The notes under the pieces: generated by a model
What the model saw: only the letters and a program-made list of their open reading frames with translations
Databases searched by the model: none
Told to the model about the DNA's origin: nothing
Part shown: one piece after another, positions 1 to 64,000 of the stretch
How the letters are laid out: each line of letters begins with the position of its first letter
Position numbering within the stretch: position 1 is the first letter of the stretch
DNA from: Mycetocola zhadangensis
GTDB lineage: Bacteria; Actinomycetota; Actinomycetes; Actinomycetales; Microbacteriaceae
Reading direction: 5' to 3'
Length of the DNA stretch: 64,000 bases
Assembly: GCF_003668565.1 (NCBI RefSeq)
Contig: NZ_RCWJ01000001.1
Location: 868,001-932,000, forward strand
Translations under genes and position numbers: made by a program

Positions 1-2469
1 CTGTCGGATGCCGCGGCTGCGGCATTCGAAGCATCGATCGCTGTCGCTCGGACCCAAATCACCCAGCCGGGTAACGGGCCAATGGTGTTCAGTGAAGATG
101 AGGTGCGTGCGACCCGGTTCGCGGTCATCGGAATGGGTAAGGCAGGCGCGGGCGAACTCAACTACGTCAGTGACGTCGATGTGATCTTCGTCGCCGCGGG
201 TAACGAGAGCGCGGGGCTTTCGAACCCCCGCGCCATCGACGTTGCCACGCGACTGGCCATGCTCTCCATGCGGGGCCTCGGCCAGGCGGGCATCGAGCCC
301 GAGTTGTGGGAAGTTGATCCGAACCTCCGTCCGGAAGGCAAGCAGGGCGCGCTCGTCCGCACGCTCGATTCGCATCTCGCTTACTACGAACGTTGGGCGA
401 AGAGCTGGGAATTCCAGGCGCTGCTCAAAGCTCGGCCGTTCGCGGGTGACCTGGAGTTGGGTGGAGAGTACGTCGACGCTGTGGCGCCCCTCGTATGGTC
501 GAGCGCTTCCCGGGAGAACTTCGTGGACTCCGTCCAGCGGATGCGCGAGCGCGTGACTGAGAATATCCCCGCTGACGAGGTGCACTATCAACTCAAGCTT
601 GGCCCTGGCGGGTTGAGAGACATTGAGTTCACCGTTCAATTGCTCCAGCTCGTCCACGGGGCCGTCGACGAGCAGGTGCGCCAACGAAGCACGCTCGGCG
701 CGCTCGAGGCATTGAGCGCAAACAGCTACATCGGGAGGGAAGAGGCTAACGCCTTCGCCGCCGATTACCGACTGCTTCGGGTTCTTGAGCACCGGTTACA
801 GCTGGGCAGCCTTCGCCGCACGCACCTCATGCCGCAAGACAAGGATGAACTGCGTGTGCTGGCCAGGGCGTCCACCCTGGCCCCTAACGCCGATGCGCTC
901 GTCACACTGTGGGAAAGCACCAAGCATGAAGTGCGCAGCCTCCACGAGCGCTTGTTCTATCGTCCCCTTCTCGCAGCGGTCGCTGCGCTCCCGGAGGAGG
1001 AGGTTGCGCTCAGCCCCGCACAGGCCGAAGCGCGCCTCGCCGCGATTGGCTTCCGTGACCCGAAGGGCGCGCTTTCCCATATCGCCGCGCTCACCACCGG
1101 TGTGTCTCGGCGGGCGACCATCCAGCGGCACCTCCTGCCGGTCATGCTTCGCTGGCTGGCGGATGGTGCCGACCCTGACTATGGGCTCATTGCGTTTCGC
1201 CGACTGAGCGAATCGCTTGGCGGCACTCACTGGTTCCTGCGGACATTGCGCGACTCATCCGGCGTTGCGGAGCGCCTCACCCGAGTGCTTTCCGGATCCC
1301 GCTTCATCGGTGAGCTGCTCGACCACATCCCCGAAGCCGCCGCCTGGCTCGCCGACGACAGTGACCTGCACAGTCGGTCGCTCAGCGCGATCGAAGATGA
1401 GATGCGGGCTATCCTCGCGCGTCACGACACCGATGCCGCGGCCGCACAGGCCATTCGTCGGGTGCGGCGTCGAGAGATTCTCCGGCTTGCGCTCGGCGGC
1501 GTCCTCGACGTGATCGAACTGCCCGAGCTGAGCAGGGGATTGACCGACATCACGACAGCGACGATCCGTGGTTTGCTTCGGTTGATCCGCCGTACCGAAG
1601 GCCTCGGCGAAAACGACCTCGAGTTCGCTGTGATTGGCATGGGGCGTTACGGTGGAGCAGAGTTGGGCTTCGGGTCCGATGCCGATGTGATGTACGTGTA
1701 CCGGTCAACGGCCCTGGATAAGGAACAGACGCACAAGGCCGCGAACCGGATCGTCTCCGAGCTCAACCGCCTGAGCGAAGACCATCGCCTACCGCTCGAC
1801 CTCGACGTGGACCTTCGGCCCGAAGGGAAGAACGGCCCAGTCACGAGGTCCCTTGATTCCTACCGCGCGTATTACAGCCGGTGGTCGCTAGCCTGGGAGG
1901 CGCAGGCTCTTCTCCGCGCGCAGGGCGTCGCGGGGGACTCAGCCCTCATCGCCGATTTCGAAGAACTCGCTGATGCGATTCGTTACCCGGCGGAGATCTC
2001 TGAAGCAGCGGTACGCGAGGTCAAGCGAATCAAAGCGCGAGTGGAGAACGAACGGCTACCGCAGGGTGCCGACCCGTCACGTCACGTGAAGCTGGGACGC
2101 GGCTCGCTGAGCGATGTCGAGTGGTTCGTCCAGCTGCTTCAGCTTGAGAACGGAGCGGGAATCCCTGGTCTTCGCACACCAAGCACTCTGGGCGCGTTGC
2201 AGGTCGCTGTCGAGAACAACCTCGTTTCGGCCGATAACGCGGAACTCCTGCGAGCAGCCTGGATCTTCGCATCCCGGCTACGCTCGGCGATGACACTCTG
2301 GTTGAACAAAACCACTGACGTGTTGCCGAGCGACAGGATGCAGCTTGACGGTATCGCGCGCGTGCTGGCGTACCCGTCCGGCTCGGCCGCCCGCCTCGAG
2401 GAGGATTACCTCGCAGTGACCAGGCGGTCACGCAGGGTGTTCGAGAAGCAGTTCTACGGAACCCCTTAG
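1..2469 (+). CDS. glnE: Bifunctional glutamine synthetase adenylyltransferase/deadenylase, 5'-truncated by window edge
   Basis: The frame is open from base 1, so the true start lies upstream; 822 codons are visible and roughly 150-200 N-terminal residues are missing compared with the usual actinobacterial length near 1000. The enzyme attaches AMP to, and removes it from, a tyrosine of glutamine synthetase according to nitrogen status. Two nucleotidyltransferase halves are visible: an N-terminal one with GELNYVSDVDVIFV (acidic pair near bases 172-180) and a C-terminal one with GGAELGFGSDADVMYVY (near 1650-1700). Each is followed by a KLGPGGLRDIEF or KLGRGSLSDVEW type segment. The target enzyme glnA lies next door in convergent orientation, and the two genes share a hairpin terminator. 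Identification is secure. Confidence 0.96.
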   Translation: MSDAAAAAFEASIAVARTQITQPGNGPMVFSEDEVRATRFAVIGMGKAGAGELNYVSDVDVIFVAAGNESAGLSNPRAIDVATRLAMLSMRGLGQAGIEPELWEVDPNLRPEGKQGALVRTLDSHLAYYERWAKSWEFQALLKARPFAGDLELGGEYVDAVAPLVWSSASRENFVDSVQRMRERVTENIPADEVHYQLKLGPGGLRDIEFTVQLLQLVHGAVDEQVRQRSTLGALEALSANSYIGREEANAFAADYRLLRVLEHRLQLGSLRRTHLMPQDKDELRVLARASTLAPNADALVTLWESTKHEVRSLHERLFYRPLLAAVAALPEEEVALSPAQAEARLAAIGFRDPKGALSHIAALTTGVSRRATIQRHLLPVMLRWLADGADPDYGLIAFRRLSESLGGTHWFLRTLRDSSGVAERLTRVLSGSRFIGELLDHIPEAAAWLADDSDLHSRSLSAIEDEMRAILARHDTDAAAAQAIRRVRRREILRLALGGVLDVIELPELSRGLTDITTATIRGLLRLIRRTEGLGENDLEFAVIGMGRYGGAELGFGSDADVMYVYRSTALDKEQTHKAANRIVSELNRLSEDHRLPLDLDVDLRPEGKNGPVTRSLDSYRAYYSRWSLAWEAQALLRAQGVAGDSALIADFEELADAIRYPAEISEAAVREVKRIKARVENERLPQGADPSRHVKLGRGSLSDVEWFVQLLQLENGAGIPGLRTPSTLGALQVAVENNLVSADNAELLRAAWIFASRLRSAMTLWLNKTTDVLPSDRMQLDGIARVLAYPSGSAARLEEDYLAVTRRSRRVFEKQFYGTP

Positions 2470-2513
2470 CCCTTATGCCCCGGCATGGATCGCTGGTCGT
2501 TCCAGTAACGACA

Positions 2514-2543
2514 ACGGGCCGCACCCCGAAGGGTGCGGCCCGT
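2514..2543. terminator. Bidirectional intrinsic terminator between glnE and glnA
   Basis: A perfect 13-bp GC-rich stem (2514-2526 with 2531-2543) closes a CGAA tetraloop. It is flanked by TTT on the plus side and lies between two convergent genes, so it can serve both. The T tract is short. Confidence 0.8.
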
Positions 2544-2556
2544 TTCATCTACCGGC

Positions 2557-3981
2557 TTAGACGCCGTAGTAGAGCTCAAACTCGAACGGGTGCGGTCGCT
2601 GTGCGAGCGGCTTGATCTCGTGCTCGCGCTTGAAATCGATCCAGGTCTCAATCAGTTCGCGCGTGAACACGTTGCCCTGAAGCAGGAACTCGTGGTCAGC
2701 CTCGAGAGCCTGGAGGGCTCCTTCGAGCGTCGACGGGACCTGGGGGATGCTCTTCGCTTCTTCCGGAGGAAGCTCGTAAAGGTCCTTATCAACGGGCTCG
2801 TGCGGTTCGATACGGTTCTTAATTCCGTCGAGGCCTGCCATCAGCTGAGCAGCAAACGCAAGGTAGGGGTTACCCGACGCATCCGGCGCGCGGAACTCGA
2901 TGCGCTTCGCCTTGGGGTTCGTGCCTGTGATCGGGATTCGGATGGATGCTGAACGGTTACCAGCCGAGTAAACGAGGTTCACAGGTGCTTCGAAGCCGGG
3001 AACGAGGCGGTGGTAGCTGTTCACCGTCGGGTTCGTGAACGCGAGAACAGCCGGAGCGTGCTTGAGCAGGCCACCGATGTACCAGCGGGCGATGTCCGAC
3101 AGTCCGCCGTAGCCGGCTTCGTCGTAGAACAACGGGGTTCCACCGTTCCACAGTGACTGGTGGACGTGCATGCCCGAGCCGTTGTCACCGAACAGGGGCT
3201 TAGGCATGAACGTGGCAGTTTTGCCCCACTGCTGGGCCGTGTTCTTGACGATGTACTTGAACTTGAGAATGTCGTCTGCCGAGTGCACCATGGTGTCGAA
3301 GCGGTAGTTGATCTCACCCTGGCCGGCGGTGCCGACTTCGTGGTGGCTACGTTCGAGGATGAGCCCGGAGTCGGCGAGCTTGATGCAGATGTCGTCGCGA
3401 AGGTCAGCGTGCTGGTCAACCGGGCTAACCGGGAAGTAGCCGCCCTTGTACGGGGTCTTGTTCGCGAGGTTTCCGCCTGGCTCTTCGCGCCCCGAGTTCC
3501 AGGCTCCTTCGCTCGAGTCGACCGAGTAGAAGCTGGAGTGCTGGTTGATCTCGTACCGGACATCGTCAAAGATGTAGAACTCTGCCTCTGGGGCAAAGAA
3601 CGCCGTGTCGGCGATACCGGTGGATGCGAGGTACTTTTCCGCCTTCTTGGCGACCTGGCGCGGGTCCTTCGAGTAGATCTCACCGTTACGCGGGTTGTAG
3701 ATATCGAAAACGATGATGAGTGTGCGCTCGATACGGAACGGGTCGATGTACGCGGTCGTCACATCAGGAATCAGCTGCATGTCCGATTCGTGGATGTTCG
3801 CGAATCCCCGGATCGACGATCCGTCGAACAGCTGCCCGACCGTGAAGAATTCCTCGTCGACTGTCGATGCCGGGATGTTGAAGTGCTGCTGTACACCGGG
3901 GAGATCGGTGAAGCGGATGTCGACGAACTTGACGTCGGTGTCCTTGATGAACTTAAGCACCTCGGATGAATCGCTGAACAT
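2557..3981 (-). CDS. glnA: Glutamine synthetase type I
   Basis: Cytoplasmic enzyme making glutamine from glutamate, ammonia and ATP. The start at 3981 gives [14 protein letters not shown], the usual N-terminus, and GGAG lies a few bases upstream; an in-frame extension to 4050 is not supported by homology. The product is 474 aa, typical for GSI. Visible motifs are [15 protein letters not shown], the metal-binding PEAEFYIFD region, [10 protein letters not shown] and NRSASIRIP. The C-terminal segment DLYELPPEE contains the tyrosine (about residue 402) that is adenylylated in GSI-beta enzymes, consistent with the adjacent glnE. A GlnR-type operator sits about 100 bases upstream (4078-4093). Confidence 0.97.
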
Positions 3982-4077
3982 ATGGAGAACTCCAATAGAA
4001 GGTTGATACCGAGAAGGCTGCAAGATGCAACCTCTTTGAAGGGTATGCACCCGGGATTACCCGACCGTGACACCCAT

Positions 4078-4093
4078 GTTTCTGGCATGTTAC
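4078..4093 (-). promoter_or_regulatory. Putative GlnR operator upstream of glnA
   Basis: On the minus strand this reads GTAAC-ATGCCA-GAAAC, an exact match to the actinobacterial GlnR consensus gTnAC-N6-GaAAC. Flanking GTGAC and GTCAC half-site-like sequences lie within 20 bases on each side. It sits about 97 bases upstream of the glnA start. The glnR gene itself is not in the window. Confidence 0.7.
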
Positions 4094-4120
4094 ACGTGTC
4101 ACCGCCCGTAAGATTTAACA

Positions 4121-4549
4121 ATGCCTGCGAATACCCGACCTTCAGCATCATCCGGCGACGTCGCTCCGAGCCTATTTCCTGGCGAACGACTGGGGCTACC
4201 GGAGTCGGGTCAGCACAGCGTCGCGCGCGCAGGTCGGCGCATCGGAGCACTGGTACTGGACTGGATAGTCGCCATGCTGGTGTCTGGGATGTTCTTTGGC
4301 GGTGAGGCGTGGGCGAACACCGCCATCTTCGCTCTGATGCAGATAGTCTTCTTGCCGACACTCGGTGGAAGCATCGGCCACCGTATCTTCGGCCTCCGAC
4401 TCATCCGTATCACCGGCGGTTGGGCCGGGGTCTGGCGTCCTCTTGTTCGGACAGCCCTGCTCATCATTGTTCTTCCGGCGCTGGTTTGGGATTCAGATCA
4501 GCGCGGTTTCCACGACAAAGTTGCCGGAACGGTTCTCATCCGCGCCTGA
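4121..4549 (+). CDS. RDD family membrane protein
   Basis: A small integral membrane protein of 142 aa with an RDD domain. The conserved Arg and Asp lie in RRIGALVLDW in the first helix, and GGSIGHRIFGLRLI is the typical second-helix signature; a third hydrophobic segment follows near residues 105-120. The biochemical role of this family is unsettled, with ion or proton exchange proposed for some members. The gene is divergent from glnA, an arrangement common in actinobacteria (glnA-RDD-DUF4191). No Shine-Dalgarno sequence is visible; TAAGAT at 4109-4114 lies 6 nt before the ATG, so the mRNA may be leaderless. Confidence 0.88.
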   Translation: MPANTRPSASSGDVAPSLFPGERLGLPESGQHSVARAGRRIGALVLDWIVAMLVSGMFFGGEAWANTAIFALMQIVFLPTLGGSIGHRIFGLRLIRITGGWAGVWRPLVRTALLIIVLPALVWDSDQRGFHDKVAGTVLIRA

Positions 4550-4570
4550 GCGTGGGCCCGCTTTCGCGGT

Positions 4571-5281
4571 TTACCGCGCGCGCTGAGGCTTGACCTTGAA
4601 GGGGTCAACGCCCTTTGGAATCGGCAGCCCGCTCGTGCTCAGGGAAGACAAACGGTTCATGATGGCCAGAACTTCGGGCTTGGTGAGCGTCGATTTGACC
4701 TTGCGCACCGATTTCGTCAGCTTGTACAGCGGGATCGAGTCTTCGTCCGGACCGACGAAAAGAACCGTGACAGGAACATTCGGCAGAACGCGCTTCACCT
4801 TGCGTTTTTCGTCTTCAACGAGACGCGATGAACGGGAACGTGGTCCTTCTCCGACGAGAACGACTCCGCCGCGGCCAACCGCTCGGTAGACAGCATCCTG
4901 AGTCTTCGCGTTCGCGTTGACAGGCATCTCGCTTCCCTGCCAGCCGCGGGGGAGTGAACTGCGGAACACAGCGCCGACGGCGCCAGGCTGGCCGGCGATC
5001 TGGCTGTATGCGGCCTTTTCGGCCTTCCTGCCGAGAATAATCATGGCAACGAGGATGCCAGTGAGCACGCCGGCAATGATCCAGAGCACCATGCCGAAAA
5101 CGCTGCCACCCGAGATGAGGATGGCGAGAACGACGGAGACGGCGATGCTTCCGAGGAACCCGAGAAGAATCCACCAGACTGCGGTCTTGTCGTAGCGGCG
5201 GGTCATCTGGAACACCTGCCATATTTGCTTCAAACGGCCTGGTTCCTTCGCAGCCTTAGCTGGCTTCTCTTTGCGTGCCAT
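4571..5281 (-). CDS. DUF4191 family membrane protein
   Basis: A 236-aa protein of unknown function conserved across actinobacteria. It starts MARKEKPAKAAKEP (Met at 5281), with a Lys-rich N-terminus, then two closely spaced hydrophobic segments (about residues 35-85), then a soluble domain containing GRGGVVLVGEGP and VPVTVLFVG. The C-terminus is basic. The long in-frame extension to 5404 is not supported. TATCCT (plus-strand 5289-5294) lies 7 nt before the ATG, suggesting a leaderless transcript. The RDD gene converges on its 3' end. In mycobacteria this gene neighbours lipA and lipB; those are absent here. I do not assign a biochemical function. Confidence 0.88.
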   Translation of the reverse strand: MARKEKPAKAAKEPGRLKQIWQVFQMTRRYDKTAVWWILLGFLGSIAVSVVLAILISGGSVFGMVLWIIAGVLTGILVAMIILGRKAEKAAYSQIAGQPGAVGAVFRSSLPRGWQGSEMPVNANAKTQDAVYRAVGRGGVVLVGEGPRSRSSRLVEDEKRKVKRVLPNVPVTVLFVGPDEDSIPLYKLTKSVRKVKSTLTKPEVLAIMNRLSSLSTSGLPIPKGVDPFKVKPQRAR

Positions 5282-5443
5282 ACCGTCAAGGATACCGGCA
5301 TTCTGGTTCGCCGGATGTGCCGTAGGGAGCTCACAGAGCAAACTCGCAAGCCGATTCCTGAACAGCGCCTTCACGTGCGTTGCCAGTCCACGAAGCTCTA
5401 ACATTCAGTCGGCAGTCGGAGACTTCATTGCGAAGATCGAGAC

Positions 5444-6943
5444 ATGACGCGCAACAACCGATCCATTGGGAGTAACGCGAATGAGCCGAGCACCCGTGAG
5501 GGCGTGACGGCGTCCCCGGTAAGCGAGGTGTGCGGTTACCGGCTCATTCGAGTGCTCCAGCGCGAAGCTGACCGTACGACGTGGCTCGCCACCACAGCGC
5601 CTGGTGCGAGCGGCCGGGCAAACGCTCCTGAGGAACGACCCGTCGCCCTCACACGGTTCGAACACGCTCCGCACGAGGCCCAGATTCCTGGCGCTGCGCT
5701 CTCGCTGACCTCGCCGCATTTGCAGTGTGCCCTCGACGTGGCCACCGACGACGCCGGTCACCTGGTGGTGATCGCCGAGCGGACCGAAGCGACGCTTGCC
5801 GACCTTCTGGGGATACGCCAACGGATGCCGCTCGGCGAGATCATCACCGTCGTCGCGCCGGTGGCGTCGGCGCTTCACACGCTCCACGAGGCTGGCTTCG
5901 CCCACGGCGGGCTCTCTCCGGCGGTTGTTGGCTTCACCTCAGAAGGCAGGCCACTCCTTGTGCTGATTGACGCGCCAGCTGTTGCGACGGAGCGGGACGC
6001 GACGGTCGCCGAACTGAGGAGACAGGACATCGCTGCACTGAGGAGAATGTTGGCTCATTTGTTCGAGCGATGCGACGAGGGAGGGAACGAACCTGTGGCG
6101 TCGTTGCTACGTTGGTTCGATCGAGTCGCGACGCTCAAAGCGGATGATGCGTTCTTCGCGCAGCTGGACCTCAGGCTGTTTGCGCTTGCGAACCCGCTTC
6201 CCATCTCGTTCGCGCCGGACCCGCCGGAATTGAGGGTTCCAGGGAGTGACCCCAAATCGTTGATCGGTTCGGTGAACCGGGAAGACCCGGCCGCTGGCCG
6301 TCAGCGCCACGCCCCCGGCTGGCTGGCGGGTCTCTTCGACAGCACCGGGCTCGGGGCCCTCGCCGAGATCACCGACACCTCCTCGCTTTCGCGAAAGCTC
6401 GCTGCCCACGCGACAGGTTTGGGCGGATGGTTCTCGCGTGTCCTTCGGGGACGCGCCACAATGCTCGTCGTTGCGACCGGAGTGGCGGTCGCCGTCGTTT
6501 GGGGCGGGCTCGTCGTCCTGCCCGATACCGAAGATGCGGTGGGCGCGAACGACGGTTCAACAGAGCGGCGATCGCTGCCCGAGCTGACAATGACCGAGAA
6601 AGAAAAGGCGGCGGTGGAAGCGGACGAACCGCTGGCCGCGCTGACCGCTCTTCTCGCCCTGCGCTCCCGGTGCCTTGCCACGGGAAGCCTGAACTGCATC
6701 TCGCTGTTCGCTGAGCCGGGATCAGCGGCAGAGGCCACCGATGAGCACGCACTCAGCACGAAGGGTGAGCCGCTCATCGCTGGTCCGATCGCCGCGGAAG
6801 AGACGGCGCTGCTCCAGCACACCGGGCACGCTGCGCTCTTCCGAGTGCATCCGGCCGGGGACAAAGAAAGCCAGCCGGTGCTCGTCCTCGTGATGAAGAC
6901 GAACGCCGGCTGGCGGGTGCGGGACCTTGCGGTGCCCGGGTGA
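5444..6943 (+). CDS. Kinase-like (probable pseudokinase) single-pass membrane protein
   Basis: A 499-aa protein whose N-terminal half looks like a degenerate Hanks-type kinase fold: an N-lobe-like YRLIRVLQREADRTTWLA, a hinge-like VVIAERTEATLADLL, and HGGLSPAVVGF at His154 where active kinases have HRDxKxxN. The catalytic Asp is replaced, no DFG motif is seen, and no clear VAIK lysine is visible. A transmembrane helix follows at about residues 340-358, then an extracellular tail of about 135 residues (TEKEKAAVEADEPLAALTALLALRSRC) with two cysteines that may pair. Arrangement resembles membrane-anchored Ser/Thr kinase homologues but catalysis looks lost. It occupies the slot between DUF4191 and sucB where lipA/lipB occur in mycobacteria. 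Function is unknown; a regulatory or scaffold role is inference. Confidence 0.6.
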   Translation: MTRNNRSIGSNANEPSTREGVTASPVSEVCGYRLIRVLQREADRTTWLATTAPGASGRANAPEERPVALTRFEHAPHEAQIPGAALSLTSPHLQCALDVATDDAGHLVVIAERTEATLADLLGIRQRMPLGEIITVVAPVASALHTLHEAGFAHGGLSPAVVGFTSEGRPLLVLIDAPAVATERDATVAELRRQDIAALRRMLAHLFERCDEGGNEPVASLLRWFDRVATLKADDAFFAQLDLRLFALANPLPISFAPDPPELRVPGSDPKSLIGSVNREDPAAGRQRHAPGWLAGLFDSTGLGALAEITDTSSLSRKLAAHATGLGGWFSRVLRGRATMLVVATGVAVAVVWGGLVVLPDTEDAVGANDGSTERRSLPELTMTEKEKAAVEADEPLAALTALLALRSRCLATGSLNCISLFAEPGSAAEATDEHALSTKGEPLIAGPIAAEETALLQHTGHAALFRVHPAGDKESQPVLVLVMKTNAGWRVRDLAVPG

Positions 6944-6952
6944 CTTTCTGGA

Positions 6953-8398
6953 CTAGATGCCGAGGTCAGCCTCGAACGCGCCCGCCTCAAGACGGTTCTT
7001 GACCGCAACGAGGTAACCAGCGGCATCCGCACCATCAACAATGCGGTGATCGTATGACAGGGCGAGGTAAACCATGGAACGAATCGCGATGGCCTCCTGG
7101 CCGGCTGCCTTCACAACAACCGGACGCTTCACGACGATGCCGGTTCCGAGGATGGCCGACTGCGGCAGGAACACGACGGGGGTGTCGAAGAGCGCTCCAC
7201 GTGAACCGGTGTTGGTCACCGTGAAGGTGCCACCGGACAGTTCGTCCGGCTTCAGCTTGTTCGCGCGGGTGCGGTCAGCGAGATCTGCGATCTGTGCTGC
7301 CGTGTCGGCGATGTTGAGGTCGGTTGCGTTGCGCACCACAGGGGTGAGCAGGCCGCGCTCGGTCTCAACGGCGATCGAGACGTTCTCGTGGTCGGGGTAG
7401 ACGATCGAGTCACCATCGATGGTGGCGTTGATCACGGGGTATGCGGTCAGCGCTTCGGCAGCTGCCTTGACGAAGAACGGCAGGAACGACAGCTTGTTGC
7501 CGGTCTTGGCAAGGAAGTCGGCCTTTACCTTGTCGCGAAGCGTCGCGATGTTGGTGACGTCAACCTCGATCACCGTGGTCAGCTGGGCAGACGTCTGCAT
7601 CGACTGGACGGCGCGCTCAGCGACGACCTTACGAAGACGAGACATCGGCTTCGTGGTTCCGCGCAGCGGTGAAATCTCGAGCGGGGCTGCCTTGGCGGGA
7701 GCCGAAGAAGCGGATGCTGCCTGACCGGCCTGCAGGACGTCTTCCTTGCGGATGCGCCCACCGACACCGGTACCGGTGACCGTGGAGAGGTCAACACCCT
7801 GCTGGTTGGCGAGGCGACGCACGAGCGGCGTGACGTATCCGCCGCCGAGCGACTCTCCACCTGCCGGTGCTGCCGGTGCTGCTGGTGCTGCTGCCGGTGC
7901 TGCTGGCTGTGCGGCCGGTGCTGGGGCAGCAGGAGCCGCCGGTGCCGGCGCGGGCGCCTGAGCGGCCGGAGCGGGCTCCGGGGCTGCGGGTGCCGGAGGT
8001 GCCGGTGCATCAGCCGGGGCTTCTGCGGGTGCAGCTTCGGCTTCCTCAGGAACCTCGGTCGACGGCTGAACCGACGGCGACTCCGCTTCCTGTGCTTCTG
8101 CCGCTGGTTCTTCCGACTCGGTCTCAGCGGCAGGTGCGGCGTCGTCGGCCGGTGCGGAAGAACCGTCACCGATCTTGACGAGAGCCGTACCGACCTCTAC
8201 CGTTTCGTCTTCCTGCACGAGGATCTCTTCGATCACTCCGGCGATGGGCGACGGGATTTCGGTGTCGACCTTGTCGGTCGATACCTCGAGTAGAGGTTCG
8301 TCGACCTCTACTCGGTCTCCGACGTTCTTCAGCCAGCGGGTGACCGTACCCTCGGTGACACTCTCACCGAGTGCCGGAAGGCTTACGGATTCTGACAT
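6953..8398 (-). CDS. sucB: 2-oxoglutarate dehydrogenase E2 (dihydrolipoyllysine succinyltransferase)
   Basis: Acyltransferase core of a 2-oxoacid dehydrogenase complex. One N-terminal lipoyl domain is present with the lipoylated lysine in STDKVDTEIPS (Lys43). A long Ala/Pro/Glu-rich flexible linker (about residues 85-190) follows, then a peripheral subunit-binding domain (TPLVRRLANQQGV) and the catalytic domain ending with DHRIVDGADAAGYL (His451, Asp455). The 481-aa length fits. In actinobacteria this E2 can serve both pyruvate and oxoglutarate complexes, so substrate specificity is not certain from sequence alone. lpdA lies just upstream on the same strand and is probably cotranscribed. Confidence 0.92.
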   Translation of the reverse strand: MSESVSLPALGESVTEGTVTRWLKNVGDRVEVDEPLLEVSTDKVDTEIPSPIAGVIEEILVQEDETVEVGTALVKIGDGSSAPADDAAPAAETESEEPAAEAQEAESPSVQPSTEVPEEAEAAPAEAPADAPAPPAPAAPEPAPAAQAPAPAPAAPAAPAPAAQPAAPAAAPAAPAAPAGGESLGGGYVTPLVRRLANQQGVDLSTVTGTGVGGRIRKEDVLQAGQAASASSAPAKAAPLEISPLRGTTKPMSRLRKVVAERAVQSMQTSAQLTTVIEVDVTNIATLRDKVKADFLAKTGNKLSFLPFFVKAAAEALTAYPVINATIDGDSIVYPDHENVSIAVETERGLLTPVVRNATDLNIADTAAQIADLADRTRANKLKPDELSGGTFTVTNTGSRGALFDTPVVFLPQSAILGTGIVVKRPVVVKAAGQEAIAIRSMVYLALSYDHRIVDGADAAGYLVAVKNRLEAGAFEADLGI

Positions 8399-8470
8399 GA
8401 CCTTGTCTCCTTTGAAACCAATTCTTGCTGTATTGAGCTTAGTGACGAACGCGCCCGCGGCGGGCGAGAA

Positions 8471-9844
8471 CTAAAGTGCGTGCAGTGGCTTTCCGGCGAG
8501 GGCGAGGAACGCTTCGCCGAGTGCTTCGCTCTGCGTGGGGTGCGCGTGGATCAGAGGAGCGAGGTCCTCCGGGTACGCTTCCCAGTTCACCGCGAGCTGG
8601 CCTTCGGTGATGAGTTCTCCGACGCGGGCACCGATCATGTGCACACCGACAACTGGACCGTCGATCACACGAACGACCTTGACGTTTCCGGTGGTTCCGA
8701 TGATCTCGCTCTTGCCATTTCCGGCCAGGTTGAAGTCGTATGCCTTGATCTTGTCGGCGCCGTACTGCTCGGCGGCTTTGGCCTCACTCAGGCCGACGGA
8801 GGCAACTTCGGGGTCACAGTAGGTGACCTTGGGGATGTTCACGTCGGGGATGAGCACTGGCTTGAGCCCAGCGATCTCCTCGACAGCGAAGATGCCCTGC
8901 TGGAATCCGCGGTGTGCAAGCTGAAGTCCGGGGACGATGTCGCCGACGGCGTACAGCCCGGGGATGTTGGTCTCGAGGCGCTCGTTCGTGAGAACGAAGC
9001 CGCGGTCCATGTTGACGCCGACCTCTTCGTAGCCGAGGTTGGCGGTCGACGGTCCGCGTCCGACAGCAACGAGGAGGAGTTCCGCCTCAATGGTGGTGCC
9101 GTTCTCCAAAGTGACAACGACGCCGGTCTCGTCCTGGGTGACCGACTGGAACCGGATTCCGAGGGAGTAGTTGATGCCGCGCTTGCGGAATGCGCGCTCG
9201 AGTCCCTTGCTGATGGCCTCGTCCTCATTGGGAACGAGGTGGGGGAGAGCTTCGATAATCGTGACGTCGGAGCCGAAGGACTTCCAGACGCTCGCGAACT
9301 CGACACCGATAACGCCGCCACCGAGGACAGCAACCTTCTTCGGCACGAAGTCGAGTGCCAGAGCCTGCTCGCTCGTGATCACACGGCCGCCAATGTCGAG
9401 GCCGGGAAGCGAACGGCTGTATGAGCCGGTGGCAAGGATGACGTTCTTGCCAGTGACCGTGGTGTCGCCCACCTGCACGGTCGTCGGGGAGGTCAGTCGA
9501 CCTTCACCCTCGATGACCGTGATGCCGCGAGCCTTGATCAGGCCCTGAAGTCCCTTGTACTTCTTGGCAACGATGCCTTCGCGGTACGACGTGACACCGG
9601 CGATGTCGATGCTGTCGAACGTCGCGTTGACACCGTACTTCGACGACTCGCGTGAGACGTCGGCGACTTCTGCGGAGTGCAGAAGGGCCTTTGTTGGGAT
9701 ACAGCCGCGGTGGAGGCAGGTGCCACCGAGCTTGTCCTTCTCTACAAGTCCGACGGTGAATCCGAGTTCGCTCGCGCGCAATGCGGCTGCGTAACCACCA
9801 CTTCCACCACCGAGAATGACGATGTCAAAATTCTGCTCCGACAC
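8471..9844 (-). CDS. lpdA: Dihydrolipoyl dehydrogenase (E3)
   Basis: Flavoprotein that reoxidises dihydrolipoamide with NAD+. I choose the GTG at 9844 (MSEQNFDIVILGGGSGG) because GAGGGAG lies 7 nt upstream (9852-9858); an ATG at 9874 with weaker spacing is the alternative. The 457-aa product has an N-terminal FAD-binding GGGSGG, the redox-active disulfide in GGTCLHRGCIPTK (Cys43, Cys48), an NAD-binding GGGVIGVEFASVW, and the C-terminal HAHPTQSEALGEA that supplies the catalytic His-Glu pair. It precedes sucB with a gap of about 70 bases, consistent with one operon for E3 and E2. Confidence 0.95.
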   Translation of the reverse strand: MSEQNFDIVILGGGSGGYAAALRASELGFTVGLVEKDKLGGTCLHRGCIPTKALLHSAEVADVSRESSKYGVNATFDSIDIAGVTSYREGIVAKKYKGLQGLIKARGITVIEGEGRLTSPTTVQVGDTTVTGKNVILATGSYSRSLPGLDIGGRVITSEQALALDFVPKKVAVLGGGVIGVEFASVWKSFGSDVTIIEALPHLVPNEDEAISKGLERAFRKRGINYSLGIRFQSVTQDETGVVVTLENGTTIEAELLLVAVGRGPSTANLGYEEVGVNMDRGFVLTNERLETNIPGLYAVGDIVPGLQLAHRGFQQGIFAVEEIAGLKPVLIPDVNIPKVTYCDPEVASVGLSEAKAAEQYGADKIKAYDFNLAGNGKSEIIGTTGNVKVVRVIDGPVVGVHMIGARVGELITEGQLAVNWEAYPEDLAPLIHAHPTQSEALGEAFLALAGKPLHAL

Positions 9845-9939
9845 TGAGTTACTCCCTCGTGCATCTGGGTTCATGCGTAAGTCGCCTCCCTGGGTCGGGC
9901 CGGCAACGCTGTAGGCGTTTGACTGCCCATATGACCTTA

Positions 9940-11442
9940 CTACGGGCGGGAAAAGTCTTCGGCCACCCGGAGCAGTGTTCGCACGGCCACTCCGGTCGGT
10001 CCCGTTCCGGTGAAGCCGTATGGCGATTCGCCGTTCGTTCCTGGGCCGGCGATGTCGAGGTGAGCCCACGGAATTGAGGGCGCGCCGTCGTCGTCGCTGA
10101 CCTTGCCGACAAACTCGCGCAGGAACAGGCCGGCCACCAGCATGCCGCCGGCACGGTTTCCTACCTTGGCGTTGACCATGTCGGCTACGTCCGAACGCAG
10201 CAGGCTGCGAAGCTCCTCAGCGAACGGCATGGGCCACATGAATTCACCAGTTGCCTTCGCGGCGTCCAGCACGTGGCCAACGAGAGCTTCGTCTCCCATG
10301 ACTCCGGTGTAGCGGTTGCCCAGCGCGACAACCTGGGCTCCGGTGAGCGTCGCGACGTCGATGATGGCGTCGGGCCGCTCGGCACTCGCAGCCACAAGTC
10401 CGTCTGCCATCACCAGGCGGCCTTCGGCATCCGTGTTCGTCACTTCAACAGTTGTTCCGTTGGCGATCCGCAATACGTCTCCCGGCCGGATGGCCGTTCC
10501 AGATGGCATGTTCTCCGCGATGCAGAGCCAGGCGGTGACACGAACGTTCAGCCCCAGTTCGGCCGCTGCTCGAACGACAGCGAGCACCGTTGCGGCGCCA
10601 GTCATGTCGTCCTTCATGCCGAGCATTGAGGCAGCCGGCTTGAGACTGAGTCCGCCGGTGTCGAAGGTGATGCCCTTTCCGACGAGGGCGATGTGGCGGG
10701 TCGCTCCAGCGGGGGAGTATGCGAGCTTGACGAGCCGCGGACCGCGGCTCGAGCCCTGCCCGACTCCAAGAATGCCGCCGAAGCCATCGCGGCGCAGCGA
10801 CTCCTCATTCCACACGGTGACCTCCACAGGAAGATCACGAACGGATGCTTCGGCTGCGGCAGCGAGGGATTCAGGGTAGAGATCGTTAGCGGGCGTCGCG
10901 GCGAGATCCTTGAGTTCGGCGACCGCTGTGGCGACAACGCGTGCGCGGGAGACAGCAGCCTGAGCCTCATCGGACGTCGCAAGGGCCCCATCGGCGAGGA
11001 CCGTGATGTTCGCCACCGGGGGCTTCTGGCTGTCAAGCGATGTGCTCTTGTAAGCCGTGAATGAGTAGGCGCCGAGGGCGGCACCCTCGAGCGCCGCTTC
11101 GAGTTCGGCAGCGTCTCTCACCGGCAGGGCCAGCGCGACGTGAACAGCTCCGGCGAGCTGGCGGATGGCAGAACCGGCAGCGATGCGAAGTGCGTCAGGC
11201 GTGACCTCAGAACCGATCCCGATGATGGCGATACTGTTCGCCGTCGAGTTGCCGGGAACGCGAATGAGCTGGTCGACGGCGCCGGTGGCTCCGATCGCCT
11301 TCAGCGAGTCGGCCAGCCAGTCGAATCCCGCCGGGGCAAGAAGCTCCGGCCCGTTCCCGTTGGCTGTCGCACCGAGAACGAGTACGTCGGTGGCGAAGTC
11401 GGAAGCGGGGGAAGAGGACACGGATAGATCAAAAACGGGCAT
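9940..11442 (-). CDS. pepA: Leucyl aminopeptidase (M17)
   Basis: Dinuclear-metal cytosolic aminopeptidase of 500 aa. The catalytic domain carries VGKGITFDTGGLSLK, DMTGAATVL and the family signature NTDAEGRLVMADGL. A more variable N-terminal domain precedes it, as is normal. The start at 11442 has no Shine-Dalgarno sequence, but a minus-strand TACCAT (plus 11449-11454) lies exactly 6 nt before the ATG, suggesting a leaderless mRNA. It sits upstream of lpdA on the same strand with about 95 bases between, and adjacency to sucB-lpdA is conserved in actinobacteria. Confidence 0.95.
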   Translation of the reverse strand: MPVFDLSVSSSPASDFATDVLVLGATANGNGPELLAPAGFDWLADSLKAIGATGAVDQLIRVPGNSTANSIAIIGIGSEVTPDALRIAAGSAIRQLAGAVHVALALPVRDAAELEAALEGAALGAYSFTAYKSTSLDSQKPPVANITVLADGALATSDEAQAAVSRARVVATAVAELKDLAATPANDLYPESLAAAAEASVRDLPVEVTVWNEESLRRDGFGGILGVGQGSSRGPRLVKLAYSPAGATRHIALVGKGITFDTGGLSLKPAASMLGMKDDMTGAATVLAVVRAAAELGLNVRVTAWLCIAENMPSGTAIRPGDVLRIANGTTVEVTNTDAEGRLVMADGLVAASAERPDAIIDVATLTGAQVVALGNRYTGVMGDEALVGHVLDAAKATGEFMWPMPFAEELRSLLRSDVADMVNAKVGNRAGGMLVAGLFLREFVGKVSDDDGAPSIPWAHLDIAGPGTNGESPYGFTGTGPTGVAVRTLLRVAEDFSRP

Positions 11443-11556
11443 TGCTTCATGGTAGACGTTGGGTGACTCCGAACAAGCAGGTGCTGTTCGCTCTCGGCAC
11501 TTCCCGGACTCCGTGGCGATGGAGGTTCACCAACGGGCGCGGATTAGAGTGGACGC

Positions 11557-12504
11557 ATGAGCGTTACCGGTGATTTGTTCGAGCTGACCCCAGCTGCGTC
11601 CACTGTGCCAGCCGGCCTGGACCTCGTGATTGCGCTCACCGGCTTCTCGGACGCAGGCGGGGCTGCCGGGCAGTTCAATGAGTATTCACGGCAGGCAGTC
11701 ACGAGTGAACCGATCGCGGTTTTCGACAACGACTTGCTGCTGGATTACCGGGCGCGGCGCCCGATCATCTACTTCAACGAAGACAGGCTCACTGAGTACA
11801 CGCCGCCGCTCCTTCAGCTGTCGCTCGCGCAGGATGACCTGCACCAGCCCTTCCTCATGCTCACCGGTTACGAGCCGGATTTCCTGTGGGAGCGGTTTGT
11901 TCGCGACGTCATCGGATTGATCGAGCGATTTGCGGTTGCCCGCACAACCTGGGTCCACGCCATTCCGATGCCGGTTCCTCACACCCGGCCGATCGGAGTG
12001 ACCGTCAGCGGAACTCGCGATGACCTGATCGACGCGATGAGCGTCTGGCGACCGCACACCCAGGTGCCGTCGAACGTACTTCACCTGCTTGAGTACCGCC
12101 TCACCGAACTAGGGGCAGATGTTGCCGGCTTCGCACTGCTGATCCCGCACTACCTGGCTGACACCGAGTTCCCTTCCGCGGCACTCGCCACAATCGACAG
12201 CATCAGTGCTGCCACCGGTCTGATTCTGCCGACCGACGAGCTCCGCGAAGAAGGCCGGGATTTCGTGTCGAGGATCGACGAGCAGGTTCAGGGCAATGAG
12301 GAGCTTCGTCGTCTGGTCGGAACGCTCGAGCAACGCTATGACGCCTACATGGAAAACAACGCGCTGAAGTCGCCGCTGATGGACTCTGACGGAGTACTCC
12401 CGAGCGCGGATGAGATCGCAGCGGAGCTCGAGAAGTTCCTCGCGGGACGCAAGGGTCCCGACGAGGGCTCTGGCGGCTCGATGGGGCCTGGCGCACGCTC
12501 CTGA
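11557..12504 (+). CDS. PAC2 family protein
   Basis: A 315-aa soluble protein of the PAC2 (proteasome assembly chaperone 2-like) family, common in actinobacteria but not biochemically defined there. The N-terminal region LDLVIALTGFSDAGGAAGQ, the central YEPDFLWERFV and the VSGTRDDLIDAMSVW stretch fit the family. The C-terminus is Gly/Ser-rich. The start has no Shine-Dalgarno sequence, but TAGAGT at 11545-11550 lies 6 nt before the ATG. The MFS gene follows after 25 bases. A link to the actinobacterial proteasome is family-level speculation; no proteasome genes are present here. Confidence 0.85.
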   Translation: MSVTGDLFELTPAASTVPAGLDLVIALTGFSDAGGAAGQFNEYSRQAVTSEPIAVFDNDLLLDYRARRPIIYFNEDRLTEYTPPLLQLSLAQDDLHQPFLMLTGYEPDFLWERFVRDVIGLIERFAVARTTWVHAIPMPVPHTRPIGVTVSGTRDDLIDAMSVWRPHTQVPSNVLHLLEYRLTELGADVAGFALLIPHYLADTEFPSAALATIDSISAATGLILPTDELREEGRDFVSRIDEQVQGNEELRRLVGTLEQRYDAYMENNALKSPLMDSDGVLPSADEIAAELEKFLAGRKGPDEGSGGSMGPGARS

Positions 12505-12529
12505 CCAGACTCCGTCCTATGCTGAGAGC

Positions 12530-13846
12530 GTGAACTCCCGCAAATCCTGGTTCGTCTTCTGGGTGGGGGTAATTGCGTACATCGCCGCGGTCATGCAGCG
12601 GTCGACCCTGGGCGTTGCCGGAGTGTCGGCGGTTGACAGGTTCGACGCCTCGGCGTCAGCACTCAGCGCGCTTGCCGTCGTTCAACTCATCGTCTATGCG
12701 GCACTCCAGGTGCCCATCGGTGTGCTCATCGACCGACTTGGCCCGCGCGTCCTCATTCTCAGCGGTCTGACTTTCATGGTGGCGGGCCAGCTCGTTTTGG
12801 CGTTCGCCCCAACCATCGGTGTCGCGGTCATCGGCCGTGTTCTGGTCGGCGCTGGTGACGCAGCGATCTTTGTCTCCGTCATGCGTTTGGTGACGTCCTG
12901 GTTCTCCGGGCGCACAGTTCCGCAGTTGTCGCAGTGGATGGGCAACCTCGGCCAAGCAGGCCAGATTCTGTCTGCTATCCCTTTCGCCTGGGTCCTGCAC
13001 CAATCCGGGTGGACAAGCGCGTTTGTGGCTGCGGCGTCCTTTGTCGCTCTCGCCCTTGTGCTGTCTGTTGCGGTGATTCGTGATCGTCCGTCGACATCGA
13101 CAGAGCAGCCGCGCGTCGGGACACTGCGGGAGGCGATGCGAGAACTCCGCGCGAGTTTTGCCCGCCCAGGAACCCAGCTCGGCTTCTGGGCACACTATTC
13201 GACCCAGTCGTCCGGCACGGTCTTCTCTCTGCTCTGGGGATATCCGTTCATGGTCTACGCCATGGGACTCGATGAGAGACTGGCCGCGTCGATGCTGCTC
13301 GTTGTTGTGGCGTCCGGCGTCATCATCGGTCCAATCCTCGGTCTTCTCTCGGCCCGATACCCGTACCGGAGAAGCAACCTCGTTCTCGGCATCGTATTTG
13401 CCATCGCACTGGCGTGGGCAGTGTTCCTCGCCTGGCCCGGTGTCCCGCCTCTGTGGTTGCTGGTCCTGCTTCTCGTCGTTCTGGGTGCCGGAGGCCCCGG
13501 CTCGCTGATCGGATTCGACTTCGCTCGAACGTTCAATCCGGTGCGTGTGCTCGGCGCCGCCAATGGCGTCGTGAACGTTGGCGGATTCCTCGCGAGCTTC
13601 ATCATGATGTACCTCATCGGGCTCATCCTCGACCTGCAGGCGGCGCCTGGAGCCAGCTCGACCGAGCTCTACAGCATCTCGTCGTTCAAGGTAGCTTTCC
13701 TCGTGCAATACCTCGTTATTGGGTTCGGGATCGTCATGCTCATCGGTGCCCGTAGGCGCACGCGGCGCAGAATCGTGCTCGATGAGGGAATTGAAGTGGG
13801 CCCCTTGTGGGTTGCAGCTATCGAGAAGATCCGCCGCCGCCGTTGA
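12530..13846 (+). CDS. MFS transporter
   Basis: A 438-aa, about 12-helix major facilitator. I choose the GTG at 12530 (MNSRKSWFVFWVGVIAYIA), because the upstream in-frame extension to 12410 overlaps the PAC2 gene and is polar. TATGCT at 12518-12523 lies 6 nt before this GTG. The loop between helices 2 and 3 has LIDRLGPRVLI, the usual MFS signature region, and the mid-protein loop RDRPSTSTEQPRV separates the two six-helix halves. The C-terminal tail is Arg-rich. Substrate cannot be deduced. Confidence 0.88.
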   Translation: MNSRKSWFVFWVGVIAYIAAVMQRSTLGVAGVSAVDRFDASASALSALAVVQLIVYAALQVPIGVLIDRLGPRVLILSGLTFMVAGQLVLAFAPTIGVAVIGRVLVGAGDAAIFVSVMRLVTSWFSGRTVPQLSQWMGNLGQAGQILSAIPFAWVLHQSGWTSAFVAAASFVALALVLSVAVIRDRPSTSTEQPRVGTLREAMRELRASFARPGTQLGFWAHYSTQSSGTVFSLLWGYPFMVYAMGLDERLAASMLLVVVASGVIIGPILGLLSARYPYRRSNLVLGIVFAIALAWAVFLAWPGVPPLWLLVLLLVVLGAGGPGSLIGFDFARTFNPVRVLGAANGVVNVGGFLASFIMMYLIGLILDLQAAPGASSTELYSISSFKVAFLVQYLVIGFGIVMLIGARRRTRRRIVLDEGIEVGPLWVAAIEKIRRRR

Positions 13847-14076
13847 CATGCCGCCACGTCGACTTAATCCGGCCGAACCCGAAGGTGGCGGGGTAGTGGA
13901 CGAAAACGTGACATAATGCTAATAAGGACCCGTTCAGGTTCCCGTGGCGTGCTCGTTGTGAAACGTGCAGCGAACTGCCCGGACTTGACATGGGTCCTCG
14001 TAATGTCCGAAAACAAAATCTGGGCCCACGAGCGGGTTCTGGCGACTTCCCAGCTCGGGGACTGAAAGGTGCTCTT

Positions 14077-15369
14077 ATGGCCACCAAGGCCGCACAAACT
14101 TCGGCAGAAGAAGAACAGACAACTGCGACAACAGCAGCCGTGAAGGCTCCCGCCGCAAAGAAGATGACCGCAGCAGCGAAAGCGAAGGCCGACAAGGCAG
14201 CAGCAGCCGCAGCGGCAGGCGCCGTCGACGCGCCTGCCAAGGCCGCTCCCGCGAAGCGTGGAGCGAAGAAGAAGGTAGCCGACGACGTGGAAGAGGCTGC
14301 CGCGGCTCCTGACGTCGCCGATGACGACCACGACGACGAAGAAGATTCGAAGACCCGCACGATTGCCACCGAGGCTCTCCCGCAGGGTGCCCTCGTGCTC
14401 TCCGCGACGGACGACGAGGACGAAGTTCCCGTCTATTCCTCCGCGATCACCGGCGCCACGGCAGACCCGGTCAAGGACTACCTCAAGCAGATCGGAAAGG
14501 TCGCGCTCCTCAACGCGGCTGAAGAGGTCGAGCTCGCCATGCGTATCGAAGCTGGCTTGTTCGCAGAGGACAAACTGTCTCAGATGGATGACGCCGCGAA
14601 GCGTACCCAGCTCGGTCGCGAACTAACCTGGGTTGCGAAGGACGGCGCCCGGGCCAAGAGCCACCTGCTCGGTGCAAACCTTCGACTCGTCGTCTCGCTC
14701 GCCAAGCGGTACACCGGTCGCGGAATGCAGTTCTTGGACCTGATCCAGGAGGGCAACCTGGGCCTGATCCGTGCCGTCGAGAAGTTCGACTACACCAAGG
14801 GCTTCAAGTTCTCGACCTACGCCACCTGGTGGATCCGTCAGGCGATCACTCGCGCCATGGCCGACCAGGCGCGCACCATTCGAATCCCAGTGCACATGGT
14901 GGAGGTCATCAACAAGCTCGCCCGCGTCCAGCGGCAGATGCTGCAGGACCTCGGTCGCGAGCCGACGCCTGAGGAACTCAGCCGCGAGCTCGACATGACT
15001 CCCGAAAAGGTCATCGAGGTGCAGAAGTACGGCCGCGAGCCGATTTCACTTCACACCCCGCTCGGTGAAGATGGAGACAGCGAGTTCGGTGACCTCATCG
15101 AGGACACCGAAGCCGTCGTTCCCGCTGACGCTGTTGGGTTCACCATGCTGCAGAAGCAGCTCGAGAGCCTGCTCGATTCCTTGAGCGAGCGTGAAGCCGG
15201 AGTCATCCGCATGCGCTTCGGCCTCGGTGACGGCATGCCCAAGACCCTCGATCAGATCGGCGACACCTTCGGTGTTACGCGTGAGCGCATCCGCCAGATC
15301 GAATCGAAGACCATGGCCAAGCTGCGTCACCCGTCACGGTCGCAGTCGCTTCGGGACTACCTTGAGTAA
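14077..15369 (+). CDS. sigA: Principal RNA polymerase sigma factor (RpoD/SigA/HrdB group)
   Basis: A 430-aa group 1 sigma-70 factor. The start at 14077 ([14 protein letters not shown]) is preceded by AAAGGTG. The first 130 or so residues are Ala/Lys- then Asp/Glu-rich and low in complexity, as in actinobacterial HrdB-type factors. Then come region 1.2 ([16 protein letters not shown]), regions 2.3-2.4 ([19 protein letters not shown]), region 3 ([15 protein letters not shown]) and region 4.2 ([15 protein letters not shown]). About 230 bases precede the gene; they hold TTGACA at 13985-13990, but no convincing partner -10 was found. The downstream murT start codon overlaps its last codons. Confidence 0.96.
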
Positions 15370-16657
15370 ACCGACCGGCCTGCACTACGTCCTTCCCATC
15401 CTCGCCGGCCGCGTGACGCGCTTCGTCACGCGGTTGCGAGGTGGCGGAAGCGCCATGCCCGGGGTTGTGGTGCAGAAACTCGCACCACACATCATGAGGG
15501 ATGTCGCCTCACAGCTTCCGTATGGCGTCGTCTTCGTCCTCGGGTCAAACGGCAAGTCGACGACGACCAACCTGCTTTCAGCAGTCATGCGTGAGCACGG
15601 GCTTCGGGTCTTCACTAACCCGTCCGGCGCGAATATGCCGCAGGGCATCGCCTCGGCGATCCTCGCCGAAACCAGTCTGACCGGACGCATGAATGCCGAT
15701 ATCGCGATCCTCGAGATCGACGAGGGCTACGGTGCTGCCATTGCCCGTCAGCTGAAGCCAGCGTCAGCTGTCATTCTCAACCTGCTCGTCGATCAGATCT
15801 ACCGCTTCGGTGAGCCCGACAAGGTCGCTCAGATGTTCCGCGGTATCGCCGCGGAAATCACGTCGTCGATCGTTCTCAACCGTGACGATAATTTCCTGGG
15901 CAAGCTCGGCAGCGAGCTCGAGGCCGAGGGTCGGCTGAACGTCGAGTATTTCGGTGCAACGGCCGAGGTGCAGGCTGCGGCCCCGCATGGCCAGGTGTCA
16001 GCTCGAGACTTCACCGACGCGCAAACCGTGAACTTCCGCACAGCGGTTGCCGAAGTTGTTCGCGCTGACGGGTACGACGCCCAAATATCCTGGGCTGGCG
16101 ACGTGTACGACATTCGGATGCCGTCTCGAGGACTGCACTACGCCGTCGACATCGCGGCAGCTTTCACCCTCGCTGCGCGGAACCTCGGTGACAAGTTCGA
16201 CATCACCCGGGCAATCACGGCAGTGCAGACCACGAAGACCGTGTACGGTCGCGGTGAGATCCTGCAGGTGAACGGCGTTGAGGTTGAAATTCTCATGCTG
16301 AAGAACCTCGCGAGTCTGCAACTCAACCTCGACTACCTCGAGGGAACGCCGGAATCCGTGCTGTTCGCCTATGACGAGTCGAGTAAGGACCCGTCGTGGC
16401 TGTACGCAGCCGACTTGAGCAAACTCGACCACGTGAACGTCATCTCCGGACCGAAGGGCGCCTTCGTAGCGCTTCGCCTCGCGTACGAGGGCAAGGACTT
16501 CGGAGTCATCGAGCCAGACATCACGAAGGCTGTGCAACGGATGCTTGATGGCCCACGGCCGACAAGCGGACGCCACACCTTCTTCCTCGACTATGACCAG
16601 ATGATGGCGACGCGCCGATACCTGGGCTACAAAGACCTGGAAGCGGGTGCAGCATGA
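15362..16657 (+). CDS. murT: MurT-like Mur ligase, divergent, cysteine-free
   Basis: ATP-dependent Mur ligase of the MurT family (central Mur ligase domain plus C-terminal DUF1727). Known MurT activates the alpha-carboxyl of D-Glu in lipid II and, with GatD, amidates it. I place the start at a TTG at 15362 overlapping the sigA stop, giving [18 protein letters not shown] (431 aa). The P-loop [12 protein letters not shown], the EIDEGY acidic site and the DQIYRFGE segment are intact, so ATP binding should be possible. Unusual: there is no cysteine anywhere, so the Cys4 zinc ribbon of canonical MurT is missing, and the usual KNPAG-like motif reads KNLAS. gatD overlaps its stop codon, and its product also lacks the catalytic cysteine. 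Confidence 0.85.
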
Positions 16658-17388
16658 CGATCTCTGTCCTGGAACTTTACCCAGCGCATCTCTCGCTGAA
16701 CGGAGACGTTGGAAACCGTACGGCGCTCGTTCGACGCATGCGGCTGGCTGGGCTTGACGTGTCTGAGCACGCGTACCACCCGGGTGACGAGCTGCCAGCT
16801 GCTCCGGACATCGTGACGATCGGAACAGGAACATCGAGCGCGCAACGGTCGCTCGCCTCGGACATCGCGCGCATTGCTCCGCTGCTGACTGAGTGGTCTG
16901 AGGCCGGCGTGGTGATCTTCGCCGCTGGAGCGGGCTTCCACCTGCTGAGTGCCTCCGTCCGGTTCGGCTCCGACGAAGTGATCCCCGGCGCGGGGGTTTT
17001 CGCCGGGTCCGTCGACGCATCGAGGCCGCGCATCATTACCGAAGCGTTCGCCGTCGAAAGCGACCTCGGCCTGCTCATCGGCACCGAAAACCACACGTCA
17101 GTCTTTGTCGGGCGCCCTGACCAGAAACCACTGGGGCGGGTGCGCCACGGCGTCGGGAACGGCGACGGCACTGATGGCGCCGTCACGGGGAACAGTTTTG
17201 GTACGCATCTGCACGGCCCGGCGCTCGTGCTGAACCCGAGGCTGGCTGATGACCTCATCACTCGTGCAACATCACGGGCAGGCGTCGATTACGTTCCCAA
17301 CGCTGAACATACGTCCCTCGACAAGACTGTCGACCTCGCACGCTCGATTCTGCTGGCCAAAGTGCCCGCCACCGCGCAGAAGTCATAG
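16654..17388 (+). CDS. gatD: GatD-like amidotransferase homologue lacking the nucleophile cysteine
   Basis: A 244-aa member of the CobB/CobQ-type class I glutamine amidotransferase family, partner of MurT. Family features remain: an N-terminal LNGDVGNRTALVRRM segment, ENHTSVFVG (compare ENH in GatD) and THLHGPALVLNP, which keeps the His-Gly-Pro of the active-site His. However, the nucleophile elbow reads VVIFAAGAGFHLL where GatD has an LAIC-type cysteine motif, and the whole protein contains no Cys. It should not be able to hydrolyse glutamine. It overlaps murT by 4 bases. A structural or substrate-channelling role in a rewired MurT complex is my inference. Confidence 0.85.
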   Translation: MTISVLELYPAHLSLNGDVGNRTALVRRMRLAGLDVSEHAYHPGDELPAAPDIVTIGTGTSSAQRSLASDIARIAPLLTEWSEAGVVIFAAGAGFHLLSASVRFGSDEVIPGAGVFAGSVDASRPRIITEAFAVESDLGLLIGTENHTSVFVGRPDQKPLGRVRHGVGNGDGTDGAVTGNSFGTHLHGPALVLNPRLADDLITRATSRAGVDYVPNAEHTSLDKTVDLARSILLAKVPATAQKS

Positions 17389-17400
17389 AGTAACCGCACT

Positions 17401-17436
17401 AAAAAACGCCGCCCGGGTCCCGGGCGGCGTTTTTTG
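17401..17436. terminator. Intrinsic terminator after gatD
   Basis: An 11-bp GC-rich perfect inverted repeat (17407-17417 with 17419-17429), preceded by A6 and followed by T6, directly downstream of gatD and facing the convergent DUF7455 gene. It can act in both directions. Confidence 0.9.
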
Positions 17437-17450
17437 CGGACTGAAGCTGC

Positions 17451-17696
17451 TTAGGCCCGCTGGTCTTCGAGGAGCCTGGCCGACTCGTCGTGCCAGCTGT
17501 GCGCGATCGCGCTCAACTTTTCCTGGTATTTCTTGCCGTGGTGTGCGCAGAACAGCAGTTCCCCGCTCTTCACTACCACGCGGATGTACGCCTGTGCACC
17601 GCAGCTGTCGCAGCGGTCTGCCGCGGTCAGCTGTGGCTCGAGCGTGTCGACGGCACCGGTCTCTTCTCGGACGGTACCGTTTTCTCCCTGTGACAT
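17451..17696 (-). CDS. DUF7455 small zinc-ribbon-like protein
   Basis: An 81-aa protein starting at 17696 (MSQGENGTVREE), with AGGAGGAG immediately upstream. The C-terminal half, ADRCDSCGAQAYIRVVVKSG then LLFCAHHGKKY, has a CxxC and a CxHH group that could bind one zinc ion. The family is widespread in actinobacteria next to the sigA-parE region, with no known function. It is convergent with gatD and divergent from the topoisomerase B gene. Confidence 0.8.
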   Translation of the reverse strand: MSQGENGTVREETGAVDTLEPQLTAADRCDSCGAQAYIRVVVKSGELLFCAHHGKKYQEKLSAIAHSWHDESARLLEDQRA

Positions 17697-17885
17697 GAGC
17701 TCCTCCTGACCTCGCGTTTTCACAAAAATGCTGTGTTACCCAATGAAACCACGTGAACCCGGGAATCGTCCCGACGGCCGGAGTATTTCGCTGTGCGCGT
17801 AGATCATTGCGTCATTCAGCCCGGAAGCCCGCCGGGGTCCCGTGTCTTTGGCGGAAAGCGGCGGTGCCGTCTATAGGCTTGACAG

Positions 17886-19967
17886 GTGAGTTCCGACTAT
17901 TCCGCCCGCCACCTTTCCGTTCTTGAAGGCCTCGAAGCCGTTCGCAAACGGCCCGGCATGTACATCGGGTCCACTGACTCCCGCGGCCTCATGCACTGCC
18001 TGTGGGAAATCATCGACAACTCCGTCGATGAGGCCCTTGGGGGACACGGCGATCACATCGATGTGGTTCTGCACCCAGACGGAAGCGTCGAAGTACGAGA
18101 CCGTGCCCGTGGCATCCCCGTCGATATTGAACCGAAGACGGGCCTCAGCGGGGTCGAGGTCGTTTTCACGAAGCTTCACGCGGGCGGCAAGTTCGGTTCT
18201 GGTTCGTACGCGGCGTCTGGTGGACTGCACGGCGTCGGCGCGTCAGTCGTGAACGCATTGAGCGAGCGGCTCGATGTCGAGGTCGACCGCGACGGTAAGA
18301 CCTGGGCCATGTCGTTCCACCGCGGTGAGCCGGGGATATTCGACGACAAAGGCAAGGAAGCGAGCCCGGATGCCCCGTTTGCGCCTTTCGAGTTCGGCAG
18401 CGAACTGCGCGTGGTCGGCAAGGTCAAGAAGGGCGTCACCGGGTCGCGTGTGCGGTACTGGGCTGACCGGCAGATCTTCACCCAGGGGGCTGCGTTCCAA
18501 ATGGACGACCTCGTGGGCCGTGCGCGGCAAACGGCGTTCCTCATCCCGGGCCTTGCCCTGACTATCGACGACAGGCGGTCGCCGGAAGGCACGTCGCACC
18601 TGTTCCAGTACGAGGGCGGCATTTCGGAGTTCGTTGAACACCTCGCCACCGACACCCCTGTGACAGACGTCTGGCGGTTGCAGGGCTCCGGAACCTTCAA
18701 GGAGACGGTGCCGGTCCTCAGCGAGACCGGCGCCATGGTGCCGACCGAACTGGAGCGCACCTGCGAGGTGGACATCGCTCTTCGCTGGGGCACAGGCTAC
18801 GACACCGTATCCAAAAGCTTCGTGAACATCATCGCGACACCGAAGGGTGGCTCACACCAGCTTGGTTTCGACCAGGGCCTGCTCAAAGTGCTTCGCGCCC
18901 AGGTTGAGGCGAACGCTCGCAGGCTCAAAGTCGGAAACGACAAGCTCGAGAAAGACGACGTACTTGCTGGGCTCACCGCGGTGTTGACTGTTCGACTGCC
19001 CGAGCCGCAGTTTGAGGGGCAGACGAAGGAGATCCTCGGCACACCCGCGGCACGCAACATCGTTGCGGCCGTTGTCACGAAAGCGTTGAAGGAACGTTTC
19101 GCGTCGTCGAAGCGGGACGACAAGGCGCAAACGGCACTCGTCCTCGACAAGATCGTGTCCGAAATGAAGTCCCGAATCTCAGCGAGGGCGCACAAGGAAA
19201 CACAGAGACGCAAGAACGCCCTGGAGAGCTCGACGCTTCCGGCGAAGCTTGTCGATTGCCGGTCCAGTGACGTCGCGAACAGCGAACTGCTCATTGTTGA
19301 GGGTGACTCTGCGCTCGGGACCGCGAAAAACGCGCGCGACAGCGAATACCAGGCCCTTCTGCCGATTCGTGGCAAGATTCTCAACGTCCAGAAGGCATCC
19401 GTTTCTGACATGTTGTCCAACAGCGAGTGCGCCTCGATCATCCAGGTCATCGGTGCTGGGTCGGGGCGCAGTTTCGACCTCTCTGCTGCGCGGTACGGCA
19501 AAGTCATCATCATGAGCGATGCTGATGTCGACGGCGCACACATCCGGACCCTTCTCCTCACCCTGTTCTTCCGCTACATGCGGCCGATGATTACTGAGGG
19601 GCGTGTCTTCGCGGCCGTCCCACCGCTGCACCGGGTGATCGTGATCAACCCGGGGTCCAAGCCGAACGACACCATTTATACGTACTCCGAGCAGGAACTT
19701 CACGCGGTGCTTGCCAATCTCAAGAAGACGAACAAGCGATACCTGGAGCCGATTCAGCGTTATAAGGGTCTCGGCGAGATGGACGCGGATCAACTCGCGA
19801 CGACGACCATGGATCGGCGCCACCGAACCCTGCGTCGCGTGCAGGTGCCGGACGCCGAACAGGCGGCGCATGTTTTCGAACTGCTGATGGGCAACGATGT
19901 TGCTCCACGCAAGGAGTTCATCATCGATAGCTCAGACCGGCTCAACCGGGACCGCATCGACGCCTAA
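17886..19967 (+). CDS. parE: Type IIA DNA topoisomerase subunit B (topoisomerase IV ParE / GyrB-like)
   Basis: A 693-aa ATPase subunit of a type IIA topoisomerase. GHKL ATP-binding motifs are EIIDNSVDEAL and GGLHGVGASVVNALS; the TOPRIM domain has VEGDSALGTAKNARD and SDADVDGAHIRTLLL; the C-terminus has RYKGLGEMDADQL. The start GTG at 17886 has no Shine-Dalgarno sequence, but TAGGCT at 17874-17879 lies 6 nt upstream. The A subunit lies just downstream in convergent orientation rather than in an operon. I name it parE because it is not next to recF/gyrA-type replication-origin genes; gyrB cannot be excluded without the rest of the genome. Confidence 0.9.
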   Translation: MSSDYSARHLSVLEGLEAVRKRPGMYIGSTDSRGLMHCLWEIIDNSVDEALGGHGDHIDVVLHPDGSVEVRDRARGIPVDIEPKTGLSGVEVVFTKLHAGGKFGSGSYAASGGLHGVGASVVNALSERLDVEVDRDGKTWAMSFHRGEPGIFDDKGKEASPDAPFAPFEFGSELRVVGKVKKGVTGSRVRYWADRQIFTQGAAFQMDDLVGRARQTAFLIPGLALTIDDRRSPEGTSHLFQYEGGISEFVEHLATDTPVTDVWRLQGSGTFKETVPVLSETGAMVPTELERTCEVDIALRWGTGYDTVSKSFVNIIATPKGGSHQLGFDQGLLKVLRAQVEANARRLKVGNDKLEKDDVLAGLTAVLTVRLPEPQFEGQTKEILGTPAARNIVAAVVTKALKERFASSKRDDKAQTALVLDKIVSEMKSRISARAHKETQRRKNALESSTLPAKLVDCRSSDVANSELLIVEGDSALGTAKNARDSEYQALLPIRGKILNVQKASVSDMLSNSECASIIQVIGAGSGRSFDLSAARYGKVIIMSDADVDGAHIRTLLLTLFFRYMRPMITEGRVFAAVPPLHRVIVINPGSKPNDTIYTYSEQELHAVLANLKKTNKRYLEPIQRYKGLGEMDADQLATTTMDRRHRTLRRVQVPDAEQAAHVFELLMGNDVAPRKEFIIDSSDRLNRDRIDA

Positions 19968-19993
19968 CGGCTGTGAACGTCAGGCGGAACGAG

Positions 19994-20021
19994 AAAGGCG
20001 GCGGATAACTCCGCCGCCTTT
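19994..20021. terminator. Bidirectional terminator between parE and parC
   Basis: A 12-bp stem (19994-20005 with 20010-20021) closes a TAAC loop. The plus-strand arm ends in TTTT, and the minus-strand arm also ends in T residues. It lies between convergent topoisomerase genes. Confidence 0.85.
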
Positions 20022-20046
20022 TCTTGTGCGTGACCCGCGCCAACCA

Positions 20047-22524
20047 TCAGACCGAAATTTCGCCTCCGAAGAACCCGATCACGCTATCGATAGCTGTGCC
20101 AGACGCATCACGCTTCGCCGGGATCTCCGGCAGAGTGCGCGCTGATCCGTCCGGACCAATCGCCATGGCGGGGGAGGCGCCGACCCAGGCGAGTGCAAGC
20201 ATGTCTTCGCCCTTGAGGAACGTGTGAGTGCGAACTCCGCCAGTGGCGCGACCCTTGGCCGGGTACTCCGAGAATGGCGAAATCTTTACTCGACCAGGGT
20301 CGGTACCCGGGATGGTCGCGGAGCTCACCGAAACGGTCGCGACCGAGATCTCTGCGTCCGGAGCGACCGCGCCAAAGAAGATGATGTGGCTATCCGCTGG
20401 CAGGTTCATTCCGGCCATACCGCCTGCGGGACGTCCCTGCGGTCGAACGGCAGACGCTGGGAAGTGAAGGAGTTGGGCTGCTGAGCTGACAAAAACCAGC
20501 TCGACGGACTCTGGGGCCTGGACAGCGCCAATCACCTCGTCCTTGGGCTTGAGTCCAATCACCTCGAAGTCGGGCTTGTTCGGCCAGTCGCCGGGGGTGA
20601 CGCGTTTGACCACTCCGTGCCGTGTTCCGAGGGCGATCGCGTCGGTGCTCTCAAGAGAAACCAGGGCAAGCACTCGTTCGGCCTTGTTGGGCAGCGCGAG
20701 GTAGTCGCCGATCTTGACTCCGGCGCCCATCTGCAGCGAATTGGTCGGGACAACTGGAAGATCGACCGGGCTGAACCTGACAAGCCGTCCGAGAGATGTC
20801 ACCGCTCCGATCTCCGAGCGCGACGTGGTGTCGAGCGTCGACAGAATCGCATCGTGCTTGGTTCGTCTGCGGACGCGTCCGTTCGACGTCGTTTCCTCAC
20901 CGTCAGGCCGCTCGGCCGTGTCTATGCGAAGCGCACGTCCGGTCGCGGACAGGTAGACCCTGCAGGGGACGTCAGCGACTTCGAGCTGGGCAGATTGCCG
21001 TTTCGCCGATGCACTTGCGATGCTCGGACGCGCCTCGGTGAGCAGCGTGCGACGCGGGGTGCCGAACCGCTCAGCCACCTCAGCCAACTCAACGGACACC
21101 TGCTTACGGATGAGCGCTTCGCTCGCCAGCAACGTCTCGAGTTCGGCGATCTCAGCCTTGAGTTTGTCGCGTTCGGTCTCAAGCTCGATGCGGGAGAAAC
21201 GTGTCAGGCGGCGCAGACGCAGCTCGAGGATGTACTCGGCCTGCAACTGTGACAGGTCGAACACCTCGATGAGCCGAGTGCGAGCCTGATCGGTGTCGTT
21301 GCTCGCCCGGATTACCTGGATGACCTCGTCGATGTCGACGATGGCAATGAGCATTCCCTCGACGAGGTGCAGCCGTTCGCGGCGGCGTGCCAGCCGGTAG
21401 GCCGATCGCCTTGTGACGACCTCGATCCGGTGGTCGACGTACACCTGCAGAAGTTCGCGAAGCCCGAGAGTCTGTGGGCCGCCGCCAACAAGCGCGACAT
21501 TGTTGATGCTGAAGCCGTCTTCGAGCGGGGTGTACCGATACAACTGTTCAAGAACGGCTTCGGGGCTGAACCCGGTCTTGATACCGACGACGAGTCGCAG
21601 CCCGTGTGTGCGGTCCGTGAGGTCCGTGACATCCGAAATACCACTGAGCTTTTTGTTGGTGACGCCGTCCTTGATCTTCTCAATGACGCGTTCCGGCCCG
21701 ACAAGGTAGGGGAGCTCCGTGAAGATCAGTCCTGTCTTGCGTGCGGACAGGCTCTCGACGGAGACCTTCGCCCGGGTCTTGAAGCTGCCTCGGCCTGTTG
21801 CGTATGCGTCCTTGATGCCGGCAAGTCCGACGATGGTGCCGCCGGTGGGCAGGTCAGGGCCCGGCACATACTCCATGAGTTCGTCGAGTGTCGCGTCGGG
21901 GTGGGCGAGGAGGTGACGGGCGGCGCCAATGACCTCGACGAGGTTGTGCGGGGCCATATTCGTGGCCATGCCGACTGCGATTCCGCTTGCGCCGTTGACA
22001 AGGAGGTTCGGAAATGCGGCGGGGAGAACGTCGGGTTGGGTGAGCTGGTTGTCGTAGTTGGGGATGAAGTCGACGACGTCTTCGTCGAGCCCGTCCGTCA
22101 TAGCAAGGGCCGCAGCGTCGAGTCGCGCCTCGGTGTACCTCGCCGCGGCCGGACCGTCGTCAAGCGAACCGAAGTTGCCGTGGCCATCGATGAGGGGAAC
22201 TCGCATCGTGAACGACTGGGCGAGGCGAACGAGCGCATCATAGATCGCGCTGTCGCCATGCGGGTGCAGCTTGCCCATGACCTCGCCGGTGACGCGGGCG
22301 CTTTTCACGTGGCCGCGTTCCGGGCGGAGACCCATCTCGGTCATCATGTACAGGATGCGACGCTGCACCGGTTTGAGACCGTCTCGCGCGTCGGGGAGGG
22401 CTCGGGAGTAGATCACCGAATAGGCATACTCGAGGAACGAGCCCTGCATTTCGGTGGAGACGTCGACGTCCTGGATGCGCTCGGTGAATGCTTCTGGAGC
22501 TGCTGGGGTTTTCTTCGGGGTCAT
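20047..22524 (-). CDS. parC: Type IIA DNA topoisomerase subunit A (topoisomerase IV ParC / GyrA-like)
   Basis: An 825-aa DNA breakage-reunion subunit. The active-site tyrosine is in [10 protein letters not shown] (Tyr130). The quinolone-resistance region reads [17 protein letters not shown] with the sensitive-type Ser92 and Asp96. A coiled-coil tower region ([15 protein letters not shown]) and C-terminal beta-pinwheel repeats follow. There is no perfect GyrA box (QRRGGRG-like), which favours ParC over GyrA. The gene is convergent with the B subunit and divergent from the phosphodiesterase-like gene. Confidence 0.9.
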
Positions 22525-22551
22525 TCGGCGTTTCTCAGGCAGGAGGGAAAG

Positions 22552-23748
22552 ATGGCGGGTGCCGTCGGGCGATCGGCCGCATGGCGACTCTGTGCCAGAA
22601 TTGGCCCGATGGCCACAATGCTACCCACCGACAAAGCCGGCGCCCGCAGCCTTGCCGATGTTCTCCCGGATTCGGTCGCGGCTTTGCACGGAAAATCGAA
22701 CGATTTGTCCCTGCCGCCCGCGGAATCCGTCGTCGTCGTTGTTGTCGATGGATTGGGCAGGACGCAGCTGCAGGCTCGAGCCGGACACGCCCGGTTCCTG
22801 ACGGCGACAAAGAGCGACTCACTTGTGAGCGTCTTCCCGTCCACAACCGCTGCCGCACTGGCCACGTTCGCCACTGGAACGCTTCCTGGCCGCCACGGGC
22901 TGGTCGGTTATCGCGCGCTCGACGCCGAGAACGACAGGGTCGTCAACCAGCTCAGCGGCTGGGATGAGTTGATGGTTCCCGAAACCTGGCAGCGCGAGCG
23001 CACGGTGTTCGAGACCGCCGGCGACGATGGGATTGCCTCGTTCGCGATCGGGCAGGCGAAGTACGCCAGTTCCGGCTTTACTCGTGCCATCCTGCGCGGG
23101 GCCAGATACGTGCCAGCCAATAGCCTGGCCGACCGCCGCGCCGCTGCTGTCCGGATCGCGCGGGAACACCCCGGGTCGCTGACGTATCTCTACATCCCAG
23201 AGCTCGACAAGGCGTCCCACCAGTACGGCTGGGAATCCGACCAGTGGCTCAACGCACTGGAATCGGTCGACGCCGAGTTGCACAAGCTCAGCTTGGAACT
23301 GCCGGTCAGAACCGGTCTCCTGGTCACAGCCGACCACGGCTCAATCGACGTTCCCGGCTCTGGACACATACTGTTCGACACAGCCCCCGAACTAATCCAG
23401 GGTGTGCGCCACGTCGGCGGAGAGCCTCGCTGCCTTCACCTGTATCTCGAAGCCGGAGCAACCGCAGCCGACCGCGAGGCAGTCGCCTCCGTCTGGAATG
23501 ACAGCGAGGGAGACCGCGCCTGGGTGGCTACGAGAGAAGACGTCATCGCCTCAGGGTTGCTTGGCGACGTTGCGCCCGACGTTGTTCCCCGCATCGGTGA
23601 CGTCATGGTCGCGGCGCGGAAGCGAGTTGTCTACTACGACTCGAGGCCGGCAGACCAGTCGGCGCGCAGGATGATCGGCCAGCACGGTTCGCTCACACAC
23701 GACGAACGCTCGATTCCCCTGATCAGGCTCGGAGCCTTCCGCCGCTGA
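22552..23748 (+). CDS. Alkaline phosphatase superfamily protein (nucleotide pyrophosphatase/phosphodiesterase-like)
   Basis: A roughly 398-aa metal-dependent hydrolase. Motifs are [14 protein letters not shown] (first metal Asp), [17 protein letters not shown] (nucleophile Thr/Ser), [12 protein letters not shown] (metal His) and [10 protein letters not shown] (Asp-His), in the order typical of type I phosphodiesterase/nucleotide pyrophosphatase. The start at 22552 is chosen for a perfect AGGAGG 5 nt upstream; an ATG at 22609 ([11 protein letters not shown]) fits homologues slightly better and is the main alternative. No signal peptide is visible, so a cytoplasmic site is likely. It is divergent from parC. 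Its true substrate is unknown. Confidence 0.85.
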
Positions 23749-23771
23749 GCTGGGACGTTCGCCGGGCCGGA

Positions 23772-24827
23772 TCAGTCCTCGTCTGTTCGCGCCCCGAAGA
23801 CGATCTCGTCCCATGACGGCATAGCAGTGCGTCCGCGCTTGCTGCTTCCGCGGGTGGATGTCACAGGCGCTTCGGCTGGCGAAGAAACCGGAGCGTCCTC
23901 AGGCGCCTTCGGCTCAGGAACTGGCGCGTCGACGAGACGCGGTGCTTTCGCTGTTTCCATGTGCGTCTGGTCGACCGGCGCTGATTCCCGCTCGCCCCTG
24001 CGCTTGCGCAGGGCCTCGAGCAGGTCGGCGGTCTGGTTGGACTGGTTCGACGATCCGGTATCTTCGGCTCGATTGATCGCAGCAGCTGCTGCAGCCTTCG
24101 AGGATGCCTGTGGCCGCCCGATCGCCGAGATGTCGATCGTCGGAGACAGGTCGAAGCTGTCATCAGAGTTATCGCGGAAGTTGAATGCACCGCTGTCGAA
24201 CCGACTGTCGTCCGGGCGTGCGTCGTCACGCTCGACGGCGCGGAGCCGAGGGATCAGGCCCTGCTGGGGGAGTTCACCCTGCTTGGACAGGGTCACTGCC
24301 TCACCGTTCAACGGAGCGAGCGCCTGCTTCTTCGGTTCGAAGCTCCAGCGGGCGTCGTGGTCGATGTCGTTCGCCGTGAACGAAAGCTTGACCACCCAGC
24401 CACCCGTCGCCTCTTTCCAGCTCGTCCACCGTTCTTCGGAGGCACCAAGTGATTCGAGCCTCGCGCGAATCGCTGAACCGAAGCTGTCGTCATCATCGTC
24501 ACGCGTCGGGTCGACGGTAGTCAGCACGTGGACGCTCAGTGCGGCGCCAACAATGTGCTCGCGCTCGGCAAGCACAGGTCCCTCGAAGCGCTGAACGTAC
24601 TCGAGGTCGGCGCCGGTGATGTCTGCAACTTCCTCTGCCGACAGTCCGGACCGGATGTGCGCCTGAACTTCGCGCGGGCTCGGCTTTGGCCCGTGTGACG
24701 GTTCCTTGCGGCTCCGGCGCACATGGGATTGCAAAACCTCGTCGATAACGAGACGAAAACGCTCGCCGCTCTCTGTTGCGGCAATGAGTGCGCCGTCCTC
24801 GACGCCAATGACCTTCAAATCGTGCAT
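23772..24827 (-). CDS. sepH: Septation protein SepH (DUF3071)
   Basis: A 351-aa protein whose N-terminal domain (MHDLKVIGVEDGALIAATES, start at 24827 with GAGG-like sequence upstream) matches SepH, an FtsZ-binding regulator of Z-ring assembly in actinobacteria. A helix-turn-helix-like segment follows (LSAEEVADITGADLEYVQRFEG split over about residues 65-90). The middle and C-terminal parts are Ser/Ala/Pro-rich and low in complexity, ending with GRTAMPSWDEIVFGAR, a conserved C-terminal motif of the family. It is divergent from the DUF4193 gene across about 200 bases in which I see no further gene. Confidence 0.9.
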   Translation of the reverse strand: MHDLKVIGVEDGALIAATESGERFRLVIDEVLQSHVRRSRKEPSHGPKPSPREVQAHIRSGLSAEEVADITGADLEYVQRFEGPVLAEREHIVGAALSVHVLTTVDPTRDDDDDSFGSAIRARLESLGASEERWTSWKEATGGWVVKLSFTANDIDHDARWSFEPKKQALAPLNGEAVTLSKQGELPQQGLIPRLRAVERDDARPDDSRFDSGAFNFRDNSDDSFDLSPTIDISAIGRPQASSKAAAAAAINRAEDTGSSNQSNQTADLLEALRKRRGERESAPVDQTHMETAKAPRLVDAPVPEPKAPEDAPVSSPAEAPVTSTRGSSKRGRTAMPSWDEIVFGARTDED

Positions 24828-25028
24828 GATCAACTGCCTCTCAGGCTGTGATTTGTTATCCAAATGGTGTCACGGGATATGCCGTTTCCTTGGGAATAAC
24901 GTGGGCGTGCCGCAGGTTCCACACCGTGTCGCTTCTCGTAGAGATAACCCGGTTTGCTATTCGATCCAGATTGATGCAAACTGTGGCCGCCGAAAGCGAT
25001 CGGAAGACAACACAAGAAGTGGATGGAC

Positions 25029-25322
25029 ATGGCAACGGATTACGACGCCCCCAGGAAAACCGACGACGATTCAGAGTCGATTGAGGCCCTCAAGGAGCGC
25101 GTGCCAGACAAACTGTCTGGATCTGTCGGTGACGAAGATGCCGACAACCCCGGCGGTTTCGACCTGCCGGGCGCCGACCTTTCGGACCTCGACCTCGATG
25201 TCGTCGTTCTGCCGCCGCAGGCTGACGAGTTCACCTGCGTTGAGTGCTTCCTCGTGAAGCACCGCTCACAGATCGACCACGAGTCAAAGCTCGGACCGGT
25301 CTGCCTGGAGTGTGCAGCCTAG
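25029..25322 (+). CDS. DUF4193 family protein
   Basis: A 97-aa actinobacterial protein, MATDYDAPRKTDDDS at the N-terminus (start at 25029; an ATG two codons earlier is also possible). The N-terminal half is very acidic. The C-terminal part has CVECFLVKHRSQ and CLECAA, two CxxC pairs likely to bind zinc. It is known in mycobacteria as a small conserved protein next to sepH/dut. The stop codon overlaps that of the convergent DUF3093 gene. Confidence 0.85.
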   Translation: MATDYDAPRKTDDDSESIEALKERVPDKLSGSVGDEDADNPGGFDLPGADLSDLDLDVVVLPPQADEFTCVECFLVKHRSQIDHESKLGPVCLECAA

Positions 25323-25780
25323 TTTTCGACGGGAACATCTGGCCGTTGCGATCGTACGATCGCAGCGGCCAGTTCTGTTGGTCGACGTGTTGAGAGAAGC
25401 CAGTACGGTGTCGGGTCATTCGGGTCGAGGATCTGAACCTTGACCACTCCACGGATGCCACCACGAAGAATCAGAAAAGCCCTCGCGTTGAGCCTTTGGC
25501 CGCGTTCCAGAGAAGCCTCTTCCCCGTCGAACGGGACGACATCGCCGACCAGGTTAACCCCGATCGTTGCGCGCCCCGCTGACAGCTTGCCGTCGCGAAC
25601 AGCGAGGATCGGCGCTCCGTAGACAAACAAACCGACGCAACCGGCGTACAGCACGATTCCAGTGACAGCTCCGACGAGCATGGAAAGCGGAGCAAGCACA
25701 AGCAGGCTGGCCGGGATGACGAGCGCAGTCGCCACCAGGATCCACGGTGCAGGCCATAAACGTTCGCGATATTCGGCCAT
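25319..25780 (-). CDS. DUF3093 family membrane protein
   Basis: A 153-aa protein with two hydrophobic helices near the N-terminus (about residues 13-60) followed by a soluble domain (RATIGVNLVGDVVPF, RAFLILRGGIRGVVKV). The family is restricted to actinobacteria and uncharacterised. I choose MAEYRERLWPAPW at 25780, with GAAGAG upstream; 25792 is the alternative. It converges on DUF4193, and the two genes share the palindromic CTAG that supplies both stop codons. It is divergent from dut with under 40 bases between. Confidence 0.85.
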   Translation of the reverse strand: MAEYRERLWPAPWILVATALVIPASLLVLAPLSMLVGAVTGIVLYAGCVGLFVYGAPILAVRDGKLSAGRATIGVNLVGDVVPFDGEEASLERGQRLNARAFLILRGGIRGVVKVQILDPNDPTPYWLLSTRRPTELAAAIVRSQRPDVPVEN

Positions 25781-25818
25781 GTCTCTTCTCATCCAGACTT
25801 CTGCACTACCCTCGACAC

Positions 25819-26277
25819 GTGACCGAAAGCGTAGACGTACTCATTGTCGCCCCGGAACTGCCTGCTTACGCCCACCCGGGCGATGCGGGCGCAGACCTCA
25901 AGTCTACTGAAGACCTGACTCTCGCACCCGGTGAGCGTGCTGTTGTCGGCACCGGCATCTCCATCGCCCTCCCAGACGGTTACGTCGCGTTTGTCGTGCC
26001 GCGGTCGGGACTGGCGTCCAAGCACGGCATCACGATCGTGAACTCGCCTGGCACCGTCGACGCCGGGTACCGCGGGGAGATCCGAGTGACTCTGCTGAAC
26101 ACCGACAACAGCAACCCGTATTCGATTGCCGCGGGCGACAGGATCGCTCAGATCATCGTCATGCCCGTATCGAAAGCACGGTTCGTGCCCGTCGAGTCCC
26201 TCCCCGGCAGTTCCCGTGGGGATCGCGGCTTCGGCTCGACCGGTTATGACACGATTCAGACAGGAGCTCAGGCATGA
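25819..26277 (+). CDS. dut: dUTP diphosphatase
   Basis: A 152-aa trimeric dUTPase that hydrolyses dUTP to dUMP. The five family motifs are visible: HPGDAGADLKS, PRSGLASKHGI, NSPGTVDAGYRGE, GDRIAQIIV and the C-terminal SSRGDRGFGSTG. The GTG at 25819 is chosen as start: TACCCT at 25807-25812 lies 6 nt upstream, and the longer frame would run into DUF3093. The downstream DUF3710 gene overlaps its stop by 4 bases (ATGA), so the two are translationally coupled. Confidence 0.95.
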   Translation: MTESVDVLIVAPELPAYAHPGDAGADLKSTEDLTLAPGERAVVGTGISIALPDGYVAFVVPRSGLASKHGITIVNSPGTVDAGYRGEIRVTLLNTDNSNPYSIAAGDRIAQIIVMPVSKARFVPVESLPGSSRGDRGFGSTGYDTIQTGAQA

Positions 26278-26996
26278 GCAAGAAGAACAAGAACACCGCA
26301 GCCGAGACGGAACTGGCCGCTGACGTGACGGAACCCGAGAGCGCGGAGCTCGAGGAGTCCTCAGACGCCCAGTCGACAGCTGTCAGCGCGGTCGACGCTG
26401 AGGACGCGGACGCACTGGATATTTCGAAGTCCGCGCCGGTAGACCGGGCCACCGAAGGTCCATTCGACGAGTCTGAGGCCAACGCGGTCCGCCCATACAT
26501 CGACCTGGGAGGAGTCAAGATCCTTCCGCGCGATGGCCTCAACCTGCGGCTCGAGGTCGAGGAGAGCACCAAGCGCATCGTTGCTGTTGGGCTCGATTAC
26601 GCCGGGTCGACCCTGCAGATCCAGCCGTTCGCGGCACCGCGAAGCACGGGTCTGTGGCACGAGACCCGCGAGCAGATCCAGGACCAGATCGCACGACAGG
26701 GCGGAACCGTAACGGAACGCGACGGCACTTTCGGCCCGGAATTGCTTGCCGAGGTTCCCGTCGTGTCAGGTTCGGACGGTTCAGCCGGCACCCGCATCGC
26801 TCGTTTCGTCGGTGTTGACGGTCCCCGCTGGTTCCTGCGCGGCGTCATTGCCGGAGAGGCGGCAACCAATGCGGAAGCTGCAGCACTTGTCGAGGACCTT
26901 TTCCGAAGTGTCGTCGTTGTGCGAGGTTCGTCACCGATGCCTCCGCGCGACCTGATTCCGCTTGTCATGCCGCCAACCGCCGCACCGACGGACTAA
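26274..26996 (+). CDS. DUF3710 family protein
   Basis: A 240-aa soluble protein. The first 70 or so residues are highly acidic and Ala-rich. The conserved core runs from VRPYIDLGGVKILPRDGLNL through LQIQPFAAPRSTGLWHETR to the C-terminal PLVMPP. The family is actinobacterial, almost always downstream of dut, and uncharacterised. Translational coupling at both ends (ATGA with dut, TAATG with DUF3159) marks a three-gene operon. Confidence 0.88.
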   Translation: MSKKNKNTAAETELAADVTEPESAELEESSDAQSTAVSAVDAEDADALDISKSAPVDRATEGPFDESEANAVRPYIDLGGVKILPRDGLNLRLEVEESTKRIVAVGLDYAGSTLQIQPFAAPRSTGLWHETREQIQDQIARQGGTVTERDGTFGPELLAEVPVVSGSDGSAGTRIARFVGVDGPRWFLRGVIAGEAATNAEAAALVEDLFRSVVVVRGSSPMPPRDLIPLVMPPTAAPTD

Positions 26997-27763
26997 TGCC
27001 TGAGCTTTCAGACGACCACGTGCGGGGCACCAACGCCGGTGCCGATGGGGCAAAAGAGGCCGCACCGCAGGAGAGCGAAGCCGCAGCAGCGGTAAATGCG
27101 GCGATTGCCGAAGCGGCACGGAAGTCGGGGCTCAACGTTCTTGCGCAGGCGGAGAAGCCAAACGGTCACGTCCTGCTCGAGGCGATGGGTGGCATCCGGG
27201 GCCTCGTAGAAGCCGTTGTCCCTGGGCTCCTCTTTCTTGTGGTGTACACGCTCTCGAAGGACCTGCTCCTTTCCCTTGTGGTCTCTGTCGGTATTGCAGC
27301 GGTGCTCACTGTTGCTCGACTGATCCAGAAGACACCGGTGGCAAGCGCCGTCGGTGGGCTGATCGGGGCCGTGGTGTCGGCGGCGCTCGCGCTCTTCACC
27401 GGCCGACCAGAGGACAACTTTGTCCTTGGCTTCGTCACCAACGGGGCGTACGCCGCTGCATTGCTGGTCTCGATCCTCGTCGGCTGGCCTCTGATCGGCC
27501 TCATCGCGGGTTACCTCATGAATGACTCGACGGCCTGGAAGAAGGACACCGTCAAGCGGCGCACTTTCGCGCTCCTCACCCTGTGCTGGGCCGGAATGTT
27601 CCTGGCGCGACTGGCCGTGCAGCTCCCTCTGTACTTCTCGGGGAACGTTGAGTGGCTCGCTGGCACCAAACTGTTCATGGGGCTGCCGTTGTACGCGCCG
27701 ATGCTGATCGTCACGTGGCTGGCCGTGCGCGCGTTGTACCGCAAATACCCTGTCGCCTCCTGA
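26996..27763 (+). CDS. DUF3159 family membrane protein
   Basis: A 255-aa protein with a polar N-terminus of about 60 residues, then six or so hydrophobic segments (for example VVPGLLFLVVYTL, LLLSLVVSVGIAAVL, AALLVSILVGWPLIG). The family is actinobacterial and of unknown function; some relatives resemble intracellular septation protein A. The start ATG overlaps the DUF3710 stop by one base. It is the last gene of the dut-DUF3710-DUF3159 operon. Confidence 0.87.
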   Translation: MPELSDDHVRGTNAGADGAKEAAPQESEAAAAVNAAIAEAARKSGLNVLAQAEKPNGHVLLEAMGGIRGLVEAVVPGLLFLVVYTLSKDLLLSLVVSVGIAAVLTVARLIQKTPVASAVGGLIGAVVSAALALFTGRPEDNFVLGFVTNGAYAAALLVSILVGWPLIGLIAGYLMNDSTAWKKDTVKRRTFALLTLCWAGMFLARLAVQLPLYFSGNVEWLAGTKLFMGLPLYAPMLIVTWLAVRALYRKYPVAS

Positions 27764-27768
27764 TAGAG

Positions 27769-27788
27769 TTATCTCGACATCAAGATAA
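27769..27788. promoter_or_regulatory. 20-bp imperfect palindrome upstream of aconitase, possible MarR-type operator
   Basis: TTATCTCGAC followed by ATCAAGATAA forms a two-fold symmetric site with 16 of 20 positions matching. It begins 5 bases after the DUF3159 stop and lies about 140 bases before the acn start. The half-site ATCT-GA is of the kind bound by MarR/PecS-family regulators, and TamR of Streptomyces is reported to control aconitase. The assignment is tentative. Confidence 0.45.
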
Positions 27789-27820
27789 ATTGGTCGCAGG
27801 TGGCCCCTCAGGCTATGCCT

Positions 27821-27839
27821 GAGAGTTAGGCAAACCTTG
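27821..27839. promoter_or_regulatory. Possible DtxR/IdeR iron box in the aconitase leader
   Basis: The core TTAGGCAAACC (27826-27836) matches the iron-box core TTAGGCTAACC at 10 of 11 positions. The flanks match poorly. It lies about 90 bases upstream of the acn start. Regulation of an Fe-S enzyme by an iron-responsive repressor would be logical, but the match is partial. Confidence 0.4.
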
Positions 27840-27925
27840 CTAGAAAAACTGGCGCAGGGGAACCCAAGATTGACCCAAGGCAGGCAGTCGTGTCAGTGCC
27901 TGTGCCAACGAAGGAGAAGGCAAAC

Positions 27926-30736
27926 GTGTCTACCGTTAATAGCTTCGGGGCGAAGAACACTCTCACAGTCGGTGGCACCGACTACGAGATCTTCCGTCTC
28001 GACACAGTCCAGGGCTACGAGAAGCTGCCGTTCAGCCTCAAGGTCCTCCTTGAGAACCTGCTCCGCACCGAAGACGGCAAAAACGTCACGGCGGAGCAGA
28101 TTCGCACTCTCGGCAGCTGGGACCCGTCGGCAGAGCCCGACACCGAGATCCAGTTCACCCCGGCACGCGTCGTCATGCAGGACTTCACAGGAGTGCCGTG
28201 CATCGTCGACCTCGCCACCATGCGTGAGGCCGTAGCTGAGCTCGGGGGAGACCCGACCAAGATTAACCCGCTCGCTCCAGCCGAGCTCGTCATCGACCAC
28301 TCGGTGATCGCCGACCTCTTCGGCACCGAAGATGCTCTGGAGCGCAACGTCGAGATCGAGTACCAGCGGAACGGTGAGCGTTACCAGTTCCTCCGTTGGG
28401 GACAGACCGCGTTCGAGGACTTCAAGGTCGTTCCGCCAGGAACCGGCATCGTGCACCAGGTCAACATTGAGTACCTGGCCCGCGTCACATACACCCGCAC
28501 CGTCAACGGCGCGCTCCAGGCATACCCGGACACCCTCGTCGGAACCGACTCGCACACCACCATGGTGAACGGGCTCGGCGTACTCGGCTGGGGTGTCGGC
28601 GGAATCGAAGCAGAGGCGGCCATGCTCGGCCAGCCCGTTTCGATGCTCATCCCGAAGGTCGTCGGCTTCAAGCTCACCGGCTCTATTCCAACGGGAGTGA
28701 CCGCAACAGACGTAGTGCTCACCATCACCCAGCAGCTCCGCAAGCACGGTGTCGTCGGCAAGTTCGTCGAGTTCTACGGTGAAGGTGTTGCCGAGGTTCC
28801 CCTGGCTAACCGCGCCACCATCGGAAACATGAGCCCCGAGTTCGGCTCGACGGCCGCGATGTTCCCCATCGACGACGTGACGCTCGACTACCTGCGCCTC
28901 ACCGGCCGAAGCGAAGAGCAGGTCAAGCTCGTCGAAGAGTACTCGAAGGTTCAGGGACTCTGGCACGACCCGTCCGTTGAGCCATCGTTCAGCGAGTACC
29001 TCGAACTCGACCTGTCGACAGTGGTGCCGTCGATCGCCGGCCCGAAGCGTCCGCAGGACCGCATTGAGCTCAGCGCAGCGAAGAACCAGTTCGAACTTGA
29101 CCTCAACAACTACGCTGACGTCACACACGACCTCGTCGATCTCGAAACCAGCGAGTCCTTCCCGGCGTCTGACCCGCCAGCCAACACACCGGAGAGCGAG
29201 CACAACCACCACACGCACTCGCACACGAGCCACGCGCCCTCAACGGCGTCGAAGCCGACGGAAGTGACGCTGGACGACGGCTCGAAGTTCACACTCGACC
29301 ACGGCGCTGTGACCATCGCCGCGATCACCTCGTGCACGAACACGTCCAACCCTTCCGTCATGCTCGCTGCTGGTCTTCTCGCCCGCAACGCGGCGAAGAA
29401 GGGCCTGACGGCGAAGCCGTGGGTCAAGACCACCCTGGCTCCCGGCTCCAAGGTTGTCACCGACTACTACGCCAAGGCCGGCCTCACCGACGACCTGGAG
29501 GCCCTCGGCTTCTACACGGTTGGATACGGCTGCACCACCTGTATCGGTAACTCCGGCCCGCTCGCCGAAGAAATCTCGGCAGCAATCAACGAGAGCGACC
29601 TCGCCGTGACGGCAGTGCTCTCGGGTAACCGAAACTTCGAGGGGCGCATCAACCCCGACGTAAAGATGAACTACCTGGCCAGCCCGCCGCTGGTCATTGC
29701 TTACGCACTTGCCGGATCGATGAACTTTGACTTCGAAACGGATGCGCTCGGCAAAGACACAGAAGGAAACGACGTTTTCCTGAAGGACATCTGGCCGGAC
29801 TCCGCAGAGGTCCAGAGCACGATCGACAGCTCAATCGACACCGAAATGTTCACCCACGAGTACGCTTCGGTGTTCGAGGGTGACGAGCGCTGGCGTTCAC
29901 TGCCGACCCCGGCAGGAAGCACCTTCGACTGGAACCCCGAGTCGACGTACGTGCGGAAGCCCCCGTACTTCGAGGGCATGACGATGGAGACGACTCCGGT
30001 CGCCGACATCACCGGTGCCCGCGTGCTCGCCAAGCTCGGCGACTCGGTGACAACCGACCACATCAGCCCAGCCGGTTCCATCAAGGCGGACAGCCCGGCC
30101 GGTCGCTATCTCACTGAGCACGGCATTGAGCGCAAGGACTTCAACTCCTATGGTTCCCGCCGCGGAAACCACGAGGTGATGATTCGCGGAACCTTCGCGA
30201 ACATCCGCCTGAAGAACCAGCTGCTCGATGGAGTCGAGGGTGGGTACACCCGCGACTTCACCCAGGCAGACGCCCCTGAGTCCTTCATCTACGACGCGTC
30301 GCAGAACTACCAGGCAGCCGGCGTTCCGCTGGTGATCCTCGGTGGCAAGGAGTACGGCTCCGGATCGTCGCGCGACTGGGCTGCAAAGGGCACAAGCCTC
30401 CTCGGAGTGAAGGCAGTCATCACCGAGAGCTTCGAGCGTATTCACCGCTCGAACCTCATCGGAATGGGCGTCGTCCCGCTGCAGTTCCCCGCGGGCGAGA
30501 GCTGGGAGAGCCTCGGCCTCGACGGCACAGAGTCGATCAGCATCATCGGACTCGAAGCGCTCAACGACGGCACCACCCCGAAGACCGTGCACGTCGTCGC
30601 AGAGCCGACCGAGCACTCGCCGGAGGGCAAGCAGCCGGTTGAGTTCGACGCTGTCGTACGGATCGACACCCCGGGTGAAGCGGACTACTACCGCAACGGT
30701 GGCATCCTGCAGTACGTTCTGCGGAGCCTCGTCTAA
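27926..30736 (+). CDS. acn: Aconitate hydratase A
   Basis: A 936-aa [4Fe-4S] TCA-cycle enzyme converting citrate to isocitrate. The GTG at 27926 ([17 protein letters not shown]) is chosen because AAGGAG lies 9 nt upstream; the frame could extend to 27890. Cluster ligands are in [12 protein letters not shown] and the later [10 protein letters not shown]. Substrate-binding segments include [20 protein letters not shown] and [17 protein letters not shown] (swivel domain). Between the two first cluster-domain parts, near residues 420-445, is an unusual His-rich loop ([11 protein letters not shown]). Two candidate operators precede the gene. Confidence 0.96.
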
Positions 30737-30755
30737 GAAAGCACCACCTCTCACG

Positions 30756-30797
30756 GCTGCCCCTGAACGATTCCAACCGGAAACGCTCAGGGGCAGC
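30756..30797 (+). terminator. Hairpin between acn and dxs, possible terminator
   Basis: An 11-bp perfect stem (30756-30766 with 30787-30797) with a 20-nt loop lies just after acn. There is no T tract, so termination is uncertain. Confidence 0.4.
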
Positions 30798-30853
30798 GCG
30801 TAGAGTGGAGCGCGCCGATCGCACCAGCGATGGCAGAAATGTTGGGAGTTCGA

Positions 30854-32809
30854 ATGGGTCTTCTTGAGTCGATCCGAGGTCCACGTGACCTCGATGCCCT
30901 CTCGAAGGATCAACTCGTGCAACTGGCCGCGGAGGTTCGTACCTTCCTGGTCAGCGAGGTCTCGCGCACAGGCGGGCACCTCGGGCCCAACCTCGGTGTT
31001 GTCGAATTGACCCTCGCGATCCACCGGGTGTTTGACTCGCCGAACGACGCCATTGTCTTCGACACCGGCCACCAGTCCTACGTGCACAAGTTGCTCACTG
31101 GTCGCCAGAACTTTGAAAACCTGCGCGAGCGCGGCGGACTCGCCGGCTATCCCCAGCGCAGCGAGTCACCCCACGACATCGTGGAAAGCTCACACGCCTC
31201 GAGTTCACTGAGCTGGGCTGACGGAATATCCCGCGCCTTCGAGATGACAGGGCAGACCGAGCGCAGCGTTGTTGCAGTTGTCGGCGACGGCGCCCTCACC
31301 GGTGGAATGACCTGGGAAGCGCTCAACAACATCAGCGACGACAACACCCGTCGCCTCATCATCGTTGTGAACGACAACGGCCGCTCCTACGCGCCAACGA
31401 TCGGCGGCATGGCACGGTTCCTCAACACCGTGCGCACACGTCGGGCCTACAAGGATCTCTACCTCACCAGCCAGCGCATGTTCGACCGCCTCGGTGCCCC
31501 TGGACGCGCTGTCTACCGCGGCGTGCGGGGCGGCGCCCACGGGTTCCTCAGCCGCTTCAGCAACAACGAAGCGCTGTACTCGAACCTGGACATCAAGTAC
31601 ATCGGCCCCGTTGACGGTCACGACCTCCACGCCATGCAGGAAGCGCTCGAGCAGGCGAAAAGCTATGGCGCGCCCGTCATCGTTCACGCCATAACGCAAA
31701 AGGGCAAGGGCTACGCCCCGGCCGTCGATGACGAGGCCGACCAGTTCCATGCCGTCGGAAAGATCGACCCGATCACCGGTGAACCGATCTCGGCAAGCAG
31801 CGGCCAGTCCTGGACGGGGGTCTTCAGCGACACCCTCGTCTCGCTCGCAGAGAAGAACGAGAAGATTGTCGGGCTGACCGCCGCCATGCTTCGCCCAACC
31901 GGGCTGCACAAATTCGCTGAGCGATTCCCTAACCGGGTGCACGACGTTGGCATCGCCGAGCAGCACGCCGCGACAAGCGCCGCTGGCCTCGCTTTCGGAG
32001 GGTTACACCCTGTCGTCGCCATCTACGCGACATTCGTCAACCGTGCATTCGACCAGATCCTGATGGACATCGCGCTGCATAAGGCGGGTGTCACCTTCGT
32101 ACTGGACCGCGCTGGCGTCACCGGACCGGACGGCCCCTCCCACCACGGCATCTGGGATCTCGCTATCCTTCAGCTCGTTCCCGGCATCCGCCTCGCCGCC
32201 CCTCGTGACGCCGAGCGCCTGCAGGAGGAGCTCGCCGAAGCCGTCGCCGTCGACGACGCACCAACTGTGCTTCGCTTTCCCAAGGGCAACGTGCAAGCGC
32301 CCATCCCGGCACTCCGACGCACGGCCGACAAGGTCGACGTGCTCTACGAGAGCGAAAAGCCCGACGTCCTCATCGTCACGGTCGGCCCGATGGCCGACAT
32401 CGGTCTCGACGTCGCCCGCCGCCTGGAGGCCCAGGGTATCGGCGCAACGGTTATCGACCCTCGCTGGGTGGTGCCTGTGCCGCAGAGCGTCATCGAACTG
32501 GCCCGCACGCACCGGCTCGTGATCTCGATCGAAGACGGTATTCGCGTCGGCGGGATTGGAACACGAATCCGACAGGACCTTCGCAGCGCCGGCGTTGACA
32601 CGGCAGTCGACGAACTCGGTCTGCCTGACTCGTTCATTTCGCACGCCACTCGCGAGCAGATCATGTTCGACGCTGGTCTCACCGGCCAGCAGATTGCGCG
32701 CGATGTTGTTGCCCAGGTTCTCGGAAGTCGCATTCCGGTCGCACGGCCCGTTTCTCACGCTGACGAGCGGGAGCCCGCGAACGAGCGAGAGAACAGCGAA
32801 CAGGCGTAG
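30854..32809 (+). CDS. dxs: 1-deoxy-D-xylulose-5-phosphate synthase
   Basis: Thiamine diphosphate enzyme joining pyruvate and glyceraldehyde 3-phosphate, first step of the MEP isoprenoid pathway. The start at 30854 (MGLLESIRGPRDLDAL) has GGGAG 5 nt upstream; TAGAGT near 30800 could be the -10 element. The 651-aa product shows TGGHLGPNLGVVELT, the ThDP motif GDGALTGGMTWEALNN, PVDGHDL, the DVGIAEQHA catalytic Glu region and a C-terminal transketolase domain. It is followed after 70 bases by the carboxyethylornithine synthase-like gene. Confidence 0.96.
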   Translation: MGLLESIRGPRDLDALSKDQLVQLAAEVRTFLVSEVSRTGGHLGPNLGVVELTLAIHRVFDSPNDAIVFDTGHQSYVHKLLTGRQNFENLRERGGLAGYPQRSESPHDIVESSHASSSLSWADGISRAFEMTGQTERSVVAVVGDGALTGGMTWEALNNISDDNTRRLIIVVNDNGRSYAPTIGGMARFLNTVRTRRAYKDLYLTSQRMFDRLGAPGRAVYRGVRGGAHGFLSRFSNNEALYSNLDIKYIGPVDGHDLHAMQEALEQAKSYGAPVIVHAITQKGKGYAPAVDDEADQFHAVGKIDPITGEPISASSGQSWTGVFSDTLVSLAEKNEKIVGLTAAMLRPTGLHKFAERFPNRVHDVGIAEQHAATSAAGLAFGGLHPVVAIYATFVNRAFDQILMDIALHKAGVTFVLDRAGVTGPDGPSHHGIWDLAILQLVPGIRLAAPRDAERLQEELAEAVAVDDAPTVLRFPKGNVQAPIPALRRTADKVDVLYESEKPDVLIVTVGPMADIGLDVARRLEAQGIGATVIDPRWVVPVPQSVIELARTHRLVISIEDGIRVGGIGTRIRQDLRSAGVDTAVDELGLPDSFISHATREQIMFDAGLTGQQIARDVVAQVLGSRIPVARPVSHADEREPANERENSEQA

Positions 32810-32879
32810 GCGGCTCGCCGACGCCGCTGTGGCGTAGTCTCTGAGGCACGTTCAACGCTGATCTTGCTCAAGGAGACTC

Positions 32880-34061
32880 ATGACCGACAGGTCAATTCAC
32901 GCCGCACCAGCCACCGACTTCCGAACGCTCGGCGTCTTGGCCACGTCGCGAAAAAAGCACGAGCGGCGCCTCCCGATCCACCCATTGCACTTCGAACGAA
33001 TCGAGGACGACCTCCGCGCACGGATGGTTGTCGAAGAGGGCTACGGGGCGCGATTCGGGGTTTCGGACGCCACTCTTCGCGGGCTCGTCGCGGCCGTGCT
33101 CCCTCGCGCTGAGGTGTTGAGCCGCTCCGACATTGTCGTCCTCCCGAAACCGCAGGCAGCCGACCTCGCAGAGCTTCGCGATGGACAGACGCTCTGGGGC
33201 TGGCCGCACTGTGTCCAGGACCCAGAACTGACTCAGCTCGCCATCGACAACAAACTCACGCTGATCGCGTTCGAGGCCATGAACCACTGGACGCGGGAGG
33301 GCAGCTTCGCCCTGCACGTGTTCCACAAGAACAACGAGATCGCCGGCTACGCTGCGGTCCTCCACGCACTCGAGCTTGTCGGATCCTCCGGCGACTATGG
33401 ACGGCGCCTCAACGCCGTCGTGATTGGCTTTGGAGCGACGGCCAGGGGAGCGGTCACCGCGCTCAACGCCCTCGGCGTTCACGACGTCACCGTGCTGACC
33501 AGCCGCGAGCGTGCGGCAGTGAGCGCGCCCATCCACTCCGCAACGATCGTCCAGTTCGCCCAGGACGATGACGGCGCATTTCTCTCTGCGGTACTCACTG
33601 ACGACGGCAGAAAACCGCTCGCACCTTTCTTGGCACAGCACGACATCGTCGTGAACTGTTCGCTCCAGGATCCGAACGACCCGATGATCTACGTGACAAC
33701 AGACGACCTCGCTCTGTTCACCCCAGGCAGCCTGCTGATCGACGTGTCATGTGATGAGGCCATGGGGTTCGAGTGGGCGAAGATGACGACCTTCGACGAG
33801 CCCCTCGTCGAGGTCGGCGACCACATCAGCTACTACGCCGTCGACCACACACCGTCCCACCTGTGGAACTCCGCCACCTGGGAGATCAGCGAAGCCCTTC
33901 TGCCGTTCCTTCGCACGGTCATGGACGGTCCGACCGACGACGACCAGAACGAAACCATCCGTCGCGCCGTCGAAATTCGTGACGGCGTCATCCAGAACCC
34001 GGCGATCCTCGCGTTCCAGCACCGCGCAGCCGCGTACCCGCACGAGGTATCGCCCGGTTAA
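32880..34061 (+). CDS. N5-(carboxyethyl)ornithine synthase-like protein (alanine dehydrogenase/PNT family)
   Basis: A 393-aa NAD(P)-dependent enzyme of the alanine dehydrogenase/transhydrogenase fold. The N-terminus has RKKHERRLPIHP, the family substrate-binding stretch. The Rossmann motif is AVVIGFGATARGAVTAL (around residue 185), followed by DIVVNCSLQDPNDP and YYAVDHTPSHLW. It resembles the Lactococcus enzyme that condenses pyruvate with the delta-amino group of ornithine. AAGGAG lies just upstream of the ATG at 32880. True substrates here are unproven; a role with ornithine or another diamino acid is inference. Confidence 0.75.
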   Translation: MTDRSIHAAPATDFRTLGVLATSRKKHERRLPIHPLHFERIEDDLRARMVVEEGYGARFGVSDATLRGLVAAVLPRAEVLSRSDIVVLPKPQAADLAELRDGQTLWGWPHCVQDPELTQLAIDNKLTLIAFEAMNHWTREGSFALHVFHKNNEIAGYAAVLHALELVGSSGDYGRRLNAVVIGFGATARGAVTALNALGVHDVTVLTSRERAAVSAPIHSATIVQFAQDDDGAFLSAVLTDDGRKPLAPFLAQHDIVVNCSLQDPNDPMIYVTTDDLALFTPGSLLIDVSCDEAMGFEWAKMTTFDEPLVEVGDHISYYAVDHTPSHLWNSATWEISEALLPFLRTVMDGPTDDDQNETIRRAVEIRDGVIQNPAILAFQHRAAAYPHEVSPG

Positions 34062-34066
34062 CGAGA

Positions 34067-34094
34067 AAACGCCCAGCGGAAGAGCTGGGCGTTT
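34067..34094. terminator. Bidirectional terminator between carboxyethylornithine synthase-like gene and fadB
   Basis: An 11-bp stem (34067-34077 with 34084-34094) with a 6-nt loop, AAA on the left and TTT on the right, sits between convergent genes. Confidence 0.82.
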
Positions 34095-34113
34095 CCTCGT
34101 TGCAGTTATTTAA

Positions 34114-36249
34114 CTAGCGGATGCCACGGATCTCCGGATCGTGGAATGTCCCGCCAAAGACACGCTGGCTCGCACCTGTGCGGTCGAGGTACGGTGTCAC
34201 ACCGCCCATGTGGAATGGCCAGCCGGCTCCGAGGATCATGCACAGGTCGATGTCCTCCGGGGCCTCAACCACCTGGTCGTCGAGCATCCGGTGGATCTCA
34301 TCAGCCAGGCCATCCTCGAGACGCCGCAAAATGGCATCCGTTGTCAAAGGGGTCTTGCCACCGGAGACGACCTTCAGCGCGCCCTTGTCGAAGCCCTTCA
34401 CCTTGCCCTTCGAGTCCTTCTCAAGCAACGTGCCATATTCAGCGAGCTTGTGCAGGTTGTCGCTGCGGTAGAACCGCTCAGGGAAGGCAGCGTGGTGGGT
34501 GTCGAGCACGTGCGCACCGACCTTGAGTCCAACCAGATCGAGCAGCTGCGATGGCGGCATCGGCAGGCCGAGCGGCGCGAGTGCCTCGTCGACCGTTGCA
34601 AAGCTCGTTCCGGAGTCAACGGCGAACATCGCCTCGCCGAGCACCTTGGCCAGCACACGGTTGACGACAAAGCCGGGCGTGTTGCGGGTGATGACCGCGT
34701 TCTTGCGCAGGTTCTTCGCGGTGGCCATTGCCGTTGCCAGTGCTTCGTCCGTTGTTTTCGGAGTTTTGACAACCTCGATGAGCGGCATCACCGCGACCGG
34801 GTTGAAGAAGTGGAAACCGACGAGCCGTTCCGGATGCGCCAGCTTGGCGCCGATCTCCTCGACAGACAGCGACGAGGTGTTTGTGGCGAGGATCGCTGTC
34901 TCAGAGATGTACTGCTCAACGTCGGCGAAGACGTCCTGCTTGACGCCGAGTTCTTCGAAGACAGCCTCGATCACCCAGTCGCAGTCGGCGAAGTCGCTCT
35001 TGTTCGTTGTGCCGGAGATGAGGGCGTTCAGCCGGTTCGCTTCATCGGGGGAGATACGCTTCTTGCCCAGGAGCGTGGCGATCTCGCCGCGGATGTAGTC
35101 GAGTCCCTTGTCGACGCGACCCTGATCGAGGTCGGTAATCACGACGGGAACCTGGAGGCGGCGAACGAACAGCAGTGCGAACTGGCTGGCCATCAGACCG
35201 GCGCCGATCACACCGATCTTCGTGACTTTCTGGGCCAACGCTTTATCCGGAGCGCCCGCGGGTCGCTTGGCGCGCTTCTGCACGAGGTTGAATGCGTAGT
35301 TGCTGGCGTGGAACTGGTCGCCGGTTGAGAGTTCAGCCAGAGCGCGGTCTTCGCGCTCGAAGCCCTCGGAACGGCTACCGCTCTTCGCGGCCTTGAGCAG
35401 GTCAAGTGCGAGGTACGGCGCCTTCGGCACTGAGCCGATCTTCGACTCGAGCATCTTGCGTGCGATGCTCACGGCCGCGTCCCATTTGACGAGCCGCTCC
35501 ACCTTGCCCGGCTGGTTCTTGCGCGTCACCTTGGTTGAGCCGTCGAGAACGGCGCCGGCCCAGCGCAGCGAATCCTCGAGGAACGTCGCCGCAGGGAACA
35601 TGGCGTCCGCAATACCGAGCTCAAAAGCGTCAGGGCCCTTGAGCATGCGGTTCATCTTGAGGGGGTTCTCAATGACGACCTTGAGCGCGTTCTCGATGCC
35701 GATGAGGTTCGGCAGTAGGTAGGCGCCACCCCAACCAGGGATGAGGCCGAGGAAGACCTCGGGAAGCGCGATCGCCGGTGCTGAGGCATCGACGGTGCGG
35801 TAGGTAGCGTGGAGCCCGATCTCGAGGCCGCCACCGAGAGCGAGCCCGTTGATGAACACAAACGACGGCACTCCGAGGGTGTCGAGCTTGTTGAATACGA
35901 AGTGGCCCAGCTGGCCGAGGAGCACAGCCGTCTCGCGCGACTCAATTTCACTGACCTTGCTGAGGTCGGCGCCAGCGGCGAGGATGAAAGGCTTTCCGGT
36001 GACGGCGACCGCATCGATCTCTTTGCGCGCAGCGCGCTCCCGCTGTTCGTCGAGAACCTTGCCGAGTTCGAGCAGTGTGTTCGGCCCGAAGGTGTTCGGG
36101 CGGGTGTGGTCACGACCGTTGTCGAGAGTCACGAGTGCGATCGTCCGGCCACCTGCCAGGGTCACATCGCGAACGAAGGAGTGGGTGACAACCTCATCGG
36201 CGCTCAGTTCGACGAGCGGGGAGAAGTCGAGTGTGGAGTAATCGGTCAT
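34114..36249 (-). CDS. fadB: Fatty-acid oxidation multifunctional enzyme (enoyl-CoA hydratase / 3-hydroxyacyl-CoA dehydrogenase)
   Basis: A 711-aa alpha subunit of beta-oxidation. The N-terminal crotonase domain contains KPFILAAGADLSKVSE and LALGGGLEIGLHA (oxyanion hole). The dehydrogenase domain begins near residue 340 with IGVIGAGLMASQFALLF (NAD binding), then TSSLSVEEIGAKL, VGFHFFNPVAVMPLIEV and TPGFVVNRVLAKVLGEA. The start at 36249 gives MTDYSTLDFSPLVEL; it is 5 bases downstream of the thiolase stop, so the two genes form an operon encoding a complete hydration-oxidation-thiolysis module. Confidence 0.93.
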   Translation of the reverse strand: MTDYSTLDFSPLVELSADEVVTHSFVRDVTLAGGRTIALVTLDNGRDHTRPNTFGPNTLLELGKVLDEQRERAARKEIDAVAVTGKPFILAAGADLSKVSEIESRETAVLLGQLGHFVFNKLDTLGVPSFVFINGLALGGGLEIGLHATYRTVDASAPAIALPEVFLGLIPGWGGAYLLPNLIGIENALKVVIENPLKMNRMLKGPDAFELGIADAMFPAATFLEDSLRWAGAVLDGSTKVTRKNQPGKVERLVKWDAAVSIARKMLESKIGSVPKAPYLALDLLKAAKSGSRSEGFEREDRALAELSTGDQFHASNYAFNLVQKRAKRPAGAPDKALAQKVTKIGVIGAGLMASQFALLFVRRLQVPVVITDLDQGRVDKGLDYIRGEIATLLGKKRISPDEANRLNALISGTTNKSDFADCDWVIEAVFEELGVKQDVFADVEQYISETAILATNTSSLSVEEIGAKLAHPERLVGFHFFNPVAVMPLIEVVKTPKTTDEALATAMATAKNLRKNAVITRNTPGFVVNRVLAKVLGEAMFAVDSGTSFATVDEALAPLGLPMPPSQLLDLVGLKVGAHVLDTHHAAFPERFYRSDNLHKLAEYGTLLEKDSKGKVKGFDKGALKVVSGGKTPLTTDAILRRLEDGLADEIHRMLDDQVVEAPEDIDLCMILGAGWPFHMGGVTPYLDRTGASQRVFGGTFHDPEIRGIR

Positions 36250-36254
36250 CGCGG

Positions 36255-37451
36255 TTACTTCTTTCCCTTCCAGTTCGGGTTTTCCCAGATGACGCTTCCG
36301 CCCTGGCCGAGACCAACGCACATGGCGGTGAGGCCGTAACGCACGTCAGGACGCTCAGCGAACTGCGCAGCCAACTGGTTCATCAGGCGAACGCCGGACG
36401 CGGCGAGCGGGTGCCCGACCGCGATGGCACCGCCCCACTGGTTGACTCGTGGGTCGTCATCGTCGATACCGAAGTGATCGAGCAGCGAGAGCACCTGGAT
36501 GGCGAACGCTTCGTTGAGCTCGAAGAGACCGATGTCGTCGATCGTCAGTCCGGCCTTTCTGAGCGCCTTCTCCGTCGACGGCACAGGGCCGATGCCCATG
36601 ATCTCCGGTTCAACACCGGCAAATGCGAAGCTCACCATGCGCATCTTCGGCTTGAGGCGGAATTCCTTCACCGCTGAACCGCCGGCGAGCAAGCTCACGG
36701 TTGCACCGTCGGTGAGGGGAGATGCGGTGCCGGCGGTGACACGGCCGTGCGCGCGGAACGGCGTCTTGAGATTGGCGAGCCCTTCCATGGTTGTCTCCGG
36801 CCGTGTTCCCTCGTCGCGGGTCGCAAGTCCCCAGCCGGTCTCGCTCTTGATGGCGACCGGAATGAGGTCGGGCTGGATCTTCCCGGCGTCGTACGCTGCC
36901 TGCAGTTTGTGCTGGCTGCGCATGCCGAAGCGGTCAGCGCGCTCCTTGGTCAGGTGGGGGAAACGGTCGTGGATGCGCTCGGCGGTCTTACCCATGTCGA
37001 GTGCGTCTGCTGAGACAAGCTTCTCCGTGAGGAACCGCGGGTTCGGGTCGGCGTCGGCTCCGAGCGGGTGCCGTCCCATGTGCTCGACGCCTCCGGCGAT
37101 CGCGAAGTCGTACGCGCCAAAGCCAATAGCGCTACCCACCTGCGTGACAGCGGTCATCGCGCCAGCACACATCCGGTCGATCGCATATCCAGGAACGGAC
37201 TGCGGCAGTCCGGCGAGGAGAGCTGTCGTGCGGCCGAGCGTGAGTCCCTGGTCGCCCTGCTGCGTCGTGGCGGCGATCGCCACCTCGTCGATGCGGTCCT
37301 TCGGCACGTCCGGGTTGCGCTCAAGCAAACCGATCATGGCCTTCACGACCAGGTCGTCTGCGCGGGTGTTCCAGTACATGCCTTTTTGTCCGGCGCGACC
37401 AAAGGGGGTTCGCACTCCATCAACAAAAAAGACGTCAGCTATTTCGGCCAC
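36255..37451 (-). CDS. fadA: Acetyl-CoA C-acyltransferase (thiolase)
   Basis: A 398-aa thiolase that cleaves 3-ketoacyl-CoA. The GTG at 37451 (MAEIADVFFVDGVRTPFG) is chosen since GGGAGG lies just upstream; a TTG at 37463 would overlap that site. The nucleophile cysteine is in IDRMCAGAMTAV, the second catalytic Cys in AMCVGLGQGG, and the active-site His in VGHPLAASG. It is the first gene of the fadA-fadB operon. Divergence from typical FadA is moderate, but function is clear at family level. Confidence 0.93.
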   Translation of the reverse strand: MAEIADVFFVDGVRTPFGRAGQKGMYWNTRADDLVVKAMIGLLERNPDVPKDRIDEVAIAATTQQGDQGLTLGRTTALLAGLPQSVPGYAIDRMCAGAMTAVTQVGSAIGFGAYDFAIAGGVEHMGRHPLGADADPNPRFLTEKLVSADALDMGKTAERIHDRFPHLTKERADRFGMRSQHKLQAAYDAGKIQPDLIPVAIKSETGWGLATRDEGTRPETTMEGLANLKTPFRAHGRVTAGTASPLTDGATVSLLAGGSAVKEFRLKPKMRMVSFAFAGVEPEIMGIGPVPSTEKALRKAGLTIDDIGLFELNEAFAIQVLSLLDHFGIDDDDPRVNQWGGAIAVGHPLAASGVRLMNQLAAQFAERPDVRYGLTAMCVGLGQGGSVIWENPNWKGKK

Positions 37452-37525
37452 TTTGCCTCCCAATTCTCGGATACGAACTCGATCCTAGGAGCGGGAAAAA
37501 ACGCCGCCGCATCCTTTGACTCTTC

Positions 37526-38725
37526 CTACGACTCGCTTTTCTGCAGTTCGGATGCCTTTTGGTCACCTTCTACAAAGGCATCGACGATCGTCTGTACGGT
37601 AGCTTCAATTTGCCACGCACGGGCGCCGAGCTCGCGCAGGGCGTCACCCACCGCCTCAACGGACAGCGGCTCGGGCGGAGTCCATGCCACTCGGCGAAGA
37701 GTCTCGGGCGTGAGGACGTTCTCGAGCGGGATGGACAGCGACTCGGCCACGAGGGTGAGCGAGGTTCGCGCGGCCTTGAGCCGCGCATCGGCCTCCGGGT
37801 TGCGCTCGGACCAGGCCCGAGCCGGGGGCAGTACGTCGCTGGCGGCCGGGCGCAGGGGCGGCGGGTCGTCGGTGGTGAGCCCGCGTTCAACTGCGTTCCA
37901 CCACACCGACAGGTCTGTGCGGCTCGCGCGTCCCTTGAAGTCGCGAAGAGCGGCAAGCGCAGCGCTTGACCGCGGTTGCGCTTTCACGACGGCGACGAGC
38001 GACGCATCGGGAACGAGCCTGCCTGGAGCGACGTCTCGTTCGCGAGCGAGGGCATCCCTCGCCGTCCACAGCTCGCGTGCAACGGCGAGATTTCGTGCGC
38101 CGCGGACGCCGTGGAGTCCGGAGAGCCGTCGCCAGGGATCCTGACGGCTCGCCTTGGGCTGCCGCATGCGGGTTGCCTCGAACTCCTCGCGAGCGATCTG
38201 CTCTTTGCCCGACTCGACGAGCATCTCGTCGAGTTTGTCGCGCACATCGACGAGGAGTTCAACATCGAGTGCCGCGTACTCGAGCCAGGTTTCCGGCAGC
38301 GGACGCGTCGACCAGTCAGCAGCTGAGTGTTCCTTGGCGAGATGGATGCCGAGGAGCTCCTCAACGACAGCTCCGAGACCGACCCGATGAAGGCCAAGCA
38401 GCCGACCGGCCAGCTCGGTGTCAAACACGCGTGTCGGGTCGAGTCCAACCTCTCGGAGGCAGGCCAGGTCCTGGCTCGCGGCGTGAATGATCCACTCCTC
38501 GTCCCGAATCGCCTCGTTCAGTACGTCAAACCGGCCGATTGCCGGCGGGTCGAAGAGGAAGACGCCTGCACCGCGTCGAAACACCTGGATCAGGTAGGCG
38601 CGCTGTGAGTAGCGGTAACCGCTTGCTCGTTCAGCGTCGACGGCGACCGGTCCGTGTCCGTTGAAAATCTGTGCGACTGCATCGAGGTACTCGGCCTCGG
38701 TATCGATGACGTGACGGTCAGTCAC
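37526..38725 (-). CDS. rnd: Ribonuclease D-like 3'-5' exonuclease with HRDC domain
   Basis: A 399-aa DEDD-family exonuclease. The acidic residues lie in VAVDAERASGYRYSQ (Exo I), HAASQDLACLREVG (Exo II) and YAALDVELLVDV (Exo III). A HRDC domain follows (LSGLHGVRGARNLAVAREL). Substrates are expected to be structured RNA 3' ends. The GTG start at 38725 lies 8 bases inside the upstream DUF3000 gene, so translation is probably coupled, as is usual for this pair in actinobacteria. Confidence 0.92.
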   Translation of the reverse strand: MTDRHVIDTEAEYLDAVAQIFNGHGPVAVDAERASGYRYSQRAYLIQVFRRGAGVFLFDPPAIGRFDVLNEAIRDEEWIIHAASQDLACLREVGLDPTRVFDTELAGRLLGLHRVGLGAVVEELLGIHLAKEHSAADWSTRPLPETWLEYAALDVELLVDVRDKLDEMLVESGKEQIAREEFEATRMRQPKASRQDPWRRLSGLHGVRGARNLAVARELWTARDALARERDVAPGRLVPDASLVAVVKAQPRSSAALAALRDFKGRASRTDLSVWWNAVERGLTTDDPPPLRPAASDVLPPARAWSERNPEADARLKAARTSLTLVAESLSIPLENVLTPETLRRVAWTPPEPLSVEAVGDALRELGARAWQIEATVQTIVDAFVEGDQKASELQKSES

Positions 38726-39314
38726 GTGCCGTCCTGCGGGTTGACAACAGGGTTACACCTTCGGTTGTTGGCGGAAGCCCGGCGAGCATGCACAGCAGCT
38801 CACCCCAGCCTTCGACGTGGGAGGACACGTCGTCTTCGAGAGGCGTCCAGGACGCCCTCAACTCGATCTGGGCGCCATCGGGCTGATCGGCGAGTTCGCC
38901 GAACCCGGTCGAGAGGATCTTGGTGGCTGTGCCGGACGGGGACGCATACTTCGCGCCGCGGGCAGTAAGGGCGTCGACGAGCCAGGACCAGGCCACTTCG
39001 GCCAGGAAGGGGTCGAGTCCGATCTCCGTTTCGAGCGGGGCCTGAGCGAAGCACACGACGCGGAACGGGCCGCCCCACGCCTCCGGCTCCGCCGGGTCGT
39101 AGAGGAGGATGAATCGCCCTGTACCGAGCTCGGAGTCGGCACCGTGCCTGGTCGGAGTCACGTCAGCGGCCAGCGCGACGGAGTACGGCGCAAGGTTGTT
39201 CGGCGCCGGGATTTCGTGCACACTGAGCTCGTCGCGCGCCTGGGCGCGGCGCACGGATTCCAGTGCGCGCGCGAACGGCGCAGGGAGCTCCGCGTCTGTT
39301 GGTCTGTCAGCCAC
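38718..39314 (-). CDS. DUF3000 family protein
   Basis: A 198-aa soluble actinobacterial protein of unknown function, nearly always next to RNase D. Conserved stretches are RFILLYDPAEPEAWGG, RVVCFAQAPLE and the C-terminal SSHVEGWGELLCMLAGLPP. The GTG start at 39314 has no Shine-Dalgarno sequence; a minus-strand TAGTCT lies exactly 6 nt upstream (plus 39321-39326). Confidence 0.87.
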   Translation of the reverse strand: MADRPTDAELPAPFARALESVRRAQARDELSVHEIPAPNNLAPYSVALAADVTPTRHGADSELGTGRFILLYDPAEPEAWGGPFRVVCFAQAPLETEIGLDPFLAEVAWSWLVDALTARGAKYASPSGTATKILSTGFGELADQPDGAQIELRASWTPLEDDVSSHVEGWGELLCMLAGLPPTTEGVTLLSTRRTARD

Positions 39315-39320
39315 GATTGC

Positions 39321-39330
39321 AGACTAGAGT
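39321..39330. promoter_or_regulatory. Overlapping divergent -10 elements
   Basis: The decamer AGACTAGAGT contains TAGAGT on the plus strand (9 nt before the hydrolase ATG) and TAGTCT on the minus strand (6 nt before the DUF3000 GTG). The two hexamers share two bases. This predicts mutually exclusive polymerase binding. No experimental support is available here. Confidence 0.5.
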
Positions 39331-39339
39331 TACTTGCCA

Positions 39340-40527
39340 ATGAAACGACACAGCCACGCCGTCGAGCCTGCCAGACGACCGCAAAGACAGATGCTGCGAG
39401 CGTCGCTCGCCCTCGGAGGCTTCCTCGTGACCGCAGCGACGGCATCCGTTTTCCTGGTCTCGACGGTCGCTCGCCGCGTGGTGACCCCCGCACGGAAGCG
39501 CGCGCGTGAGACCGATGTTCTCGCGCTCGACCGAGCCGAGGGGACGATCACGCTTGGCCGCAACCCGGATACGGCGTTACCCGGCCGGTACGGGCTGTGG
39601 TTCGGGGCGGACGACCGGTATCTGCAGCTCGGGCCAATTCTCCGTTCGGATGCCTCAACCGTGACACGCACCCTGCTGACCCCGGCGAGCGAGCTTGAGG
39701 GTGTCGCCGAGTCGGGGCCGGCGACGTTCAGCGGATGGTTCTACTCTCACCCCGAGCAATTGAACCTGGACTGGCGCGACGAGACCATCCAGACTCCGGT
39801 GGGCCCGGCGCCCGCGTGGCTGTTTCCCGTCGATACCGATCGCTGGGTTATCGCGGTACACGGCCGGGGAACAACCCGGAGCGAGTGCCTGCGCGCGGTT
39901 CCTGTTCTGCACGACGCCGGGTACACCACCCTCCTCGTGTCGTATCGCAACGACGGCGACGCACCGCAGAGCGGCGACGGCCTGTACGGCCTCGGCGACA
40001 CCGAGTGGGAGGACGTTGACGCGGCCATCGCGTTCGCCGCTCAGCACGGTGCAACCTCGGTGGTTCTGATGGGTTGGTCGATGGGCGGCGCCATCTCGCT
40101 TCAGGCCTCGCTTCGCGCTGACCGCGCTGACCTCATCTCCGGAATCATCCTGGAGTCGGCCGTTGTCGATTGGGGGAGTGTGCTCGAGTACCAGGCCGAT
40201 GCGGGCAGGATCCCCGTTTTCGTGCGTCGTGCGGCAATCGCGGCCATCAGCAATCATTGGGGTCGTTCACTCACCGGCCTTGACACAGTCGTGAACTTTC
40301 CGGCGCTCGACATGGTGCGTCGCTCTGGCGAGCTCAACAAGCCAATGCTCGTGCTGCACAGCGACGATGACGGTTTTGTTCCCGCGGATGCTGCCCACGA
40401 GCTCGCAACACTCCGCAGTGACCTGGTCACGTTTGTGCCGTTCGAAACGGCTCGCCACACCAAGCTCTGGAACTTCGACGAAGCCAGGTGGACATCGGCC
40501 ATCCGGGACTGGCTGGCCGGCGACTGA
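39340..40527 (+). CDS. Alpha/beta hydrolase with N-terminal membrane anchor
   Basis: A 395-aa protein. A basic N-terminus precedes a hydrophobic helix (SLALGGFLVTAATASVFLV, about residues 23-43), probably a signal anchor that places the hydrolase domain outside the membrane. The nucleophile elbow is GWSMGG (Ser near residue 247), the Asp is probably in LHSDDDGFVP, and the His in ARHTKLWN; an oxyanion segment AVHGRGTTRSE is also present. The substrate is unknown. It is divergent from DUF3000, and the start is assigned to the ATG at 39340. Confidence 0.8.
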   Translation: MKRHSHAVEPARRPQRQMLRASLALGGFLVTAATASVFLVSTVARRVVTPARKRARETDVLALDRAEGTITLGRNPDTALPGRYGLWFGADDRYLQLGPILRSDASTVTRTLLTPASELEGVAESGPATFSGWFYSHPEQLNLDWRDETIQTPVGPAPAWLFPVDTDRWVIAVHGRGTTRSECLRAVPVLHDAGYTTLLVSYRNDGDAPQSGDGLYGLGDTEWEDVDAAIAFAAQHGATSVVLMGWSMGGAISLQASLRADRADLISGIILESAVVDWGSVLEYQADAGRIPVFVRRAAIAAISNHWGRSLTGLDTVVNFPALDMVRRSGELNKPMLVLHSDDDGFVPADAAHELATLRSDLVTFVPFETARHTKLWNFDEARWTSAIRDWLAGD

Positions 40528-40533
40528 GCGAGC

Positions 40534-40971
40534 CTAGTCGGCGATACGCTCGGCCAACTGGCGTTTGGTGCGGCGCAACATTCCGTTCATGCCGTTGAGC
40601 CGAAGCGGGGAAACCACGCGGGTGAGGCCGAGCATTTGCGGAAAATCATCGGGAATTGCGAGCACGTCAGCCGGGGTCAGGCCGTCGACCGCTTGAGCGA
40701 GGATGCTGGCGAACCCGCGGGTGGTCGGCGACTCGCGCGGTGCCGTTGCGTGCAGGTGAACGGCGTCCGACTCGACGTCGACAAAGATGTAAACGGGCGA
40801 CTGGCACTCAACAACCCGCTCAAGCAGATCCGGGTGATCGGCGTATTTCGCCGGCAGGTCAGGGAGTTCCTGCGAAAACTCGAGCAGGAGCTGAAGTCGC
40901 GACTTCTCGTCGAGTTCGAGGAAGTCGTCGCGAATTTCGGCCAGCTGGTCGGGTAGCGCTGCGTCAGTCAT
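40534..40971 (-). CDS. sufE: SufE family protein
   Basis: A 145-aa protein that accepts persulfide sulfur from a cysteine desulfurase, or interacts in similar sulfur relay. The acceptor cysteine is in VVECQSPVYIFVD. The start at 40971 (MTDAALPDQLAEI) is 7 bases after the stop of the upstream sulfurtransferase gene, with GAGGAT as Shine-Dalgarno, so both belong to one operon. The alpha/beta hydrolase gene ends 6 bases away on the opposite strand. Confidence 0.9.
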   Translation of the reverse strand: MTDAALPDQLAEIRDDFLELDEKSRLQLLLEFSQELPDLPAKYADHPDLLERVVECQSPVYIFVDVESDAVHLHATAPRESPTTRGFASILAQAVDGLTPADVLAIPDDFPQMLGLTRVVSPLRLNGMNGMLRRTKRQLAERIAD

Positions 40972-40978
40972 CGGATCC

Positions 40979-41875
40979 TCAGGCCAGCTCGCCCGGTTCG
41001 GTACCGACGGCGATCGGCACCCGAACGGCGCTGCCCCACTCGGTCCATGAGCCGTCGTAGTTGCGCACGTTTTCGAAGCCAAGCAGGTGGTGCAGCACGA
41101 ACCAGGTGTGGCTGGACCGTTCCCCGATGCGGCAGTAGGCCACGACGTCGTCTCCGTCGGACAATCCCGCTCCGTCCCGGTAGACGGAGTTCAACTCGTC
41201 GAGCGGCTTGAAGGTTCCGTCAGGTGCGACGGCCTGCGACCACGGCACGCTCCTCGCTGTAGGAATGTGGCCGGCGCGCAGGGCGCCCTCTTCGGGGTAC
41301 GCAGGAGCCGTTGTGCGCTCACCGCTGTACTCCTCGGGTGAACGCACGTCGATGAGCGGCTTACCGAGGTGGGCGAGCACGTCGTCCTTGTATGCACGGA
41401 TGGAGGAGTCGTTTCGTTCGACAACCGGGTATTCGGTCCGCGGCCGCTCCGTGGCATCCGTCGTCATCAATCGTCCATCGGAGATCCACTTGTCTCGACC
41501 GCCGTCGAGGAGACGAACGTCCGAGTGCCCGAAGAGGGTGAATACCCAGAGTGCGTACGCGGCCCACCAGTTGTTTTTGTCGCCGTAGATCACGACCGTG
41601 TCGTCGCGGGCGATGCCCTTCTCGCTCATCAGCTCGGCGAACGCAGCACCGTCGATGTAGTCCCGCTGTACCGGGTCGTTGAGATCGGTGTGCCAGTCAA
41701 CCTTGACCGAACCGCGGATGTGTCCGATTTCGTAGAGCAAAACGTCCTCGTCGGATTCGACAACGACGAGTCCGGGCTGGCCCAGTCGTTCCTCGAGCCA
41801 GTCCGCGGTGACCAGGCGGTCGGGGTGAGCGTAAGCGGCGAACTTGTCGCTGGTGGCGTCGGTTTCGACAGGAAT
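40979..41875 (-). CDS. sseA: Thiosulfate/3-mercaptopyruvate sulfurtransferase, apparent ATT start
   Basis: A two-domain rhodanese. The C-terminal domain has the active-site loop [13 protein letters not shown]; the N-terminal domain ([12 protein letters not shown]) lacks a cysteine, as usual. Reading upstream in frame gives a normal family N-terminus, [19 protein letters not shown] and [17 protein letters not shown], but no ATG, GTG or TTG occurs between the stop near 41960 and a TTG at 41740, which would delete 45 conserved residues. An ATT at 41875 sits at the expected position with GGAGGT 5 nt upstream (plus 41881-41886). I therefore propose ATT initiation and a 298-aa product. Confidence 0.85.
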
Positions 41876-42022
41876 GGGGTACCTCCGGGAATTGACCCGC
41901 TGCGTTCCGGGCGCGGCACGCGGGGGATTAGGCTGGAAACTCGGCTCCCTGAGCTGAATTTACGCACGATTGCGGCTGAAGTTTTACGCGCCGTAAGACT
42001 TCGACACACGAGGTATTCTCCC

Positions 42023-43063
42023 ATGACAAACTCACAGTCTTCTGTTCGAGTAAGCATCGCTGACCGCAACCCAGAGACCACAGGAGCTGAGATTGCGGCG
42101 AGTTTAACTCCACCACCTCAGTTCACGGATGCCAGCTTCGAGAGTTATCGACCGGACCCAGCGTTTGCGTCGCAGCAGGAAGCCGTCGAGTTGTTGAGCG
42201 CGTTCGCCGGGAGTTGGGGAGTGACGAAGTCGTCTGGCGGGTTCTTCGGGCGGAAGAAGAAGACGCCTGACGTGAAACCAGGCGTTTATCTCGACGGCGG
42301 ATTCGGCGTCGGCAAAACCCACCTGCTCGCAGCGCTGTGGCACGCGGCTCCCGGGCCGCGCAAGTATTTCGGCACGTTCATCGAGTACACGGCGCTGGTT
42401 GGCGCCCTCGGCTATGCGAACGCTGTTGAGTCCCTTCGCGGGTCGACCCTTCTGTGCATCGACGAGTTTGAACTGGACGACCCGGGCGACACGATGATGA
42501 TAACCCGCCTGCTTACCGAGTTGGTGGCATCCGGAACTCGAATCGCAGCCACATCGAACACGCCGCCCAATGCCCTCGGCGAGGGGCGGTTCGCCGCGGC
42601 GGACTTCCTTCGGGAGATCCACGCCATGTCGGGGCATTTCACGACCCTGCGGATCGACGGGGAAGACTATCGCCGACGGTCGATGGAGGGGCACGCTGAG
42701 GCGATCACCCCTGCTGAGTACGACGCCCGGCTTGAGGGAGCAACCAGTTCGGGGCTGACGGTCACAGACGACAGCTTCGACACGGTGATCACCCACCTCG
42801 CCGGTGTGCACCCGTCGCGCTACATCAAGTTGCTCGCCGGCGTCGGCGCGATCGGGCTCCGAGACGTGCACGAGCTGTCATCACAGACCGAGGCGCTTCG
42901 CCTTGTTGCGTTCATCGACAGGGTTTACGACGCGCAGATTCCGATTCACGCCACGGGTGTTCCGCTTGATGAGGTGTTCGGCGGCGACATGCTCTCCGGC
43001 GGGTACCGCAAGAAGTACCTGCGCGCCATGTCGCGGATGATCGCCCTGACCAGAGGTTCCTAG
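42023..43063 (+). CDS. zapE: Cell division protein ZapE / AFG1-like ATPase
   Basis: A 346-aa P-loop ATPase of the AFG1/ZapE family. Walker A is GGFGVGKTHLL (Lys98), Walker B LLCIDEFELDDP, and a sensor-type AATSNTPPN follows. The start at 42023 (MTNSQSSVRVSIADR) has GAGGT upstream; the long upstream frame is antisense to the sulfurtransferase gene. E. coli ZapE associates with the constriction ring, but the actinobacterial role is not established. The segment between its start and the ATT start of sseA (about 150 bases) serves as divergent promoter. Confidence 0.9.
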   Translation: MTNSQSSVRVSIADRNPETTGAEIAASLTPPPQFTDASFESYRPDPAFASQQEAVELLSAFAGSWGVTKSSGGFFGRKKKTPDVKPGVYLDGGFGVGKTHLLAALWHAAPGPRKYFGTFIEYTALVGALGYANAVESLRGSTLLCIDEFELDDPGDTMMITRLLTELVASGTRIAATSNTPPNALGEGRFAAADFLREIHAMSGHFTTLRIDGEDYRRRSMEGHAEAITPAEYDARLEGATSSGLTVTDDSFDTVITHLAGVHPSRYIKLLAGVGAIGLRDVHELSSQTEALRLVAFIDRVYDAQIPIHATGVPLDEVFGGDMLSGGYRKKYLRAMSRMIALTRGS

Positions 43064-43069
43064 CCCCGC

Positions 43070-43085
43070 GTAACACGGTTTTTAC
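43070..43085 (+). promoter_or_regulatory. Second, weaker GlnR-like site upstream of amt
   Basis: GTAAC-ACGGTT-TTTAC has one consensus half-site and one degenerate half-site. It lies 15 bases upstream of the perfect site, and paired GlnR boxes are common in front of actinobacterial amt genes. Confidence 0.35.
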
Positions 43086-43100
43086 ACAGCCGGGCCGCAC

Positions 43101-43116
43101 GTAACAGTCCTGAAAC
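43101..43116 (+). promoter_or_regulatory. Putative GlnR operator upstream of amt
   Basis: GTAAC-AGTCCT-GAAAC matches gTnAC-N6-GaAAC exactly, 114 bases before the amt ATG. The same consensus is found before glnA in this window, about 39 kb away. Confidence 0.7.
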
Positions 43117-43229
43117 ATCGAGTGCACCGCGTCCGAAACCTCCGACGCGCATGCTGATTCCACACCGACAAGCGCACAGCGCGTCAGTCTCGGTCAGCCC
43201 GATGCACTCGAGAGAACTAAGGACACAAT

Positions 43230-44462
43230 ATGGACACCGGCAGCATTGCCTGGGGGATCACAGCTACCGCACTTGTGCTGCTGATGACTCCCGGCGTCGC
43301 ATTCTTCTACGGCGGCCTCGTCAAGGCGAAGAGCGTCATCAGCATGATGATGATGAGCTTCGGGGCGCTCGGCCTCATCACTGTTTTGTGGATTCTCTAC
43401 GGATTCAACATGAGCGCCGTGACCAGCCCGGCCGACTTCGCGGGCAACCCCTTCTCTGACTTCGGGCTCACCGCCCTCTCGCAGGGCGAGTCTGGCAACA
43501 CCGACCTGCTCGGTGCCACATACGGCGCAACCTTCGCGATCATCACCATCGCCCTCATCTCCGGTGCGATCGCCGACCGGGCCAAGTTCGGTTCCTGGAT
43601 GATCTTCGCTGGCATCTTCGCCACGGTCGGCTACTTCCCGATCGCCGCATGGGTGTGGGGCGGCGGCTGGATCATGAACCTCGGAACGACGCTCTTCGGT
43701 GAAGACGCCGGCATCGGTGTCATCGACTACGCGGGTGGTACCGCCGTCCACATCAACGCGGGTGCCGCGGCCCTCGCGCTCGCTCTCGTCCTCGGCAAGC
43801 GCGTTGGATTCCAGAAGGGAATTCAGAAGCCGCACAACGTTCCTCTTACCCTCCTGGGAGCATCGATCCTCTGGTTCGGCTGGTTCGGCTTCAACGCGGG
43901 TGCTGAGTGGCTCAACGGTCTTGAGAACGTTGGACTGATCGTCATCAACACGCTTGGCGCCACGGCAGCTGCCATCATCGGCTGGCTCGTCATCGAAAAA
44001 TTCAAGGACGGCAAGGCCACGAGCGTCGGAGCAGCATCGGGTGCAGTCGCCGGTCTCGTCGCGGTCACACCGGCCTGCGCCAACCTGACGCCCGGCTGGG
44101 CGCTGCTCCTCGGCGTGATCACCGGAGCGATCTGCGCACTCGCGGTTGAGCTCAAGTTCAAGCTCGGCTTTGACGACTCGCTCGATGTTGTCGGCATCCA
44201 CCTCGTCGGTGGCCTCGTCGGAACCCTGTACCTGGGCTTCTTCGCCACCGAGACCGGCCTGTTCGTCGGCGGCGGATTCGAGCAGCTCATCGTTCAGGTG
44301 ATCGCAGCACTCGCGGTTCTCGCTTACTCCTTCGTCGTTGCCTTCATCATCGGATTCGCAATCCAGAAGACGCTCGGTTTCCGCGTCAAGAACGAAGACG
44401 AAATCGCCGGAGTGGACACCAGCGTGCACGGCGAGGAGGGCTACGCCCTCGAGGTCGTCTAA
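43230..44462 (+). CDS. amt: Ammonium transporter Amt
   Basis: A 410-aa integral membrane ammonium channel with about 11 helices and no cleavable signal peptide. The twin pore histidines are in GTAVHINAGAAALAL and GIHLVGGLVGTLY. GVAFFYGGLVKAKSV and WLCFNAG-like FGWFGFNAGAEWL are family signatures. No PII gene (glnB/glnK) or glnD follows, although amt-glnK-glnD is the common actinobacterial order. The GlnR box upstream suggests induction under nitrogen limitation. Confidence 0.95.
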   Translation: MDTGSIAWGITATALVLLMTPGVAFFYGGLVKAKSVISMMMMSFGALGLITVLWILYGFNMSAVTSPADFAGNPFSDFGLTALSQGESGNTDLLGATYGATFAIITIALISGAIADRAKFGSWMIFAGIFATVGYFPIAAWVWGGGWIMNLGTTLFGEDAGIGVIDYAGGTAVHINAGAAALALALVLGKRVGFQKGIQKPHNVPLTLLGASILWFGWFGFNAGAEWLNGLENVGLIVINTLGATAAAIIGWLVIEKFKDGKATSVGAASGAVAGLVAVTPACANLTPGWALLLGVITGAICALAVELKFKLGFDDSLDVVGIHLVGGLVGTLYLGFFATETGLFVGGGFEQLIVQVIAALAVLAYSFVVAFIIGFAIQKTLGFRVKNEDEIAGVDTSVHGEEGYALEVV

Positions 44463-44483
44463 CCCCTCGGAAGTTCATTAGGG

Positions 44484-44513
44484 ACGGGGCGCCACCAACC
44501 GGTGGCGTCCCGT
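44484..44513 (+). terminator. Terminator-like hairpin after amt
   Basis: A 13-bp stem with one G-T pair (44484-44496 with 44501-44513) closes an AACC loop immediately downstream of amt. The T tract is poor. Confidence 0.6.
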
Positions 44514-44596
44514 TCTGGCGTCCACGGCACCAGGCACGGGAACTAGGATGGGCCGGGCAGAGACGCGAGATCAGAGCGTCGAGAGAAGGGTTCGGA

Positions 44597-45148
44597 GTGA
44601 GCAGGTTCGGCGACGTCATCCGTTCGCTCGTCTCGTCGGCGATCGGGCGGTCAACGACACCCTCCCGCCAAACGCCTTCGCCGTCGCCGCACGCCGAGGG
44701 CAAGACAGCGGCGTCCGGCATGGAAGAGCCAGGCAGGTTTGGCGACTCAGCCACAGTGGAAGTTGACCCAGCGGCGATCGGCCGGGTCCGGATGACGTAC
44801 GTTCCATCAACAGACGGTGATCCCGACCCTGGCGAGATTGTGTGGACCTGGGTGCCGTTCGAAGAGCGTGATGGCCGGGGCAAGGACCGCCCGGTCCTCA
44901 TCGTCGCGGAGGAGCCGGGCGGGACTCGACTCGCTGTGCAGCTCACCTCGAAACCCCACGATGGCTCGCGGGACTATATTCCCGTTGGCAGCGGACCGTG
45001 GGACGCTCAGGGACGCCAGAGCTGGGCCAACATTGATCGAGTGTTCCGGGTTCTCCCCGCTGGCATGCGTCGCGAGGCATCCGCCATCGACAAGAGCGCG
45101 TTCGTGCGTGTCGCAGCCGCTCTGCGCGACCTTTACGGTTGGCATTGA
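44597..45148 (+). CDS. PemK/MazF family toxin-like protein
   Basis: A 183-aa protein. The first 75 or so residues are polar and disordered-looking; the C-terminal 110 match the MazF/PemK fold, with PGEIVWTWVPFEERDGRGKDRPVLIV and an SWANIDRVFRV strand. Chromosomal MazF-type proteins with a long N-terminal extension occur across actinobacteria as stand-alone genes. I see no antitoxin gene immediately upstream or downstream. GTG start at 44597. It may be an endoribonuclease or may have lost toxicity. Confidence 0.75.
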   Translation: MSRFGDVIRSLVSSAIGRSTTPSRQTPSPSPHAEGKTAASGMEEPGRFGDSATVEVDPAAIGRVRMTYVPSTDGDPDPGEIVWTWVPFEERDGRGKDRPVLIVAEEPGGTRLAVQLTSKPHDGSRDYIPVGSGPWDAQGRQSWANIDRVFRVLPAGMRREASAIDKSAFVRVAAALRDLYGWH

Positions 45149-45221
45149 ATTTGGTGCCAACTCGCGAACTTGCCTCACTACAATTGTGCATCCACACATT
45201 CACCTGACCGGGGGATAGCTC

Positions 45222-45926
45222 ATTAAGATCGTCAGTTATAACCTTCGAAAGCACGCCGCCAGCGCTGAGCTCGTCGACATCGAGCATCTTTACGATGTTG
45301 ATGTGCTTTGCCTCCAGGAAGCGGATGCCGTGCTGTTGCCTGACAGGGTCGGGCACCTTCGACTCGCCGACGCAACCAAGGCAAATCGGCTCGGATTGGC
45401 CATCTACGTCAATGACGAGCGTTTCACAATCGGCGACACCACTGCTTTCGAGCTCAAGAAGTCCCTGCACGACAGGTTGTTCTCTCCGGCCAACGAGCGT
45501 TTGATTGCTTCTCGTCTCTACGACAAAGAAGCCGAGCGTGAGATTCTCATCGCGTCGTTCCACGCTGCACCGCTGACCGCGCCTAATTCCCTCCGTCGGA
45601 AGCAGATCTCGACGGCGCATCGAGAGTTGGGTTCCCTTGCCGCGGGCATCCCCACAGTGATGGTCGGCGATTTCAATTACCCGATTTTCAAGAACAATCT
45701 GCGCCGGCGCATTCAGGAAATGGGTTACGAGCTCTCACTGAGTAACGCTCGGACGTACTCCCGTTACAAGATTTTCCGCGGGCACTTCGACTTTGTCACC
45801 TCGGTCAACATGGGTATCGATGAAGTTAAAACGCTCCCTCGCGGCGCATCGGACCACCGCCCCATCCTCGTAACGACCAGTTATCTTTCTGTCGACGCTG
45901 AGCCTCGACAAGAGATGGTTTCGTGA
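45222..45926 (+). CDS. Endonuclease/exonuclease/phosphatase family protein, apparent ATT start
   Basis: A 234-aa EEP-superfamily metal-dependent hydrolase. Reading from 45222 gives KIVSYNLRKHAASAELVDI and DVLCLQEAD (metal Glu), then VMVGDFNYP and GASDHRPIL (catalytic Asp-His). These cover the full domain. No ATG, GTG or TTG lies between the TAG at 45216-45218 and the GTG at 45303, which would remove the conserved SYNLR strand. An ATT at 45222 sits exactly where homologues have Met, with GGGGGA 6 nt upstream. TACAAT at 45179-45184 is a good -10 candidate. The substrate is unknown. Confidence 0.78.
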   Translation: MKIVSYNLRKHAASAELVDIEHLYDVDVLCLQEADAVLLPDRVGHLRLADATKANRLGLAIYVNDERFTIGDTTAFELKKSLHDRLFSPANERLIASRLYDKEAEREILIASFHAAPLTAPNSLRRKQISTAHRELGSLAAGIPTVMVGDFNYPIFKNNLRRRIQEMGYELSLSNARTYSRYKIFRGHFDFVTSVNMGIDEVKTLPRGASDHRPILVTTSYLSVDAEPRQEMVS

Positions 45927-46069
45927 GTACGCTTTCGCAAATGTGAGAGAGAATCATGAACGACTCGCGATGATGCGCTAGTCCTTCTGCCCAGCACTCC
46001 TGCCCCAGCACAAATCCCAGCGATGACCTCGTGGCTTCTCTGTTTGGAATGAAGCAAGGGAGTACTGAA

Positions 46070-47227
46070 GTGAAATATCTACCAGTGACAGCGGTGACCG
46101 CAGCCGCCGTTCTCGCAACTGTCGCGATCGCCGCTCCGGCGAGCGCTGCGCCAGCACCACCAGTCCGCATTTCGCAATCCACTCTGGCCAGTGGACTGGT
46201 CACACCGTTCTCGCTCGACGTCGACGCTTCCGGCGCCTCTTACGTCACGCAGAGCTTCATCGGGGAACTGACGAAGGTCAACCCCGACCGGTCGACCTCA
46301 ACGGTAGCGAGCGCGCCAAACTTTGAGCTCAGTGCTGTTTCCAGCCGGGACGGCACGGTCTACTACGCACAGGTTGAGCCTGCCCTGCACTCAAGCGCCG
46401 TCCTGATGAGTGTCACAGGACAGGGGGCTCCTGTTGAGGTGGCGGACCTGTGGGAGCACGAGAACACCATCAACCCTGACCAGGTGAACACGTACGGCTT
46501 CGTTGATCTGCCCCAGTCGTGCGCCGACCAGTTCGATCCGACCGGGCCGCTTGGTCCTGCCACCTACACGGGCATCGTTGATACCCACCCGTATGCATCG
46601 GCCGCGACGTCTGCCGGAGTCTACGTAGCGGACGCAGGGGCGAACGCCATCCTGAAGGCGGGCTACGACGGCGCCGTCTCGACTGTCGCCGTTCTGCCGC
46701 CAACTGCACCGGTTGTGGTGTCTGCTGAGCTGGCCGCCAAAGCGGGCTTCCCGGCCTGTGTTGCCGGTGCGTCCTACCGGTTTGAAGGGGTACCGACAGA
46801 CGTGGAGGTCGGCCCTGACGGCTGGCTGTATGTCACGTCCCTCCCTGGTGGCCCTGAGGACGCAAGTCTCGGAATGCGCGGGTCTGTTGTGAAGGTGAAT
46901 CCGACGTCAGGCCAGGTGGCCACGGTCGCCACGGGCTTCGTCGGGCCTACGGGACTGGCTGTGTCACAGCGGACCGGCGCGATCTTCGTCGCCGAGATGT
47001 TTGGCGGAGCAAATGGCGCAGGACAGGTCTCCGTAGTTCTTCCGTGGGGAGGCAAGCCAGTGGCCGCGCTCCCGGTGGTGTCACCTGCGGCCATCGAACT
47101 CGTCGGCACAAGCATCTACGTCACGAGAGACGCCTTCCTGACGGACGAAGCGGGCAACCCCCAACCCGTCGGCAAGCTCACCAAAGTGACGGTCTCCAGC
47201 CCGTTGCTGAAGAAGCACCTCGGCTGA
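46070..47227 (+). CDS. Secreted ScyD/ScyE family beta-propeller-like protein
   Basis: A 385-aa exported protein. The GTG at 46070 gives a clear signal peptide (VKYLPVTAVTAAAVLATVA, cleavage near ASAAP-AP); AAGGGAG lies 8 nt upstream. The mature part has repeated strands of the form GLVTPFSLDVDASG, VYVADAGANAILK, VPTDVEVGPDGWLYVTSLPGG and GPTGLAVSQRTGAIFVAEM, as in NHL/SMP-30-like propellers. ScyD/ScyE names come from cyanobacterial scytonemin clusters and imply no function here. About 140 bases upstream hold no visible gene. Confidence 0.8.
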   Translation: MKYLPVTAVTAAAVLATVAIAAPASAAPAPPVRISQSTLASGLVTPFSLDVDASGASYVTQSFIGELTKVNPDRSTSTVASAPNFELSAVSSRDGTVYYAQVEPALHSSAVLMSVTGQGAPVEVADLWEHENTINPDQVNTYGFVDLPQSCADQFDPTGPLGPATYTGIVDTHPYASAATSAGVYVADAGANAILKAGYDGAVSTVAVLPPTAPVVVSAELAAKAGFPACVAGASYRFEGVPTDVEVGPDGWLYVTSLPGGPEDASLGMRGSVVKVNPTSGQVATVATGFVGPTGLAVSQRTGAIFVAEMFGGANGAGQVSVVLPWGGKPVAALPVVSPAAIELVGTSIYVTRDAFLTDEAGNPQPVGKLTKVTVSSPLLKKHLG

Positions 47228-47239
47228 CCCCCGTTACCG

Positions 47240-47286
47240 ACTGAGGGCCGCGACACGGACGTACACTCCGCGGCACGGCCCTCAGT
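47240..47286 (+). terminator. Terminator-like inverted repeat after the ScyD-like gene
   Basis: An 11-bp perfect stem (47240-47250 with 47276-47286) encloses a 25-nt loop with a smaller CCGCG/CGCGG repeat and is followed by TTGT. It lies between the two genes. Confidence 0.55.
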
Positions 47287-47310
47287 TTGTGGCGGTTAGG
47301 CTCAACAGAC

Positions 47311-47757
47311 ATGACCGGCTCCGCACTCACCGCCCTCTCTGTCGAGCCGTACATTCTGTTGACAACGTTTCGGGCCTCGGGAGCTCCCGTGTCGACGCCG
47401 GTTTGGGTAGCTGGCGGCCTGGGCGGACTGCTGGTCACGACGTCAGGGGCGTCTGGCAAGGTGAAACGCATCCGGAGAAACTCGTCAGTTGAACTCACGG
47501 CCTGCGACCGCACCGGCACTGTTTCCGAACGCGCCACGATTGTCAGGGCGACGGGATTCGTCGTCGATGACCCGGAGAGCCGTCAGATCATCGAGGAGGC
47601 TCTCGAGCGAAAGTATGGCGACAGATACCGAGCCGTGCGTGCCGCACGACGTCGACCGCTGTCAGAGTCGGTGGTTATCCGAATTCTGCCCGGTGACGAA
47701 GGAACGCCAGCCCCATCCCAGCAACGCGATCTGCGCGAGAACGAATCATCCGAGTGA
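47311..47757 (+). CDS. PPOX-class (split barrel flavin/F420-dependent) oxidoreductase
   Basis: A 148-aa split-barrel protein. The strand order PYILLTTFRASGAPVSTPVW, GGLLVTTSGASGKVKRIRR and SSVELTACDRTG matches PPOX-class F420-dependent enzymes, in which the KVKRIRRN basic segment contacts the cofactor phosphate. The start at 47311 (MTGSALTALSVEPY) is preceded by TAGGCT at 47297-47302, 8 nt upstream, so it may be leaderless. The cofactor (F420, FMN or heme) cannot be settled from sequence. About 200 bases between it and the tRNA hold only a terminator. Confidence 0.8.
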   Translation: MTGSALTALSVEPYILLTTFRASGAPVSTPVWVAGGLGGLLVTTSGASGKVKRIRRNSSVELTACDRTGTVSERATIVRATGFVVDDPESRQIIEEALERKYGDRYRAVRAARRRPLSESVVIRILPGDEGTPAPSQQRDLRENESSE

Positions 47758-47930
47758 GGCGGGCGTGATCCCAGCCACGCCGCCTGGTCGAGACGGGGTT
47801 GGGGCGTCGTTATCGCACACGAACGCCGCCACGGTGCTGCTTCTCGAGTTGCTCTCGGCGGCGCGGACGCGGGAAAGACGCAGCGCGCCGAGGGTGTTCT
47901 GGATCGTGTGCACGAACCCGGAAACGACAA

Positions 47931-47954
47931 AGGTCCGCGAAGTTCCGCGGACCT
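47931..47954 (-). terminator. Terminator downstream of tRNA-Val(CAC)
   Basis: A 9-bp stem (47931-47939 with 47946-47954), followed on the minus strand by TTTG, sits 9 bases beyond the tRNA 3' end. Confidence 0.7.
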
Positions 47955-47962
47955 GGTGTAAG

Positions 47963-48035
47963 TGGGCGATACCGGACTCGAACCGATGACCTCTTCCGTG
48001 TGAAGGAAGCGCGCTACCAACTGCGCCAATCGCCC
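47963..48035 (-). tRNA. tRNA-Val (CAC)
   Basis: The 73-nt cloverleaf has acceptor GGGCGAT paired with ATCGCCC and discriminator A, a D-arm GGCGCAGTTGGTAGCGC, a T-arm GGTTCGAGTCC and an anticodon loop TTCACAC, giving CAC. CCA is not encoded. Confidence 0.93.
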
Positions 48036-48159
48036 GTAGTGAACTGAAAAAAGAGTTCACAACGACGTCTTATGTTAGCCGACCGCGAGACGTCCTGCGA
48101 ACCATTTGGCCGTGGCATCCGCTCGCAAAACGACACGAAAGGCACCCGAGCCACTCGAT

Positions 48160-48189
48160 TTGGTTTCTCGGGGAAACATCAAGTAGAGT
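48160..48189 (+). promoter_or_regulatory. Candidate promoter of the tRNA Gly-Cys-Val cluster
   Basis: TTGGTT (48160-48165) and TAGAGT (48184-48189) are separated by 18 bases, and lie about 52 bases upstream of tRNA-Gly. The hexamers are imperfect. Confidence 0.45.
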
Positions 48190-48241
48190 CTTCAACGCAC
48201 GCAGAAATGCGAGTAGCAAAGCCGGTAGAGATACAGGCAAT

Positions 48242-48313
48242 GCGGATGTGGCGCAGTGGTAGCGCATCACCTTGCCAAGGTGAGGGTCGCGAGTTCGAAT
48301 CTCGTCATCCGCT
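48242..48313 (+). tRNA. tRNA-Gly (GCC)
   Basis: The 72-nt cloverleaf has acceptor GCGGATG paired with CATCCGC and discriminator T. The anticodon loop TTGCCAA gives GCC. The T-loop is GTTCGAATC. CCA is not encoded. Two small hairpins (48325-48344 and near 48352-48365) lie between it and tRNA-Cys, possibly for processing. Confidence 0.94.
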
Positions 48314-48369
48314 CGAGTGTTTGGGGTCAGTCTCACGACTGACCACGGCATGTGGGCAAACCCACACGC

Positions 48370-48440
48370 GGTGGCGTGGCCGAGAGGCGAGGCAGCGGCC
48401 TGCAAAGCCGTCCACACGGGTTCGAATCCCGTCGCCACCT
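48370..48440 (+). tRNA. tRNA-Cys (GCA)
   Basis: The 71-nt cloverleaf has acceptor GGTGGCG paired with CGCCACC and discriminator T. The anticodon loop CTGCAAA gives GCA. The T-loop is GTTCGAATC. CCA is not encoded. Confidence 0.94.
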
Positions 48441-48471
48441 CACACACTCTGTAGTAAAATGAAATGACCTT

Positions 48472-48543
48472 GAGCGATTGGCGCAGCGGTAGCGCGCTTC
48501 CCTGACACGGAAGAGGTCGCTGGTTCGATCCCAGTATCGCTCA
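48472..48543 (+). tRNA. tRNA-Val (GAC)
   Basis: The 72-nt cloverleaf has acceptor GAGCGAT paired with ATCGCTC and discriminator A. The anticodon loop CTGACAC gives GAC. CCA is not encoded. It lies 31 bases after tRNA-Cys and about 440 bases from the oppositely oriented tRNA-Val(CAC), to which its sequence is closely similar. Confidence 0.94.
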
Positions 48544-48547
48544 CTGA

Positions 48548-48577
48548 AAAAGCCCGGACAGAAATGTCCGGGCTTTT
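48548..48577. terminator. Intrinsic terminator after tRNA-Val(GAC)
   Basis: A 13-bp perfect stem (48548-48560 with 48565-48577) closes a GAAA tetraloop with A4 before and T4 after. It ends the tRNA cluster and faces the convergent LuxR gene. Confidence 0.9.
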
Positions 48578-48604
48578 GTCGTTCGCCCGTAAATCTCGCC
48601 GTGA

Positions 48605-49660
48605 TCACTTTCCGGACGGCACTGTCGGGCGAGGCTGAAGACGAGCAACGAGTTCGCCCCGACTTCGGACGCCGACTTTGGCGAACGCGGATTTGAGGTG
48701 ATCCTGCACAGTGTTTGGGCTGACGAACAAGTGTTGTGCGATCGTGGTCGTGCGGTACCCGGCCATCACTTCCATGCACACGTCACTTTCCCGCGGCGAC
48801 AGCCCGTACGCGACGAGAAGCATGGACGTGAGCTGTTCACCCCTGACCGATTCGATCGAGACGGCGACCTCCCCGTCTTCCTCTCCACCCACCAGGCTGC
48901 TGGCCTGGAGGACCGCCCAGTCGCCTCGACCATCACTCATCCGGGTGTGGAACCCGCCGGGACCGCTGGTCGCTGCGCCTTGTGCCATGATGCGCATCAT
49001 CACGGCAAACCGACCCGAGTCGCACTGGTTAAGCTTTTCTTCCCACACCCGCGCCTCAGGCGTCGCTGACCTCGGTTCCCCTTGCGCGTTCAGGATCACG
49101 ATCGCGGGGGAGGCGCCTGCCGTGCGACCGGCAATATCGGTTCTGACTGCGATTCGGGTTGCCGTAGCGATGGCCGGCGCCACAGCGGCGAGGTATTCGA
49201 GTTCGCGTGCGGAAAAATCGTGTCCGGCGCGGACCAGCCCAGCCGCACCCCATGATGTCCCGTCCGAGTCGAACAGCAATCGGAGCTCCTGATCGAGGCC
49301 GAGCGGTCGCCAGACATTCTGGAATCGTTCGCTCCGGTCGTGGTCTCGCATCGAAAGGTCCGACATACGCGCGAGCGGCTCTTTGCGTTTCGCCATGGCG
49401 GAGAACGAGTGTGGCTCGGATGTCGAGAATTCGGCATCCACGAGCAACGGTTCGAATTGAACAGGAATGCGCGGGTCTCCGCTGGTGATCATGCTGATCA
49501 CCAGCGCCTCGGGATCGAGCGTGGCCCAGCAGGTCAGCTCTGTCTTCACATCGCGGCCGACGACGCGAATCGCCTCGGCGTGCAGGTCGCTCACACCCAG
49601 ACCGGATGCGGCGAGCGCTGCGATTTCTCGGCGAGCGCGGTAGGCACGTTCCTCCCACAT
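48605..49660 (-). CDS. LuxR family transcriptional regulator
   Basis: A 351-aa regulator. The first 270 residues form a sensory region; residues about 15-150 look GAF-like (LDPEALVISMITSGDPRIPV). The C-terminal helix-turn-helix is LSPRESDVCMEVMAGYRTT then FVSPNTVQDHLKSAFAKVG, a clear LuxR domain. There is no receiver domain. The start is the Met of MWEERAYRARREIAAL at 49660. The gene is divergent from cupin-DUF1304, which are its likely targets. The ligand is unknown. Confidence 0.85.
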   Translation of the reverse strand: MWEERAYRARREIAALAASGLGVSDLHAEAIRVVGRDVKTELTCWATLDPEALVISMITSGDPRIPVQFEPLLVDAEFSTSEPHSFSAMAKRKEPLARMSDLSMRDHDRSERFQNVWRPLGLDQELRLLFDSDGTSWGAAGLVRAGHDFSARELEYLAAVAPAIATATRIAVRTDIAGRTAGASPAIVILNAQGEPRSATPEARVWEEKLNQCDSGRFAVMMRIMAQGAATSGPGGFHTRMSDGRGDWAVLQASSLVGGEEDGEVAVSIESVRGEQLTSMLLVAYGLSPRESDVCMEVMAGYRTTTIAQHLFVSPNTVQDHLKSAFAKVGVRSRGELVARLQPRPTVPSGK

Positions 49661-49746
49661 GGCCTCAGTATTGCACCGGGTCGGTCGCGCGTCATTCCCT
49701 GATTTCTGGGATCGACCGGCGCACGGCGGCGCCCTAACGTTTTGCC

Positions 49747-50211
49747 ATGAGCTACTCACCACAACACGTCTCCGCGGGCGAGGGAGCCCGCTTGCACGCA
49801 CCGGACGCGACGCTCACCGTGAAGGTGGACAGCCAGCACACCGACGACGCGTATGAGATCTTCGAGATTGACGCACCCGACGTCGAACCAACACCCTTCC
49901 ATCGAACAGGGTGGGCGAAGACCTACTACGTTCTCACCGGTGAGATTCTCGTCGTGGTGGACGGCGAGAGCTTCGAACTCGGGCCAGGTTCCTCGATAGC
50001 CATCCCGCCGAACGCGCTCCACACCTTCCGGGTACTGTCGTCGTCCACCAAGTTCCTCGTCTTCGCCCTCACCGGCGGAATGGGCAGGTTCCACGCCGAC
50101 CTCGACGCATCAGTTCCGACAGACCGTCCGGTGGACCAGGTCCTTGAGCAGATCGTCCAGGTGCTCAGCCGCCATGACGTTGCCTTCGAGAAGGCTGAGG
50201 TATCCCCATGA
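49747..50211 (+). CDS. Cupin domain protein
   Basis: A 154-aa single-domain cupin. The first motif is seen in HRTGWAKTYYVLTGEILVVVDG and the second in GSSIAIPPNALHTFRVLS. Only some of the usual His/Glu metal ligands are visible (the first-motif His pattern is reduced), so metal binding is uncertain. TAACGT at 49735-49740 lies 6 nt before the ATG with no Shine-Dalgarno sequence, suggesting a leaderless mRNA. The DUF1304 gene overlaps by 4 bases. Confidence 0.83.
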   Translation: MSYSPQHVSAGEGARLHAPDATLTVKVDSQHTDDAYEIFEIDAPDVEPTPFHRTGWAKTYYVLTGEILVVVDGESFELGPGSSIAIPPNALHTFRVLSSSTKFLVFALTGGMGRFHADLDASVPTDRPVDQVLEQIVQVLSRHDVAFEKAEVSP

Positions 50212-50609
50212 CGATCGTGGTCTGGGTGTTCGCGGGAATTGCCGCAGCCGTTCACATCCTCGTCTTTGTCTGGGAGTCACTACTTTTCTCCCGGCCCGGC
50301 GTCCATTCCGGAGTCTTCGCTATCCGGTCGACCGATGTGCCCGCCATCAAACTGTGGTCGTTCTGTGTGGGCTTCTACAACCTGTTTCTCGCCATCGGCC
50401 TGCTCTTCGGTGTGATCATGTGGGCAACCGGCAACCAGACCGTGGGACGAACCCTCGTGGCCTACATCTGCATCTTCATGGTGCTGTGCGGCGTCGTACT
50501 CTTCGTCGCCGATCGCATGGCCCTCGGTCGCGAGCGCGGCAAAGGGGTCAGCGGAGCTCTCGCGGAAACCCTGCCCCCACTCATCGCGCTTGTCGCCATG
50601 GTCTTCTGA
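50208..50609 (+). CDS. DUF1304 family membrane protein
   Basis: A 133-aa protein with four hydrophobic helices (VVWVFAGIAAAVHILVFV, FYNLFLAIGLLFGVIMW, YICIFMVLCGVVLFVA and a C-terminal LIALVAMVF). The WSFCVGFYNLFLA segment is typical of DUF1304. No biochemical function is known. It is translationally coupled to the cupin gene through an ATGA overlap. Confidence 0.85.
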   Translation: MTIVVWVFAGIAAAVHILVFVWESLLFSRPGVHSGVFAIRSTDVPAIKLWSFCVGFYNLFLAIGLLFGVIMWATGNQTVGRTLVAYICIFMVLCGVVLFVADRMALGRERGKGVSGALAETLPPLIALVAMVF

Positions 50610-50620
50610 GCGTCGAACGT

Positions 50621-51712
50621 TCAGGTTCCTACGGAGCATTCGAGGGACGCCGACAGACCGAGGAAGCGCCCAAACCGCTCGATCACGACGTCGAGCGCCG
50701 ACCTCTCACCCAGAGACAGTTCTCGCACCAGGGTCACCTCAACGACAACCGAGCGCGCCGCGAGCGTTCGCTTCCAGGTGCCGACGGTTGTTCCGTCGAT
50801 CACCACGGCGCGTTCGAGAAAGTCCACCCGAGGCAACGCTGTATCCAGAACCACCCGAAGGTCTTGATAGGCAACGGTCATTTCGTCATACATCGGAAGG
50901 AGGAATGCCCGGGTCATCGGTTCCGATTTCGGCACAGCGGATGCCACGTGGCCAGTCCAGTGCCACACGGTTCCGTTGTCGTCGGTGACGGACTCGATCC
51001 TCGTGCCGAGTTCTGCGAGAGCGATACGGCTCTCCCGCACAGGCAGACTCGCCCAGGTGGTGACGTCCCGAAGTGTTGCGGGCCCGTGGCTCCGCAGGTA
51101 GCGGTAGATCAGTTCCTGCAGTCCGGACTCGACTGAGCGGTCCTCGTATTCCGAAGTCGGCACTCGCTCGTCGAAGAGCGCGTAGGTGTGCTGGCGTCCA
51201 CGGCGCGGACCGCTGCAGACCAGCTCCTCCAGCTCGGCATGCATCAGGATGTACGCGAGCCGCGGTCCCGTCGCTTCAATGCCTGCTTCTCGCAACCGGT
51301 CGGCCAACTCCGAACGAGTGAGGAACTCTTCGTCCGCCAGGGCTCGAGTGACGATGTGATCGGCCCTGGCGAACAGGGCACCGTCGAGGTCTGCTTTTCG
51401 GTACCAGTACGCGTTGAGCGCGTGCACCCGCGGACGGGTCAGTCGCAGAATCCAGCGGGCATCCGACCTGGACAGGAAGTGCCAGGTCGGACGAAGCGCG
51501 TGAGTGCGGAGAATGTCACCACGGGTAAACGCGGCCTCGACACTCTCGTCCGTCGCGCCGCGCACCCGCTCGGCCAGTGACCACTTGGCTTCGGCGAACT
51601 CCTGCGCTTGCACTGCGCCTAACCAGGCGACGGCGTCCGCAACTTCTCCGAACGCCTCGCCGTCCAGCCCCTGACGCACCAGCCGGCTGCGGATCACCGC
51701 GAGCGGATCCAC
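50621..51712 (-). CDS. Winged-helix DNA-binding protein (AlkZ/YcaQ-like)
   Basis: A 363-aa protein of the HTH_42/AlkZ family. AVQAQEFAEAKWSLAERV, THALRPTWHFLSRSDARWIL and GPATLRDVTTWASLP are family signatures. Characterised members (YcaQ, AlkZ) are DNA glycosylases that unhook crosslinks; the QxQ catalytic motif reads QAQ here, which occurs in the actinobacterial subgroup whose activity is less clear. I choose the GTG at 51712, with AAGGTG 6 nt upstream; 51739 is an alternative. It lies between DUF1304 and the alcohol dehydrogenase gene. Confidence 0.78.
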   Translation of the reverse strand: MDPLAVIRSRLVRQGLDGEAFGEVADAVAWLGAVQAQEFAEAKWSLAERVRGATDESVEAAFTRGDILRTHALRPTWHFLSRSDARWILRLTRPRVHALNAYWYRKADLDGALFARADHIVTRALADEEFLTRSELADRLREAGIEATGPRLAYILMHAELEELVCSGPRRGRQHTYALFDERVPTSEYEDRSVESGLQELIYRYLRSHGPATLRDVTTWASLPVRESRIALAELGTRIESVTDDNGTVWHWTGHVASAVPKSEPMTRAFLLPMYDEMTVAYQDLRVVLDTALPRVDFLERAVVIDGTTVGTWKRTLAARSVVVEVTLVRELSLGERSALDVVIERFGRFLGLSASLECSVGT

Positions 51713-51752
51713 AGCGCACACCTTCACTGGCCCATTCACACCGGCTGCGGCG

Positions 51753-52928
51753 CTACGGCTTCAGCACCACCTTGATGCAGCCGTTCTCCTTCTTCTGGAA
51801 CATTTCGTACATGTCCGGTGCTTTGTCGAGAGGCACGCGATGTGTGACGAGATCCTCCACGCCGAGCGGATCTGCCGGGTCCTCGACCAAGGGGATGAGC
51901 TCGTCGCGCCAGTGCTGCACGTTGCACTGTCCCATTCGGATACCCACCTGCTTGTCGAACAGGGTCTTCATCGGGAACGGATCAGCCTCACCTGCGTACA
52001 CACCGCTGAGGGAGACAGTGCCGCCGCGACGAACCGCATCGAACGACGCATACAGGGCCGCCATCCGATCGAGACCGGCAGTGTCCATTACCTTTTTCGC
52101 CACAGCGTCGGGGAGCAGGCCTACCGCGCCCTGTGCGAAGGCTGCGCCAGGGCTGCCGTGCGCCTCCATGCCGACCGCCTCAACGACAGAGTCAACGCCT
52201 CTGCCCTCTGTGGCGTCGCGCAACCGCTCGACAACGTCTCCGGTGAGATCGAACGTCTCGATGCCGTACCTCTCCGCCATGGCACGGCGTTCGGGCACCG
52301 GCTCAACGGCGAGAACCCTGTGCCCCAGGTGTTTGCCGATCCGGGCGGCGAACTGCCCAACCGGGCCGAGCCCCATGACGGCGAGGACACCGTCTTCTGG
52401 GAGGGCAGCGTACTTCACACCCTGCCACGCTGTCGGGAGAATGTCGCTGAGGAAGAGGTACCGATCGTCAGGCAGGTCGTGTCCCACCTTCGTCGCATTG
52501 AAGTCAGCGAGGGGCACGCGCAAACGCTCGGCCTGCCCACCGGGAACGGAGCCGTAGAGCTCGGTATACCCGTAGAGGGACGCTCCGGTTCCCTTCTCGG
52601 TGTTCTGGGTGGTCTCGCACTGCGAGTGGAGGCCGCGCGAACACATGTAGCAGTGCCCACAGGCGATGACGAATGGGATCACCACTCGGTCACCGGGGGA
52701 GAGCCGCGTCACGGCTGAACCGACCTCTTCAACCACACCCATGGTCTCGTGACCGAGAACATCGCCCTTGTGAAGGAACGGGCCGAATGTCTCATAGAGG
52801 TGCAGGTCTGAGCCGCAGATTGCGGCGGATGTCACGCGGATGACAACATCCGTCGGTTCTTGGATTTCCGGATCAGGAACTGTCTCGACGGAAACGGAAC
52901 GCTTAGCTTGCCAGGTGAGTGCCTTCAT
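51753..52928 (-). CDS. Zinc-dependent alcohol dehydrogenase (glutathione-independent formaldehyde dehydrogenase-like)
   Basis: A 391-aa medium-chain dehydrogenase/reductase. The catalytic zinc ligands are in AAICGSDLHLYE and GHETMGVVEEVG; the structural zinc cysteines are CGHCYMCSRGLHSQC. The NAD-binding motif is VMGLGPVGQFAARIG. The insert after residue 230 (AVGMEAHGSPG) resembles glutathione-independent formaldehyde dehydrogenases. The start at 52928 has GGGGGA directly upstream; the much longer upstream frame is antisense to the permease gene. The substrate is not certain. Confidence 0.9.
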   Translation of the reverse strand: MKALTWQAKRSVSVETVPDPEIQEPTDVVIRVTSAAICGSDLHLYETFGPFLHKGDVLGHETMGVVEEVGSAVTRLSPGDRVVIPFVIACGHCYMCSRGLHSQCETTQNTEKGTGASLYGYTELYGSVPGGQAERLRVPLADFNATKVGHDLPDDRYLFLSDILPTAWQGVKYAALPEDGVLAVMGLGPVGQFAARIGKHLGHRVLAVEPVPERRAMAERYGIETFDLTGDVVERLRDATEGRGVDSVVEAVGMEAHGSPGAAFAQGAVGLLPDAVAKKVMDTAGLDRMAALYASFDAVRRGGTVSLSGVYAGEADPFPMKTLFDKQVGIRMGQCNVQHWRDELIPLVEDPADPLGVEDLVTHRVPLDKAPDMYEMFQKKENGCIKVVLKP

Positions 52929-53030
52929 TCCCCCTTTGTATCGGGATACTGCGAGCCGCGTCCATACCTTGACGGTGCCCCCAAGTGCAAGTACCGTGCG
53001 CGGGTTCATGCCTTCACTAGGCTGAGGGCT

Positions 53031-54167
53031 ATGAGAACCGACATTGACCGGGAACGCCCGCCCATCCGCACGATCTGGACTGACCGGCTGGGCACGGTTG
53101 GTATTCGCAGCCTGCAGATTCTCGTGATCCTCGCGCTCGCCGCTGTGGCCGTTCTCGGCATGATCCAACTGAAACTTGTAGTCATCCCTGTGCTCATTGC
53201 CATCATCATCGCGGCCGCAGCGTCGCCGGTGATCGTCTGGCTTCGCCGCTTCATGCCTCCCGTTCTCGCGGCGTGGGTTGCCCTGCTCAGCGGCATCGCC
53301 ATTTTCGGTGGCGTCGTCACGCTCATCGTCTTCGCTGTGCGGGATCAGTGGGGTGACCTCGCGTCCTCCGCGGTAGAGGGCATCGACAAGCTCTACGACT
53401 TCCTCATCACAGGCCCGCTGCCCATTGACCAGAAGCAGATCGAAGACGCACGTGATGCTCTCATCGATTTCGTCACAAGCGCCCAGTTCGGCTCGGGGGC
53501 GCTTGCCGGAGTGTCCGCAGCTGCGAGCATCGTTACAGGTGCCGTTCTCGTCCTGGTGATCCTGTTCTTCTTCCTCAAAGACGGCGACACCATCTGGGAG
53601 TTCTTCCTCCGCCCGTTCGAAGGTGAACGACTCGAGCGTGGACACCGCATCGGCCACACGGCCGTGCGCGTTCTCGGCGGTTACGTCCGCGGAACAGCCA
53701 TCATCGCTTTCGTCGACGCGTTCTTCATCGGCCTCGGCCTCGTTATCCTTCAGGTGCCCCTCGCGCTGCCACTCGCCGTGATTGTGTTCGTGGCGAGCTT
53801 CGTTCCCATCGTCGGCGCCACCGTCGCCAGTGGACTGGCAGCACTCGTTGCTCTCGTCGGAACCGAGAACGGTCCGTTCGTCGCACTCATCGTGATTGCC
53901 ATCGCCATCGGTGTGAACCAGCTCGAGGGCAACTTCCTTCAGCCAACCGTCATGGCGCAGTCGCTCAAACTGCACCCGCTCGTCATCCTGGTCGCCTTGA
54001 CGGCAGGAACCATCGTCGCCGGCATTATCGGCGCCGTCCTCGCTGTGCCGATCGCCGCCGTCACGTGGGCCATCATCAAGACGTGGAAGTCCCCGCAGCC
54101 GGTGCCGGTCGCTGTGCAGCGTAACCCTCGCCGGAAGAAGAAGCCTGTTCCGCTTCCTGCCGACTGA
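53031..54167 (+). CDS. AI-2E family transporter
   Basis: A 378-aa membrane protein with eight or so helices. The family pattern is visible: two helices with VVIPVLIAIIIAAAASPVIVWL, a soluble segment (about residues 100-160), the VLVILFFFLKDG segment, and a C-terminal group of helices including FVPIVGATVASGLAALVAL and NFLQPTVMAQSLKLHPLV. The family name reflects an old AI-2 link; many members are Na+/H+ antiporters, so the substrate is open. TAGGCT at 53018-53023 lies 7 nt before the ATG. The tail is basic. Confidence 0.87.
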   Translation: MRTDIDRERPPIRTIWTDRLGTVGIRSLQILVILALAAVAVLGMIQLKLVVIPVLIAIIIAAAASPVIVWLRRFMPPVLAAWVALLSGIAIFGGVVTLIVFAVRDQWGDLASSAVEGIDKLYDFLITGPLPIDQKQIEDARDALIDFVTSAQFGSGALAGVSAAASIVTGAVLVLVILFFFLKDGDTIWEFFLRPFEGERLERGHRIGHTAVRVLGGYVRGTAIIAFVDAFFIGLGLVILQVPLALPLAVIVFVASFVPIVGATVASGLAALVALVGTENGPFVALIVIAIAIGVNQLEGNFLQPTVMAQSLKLHPLVILVALTAGTIVAGIIGAVLAVPIAAVTWAIIKTWKSPQPVPVAVQRNPRRKKKPVPLPAD

Positions 54168-54293
54168 GCCGGCTCGAAGCTGACCTCACGGCTGGGCCGC
54201 CCACGGCTCAGCCGGAGGCCGTCTAAAGCGGAACGCGCAACTCGCACAACCCGTTCGTGCCCGCGCCCGCGCCCGCGCCCGCTAATCTCCTCG

Positions 54294-54438
54294 GTCGCGA
54301 ACGGCTGGAGCGCCGGCCTGCGTCGTCGCAAACGGCTGGAGTAGCCTTGCGTGGTCGCAAACGGCGGCGTTTTCTCAAAATTTCCCACCGGATTTGACCG
54401 AACAAAGGCCTCCGCGGTTCCGTTCAGCCGTTTGCGAC
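54294..54438. repeat. Short tandem repeat with an inverted copy
   Basis: GTCGCAAACGGCTGGAG occurs at 54325-54341, as a one-mismatch copy at 54294-54310, and as a shortened copy (GTCGCAAACGGC) at 54354-54365; spacing is 31 then 29 bases. An exact inverted CAGCCGTTTGCGAC lies at 54425-54438, inside the last codons of the next gene. Just upstream is a (CCCGCG)3 run near 54260-54281. The 256-base gap from 54168 to 54423 holds only these repeats. Confidence 0.7.
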
Positions 54439-55203
54439 CGTGCGTGCCCGGATGTTTTCCGCAAGCTGCTCGATCTCGGCCGCAACGGCCGCTGTCCCGG
54501 TGTGCTGAACAACGTGGCCTGATCCGGGAACTGAGACAACCCGGGCTCCGGGGGAGCGACGGGCCAGCGCTCGTGCCCACCCCTCAGGCGCGACGGGGTC
54601 CTGCGCTCCCCGGATCACGAGCACCGGCACGTCGAGCAGCGGAAGCGTCTCTTCAATCCGATAACCGAGCATCGCCGGCAGTTCAGTGAGATACCAGCGG
54701 ATGCCACTGCGCAGGTAATCGGTAAGCACTATCCAGTTCGAACTGGGGCTCTCGTGAACCACATCACGCGCGAGTCGCATGCCTTGCTGCCACGCGGTTG
54801 GCGCGCGTTCGTCTACGACGGGCCCGATCAGGACAAGGCCAGCTGCGGGGAGCCGCCGAGCGGTCTCAACCACGACCTGCGCTCCCATCGAGTGGCCGAC
54901 GAGGATCGGCGCGCGAATGCCGGCATCGACGAGGTAGGTTGCGACCACAGCCCCCAGATCCTCAACGCTGAGCTGCCGATCCGGGCGCTTGTTGGGTCCG
55001 AACCCCGGAAGATCGATCGAAAGAACCGTGGCCGATCGCGCCAACACATTGGCGAGCCGCATGAAGTACCGGGACGAGACGCCAATCCCGTGAACCAGAA
55101 CTATGACGTTCCGCGGATCGGGGGAGACAGCATCCCATCGTCTGACTCGAAGAACGAGATCGTCGAAAACGTGGCTGTGTGCGTCAGGAAAACGGGAACT
55201 CAT
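54424..55203 (-). CDS. Alpha/beta hydrolase
   Basis: A 259-aa soluble hydrolase. The nucleophile elbow is GHSMGAQ, the oxyanion segment VLVHGIGVSSRYF, the acid in RGAQDPVAPEGWA and the base in GSGHVVQH, so the triad is complete. The substrate is not recognisable. The start ATG overlaps the stop of the upstream lysoplasmalogenase gene (ATGA). Both act plausibly on lipid-related substrates, but that is guilt by association. Its last codons carry the inverted copy of the neighbouring repeat. Confidence 0.85.
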   Translation of the reverse strand: MSSRFPDAHSHVFDDLVLRVRRWDAVSPDPRNVIVLVHGIGVSSRYFMRLANVLARSATVLSIDLPGFGPNKRPDRQLSVEDLGAVVATYLVDAGIRAPILVGHSMGAQVVVETARRLPAAGLVLIGPVVDERAPTAWQQGMRLARDVVHESPSSNWIVLTDYLRSGIRWYLTELPAMLGYRIEETLPLLDVPVLVIRGAQDPVAPEGWARALARRSPGARVVSVPGSGHVVQHTGTAAVAAEIEQLAENIRARTVANG

Positions 55204-55895
55204 CTGGAGGCAACTTTCGACGTGGGGGAGAGATCGGAGGCACGGTCACGCCAGGAGACGACGAGTCCCCAGGCGATAAGGCCCTGGCCGGCAAGGTAGG
55301 TGAACATGATCAGCAGGTCCGGCTGCCACATCTCCAGGTTCGGTACGAACAGGTTCAGGGCCAGTATCGAGTCTGACATCAGGAACAGAAGGGCACCGAG
55401 CATCACCCGGGGAGCGCACCGGGTCGAAACGATGGCCATCGTCGCGATCACAACGCCGTATCCGACCACCGGCAGCAGCAGCTCATCCAGGTGGGGCACC
55501 AGAGCGGCCATAAGGATGCCGAACCACACGACGAAGATGGCGCTCCACCAGCGTGGCCAACCGCGTCCGGTCGGTCCGACAAAGATCGCGATGTAGACGA
55601 TGTGCGCCACCAGGAACGCGCCAAGGCCGATGAGGAAGAGCGTGTTTCCTTCTCCGAGGAGCGCGATATCGCCCACGGTGCTGAACAGCAGAGCAATCAT
55701 CAGAAGGTACCCACGCCCGCCAGATCGGAGTCCGCCGACCACGATCACCGCAATCGCCAGCGTTGGCATGAGTAGAGGCTTCGTCCACGAACTGAGCTGT
55801 TCTGCACCGATAATCAGCGCACCGAGATGCAGGACGCTCACCGCCACGAAAACCGCAATCGCGACGAATGCCGAACGGGTCGGGGTGGCAGACAC
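55200..55895 (-). CDS. Lysoplasmalogenase (YhhN family)
   Basis: A 231-aa protein with about eight helices of the YhhN family. Conserved acidic and polar residues are visible in WTKPLLMPTLAI, LLFSTVGDIALL and GALLFLMSDSILALN (two active-site Asp candidates). Characterised relatives hydrolyse the vinyl-ether bond of lysoplasmalogens. A GTG start at 55895 has AAGGAG 5-6 nt upstream. The alpha/beta hydrolase gene overlaps by 4 bases. Confidence 0.85.
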   Translation of the reverse strand: MSATPTRSAFVAIAVFVAVSVLHLGALIIGAEQLSSWTKPLLMPTLAIAVIVVGGLRSGGRGYLLMIALLFSTVGDIALLGEGNTLFLIGLGAFLVAHIVYIAIFVGPTGRGWPRWWSAIFVVWFGILMAALVPHLDELLLPVVGYGVVIATMAIVSTRCAPRVMLGALLFLMSDSILALNLFVPNLEMWQPDLLIMFTYLAGQGLIAWGLVVSWRDRASDLSPTSKVASR

Positions 55896-56024
55896 TGGCG
55901 CTCCTTCGCTTTCCTCACGGGTGCGTTCACTCTAGAGCCGTTTCGCCCGCCGCCGCTCGCGCACGATCGGTTCCTTCCGCGGCGCTAAAGTTGAAGGGTC
56001 TTACTACTTAGAGGAGCAAATCAC

Positions 56025-57992
56025 GTGTCTGACGGATTCGAGAGATTCACCGATCGGTCCGTTGTCGCCATGCGCGTCAACGGCGAGCTGAAAGATCTCG
56101 CGACGACGATCACCGACACCGACGAGGTCGAGGCTGTAACCATCGACTCGCCCGACGGGCTCAGCATCCTCCGCCATTCGGCTGCGCACGTCCTCGCCCA
56201 GGCCGTTCAGAAGGTCAACCCCGACGCGAAACTCGGCATCGGACCACCCGTCACCGACGGTTTCTACTACGACTTCGACGTGCGCGAATCCTTCACGCCC
56301 GAAGATCTCAAGGCACTGTCGAAGGAGATGGACCGCATCATCCGCTCGGGGCAGCGTTTTGTTCGCCGGGTCGTCACCGACGCCGAGGCGCGCGAAGAAC
56401 TGGCGAACGAGCCATTCAAGCTCGAGCTGATCGGTCTCAAGGGCGGATCAGGCGACGGCCAGAACGACGAGAACGTCGAGGTCGGGGGAGCAGAGCTCAC
56501 CATCTACGACAACGTCAACCCGAAGACGGGGGAGACGGAGTGGAAGGACCTCTGCCGCGGGCCTCACCTGCCCAACACGCGCATGATCGGAAACGGCTAC
56601 GCGCTCACTCGCGTCGCCGCAGCTTACTGGCGCGGCTCGGAGAAGAACCCACAGCTCCAGCGCATCTACGGCACGGCCTGGCCGACCAAGGATGAGCTGC
56701 GCGCCTACCAGTCGCGGCTCGAAGAGGCCGCCAAACGTGACCACCGCAAGCTCGGCGCCGAGCTTGACCTGTTCAGCTTCCCGGACGAGATCGGTTCCGG
56801 CCTCGCTGTGTTCCACCCCAAGGGCGGAATCATCCGGTCCGAGATCGAGAACTACCTGCGCGAACAGCTGATCGAGAACGACTACGAACTCGTCAACACA
56901 CCCCACATCACGAAGGGGCACCTGTTCGAGACCAGCCAGCACCTGAACTGGTACCGCGATGGCATGTTCCCGCCCATGCATCTTGATGAAGAAACGGATG
57001 CCGACGGCAACGTCACGAGGATGGGCCAGGACTACTACCTGAAGCCCATGAACTGCCCGATGCACAACCTGATCTTCCGGGCGCGCGGACGCAGCTACCG
57101 CGAACTGCCCCTCCGGCTTGCGGAGTTCGGAACCGTGTACCGCTACGAGAAGAGCGGAACCCTCTCGGGACTCACCCGCGTGCGCGGCCTCACCCAGGAC
57201 GACGCCCACATCTACGTGACGCCTGAGCAGATCAAGGACGAGGTGGGCCGCCAGCTCGCGTTCGTCCTCGAGACCCTCCGCGGTTACGGCCTTGAGGACT
57301 TCTACCTCGAGCTCTCGACCAAAGACCCGGAGAAGTTCGTCGGTTCAGACGAGATCTGGGAAACCGCGACGCAGACCCTCCGTGAGGTGGCTATCGACTC
57401 TGGCCTCGAGCTCGTCGACGACCCGGGCGGAGCGGCGTTCTACGGCCCGAAGATCTCGGTGCAGGCGCGCGACGCAATCGGCCGCACCTGGCAGCTCTCG
57501 ACAGTGCAGCTCGACTTCAACCAGCCGGAGCTGTTCGAGCTCGAGTACACCGGAGCTGACGGAACCCGCCAGCGGCCGGCCATGATCCACCGTGCGCTTC
57601 TCGGTTCTGTCGAGCGCTTCTTCGCGATCCTGCTCGAGCACTACGCTGGTGCATTCCCGGTCTGGCTGTCTCCGGTGCAGGCCATCGGCATCCCCGTCGC
57701 TGACGAGTACGCACCGTACCTCGACGACATCGCCGCGAAGCTCAAGAAGCGCGGTGTCCGGGTGCAGGTCGACCACAGCGACGACCGGATGCCGAAAAAG
57801 ATCCGCACACACACGAAGGCGAAGATTCCATTCCAGCTCATCGCCGGCGAGGAAGACCGTGCGAACAACGCGGTCAGCTTCCGATTCCGTGACGGAACGC
57901 AACTCAACGGCATCCCAGTCGATGAAGCGATCGAAAGGATCGTCTCGTCGATCGAGTCGCACGCGCAGGTTTCGACGGCATGGCTCGACTAG
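56025..57992 (+). CDS. thrS: Threonyl-tRNA synthetase
   Basis: A 655-aa class II synthetase. The N-terminal part has the editing-domain zinc-like [11 protein letters not shown]. Catalytic motifs are motif 1 near FPPMHLDE, the zinc-ligand [10 protein letters not shown], motif 2 [22 protein letters not shown] and motif 3 [18 protein letters not shown]; these are given separately and lie in order. A C-terminal anticodon-binding domain ([13 protein letters not shown]) ends the protein. The GTG at 56025 has GAGGAG 8 nt upstream. The HIT gene overlaps its 3' end by 13 bases. No T-box was recognised. Confidence 0.96.
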
Positions 57993-58585
57993 GCCTCGAC
58001 GATTACGGCGACGAGCAGCCGATGCATCCAACGGTCAGCCCTGCAGCCGGCGTTGAGTCAGCGGCTCACCTGGCCGGGGTTCCGGACGAGTTCCAACGAC
58101 TGTGGACGCCGCACCGGCTCGTCTACATCCAGCACGGACAGCAGCCGGACGAGCACGAGTGCCCGTTCTGCCACGCGCCTGCCATGCCGGACGACGATGC
58201 GCTGATCGTGGCGCGAGGCAAACACGCTTTTGTGCTTCTGAACCTGTTCCCTTACAACAGCGGCCACCTGCTCGTCTGCCCGTACCGTCATATTTCGACC
58301 TACGATTTGGCAACACCTGACGAAGTCGCTGAGATAGGTGAACTGACTCAGACCGCTATGAAGGTCGTCCGGACCGTCTCGCGGAACGATGGCTTCAATA
58401 TCGGAATGAACCAGGGCGTCGTTGCCGGGGCCGGTATCGCTGGACACCTTCACCAGCACATCGTGCCTCGTTGGGCGCAGGACGCGAACTTTCTCCCGAT
58501 CATCGCAAAAACGAAGGCGCTGCCGCAGCTGCTCGGGGACGTCCGCGAGGCTCTCGCCGACGCCTGGCCCGCCCCATCGGCCTGA
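57980..58585 (+). CDS. HIT family protein
   Basis: A 201-aa histidine-triad nucleotide hydrolase/transferase. The triad is [10 protein letters not shown], preceded by FNIGMNQG. An N-terminal CPFCHAPAM may pair with a downstream His to bind zinc, as in AP4A phosphorylase-type actinobacterial HIT proteins. It overlaps thrS by 13 bases, so translation is coupled. In mycobacteria this gene precedes pgsA and phosphatidylinositol mannoside genes; here pdxS follows directly. Confidence 0.9.
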
Positions 58586-58659
58586 CCCCACGAACTCCGA
58601 GCGAGTCCCATCGACCGCCCGAGGCTATCTCTCGACAGAACGAACTAGGATTGAGCATT

Positions 58660-59562
58660 ATGACGAACAGCACCAACACCGGCGAACAGGGTTCCAACCG
58701 CGTCAAGCGCGGTCTTGCAGAAATGCTGAAGGGTGGCGTCATTATGGACGTCGTCACTCCTGACCAGGCTCGAATCGCCGAGGATGCCGGCGCGGTCGCT
58801 GTCATGGCGCTCGAGCGCGTTCCAGCCGACATCCGGTCGCAGGGCGGCGTCGCCCGCATGAGCGACCCCGACCTCATCGAGGCGATCCGCGCAGAGGTGT
58901 CCATCCCGGTGATGGCCAAGGCCCGGATCGGTCACTTCGTCGAGGCTCAGGTTCTCCAGTCGCTCAACGTCGATTACATCGACGAGTCAGAGGTGCTCAG
59001 CCCGGCTGACTACGTCAACCACATCGACAAGTGGGGCTTCAACGTTCCCTTCGTCTGCGGCGCAACGAACCTCGGAGAGGCGCTTCGCCGCATCAACGAG
59101 GGTGCGGCCATGATCCGTTCGAAGGGCGAGGCCGGAACCGGTGACGTCTCAGAGGCGACCAAGCACATCCGCAAGATCAAGAGCGAGATTGCCCAGCTCA
59201 CCTCGATGTCGAAGGACGAGCTGTACGTGGCCGCCAAGGAACTGCAGGCTCCGTACGAACTCGTCGCCGAAATCGCCGAGTCTGGCAAGCTGCCCGTCGT
59301 GCTGTTTACCGCAGGTGGAGTGGCGACCCCCGCAGACGCGGCCATGATGATGCAGCTGGGTGCTGACGGCGTCTTCGTCGGATCCGGAATCTTCAAGTCG
59401 GGCAGCCCCGAAAAGCGCGCGGCTGCTGTCGTAAAGGCCACAACGTTCTACGACGACCCAGCCGTGATCACCGAAGTGTCCCGCGGACTTGGCGAAGCCA
59501 TGGTCGGCATCAACGTCTCGGATCTGGCAGCTCCTCACCGCCTCGCTGAGCGTGGCTGGTAG
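58660..59562 (+). CDS. pdxS: Pyridoxal 5'-phosphate synthase subunit PdxS
   Basis: A 300-aa (beta/alpha)8-barrel that builds PLP from ribose 5-phosphate, glyceraldehyde 3-phosphate and ammonia. Catalytic lysines lie in [13 protein letters not shown]-adjacent and [10 protein letters not shown] segments; phosphate-binding [14 protein letters not shown] and [24 protein letters not shown] are visible. The start at 58660 ([10 protein letters not shown]) follows TAGGAT by 8 nt. pdxT overlaps its last codons, as expected for the PdxST complex. Confidence 0.96.
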
Positions 59563-60151
59563 CGGCTCGCCGAAGGTAGGCGTTCTCGCCCTCCAGGGCG
59601 ATTTCCGCGAACACGCGGCTGTTCTTCGGAGCCTCGGCGCCGACGTCACCCTGGTGCGCAGGCCGGAAGAGCTTGAAGCTGTCGATGGGCTCGTGATCCC
59701 CGGCGGTGAGTCCAGTGTTATGGACAAACTGTCGCGCGCCTTCGGGCTTGCTGAGCCGCTGAAGGAAGCCATTGGTGCCGGCCTTCCGGTTTACGGCACC
59801 TGCGCCGGATTGATCATGCTGGCCGACTCGATAGTTGACGGGATCCGCGGCCAGCAGTCGCTTGGCGGGCTCGATGTAGCGGTGCGCCGGAATGCGTTCG
59901 GCTCGCAAGGTGATTCGTTCGAAACAGACCTCGACATTCCCGCGCTTGGCGGGCATCCGCTTCATGCTGTTTTCATTCGGGCTCCCATCGTCGAATCCGT
60001 CGGCGCTCGGGCGACGTCGCTCGCGGCACTCACCGACGGACGGGTTGTTGCCGTTGAGCAGGGCAACCTGCTTGGCACCTCATTTCACCCCGAAGTGACC
60101 GGCGACACGCGCTTCCACGAGTATTTCCTCGACAAGGTGCGCGCCGCGTAA
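59552..60151 (+). CDS. pdxT: Pyridoxal 5'-phosphate synthase glutaminase subunit PdxT
   Basis: A 199-aa class I glutamine amidotransferase that supplies ammonia to PdxS. The catalytic triad is intact: Cys in [11 protein letters not shown], His and Glu in [21 protein letters not shown] is the oxyanion region. This contrasts with the cysteine-free GatD in the same window. The GTG start at 59552 overlaps pdxS by 11 bases. Confidence 0.95.
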
Positions 60152-60218
60152 TCGAAATCCAGCGCCGAACGCACCAGTGATTTAGAATGGTGCGGTTACA
60201 GATCCAGTTAGGGAGCAC

Positions 60219-60980
60219 ATGTCCGGTCACTCCAAATGGGCAACAACGAAGCACAAGAAGGCGATCACCGACTCGCGCCGTGCTAAAGCCTTCGCGAAGC
60301 TCATCAAGAACATCGAGGTCGCCGCAAAGATGGGCGGCGCCGACCTTTCTGGCAACCCGACCCTGGTCGACGCCATCCAGAAGGCCAAGAAGACCTCGGT
60401 TCCCAACGACAACATCGACCGTGCGGTCAAGCGGGGCGCCGGTCTCTCCGGTGAGGCCGTCGACTACACGACGATCATGTATGAAGGTTATGCCCAGCAC
60501 GGAGTCGCCCTGCTGATCGAGTGCCTCACCGACAACAAGAACCGCGCGGCGGCCGACGTTCGCACGCTCATGAGCCGCAACGGCGGCACCATGGGTGACC
60601 CGGGCAGCGTCGCATACAACTTCGCTCGCAAGGGCATCATCGTCGTTCCGGCCGCGAACACCACGGAGGACGACATCCTGGCCGCTGTGCTCGACGCCGG
60701 CGCAGAAGAGGTTGTCGACGAGGGCGAAACCTTCGAGATCATTACCGATCCCTCCGATCTCGTCGCGACAAGAACGGCACTTCAGGAAGCAGGCATCGAC
60801 TACGACTCGGCCGACGCCGCTTTCGTGCCGAACCTCAAGGTCGAAGTTGACGCCGAGACGGCTCGCAAGATCTTCAAGCTCATCGATGCTCTCGAGGACT
60901 CCGATGACGTGCAGAACATCTACAGCAACTACGACCTCTCGCCTGAGGTTCAGGCCGAGCTTCAGTCTGAAGACGACTAG
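60219..60980 (+). CDS. YebC/PmpR family transcriptional regulator or translation factor
   Basis: A 253-aa protein beginning [15 protein letters not shown], the diagnostic N-terminus. [21 protein letters not shown] and [16 protein letters not shown] are further family signatures. The family was described as DNA-binding, and recent work on some members links it to ribosomes at proline stretches; I cannot tell which applies. It lies 6 bases upstream of ruvC, a conserved order. Confidence 0.94.
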
Positions 60981-60986
60981 GTCACG

Positions 60987-61559
60987 ATGAGCCTTCGGGT
61001 GCTCGGCATCGACCCAGGCCTCACCCGGTGTGGAGTCGGTGTTGTCGATGTCGAGCCCAACCGGACTGCGGTGCTCGTTCACTACTCAGTTGTGCGCAGC
61101 GACAGCTCGGCCGACATAGACCAGCGCCTGCTGGTCATCGGTCGGGGAATCGACGCCGCACTGGATGAGTTCGCGCCCGACGCGGTCGCGGTCGAGCGTG
61201 TGTTCGCACAGCACAACCTGCGAACGGTGATGGGAACGGCACAGGCCTCCGGTTTGGCGCTACACGCCGCTGCGAAAAGGGGCTTGCCCGTCGGATTGCA
61301 CACGCCGTCCGAAGTGAAGGCAGCGATCACCGGCTACGGCAACGCCGAGAAGAAGCAGGTGCAGACCATGGTGGCCCGCGTTCTGGGACTCGCTGAACTT
61401 CCGCAGCCTGCGGACGCAGCAGACGCGCTTGCGCTAGCCATCTGCCATGCCTGGCGAGGGGGACTGCGGGCACCGACAGCAGCTGGCGCCTCCGCAACAC
61501 TCACCCCAGCACAAGCGGCATGGGCTCGAGCCGAAAAGGCGGCGCGAGGCCGAGTCTGA
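60987..61559 (+). CDS. ruvC: Crossover junction endodeoxyribonuclease RuvC
   Basis: A 190-aa Holliday-junction resolvase. Catalytic acids are in VLGIDPGLTRCGVG (Asp7), AVERVFAQHN (Glu) and DAADALALAICH (Asp pair). The C-terminus has an Ala-rich extension. It belongs to the yebC-ruvC-ruvA-ruvB run. Confidence 0.95.
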   Translation: MSLRVLGIDPGLTRCGVGVVDVEPNRTAVLVHYSVVRSDSSADIDQRLLVIGRGIDAALDEFAPDAVAVERVFAQHNLRTVMGTAQASGLALHAAAKRGLPVGLHTPSEVKAAITGYGNAEKKQVQTMVARVLGLAELPQPADAADALALAICHAWRGGLRAPTAAGASATLTPAQAAWARAEKAARGRV

Positions 61560-61616
61560 GGCCTGCGATCGCGTGGCGTTCCGCTCTCTGTCTGACGCCC
61601 ACCGTAGGCTTGACGC

Positions 61617-62249
61617 GTGATCTCAAGTGTGCGCGGAACCGTGCTGTCTGCCGTCGGCAGCAGTGTCATCATCGACGTCGGAGGCATCGGCTACGCCGTT
61701 CAGGTCACGCCGGAACACTCGCTCTCGCTGCGGGTGGGGGAGCAGGCCCTCATCCACACGAGCCTGATCGTGCGCGAAGACTCGCTGTCCCTGTTCGGCT
61801 TCGAGACAACGGAACAGCTGCACGTCTTCGACCTGCTGACCGGTGTGACCGGGGTCGGTCCGAAGTCAGCGCTCGGCGTGCTTTCCGTGCTCGGCCCGGG
61901 CCAGATCGCCGCGGCGGTTGCCGCCGAAGACGACAAGGTCTTCCGCAAGGTGTCCGGCATCGGCCCAAAGACGGCGAAACTCATAGTGCTTTCCTTGACG
62001 GGCAAATTGATCGTCACGACTCCTGTGGAAGAGCCGGTTGCGGTTCCGGCAGCAGGAGACAGCGTTGTGGTCGCGCTCGTCGGGCTTGGTTGGAGCGAGA
62101 AGGTGGCGGTGCAGGCCGTGAGCGACGTGTTGAGCACTCACCCTGACGCAGAGACCGCGCCGGTGCAGACGGTGCTTCGACTCGCCCTCGCCCAGCTTGG
62201 TCCCGCTCAGCACAGCACTTCCTCCGCATCGGCAGGAGCCCGCCAGTGA
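61617..62249 (+). CDS. ruvA: Holliday junction branch migration protein RuvA
   Basis: A 210-aa DNA-binding subunit. The N-terminal OB-fold ([14 protein letters not shown]) is followed by tandem helix-hairpin-helix motifs ([16 protein letters not shown] and [14 protein letters not shown]) and a small C-terminal domain that binds RuvB. The GTG start at 61617 has no Shine-Dalgarno sequence; TAGGCT at 61605-61610 lies 6 nt upstream. So although it follows ruvC, it probably also has its own promoter. It overlaps ruvB by 4 bases. Confidence 0.95.
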
Positions 62250-63271
62250 GCGGATTCGAACTCACGACACCCGAGCCGATCTCAGAGGCGGAACTCGTCT
62301 TCGAGGGCGCTCTCCGCCCGAAGAGCCTCGACGAGTTTGTCGGGCAAGCGAAGGTGCGCGGGCAGCTACAGCTCCTCCTGCAGGCAGCCGGAATCCAGGG
62401 CAGAACCGCCGACCACATTTTGCTTGCTGGCCCTCCCGGTCTGGGCAAAACGACCCTGGCGATGATCGTGGCGCACGAGAGCGACAAGCCGCTGCGGATG
62501 TCGAGTGGCCCGGCCATTCAGCACGCCGGAGACCTGGCCGCCGTTCTCTCGAGCCTTGTGCCCGGCGAAGTGCTGTTCATCGATGAAATCCACCGCATGG
62601 CCCGGTCAGCCGAGGAAATGCTCTACCTGGCGATGGAAGATTTCCGGATCGACATCATGGTTGGCAAGGGGGCAGGGGCGACCTCGGTACCGCTGGATCT
62701 GGCCCCATTCACGCTGGTCGGCGCAACGACGCGGTCAGGCATGTTGCCTAACCCGCTGCGGGACAGGTTCGGTTTCACAGCGCACCTGGAGTTCTATGAC
62801 GAGTCGGAACTCGAGCAGGTGTTGTTCCGCGCGGCGCGCATGCTGAATTTCGACATCGACCGCGCTGGGCTCGCCGAGATAGCCGGTCGGTGCCGCGGAA
62901 CTCCACGCATCGCGAACCGCCTGCTTCGCCGAGTTCGCGACTACGTCCTGGTTCACGGTGGCGCGGCCGATCTCAGCGCAGTGAAAGCAGCGCTCACCCT
63001 GTACGACGTTGACGAGCTCGGACTCGACCGGCTCGACCGCGCGGTGATGGAAATCATGCTGACTCGCTTCGGCGGTGGACCCGTCGGGCTCAACACCCTC
63101 GCGGTGTCCGTCGGAGAAGAAGCGGAAACGATCGAGAGCGTCGTGGAGCCGTTCCTCGTACGGATAGGGCTCATCACTCGAACACCCCGTGGCCGCGTGG
63201 CCACGCCGCAGGCGTTTGCGCATTTCGGCGCACCAAACCCTCAGGGTTCTTTCCTGCCCGGTGTTCTATAA
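62246..63271 (+). CDS. ruvB: Holliday junction DNA helicase RuvB
   Basis: A 341-aa AAA+ motor. Walker A is [12 protein letters not shown], Walker [10 protein letters not shown], sensor 1 [11 protein letters not shown], arginine finger region PLRDRFG, and the C-terminal winged helix ends in [20 protein letters not shown] start overlaps the ruvA stop. Its stop codon lies inside a TATAAT that may be the yajC -10 element. Confidence 0.96.
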
Positions 63272-63272
63272 T
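63267..63272 (+). promoter_or_regulatory. Candidate -10 element for yajC-secD
   Basis: A perfect TATAAT overlaps the ruvB stop codon, 68 bases before the yajC start. A matching -35 is poor (TTCTTT at 14 bases spacing). Confidence 0.4.
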
Positions 63273-63340
63273 TCAAGCTGGCCTCTCGGTCATTTTCCCT
63301 CCCATGCGGCCTCGTGGCTGCGAAAGGTTCTTTACCTCTT

Positions 63341-63736
63341 ATGGATCCATTAACCATCGGAATGCTGGTCATCCTGGCCGTCCTCATCTTCTTCATGTTC
63401 CGCAACGGACAGAAGCGCAAGAAGGACCAGGAGGCCCTGCTCTCGAAGGTTGTGCCAGGCGCTGAGGTCATGACGACCTTTGGACTGTTTGGAACCATCC
63501 TCGAAATGGATGAGGACACCAACAAGGTTCTGCTCGAGTCGAGCCCAGGAACGGTTGTCACCGTGCACCGTCAGGCCATCGCCAAGGTCGTCGAAGACGA
63601 GCCAGTTGTCGTTGCAGACAACGCCGAAATCGTCGAGGCCGATGACACGCACGTTGAACCGGCGACTGCTCTCCCCACCGAGTTCGACGCAACGACCGAC
63701 GTCACCGATTCACGTGACAAGAAGGCTGACCAGTAG
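63341..63736 (+). CDS. yajC: Preprotein translocase subunit YajC
   Basis: A 131-aa Sec accessory protein. A single N-terminal helix (LTIGMLVILAVLIFFMFRN) is followed by RKKDQEALLSKVVPGAEVMT and a small beta domain (FGLFGTILEMDED), the YajC pattern. The C-terminal 40 residues are acidic and divergent. The start is the ATG at 63341; a GTG nine codons earlier is possible. secD follows after a hairpin. Confidence 0.93.
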   Translation: MDPLTIGMLVILAVLIFFMFRNGQKRKKDQEALLSKVVPGAEVMTTFGLFGTILEMDEDTNKVLLESSPGTVVTVHRQAIAKVVEDEPVVVADNAEIVEADDTHVEPATALPTEFDATTDVTDSRDKKADQ

Positions 63737-63776
63737 TCTCTCTGAGCAGGTAGTCACCGAGCAGTAAAACCAGAAG

Positions 63777-63809
63777 CGTTTCGCGCCGCCTGCGTGGCGG
63801 CGCGAAACG
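63777..63809 (+). other. Strong hairpin between yajC and secD
   Basis: A 14-bp perfect GC-rich stem (63777-63790 with 63796-63809) has a 5-nt loop and no T tract. It ends 23 bases before the secD start. It could attenuate or stabilise the message. Confidence 0.6.
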
Positions 63810-63832
63810 GTCAGAGAAAGCTGAGTACGTAG

Positions 63833-64000
63833 TTGGCAAAGTCGAAGTCGACGCCGATCCGTAGAGCGAGTCGCTCACTGGTCTGGCTTGGCGTAATCAC
63901 CCTGGCACTTTTCGGCATTCTTGCCGGAGGAGTGATTTGGGGCAACGCCACCTGGGCCCCCAAGCTCGCCCTTGACCTCGAGGGCGGAACCCAGATCATT
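63833..64000 (+). CDS. secD: Protein translocase subunit SecD, N-terminal part (cut by window edge)
   Basis: 56 codons are visible. The TTG at 63833 directly follows an in-frame TAG, so it is the first possible start, giving a basic N-terminus (MAKSKSTPIRRASRSL), the first transmembrane helix (VWLGVITLALFGILAGGVI) and then the diagnostic LALDLEGGTQII. SecD works with SecF to drive late steps of protein export. Position after yajC matches the conserved order. Confidence 0.9.
   Translation, partial: MAKSKSTPIRRASRSLVWLGVITLALFGILAGGVIWGNATWAPKLALDLEGGTQII

Follow-up and report, generated by a model that had tools for sequence, protein, structure and literature searches.

A MurT-GatD-like pair without the glutaminase cysteine behind sigA in Microbacteriaceae, a candidate for the ligase that forms the group B peptidoglycan bridge

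A gatD-like gene without the catalytic cysteine

The window, a stretch of 64,000 nucleotides from Mycetocola zhadangensis (contig NZ_RCWJ01000001.1, positions 868,001 to 932,000), contains a murT-like and a gatD-like gene in a slot between genes for a sigma factor and a ParE/GyrB-like protein (Table 1). This slot is conserved. The parE/gyrB-like gene is present in all 21 compared stretches (20 relatives and the window), and sigA lies directly before the cysteine-less pair at 62 of 65 loci of the family (three being copies of the window locus) and beside the pair at 79 of the 80 best loci of a profile scan. Within the flanks of about 1.5 kb around gatD in which adjacency was scored, and beyond which a sigA would be missed, sigA was found at none of the 37 loci with a cysteine-type GatD and at none of 49 order-level loci of other families. 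The palindrome behind gatD was not listed by a terminator scanner that requires a loop of 3 to 8.

Table 1. Features of the slot between sigA and parE; positions are those of the window
Feature	Position	Strand	Basis or remark
sigA/rpoD-like sigma factor ORF, upstream marker of the slot	13990..15369	+	ORF list
murT-like ligase gene	15362..16657	+	TTG start at 15362 (inferred) overlaps sigA stop; TGA overlaps gatD start
P-loop GSNGKST (GTNGKTT in cysteine-type relatives)	15542..15562	+	column comparison, 53 cysteine-less versus 49 cysteine-type rows
Tyr..Asp replacing the two adenine-contacting Asn of canonical MurT	16139..16150	+	second position corresponds to S. aureus N267
Asp of KDPSW, equivalent of S. 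aureus MurT D349, kept	16388..16390	+	phmmer alignment; alignment
gatD-like gene	16654..17388	+	244 aa, 0 Cys; start overlapped by murT TGA; glutaminase predicted dead
Gly92 codon GGA, aligned with the catalytic C94 of S. aureus GatD	16927..16929	+	alignment; model
His187, equivalent of S. aureus GatD H189	17212..17214	+	alignment
GC-rich palindrome between A run and T run directly after gatD, terminator-like	17400..17437	+	read from sequence
parE/gyrB-like gene closing the slot	17886..19967	+	ORF list

A sequence-only reading of this DNA had described a GatD-like protein of 244 residues that is free of cysteine, has Gly or Ala at the nucleophile position and retains the catalytic His and the fold signatures of GatD. 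Size and composition hold for the open reading frame, and alignment to a fragment of S. aureus GatD placed C94 on Gly92 and H189 on His187; in the predicted structure Gly92 sits between a strand (residues 87 to 91) and a helix (residues 93 to 97). Hence, the nucleophile of the elbow is absent and the catalytic His is present in the window protein, and homology to GatD is retained, with a predicted model and a fold search supporting the GatD fold. Retention of the His is not general among cysteine-less GatDs (41 of 63 in the family genomes and 48 of 79 profile-scan loci). The protein scored 59 bits against the NCBIfam equivalog isoglutsynth_GatD, below the cut-off of 400 bits, which has no discriminating power here because none of the 249 family genomes reaches it.

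A second, cysteine-containing GatD, named beforehand as the finding that would speak against a changed function, was looked for in the window genome by profile and rejected, as the isoglutsynth_GatD and MurT_C profiles each matched a single place. A sequencing error as the source of the missing cysteine was likewise rejected, because the trait is common to multiple genera and the site is non-cysteine in 86 family genomes and in all 79 readable profile-scan loci. Compared with five relatives, dN/dS was 0.05 to 0.22 for gatD and 0.03 to 0.18 for murT; these ratios show purifying selection on both genes, and a pseudogene reading was rejected.

Kept and changed residues of the MurT partner

The window MurT matched Mur_ligase_M with 43.2 bits and MurT_C (PF08353), below its cut-off of 25, with 20.3 bits (23.5 in the genome search), as well as the PDB MurT chains 6fqb, 7q8e, 6gs2 and 9sq9. 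The Mur ligase middle domain with its P-loop and carboxylate-activating residues is present, and the adenine-contacting Asn pair is absent. The protein has no cysteine and, therefore, no Cys4 zinc ribbon, a feature that the accessible text of PMC6085368 ascribes to only some Actinobacteria.

The main cysteine-less class of MurT retains the P-loop Lys, the Asn of the GAN motif, a Glu and an Asp-Glu pair, which in canonical MurT serve the nucleotide, the acceptor carboxylate and magnesium (accessible parts of PMC6085368 and PMC6113224), and the rows shown also retain the equivalent of D349, whose role is treated in the available part of PMC6113224. The Arg before DQ, in a loop bordering the path proposed for ammonia, is exchanged in all 57 main-class rows, and all 63 cysteine-type rows retain it. 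The second adenine-pocket position is Asp in 54 and Asn in 3 (L195, L198 and L200) of the 57 main-class rows, and Asn in all 63 cysteine-type rows. According to the accessible portions of PMC6113224 and PMC6085368, the Asn pair contacts adenine, and exchange of N267 for Tyr kills the S. aureus enzyme. Because of this pattern of kept and replaced residues, carboxyl activation looks intact in the main class and the ammonia side looks rebuilt; nucleotide recognition looks changed in this class only. The exchange of Asn for Asp may indicate the use of GTP, an idea weakened by the three rows with Asn and by a second dead lineage, in which all 8 rows compared retain both Asn. At L196 and L220 (G245), a MurT of the cysteine-less class is split across two overlapping frames, perhaps by a frameshift or an assembly error.

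Distribution of the pair and of its alternatives

The best 80 of 271 confirmed loci of the MurT profile scan were retained; GatD was recognisable in 79, and all 79 lack the cysteine (68 Gly, 8 Ala, 2 Asn and 1 Ser). These loci, 10 of which lie in genomes that also belong to the 249-genome family set, include representatives of Okibacterium, Mycetocola, Clavibacter, Curtobacterium, Rathayibacter, Leifsonia, Agromyces, Cryobacterium, Frigoribacterium, Agreia, Subtercola, Herbiconiux, Pseudoclavibacter, Plantibacter, Microcella, Rhodoluna, Pontimonas and one Microbacterium. Across all loci inspected, L172 had no GatD match, the elbow was unreadable at L194 and L199, and L156 holds a GatD fragment that is non-cysteine in either alignment. 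Among the 249 family genomes, the elbow could be read in 111: a non-cysteine GatD in 86 (63 + 9 + 14, window included) and a cysteine-type GatD in 29 (37 loci, 8 of them repeats), with 4 genomes in both sets. The remaining genomes were classed by profile score (lowest cysteine-type read, 111.7 bits; highest non-cysteine read, 107.3 bits). Seven genomes appear to combine a cysteine-less with a cysteine-type pair (in 4 of them the second copy was read), which counts against our best explanation. In the order-level search, 92 of 218 genomes had a match, 11 of the 92 being from Microbacteriaceae, and the 49 GatDs read from other families all have both Cys and His.

MurT was found by profile in 202 of the 249 genomes; the other 47 gave either no match or only matches about as strong as those of other Mur ligases. 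A hidden MurT in these 47 was considered and rejected: NF045635 matched 15 of them at E ≤ 0.001 (best 1.6e-7), the matches L221, L222 and L226 were read by eye as MurE, MurE and MurD, and the rest had E > 1e-5.

Dead pairs also occur outside the main class. At the 11 loci L204 to L214, MurT is rich in cysteine (5 to 8 Cys, with zinc-ribbon motifs recognised in L205 and L210), and in GatD a His occupies the Cys site (elbow FTHNA) and Ile or Leu the His site; L215/L216 and L217 are further dead forms; sigA adjoins 12 of the 14 loci L204 to L217. In a quick tree, the main class formed one group (57 rows, SH-aLRT 100) and L204 to L217 were placed elsewhere. Two origins of dead pairs had a log-likelihood better by 17.6 than one and are favoured, but a single origin is not rejected (p-AU 0.087), which counts against our explanation; the AU test used 92 rows, with 25 main-class rows drawn at random and 11 long, fragmentary or duplicate rows (L217 among them) left out.

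CofE (coenzyme F420-0:L-glutamate ligase, PF01996) joins the amino group of an amino acid, its nucleophile, to a carboxyl. A strong gene of this F420_ligase family (E ≤ 1e-114) is present in 38 of the 47 MurT-less genomes and in none of the 202 MurT-bearing ones, which gave three weak matches (G049, G112 and G134). The slot behind sigA in MurT-less genomes (L240 to L256 and L316 to L333) was opened in 22 of them: all 18 that have a CofE-like gene carry it inside the slot, and the other 4 slots are without one. In G040 the gene lies on a contig without sigA and is followed by parE, and in G018 it lies behind a transaminase gene. An ATPgrasp_ST gene accompanies the CofE-like gene in 14 of the 18 slots. 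The slot protein of L240 scored 30.6 bits against CofE, whose cut-off is 180.65. MurT-GatD and CofE-like states are both found within ten genera (g6, g8, g44, g53, g54, g68, g70, g73, g77 and g78). FemAB matches occur in seven of the nine genomes that have neither MurT nor a CofE-like gene; G047 and G110 (g47) have no MurT, CofE-like or FemAB match, which speaks against our explanation. At L192 and L193 an ATPgrasp_ST-like gene adjoins the cysteine-less pair, possibly an intermediate between slot types. At L215 and L216 (G049 and G112), a diverged CofE-like gene directly precedes a third kind of dead MurT-GatD, and at L216 sigA lies upstream of both.

Further genes lie in the slot of some relatives. 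An alanine-racemase-like gene pair, or one gene of it, adjoins the cysteine-less MurT-GatD at 26 of the 80 best profile-scan loci and, with shorter flanks, at 21 of 65 family loci, and a full-length racemase-like partner is present in 11 of 18 CofE-like slots; none was found at the 37 cysteine-type or at 50 order-level loci. The halves of this pair (L112:6036-7843, L153, L316, L317 and others) are complementary: partner 1 carries the PLP Lys in 37 of 37 cases but no catalytic Tyr, and partner 2 has the Tyr (27 of 27) and lacks the Lys in all 23 readable cases. To judge from these residues, the two genes look like an obligate heteromeric racemase, which perhaps acts on the bridge amino acid. 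All 249 genomes matched in an Alr-type racemase search, which does not separate a slot racemase from the housekeeping Alr; two or more matches occurred in 21 of 38 CofE-like and in 2 of 22 cysteine-type-only genomes. An EctB-type diaminobutyrate transaminase lies in one cysteine-less slot (L156; 590.7 bits, cut-off 552.2), and similar genes lie in two CofE-like slots (L331 and L333). The window slot has neither racemase nor transaminase and the window genome a single Alr-like match, a further point against the best explanation.

Group B peptidoglycan is a long-standing taxonomic marker. FemAB, the bridge-ligase family of group A walls, uses aminoacyl-tRNA and a stem amine and, therefore, would not form a bond to the α-carboxyl of D-Glu. 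FemAB matches were found in 16 of 22 cysteine-type-only genomes, 1 of 7 with both kinds, 9 of 173 cysteine-less-only and 8 of 47 MurT-less genomes, and not in the window genome. The difference between cysteine-type-only and cysteine-less-only genomes has a Fisher p of 1e-12, with shared descent ignored; the nine cysteine-less-only genomes with matches weigh against our explanation. Five genomes of g45 (G045, G108, G159, G202 and G240) have no MurT and 5 to 7 FemAB match stretches each. For six pair-carrying genera, the accessible parts of the sources give group B walls, at the level of genus or species and not of the sequenced strains: B2gamma for Subtercola and Agreia and B2beta for Frondihabitans (PMC5945732), B2beta with a D-Ala-D-Dab peptide for Rhodoluna (PMC4156110), B2gamma with D- and L-Dab for Herbiconiux (PMC10011130) and B2gamma for Clavibacter (PMC5358740). 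Microbacterium walls contain D-Orn, L-Lys or Dab depending on the species (available text of PMC10757982).

Proposed function and competing explanations

As read from the genomes, the glutaminase cysteine is lost, the fold and the carboxyl site are kept, the slot is conserved and the pair alternates with another ligase. We propose, with a probability of roughly 70%, that the pair acts as an amide ligase of the MurT type, with the dead GatD as structural partner, and joins a bridge amino acid to the α-carboxyl of D-Glu; acceptor, nucleophile and nucleotide are those that we infer. MurT would phosphorylate the α-carboxyl of D-Glu (or 3-hydroxy-Glu) on the lipid-linked precursor, and, in place of channelled ammonia, a bridge amino acid (D-Dab, D-Orn, Lys or Gly, depending on the genus) would attack the acyl phosphate through its amino group. 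The resulting bond would be the defining bond of group B peptidoglycan. In other family members, this reaction would fall to an unrelated CofE-like ligase encoded in the slot, mostly next to an ATP-grasp gene. That a dead GatD can support MurT chemistry with an outside nucleophile follows from the S. aureus C94G mutant, which, in the accessible text of PMC3266927, has lost the use of glutamine, uses ammonia at pH 8.5 and not at pH 7.5 and still depends on GatD.

The sequence-only reading had left the choice between a bridge ligase and the use of free ammonia. The context favours the ligase, because relatives carry amino-acid-ligase-like and racemase-like genes as well as diaminobutyrate-transaminase genes in the slot, because the pair alternates with the CofE-like ligase and because cysteine-type pairs accompany FemAB. 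One enzyme for the whole family did not hold up, given 29 of 249 genomes with a cysteine-type GatD and 47 without MurT. It is possible, but on balance doubtful, that a glutamine-independent MurT-GatD class makes the group B bond to the α-carboxyl of D-Glu, that its main class may use GTP and that the slot repeatedly switched between the main cysteine-less pair, the second dead lineage (zinc ribbon and adenine pocket kept) and the CofE-like/ATP-grasp set.

An amino acid ligase acting on another carboxyl, of a different stem residue or of a non-wall acceptor, is unlikely. Our acceptor is itself deduced, and lipid II binding is uncertain even for S. pneumoniae MurT in the available portion of PMC6085368, but the GAN Asn and the Asp-Glu pair, the acceptor-carboxylate residues of canonical MurT, are kept, and FemAB runs opposite to the cysteine-less pair. 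Slightly less credible is an ammonia-dependent amidase, in which MurT would make D-isoglutamine from free ammonia on a GatD scaffold. The C94G enzyme does so at pH 8.5, and D349 is conserved, as is the His in the window protein; however, that activity is absent at pH 7.5 (PMC3266927, accessible part), the ammonia-path loop and most adenine pockets are altered together with the cysteine, the alternative occupant of the slot is the CofE-like/ATP-grasp set, with racemase-like and transaminase genes there, and separate cysteine-type pairs exist in the family. That another glutaminase supplies MurT with ammonia is very improbable: the window genome does encode further class I amidotransferases, but the three found, all with their Cys, look by eye like PdxT, PurQ and HisH of other pathways, and the dead GatD is still retained beside MurT. 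A decaying pair, with GatD a functionless pseudo-enzyme heading for loss, could draw on the 47 genomes without MurT and is the least credible of all, given the dN/dS values, a GatD recognisable in 79 of the best 80 loci and the coincidence of MurT loss with a CofE-like ligase in 38 of 47 genomes.

Compared with the lipid II isoglutaminyl synthase MurT/GatD of S. aureus, S. pneumoniae and S. pyogenes, the window pair has neither the nucleophile Cys nor the cysteines and zinc ribbon of MurT, has its adenine-pocket Asn pair replaced and occupies a slot behind sigA. It shares the change from Cys to Gly with the S. aureus C94G mutant, whose MurT still needs the dead GatD; that mutant is man-made and was assayed with glutamine and ammonia (PMC3266927, available part), whereas the change seen here occurs naturally, is widespread and goes along with alterations in MurT. 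With CofE, a family distinct from MurT and GatD, the pair shares the proposed type of reaction, and a CofE relative takes its slot in MurT-less genomes. With FemAB it would share bridge formation, in FemAB's case in group A walls and from other substrates. Among the matches listed in a literature search for which subscription papers and preprints were mostly beyond reach, no paper described a cysteine-less GatD and none named the enzyme that builds the group B bridge.

In conclusion, our data suggest that the label lipid II isoglutaminyl synthase is wrong for these genes in most Microbacteriaceae that carry them. The cysteine-less MurT-GatD is a concrete candidate for the group B bridge enzyme, and the CofE-like set is an independent alternative in sister genomes, with natural controls within ten genera. 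If our proposal is true, an amidotransferase has turned into a ligase through losing its ammonia supply.
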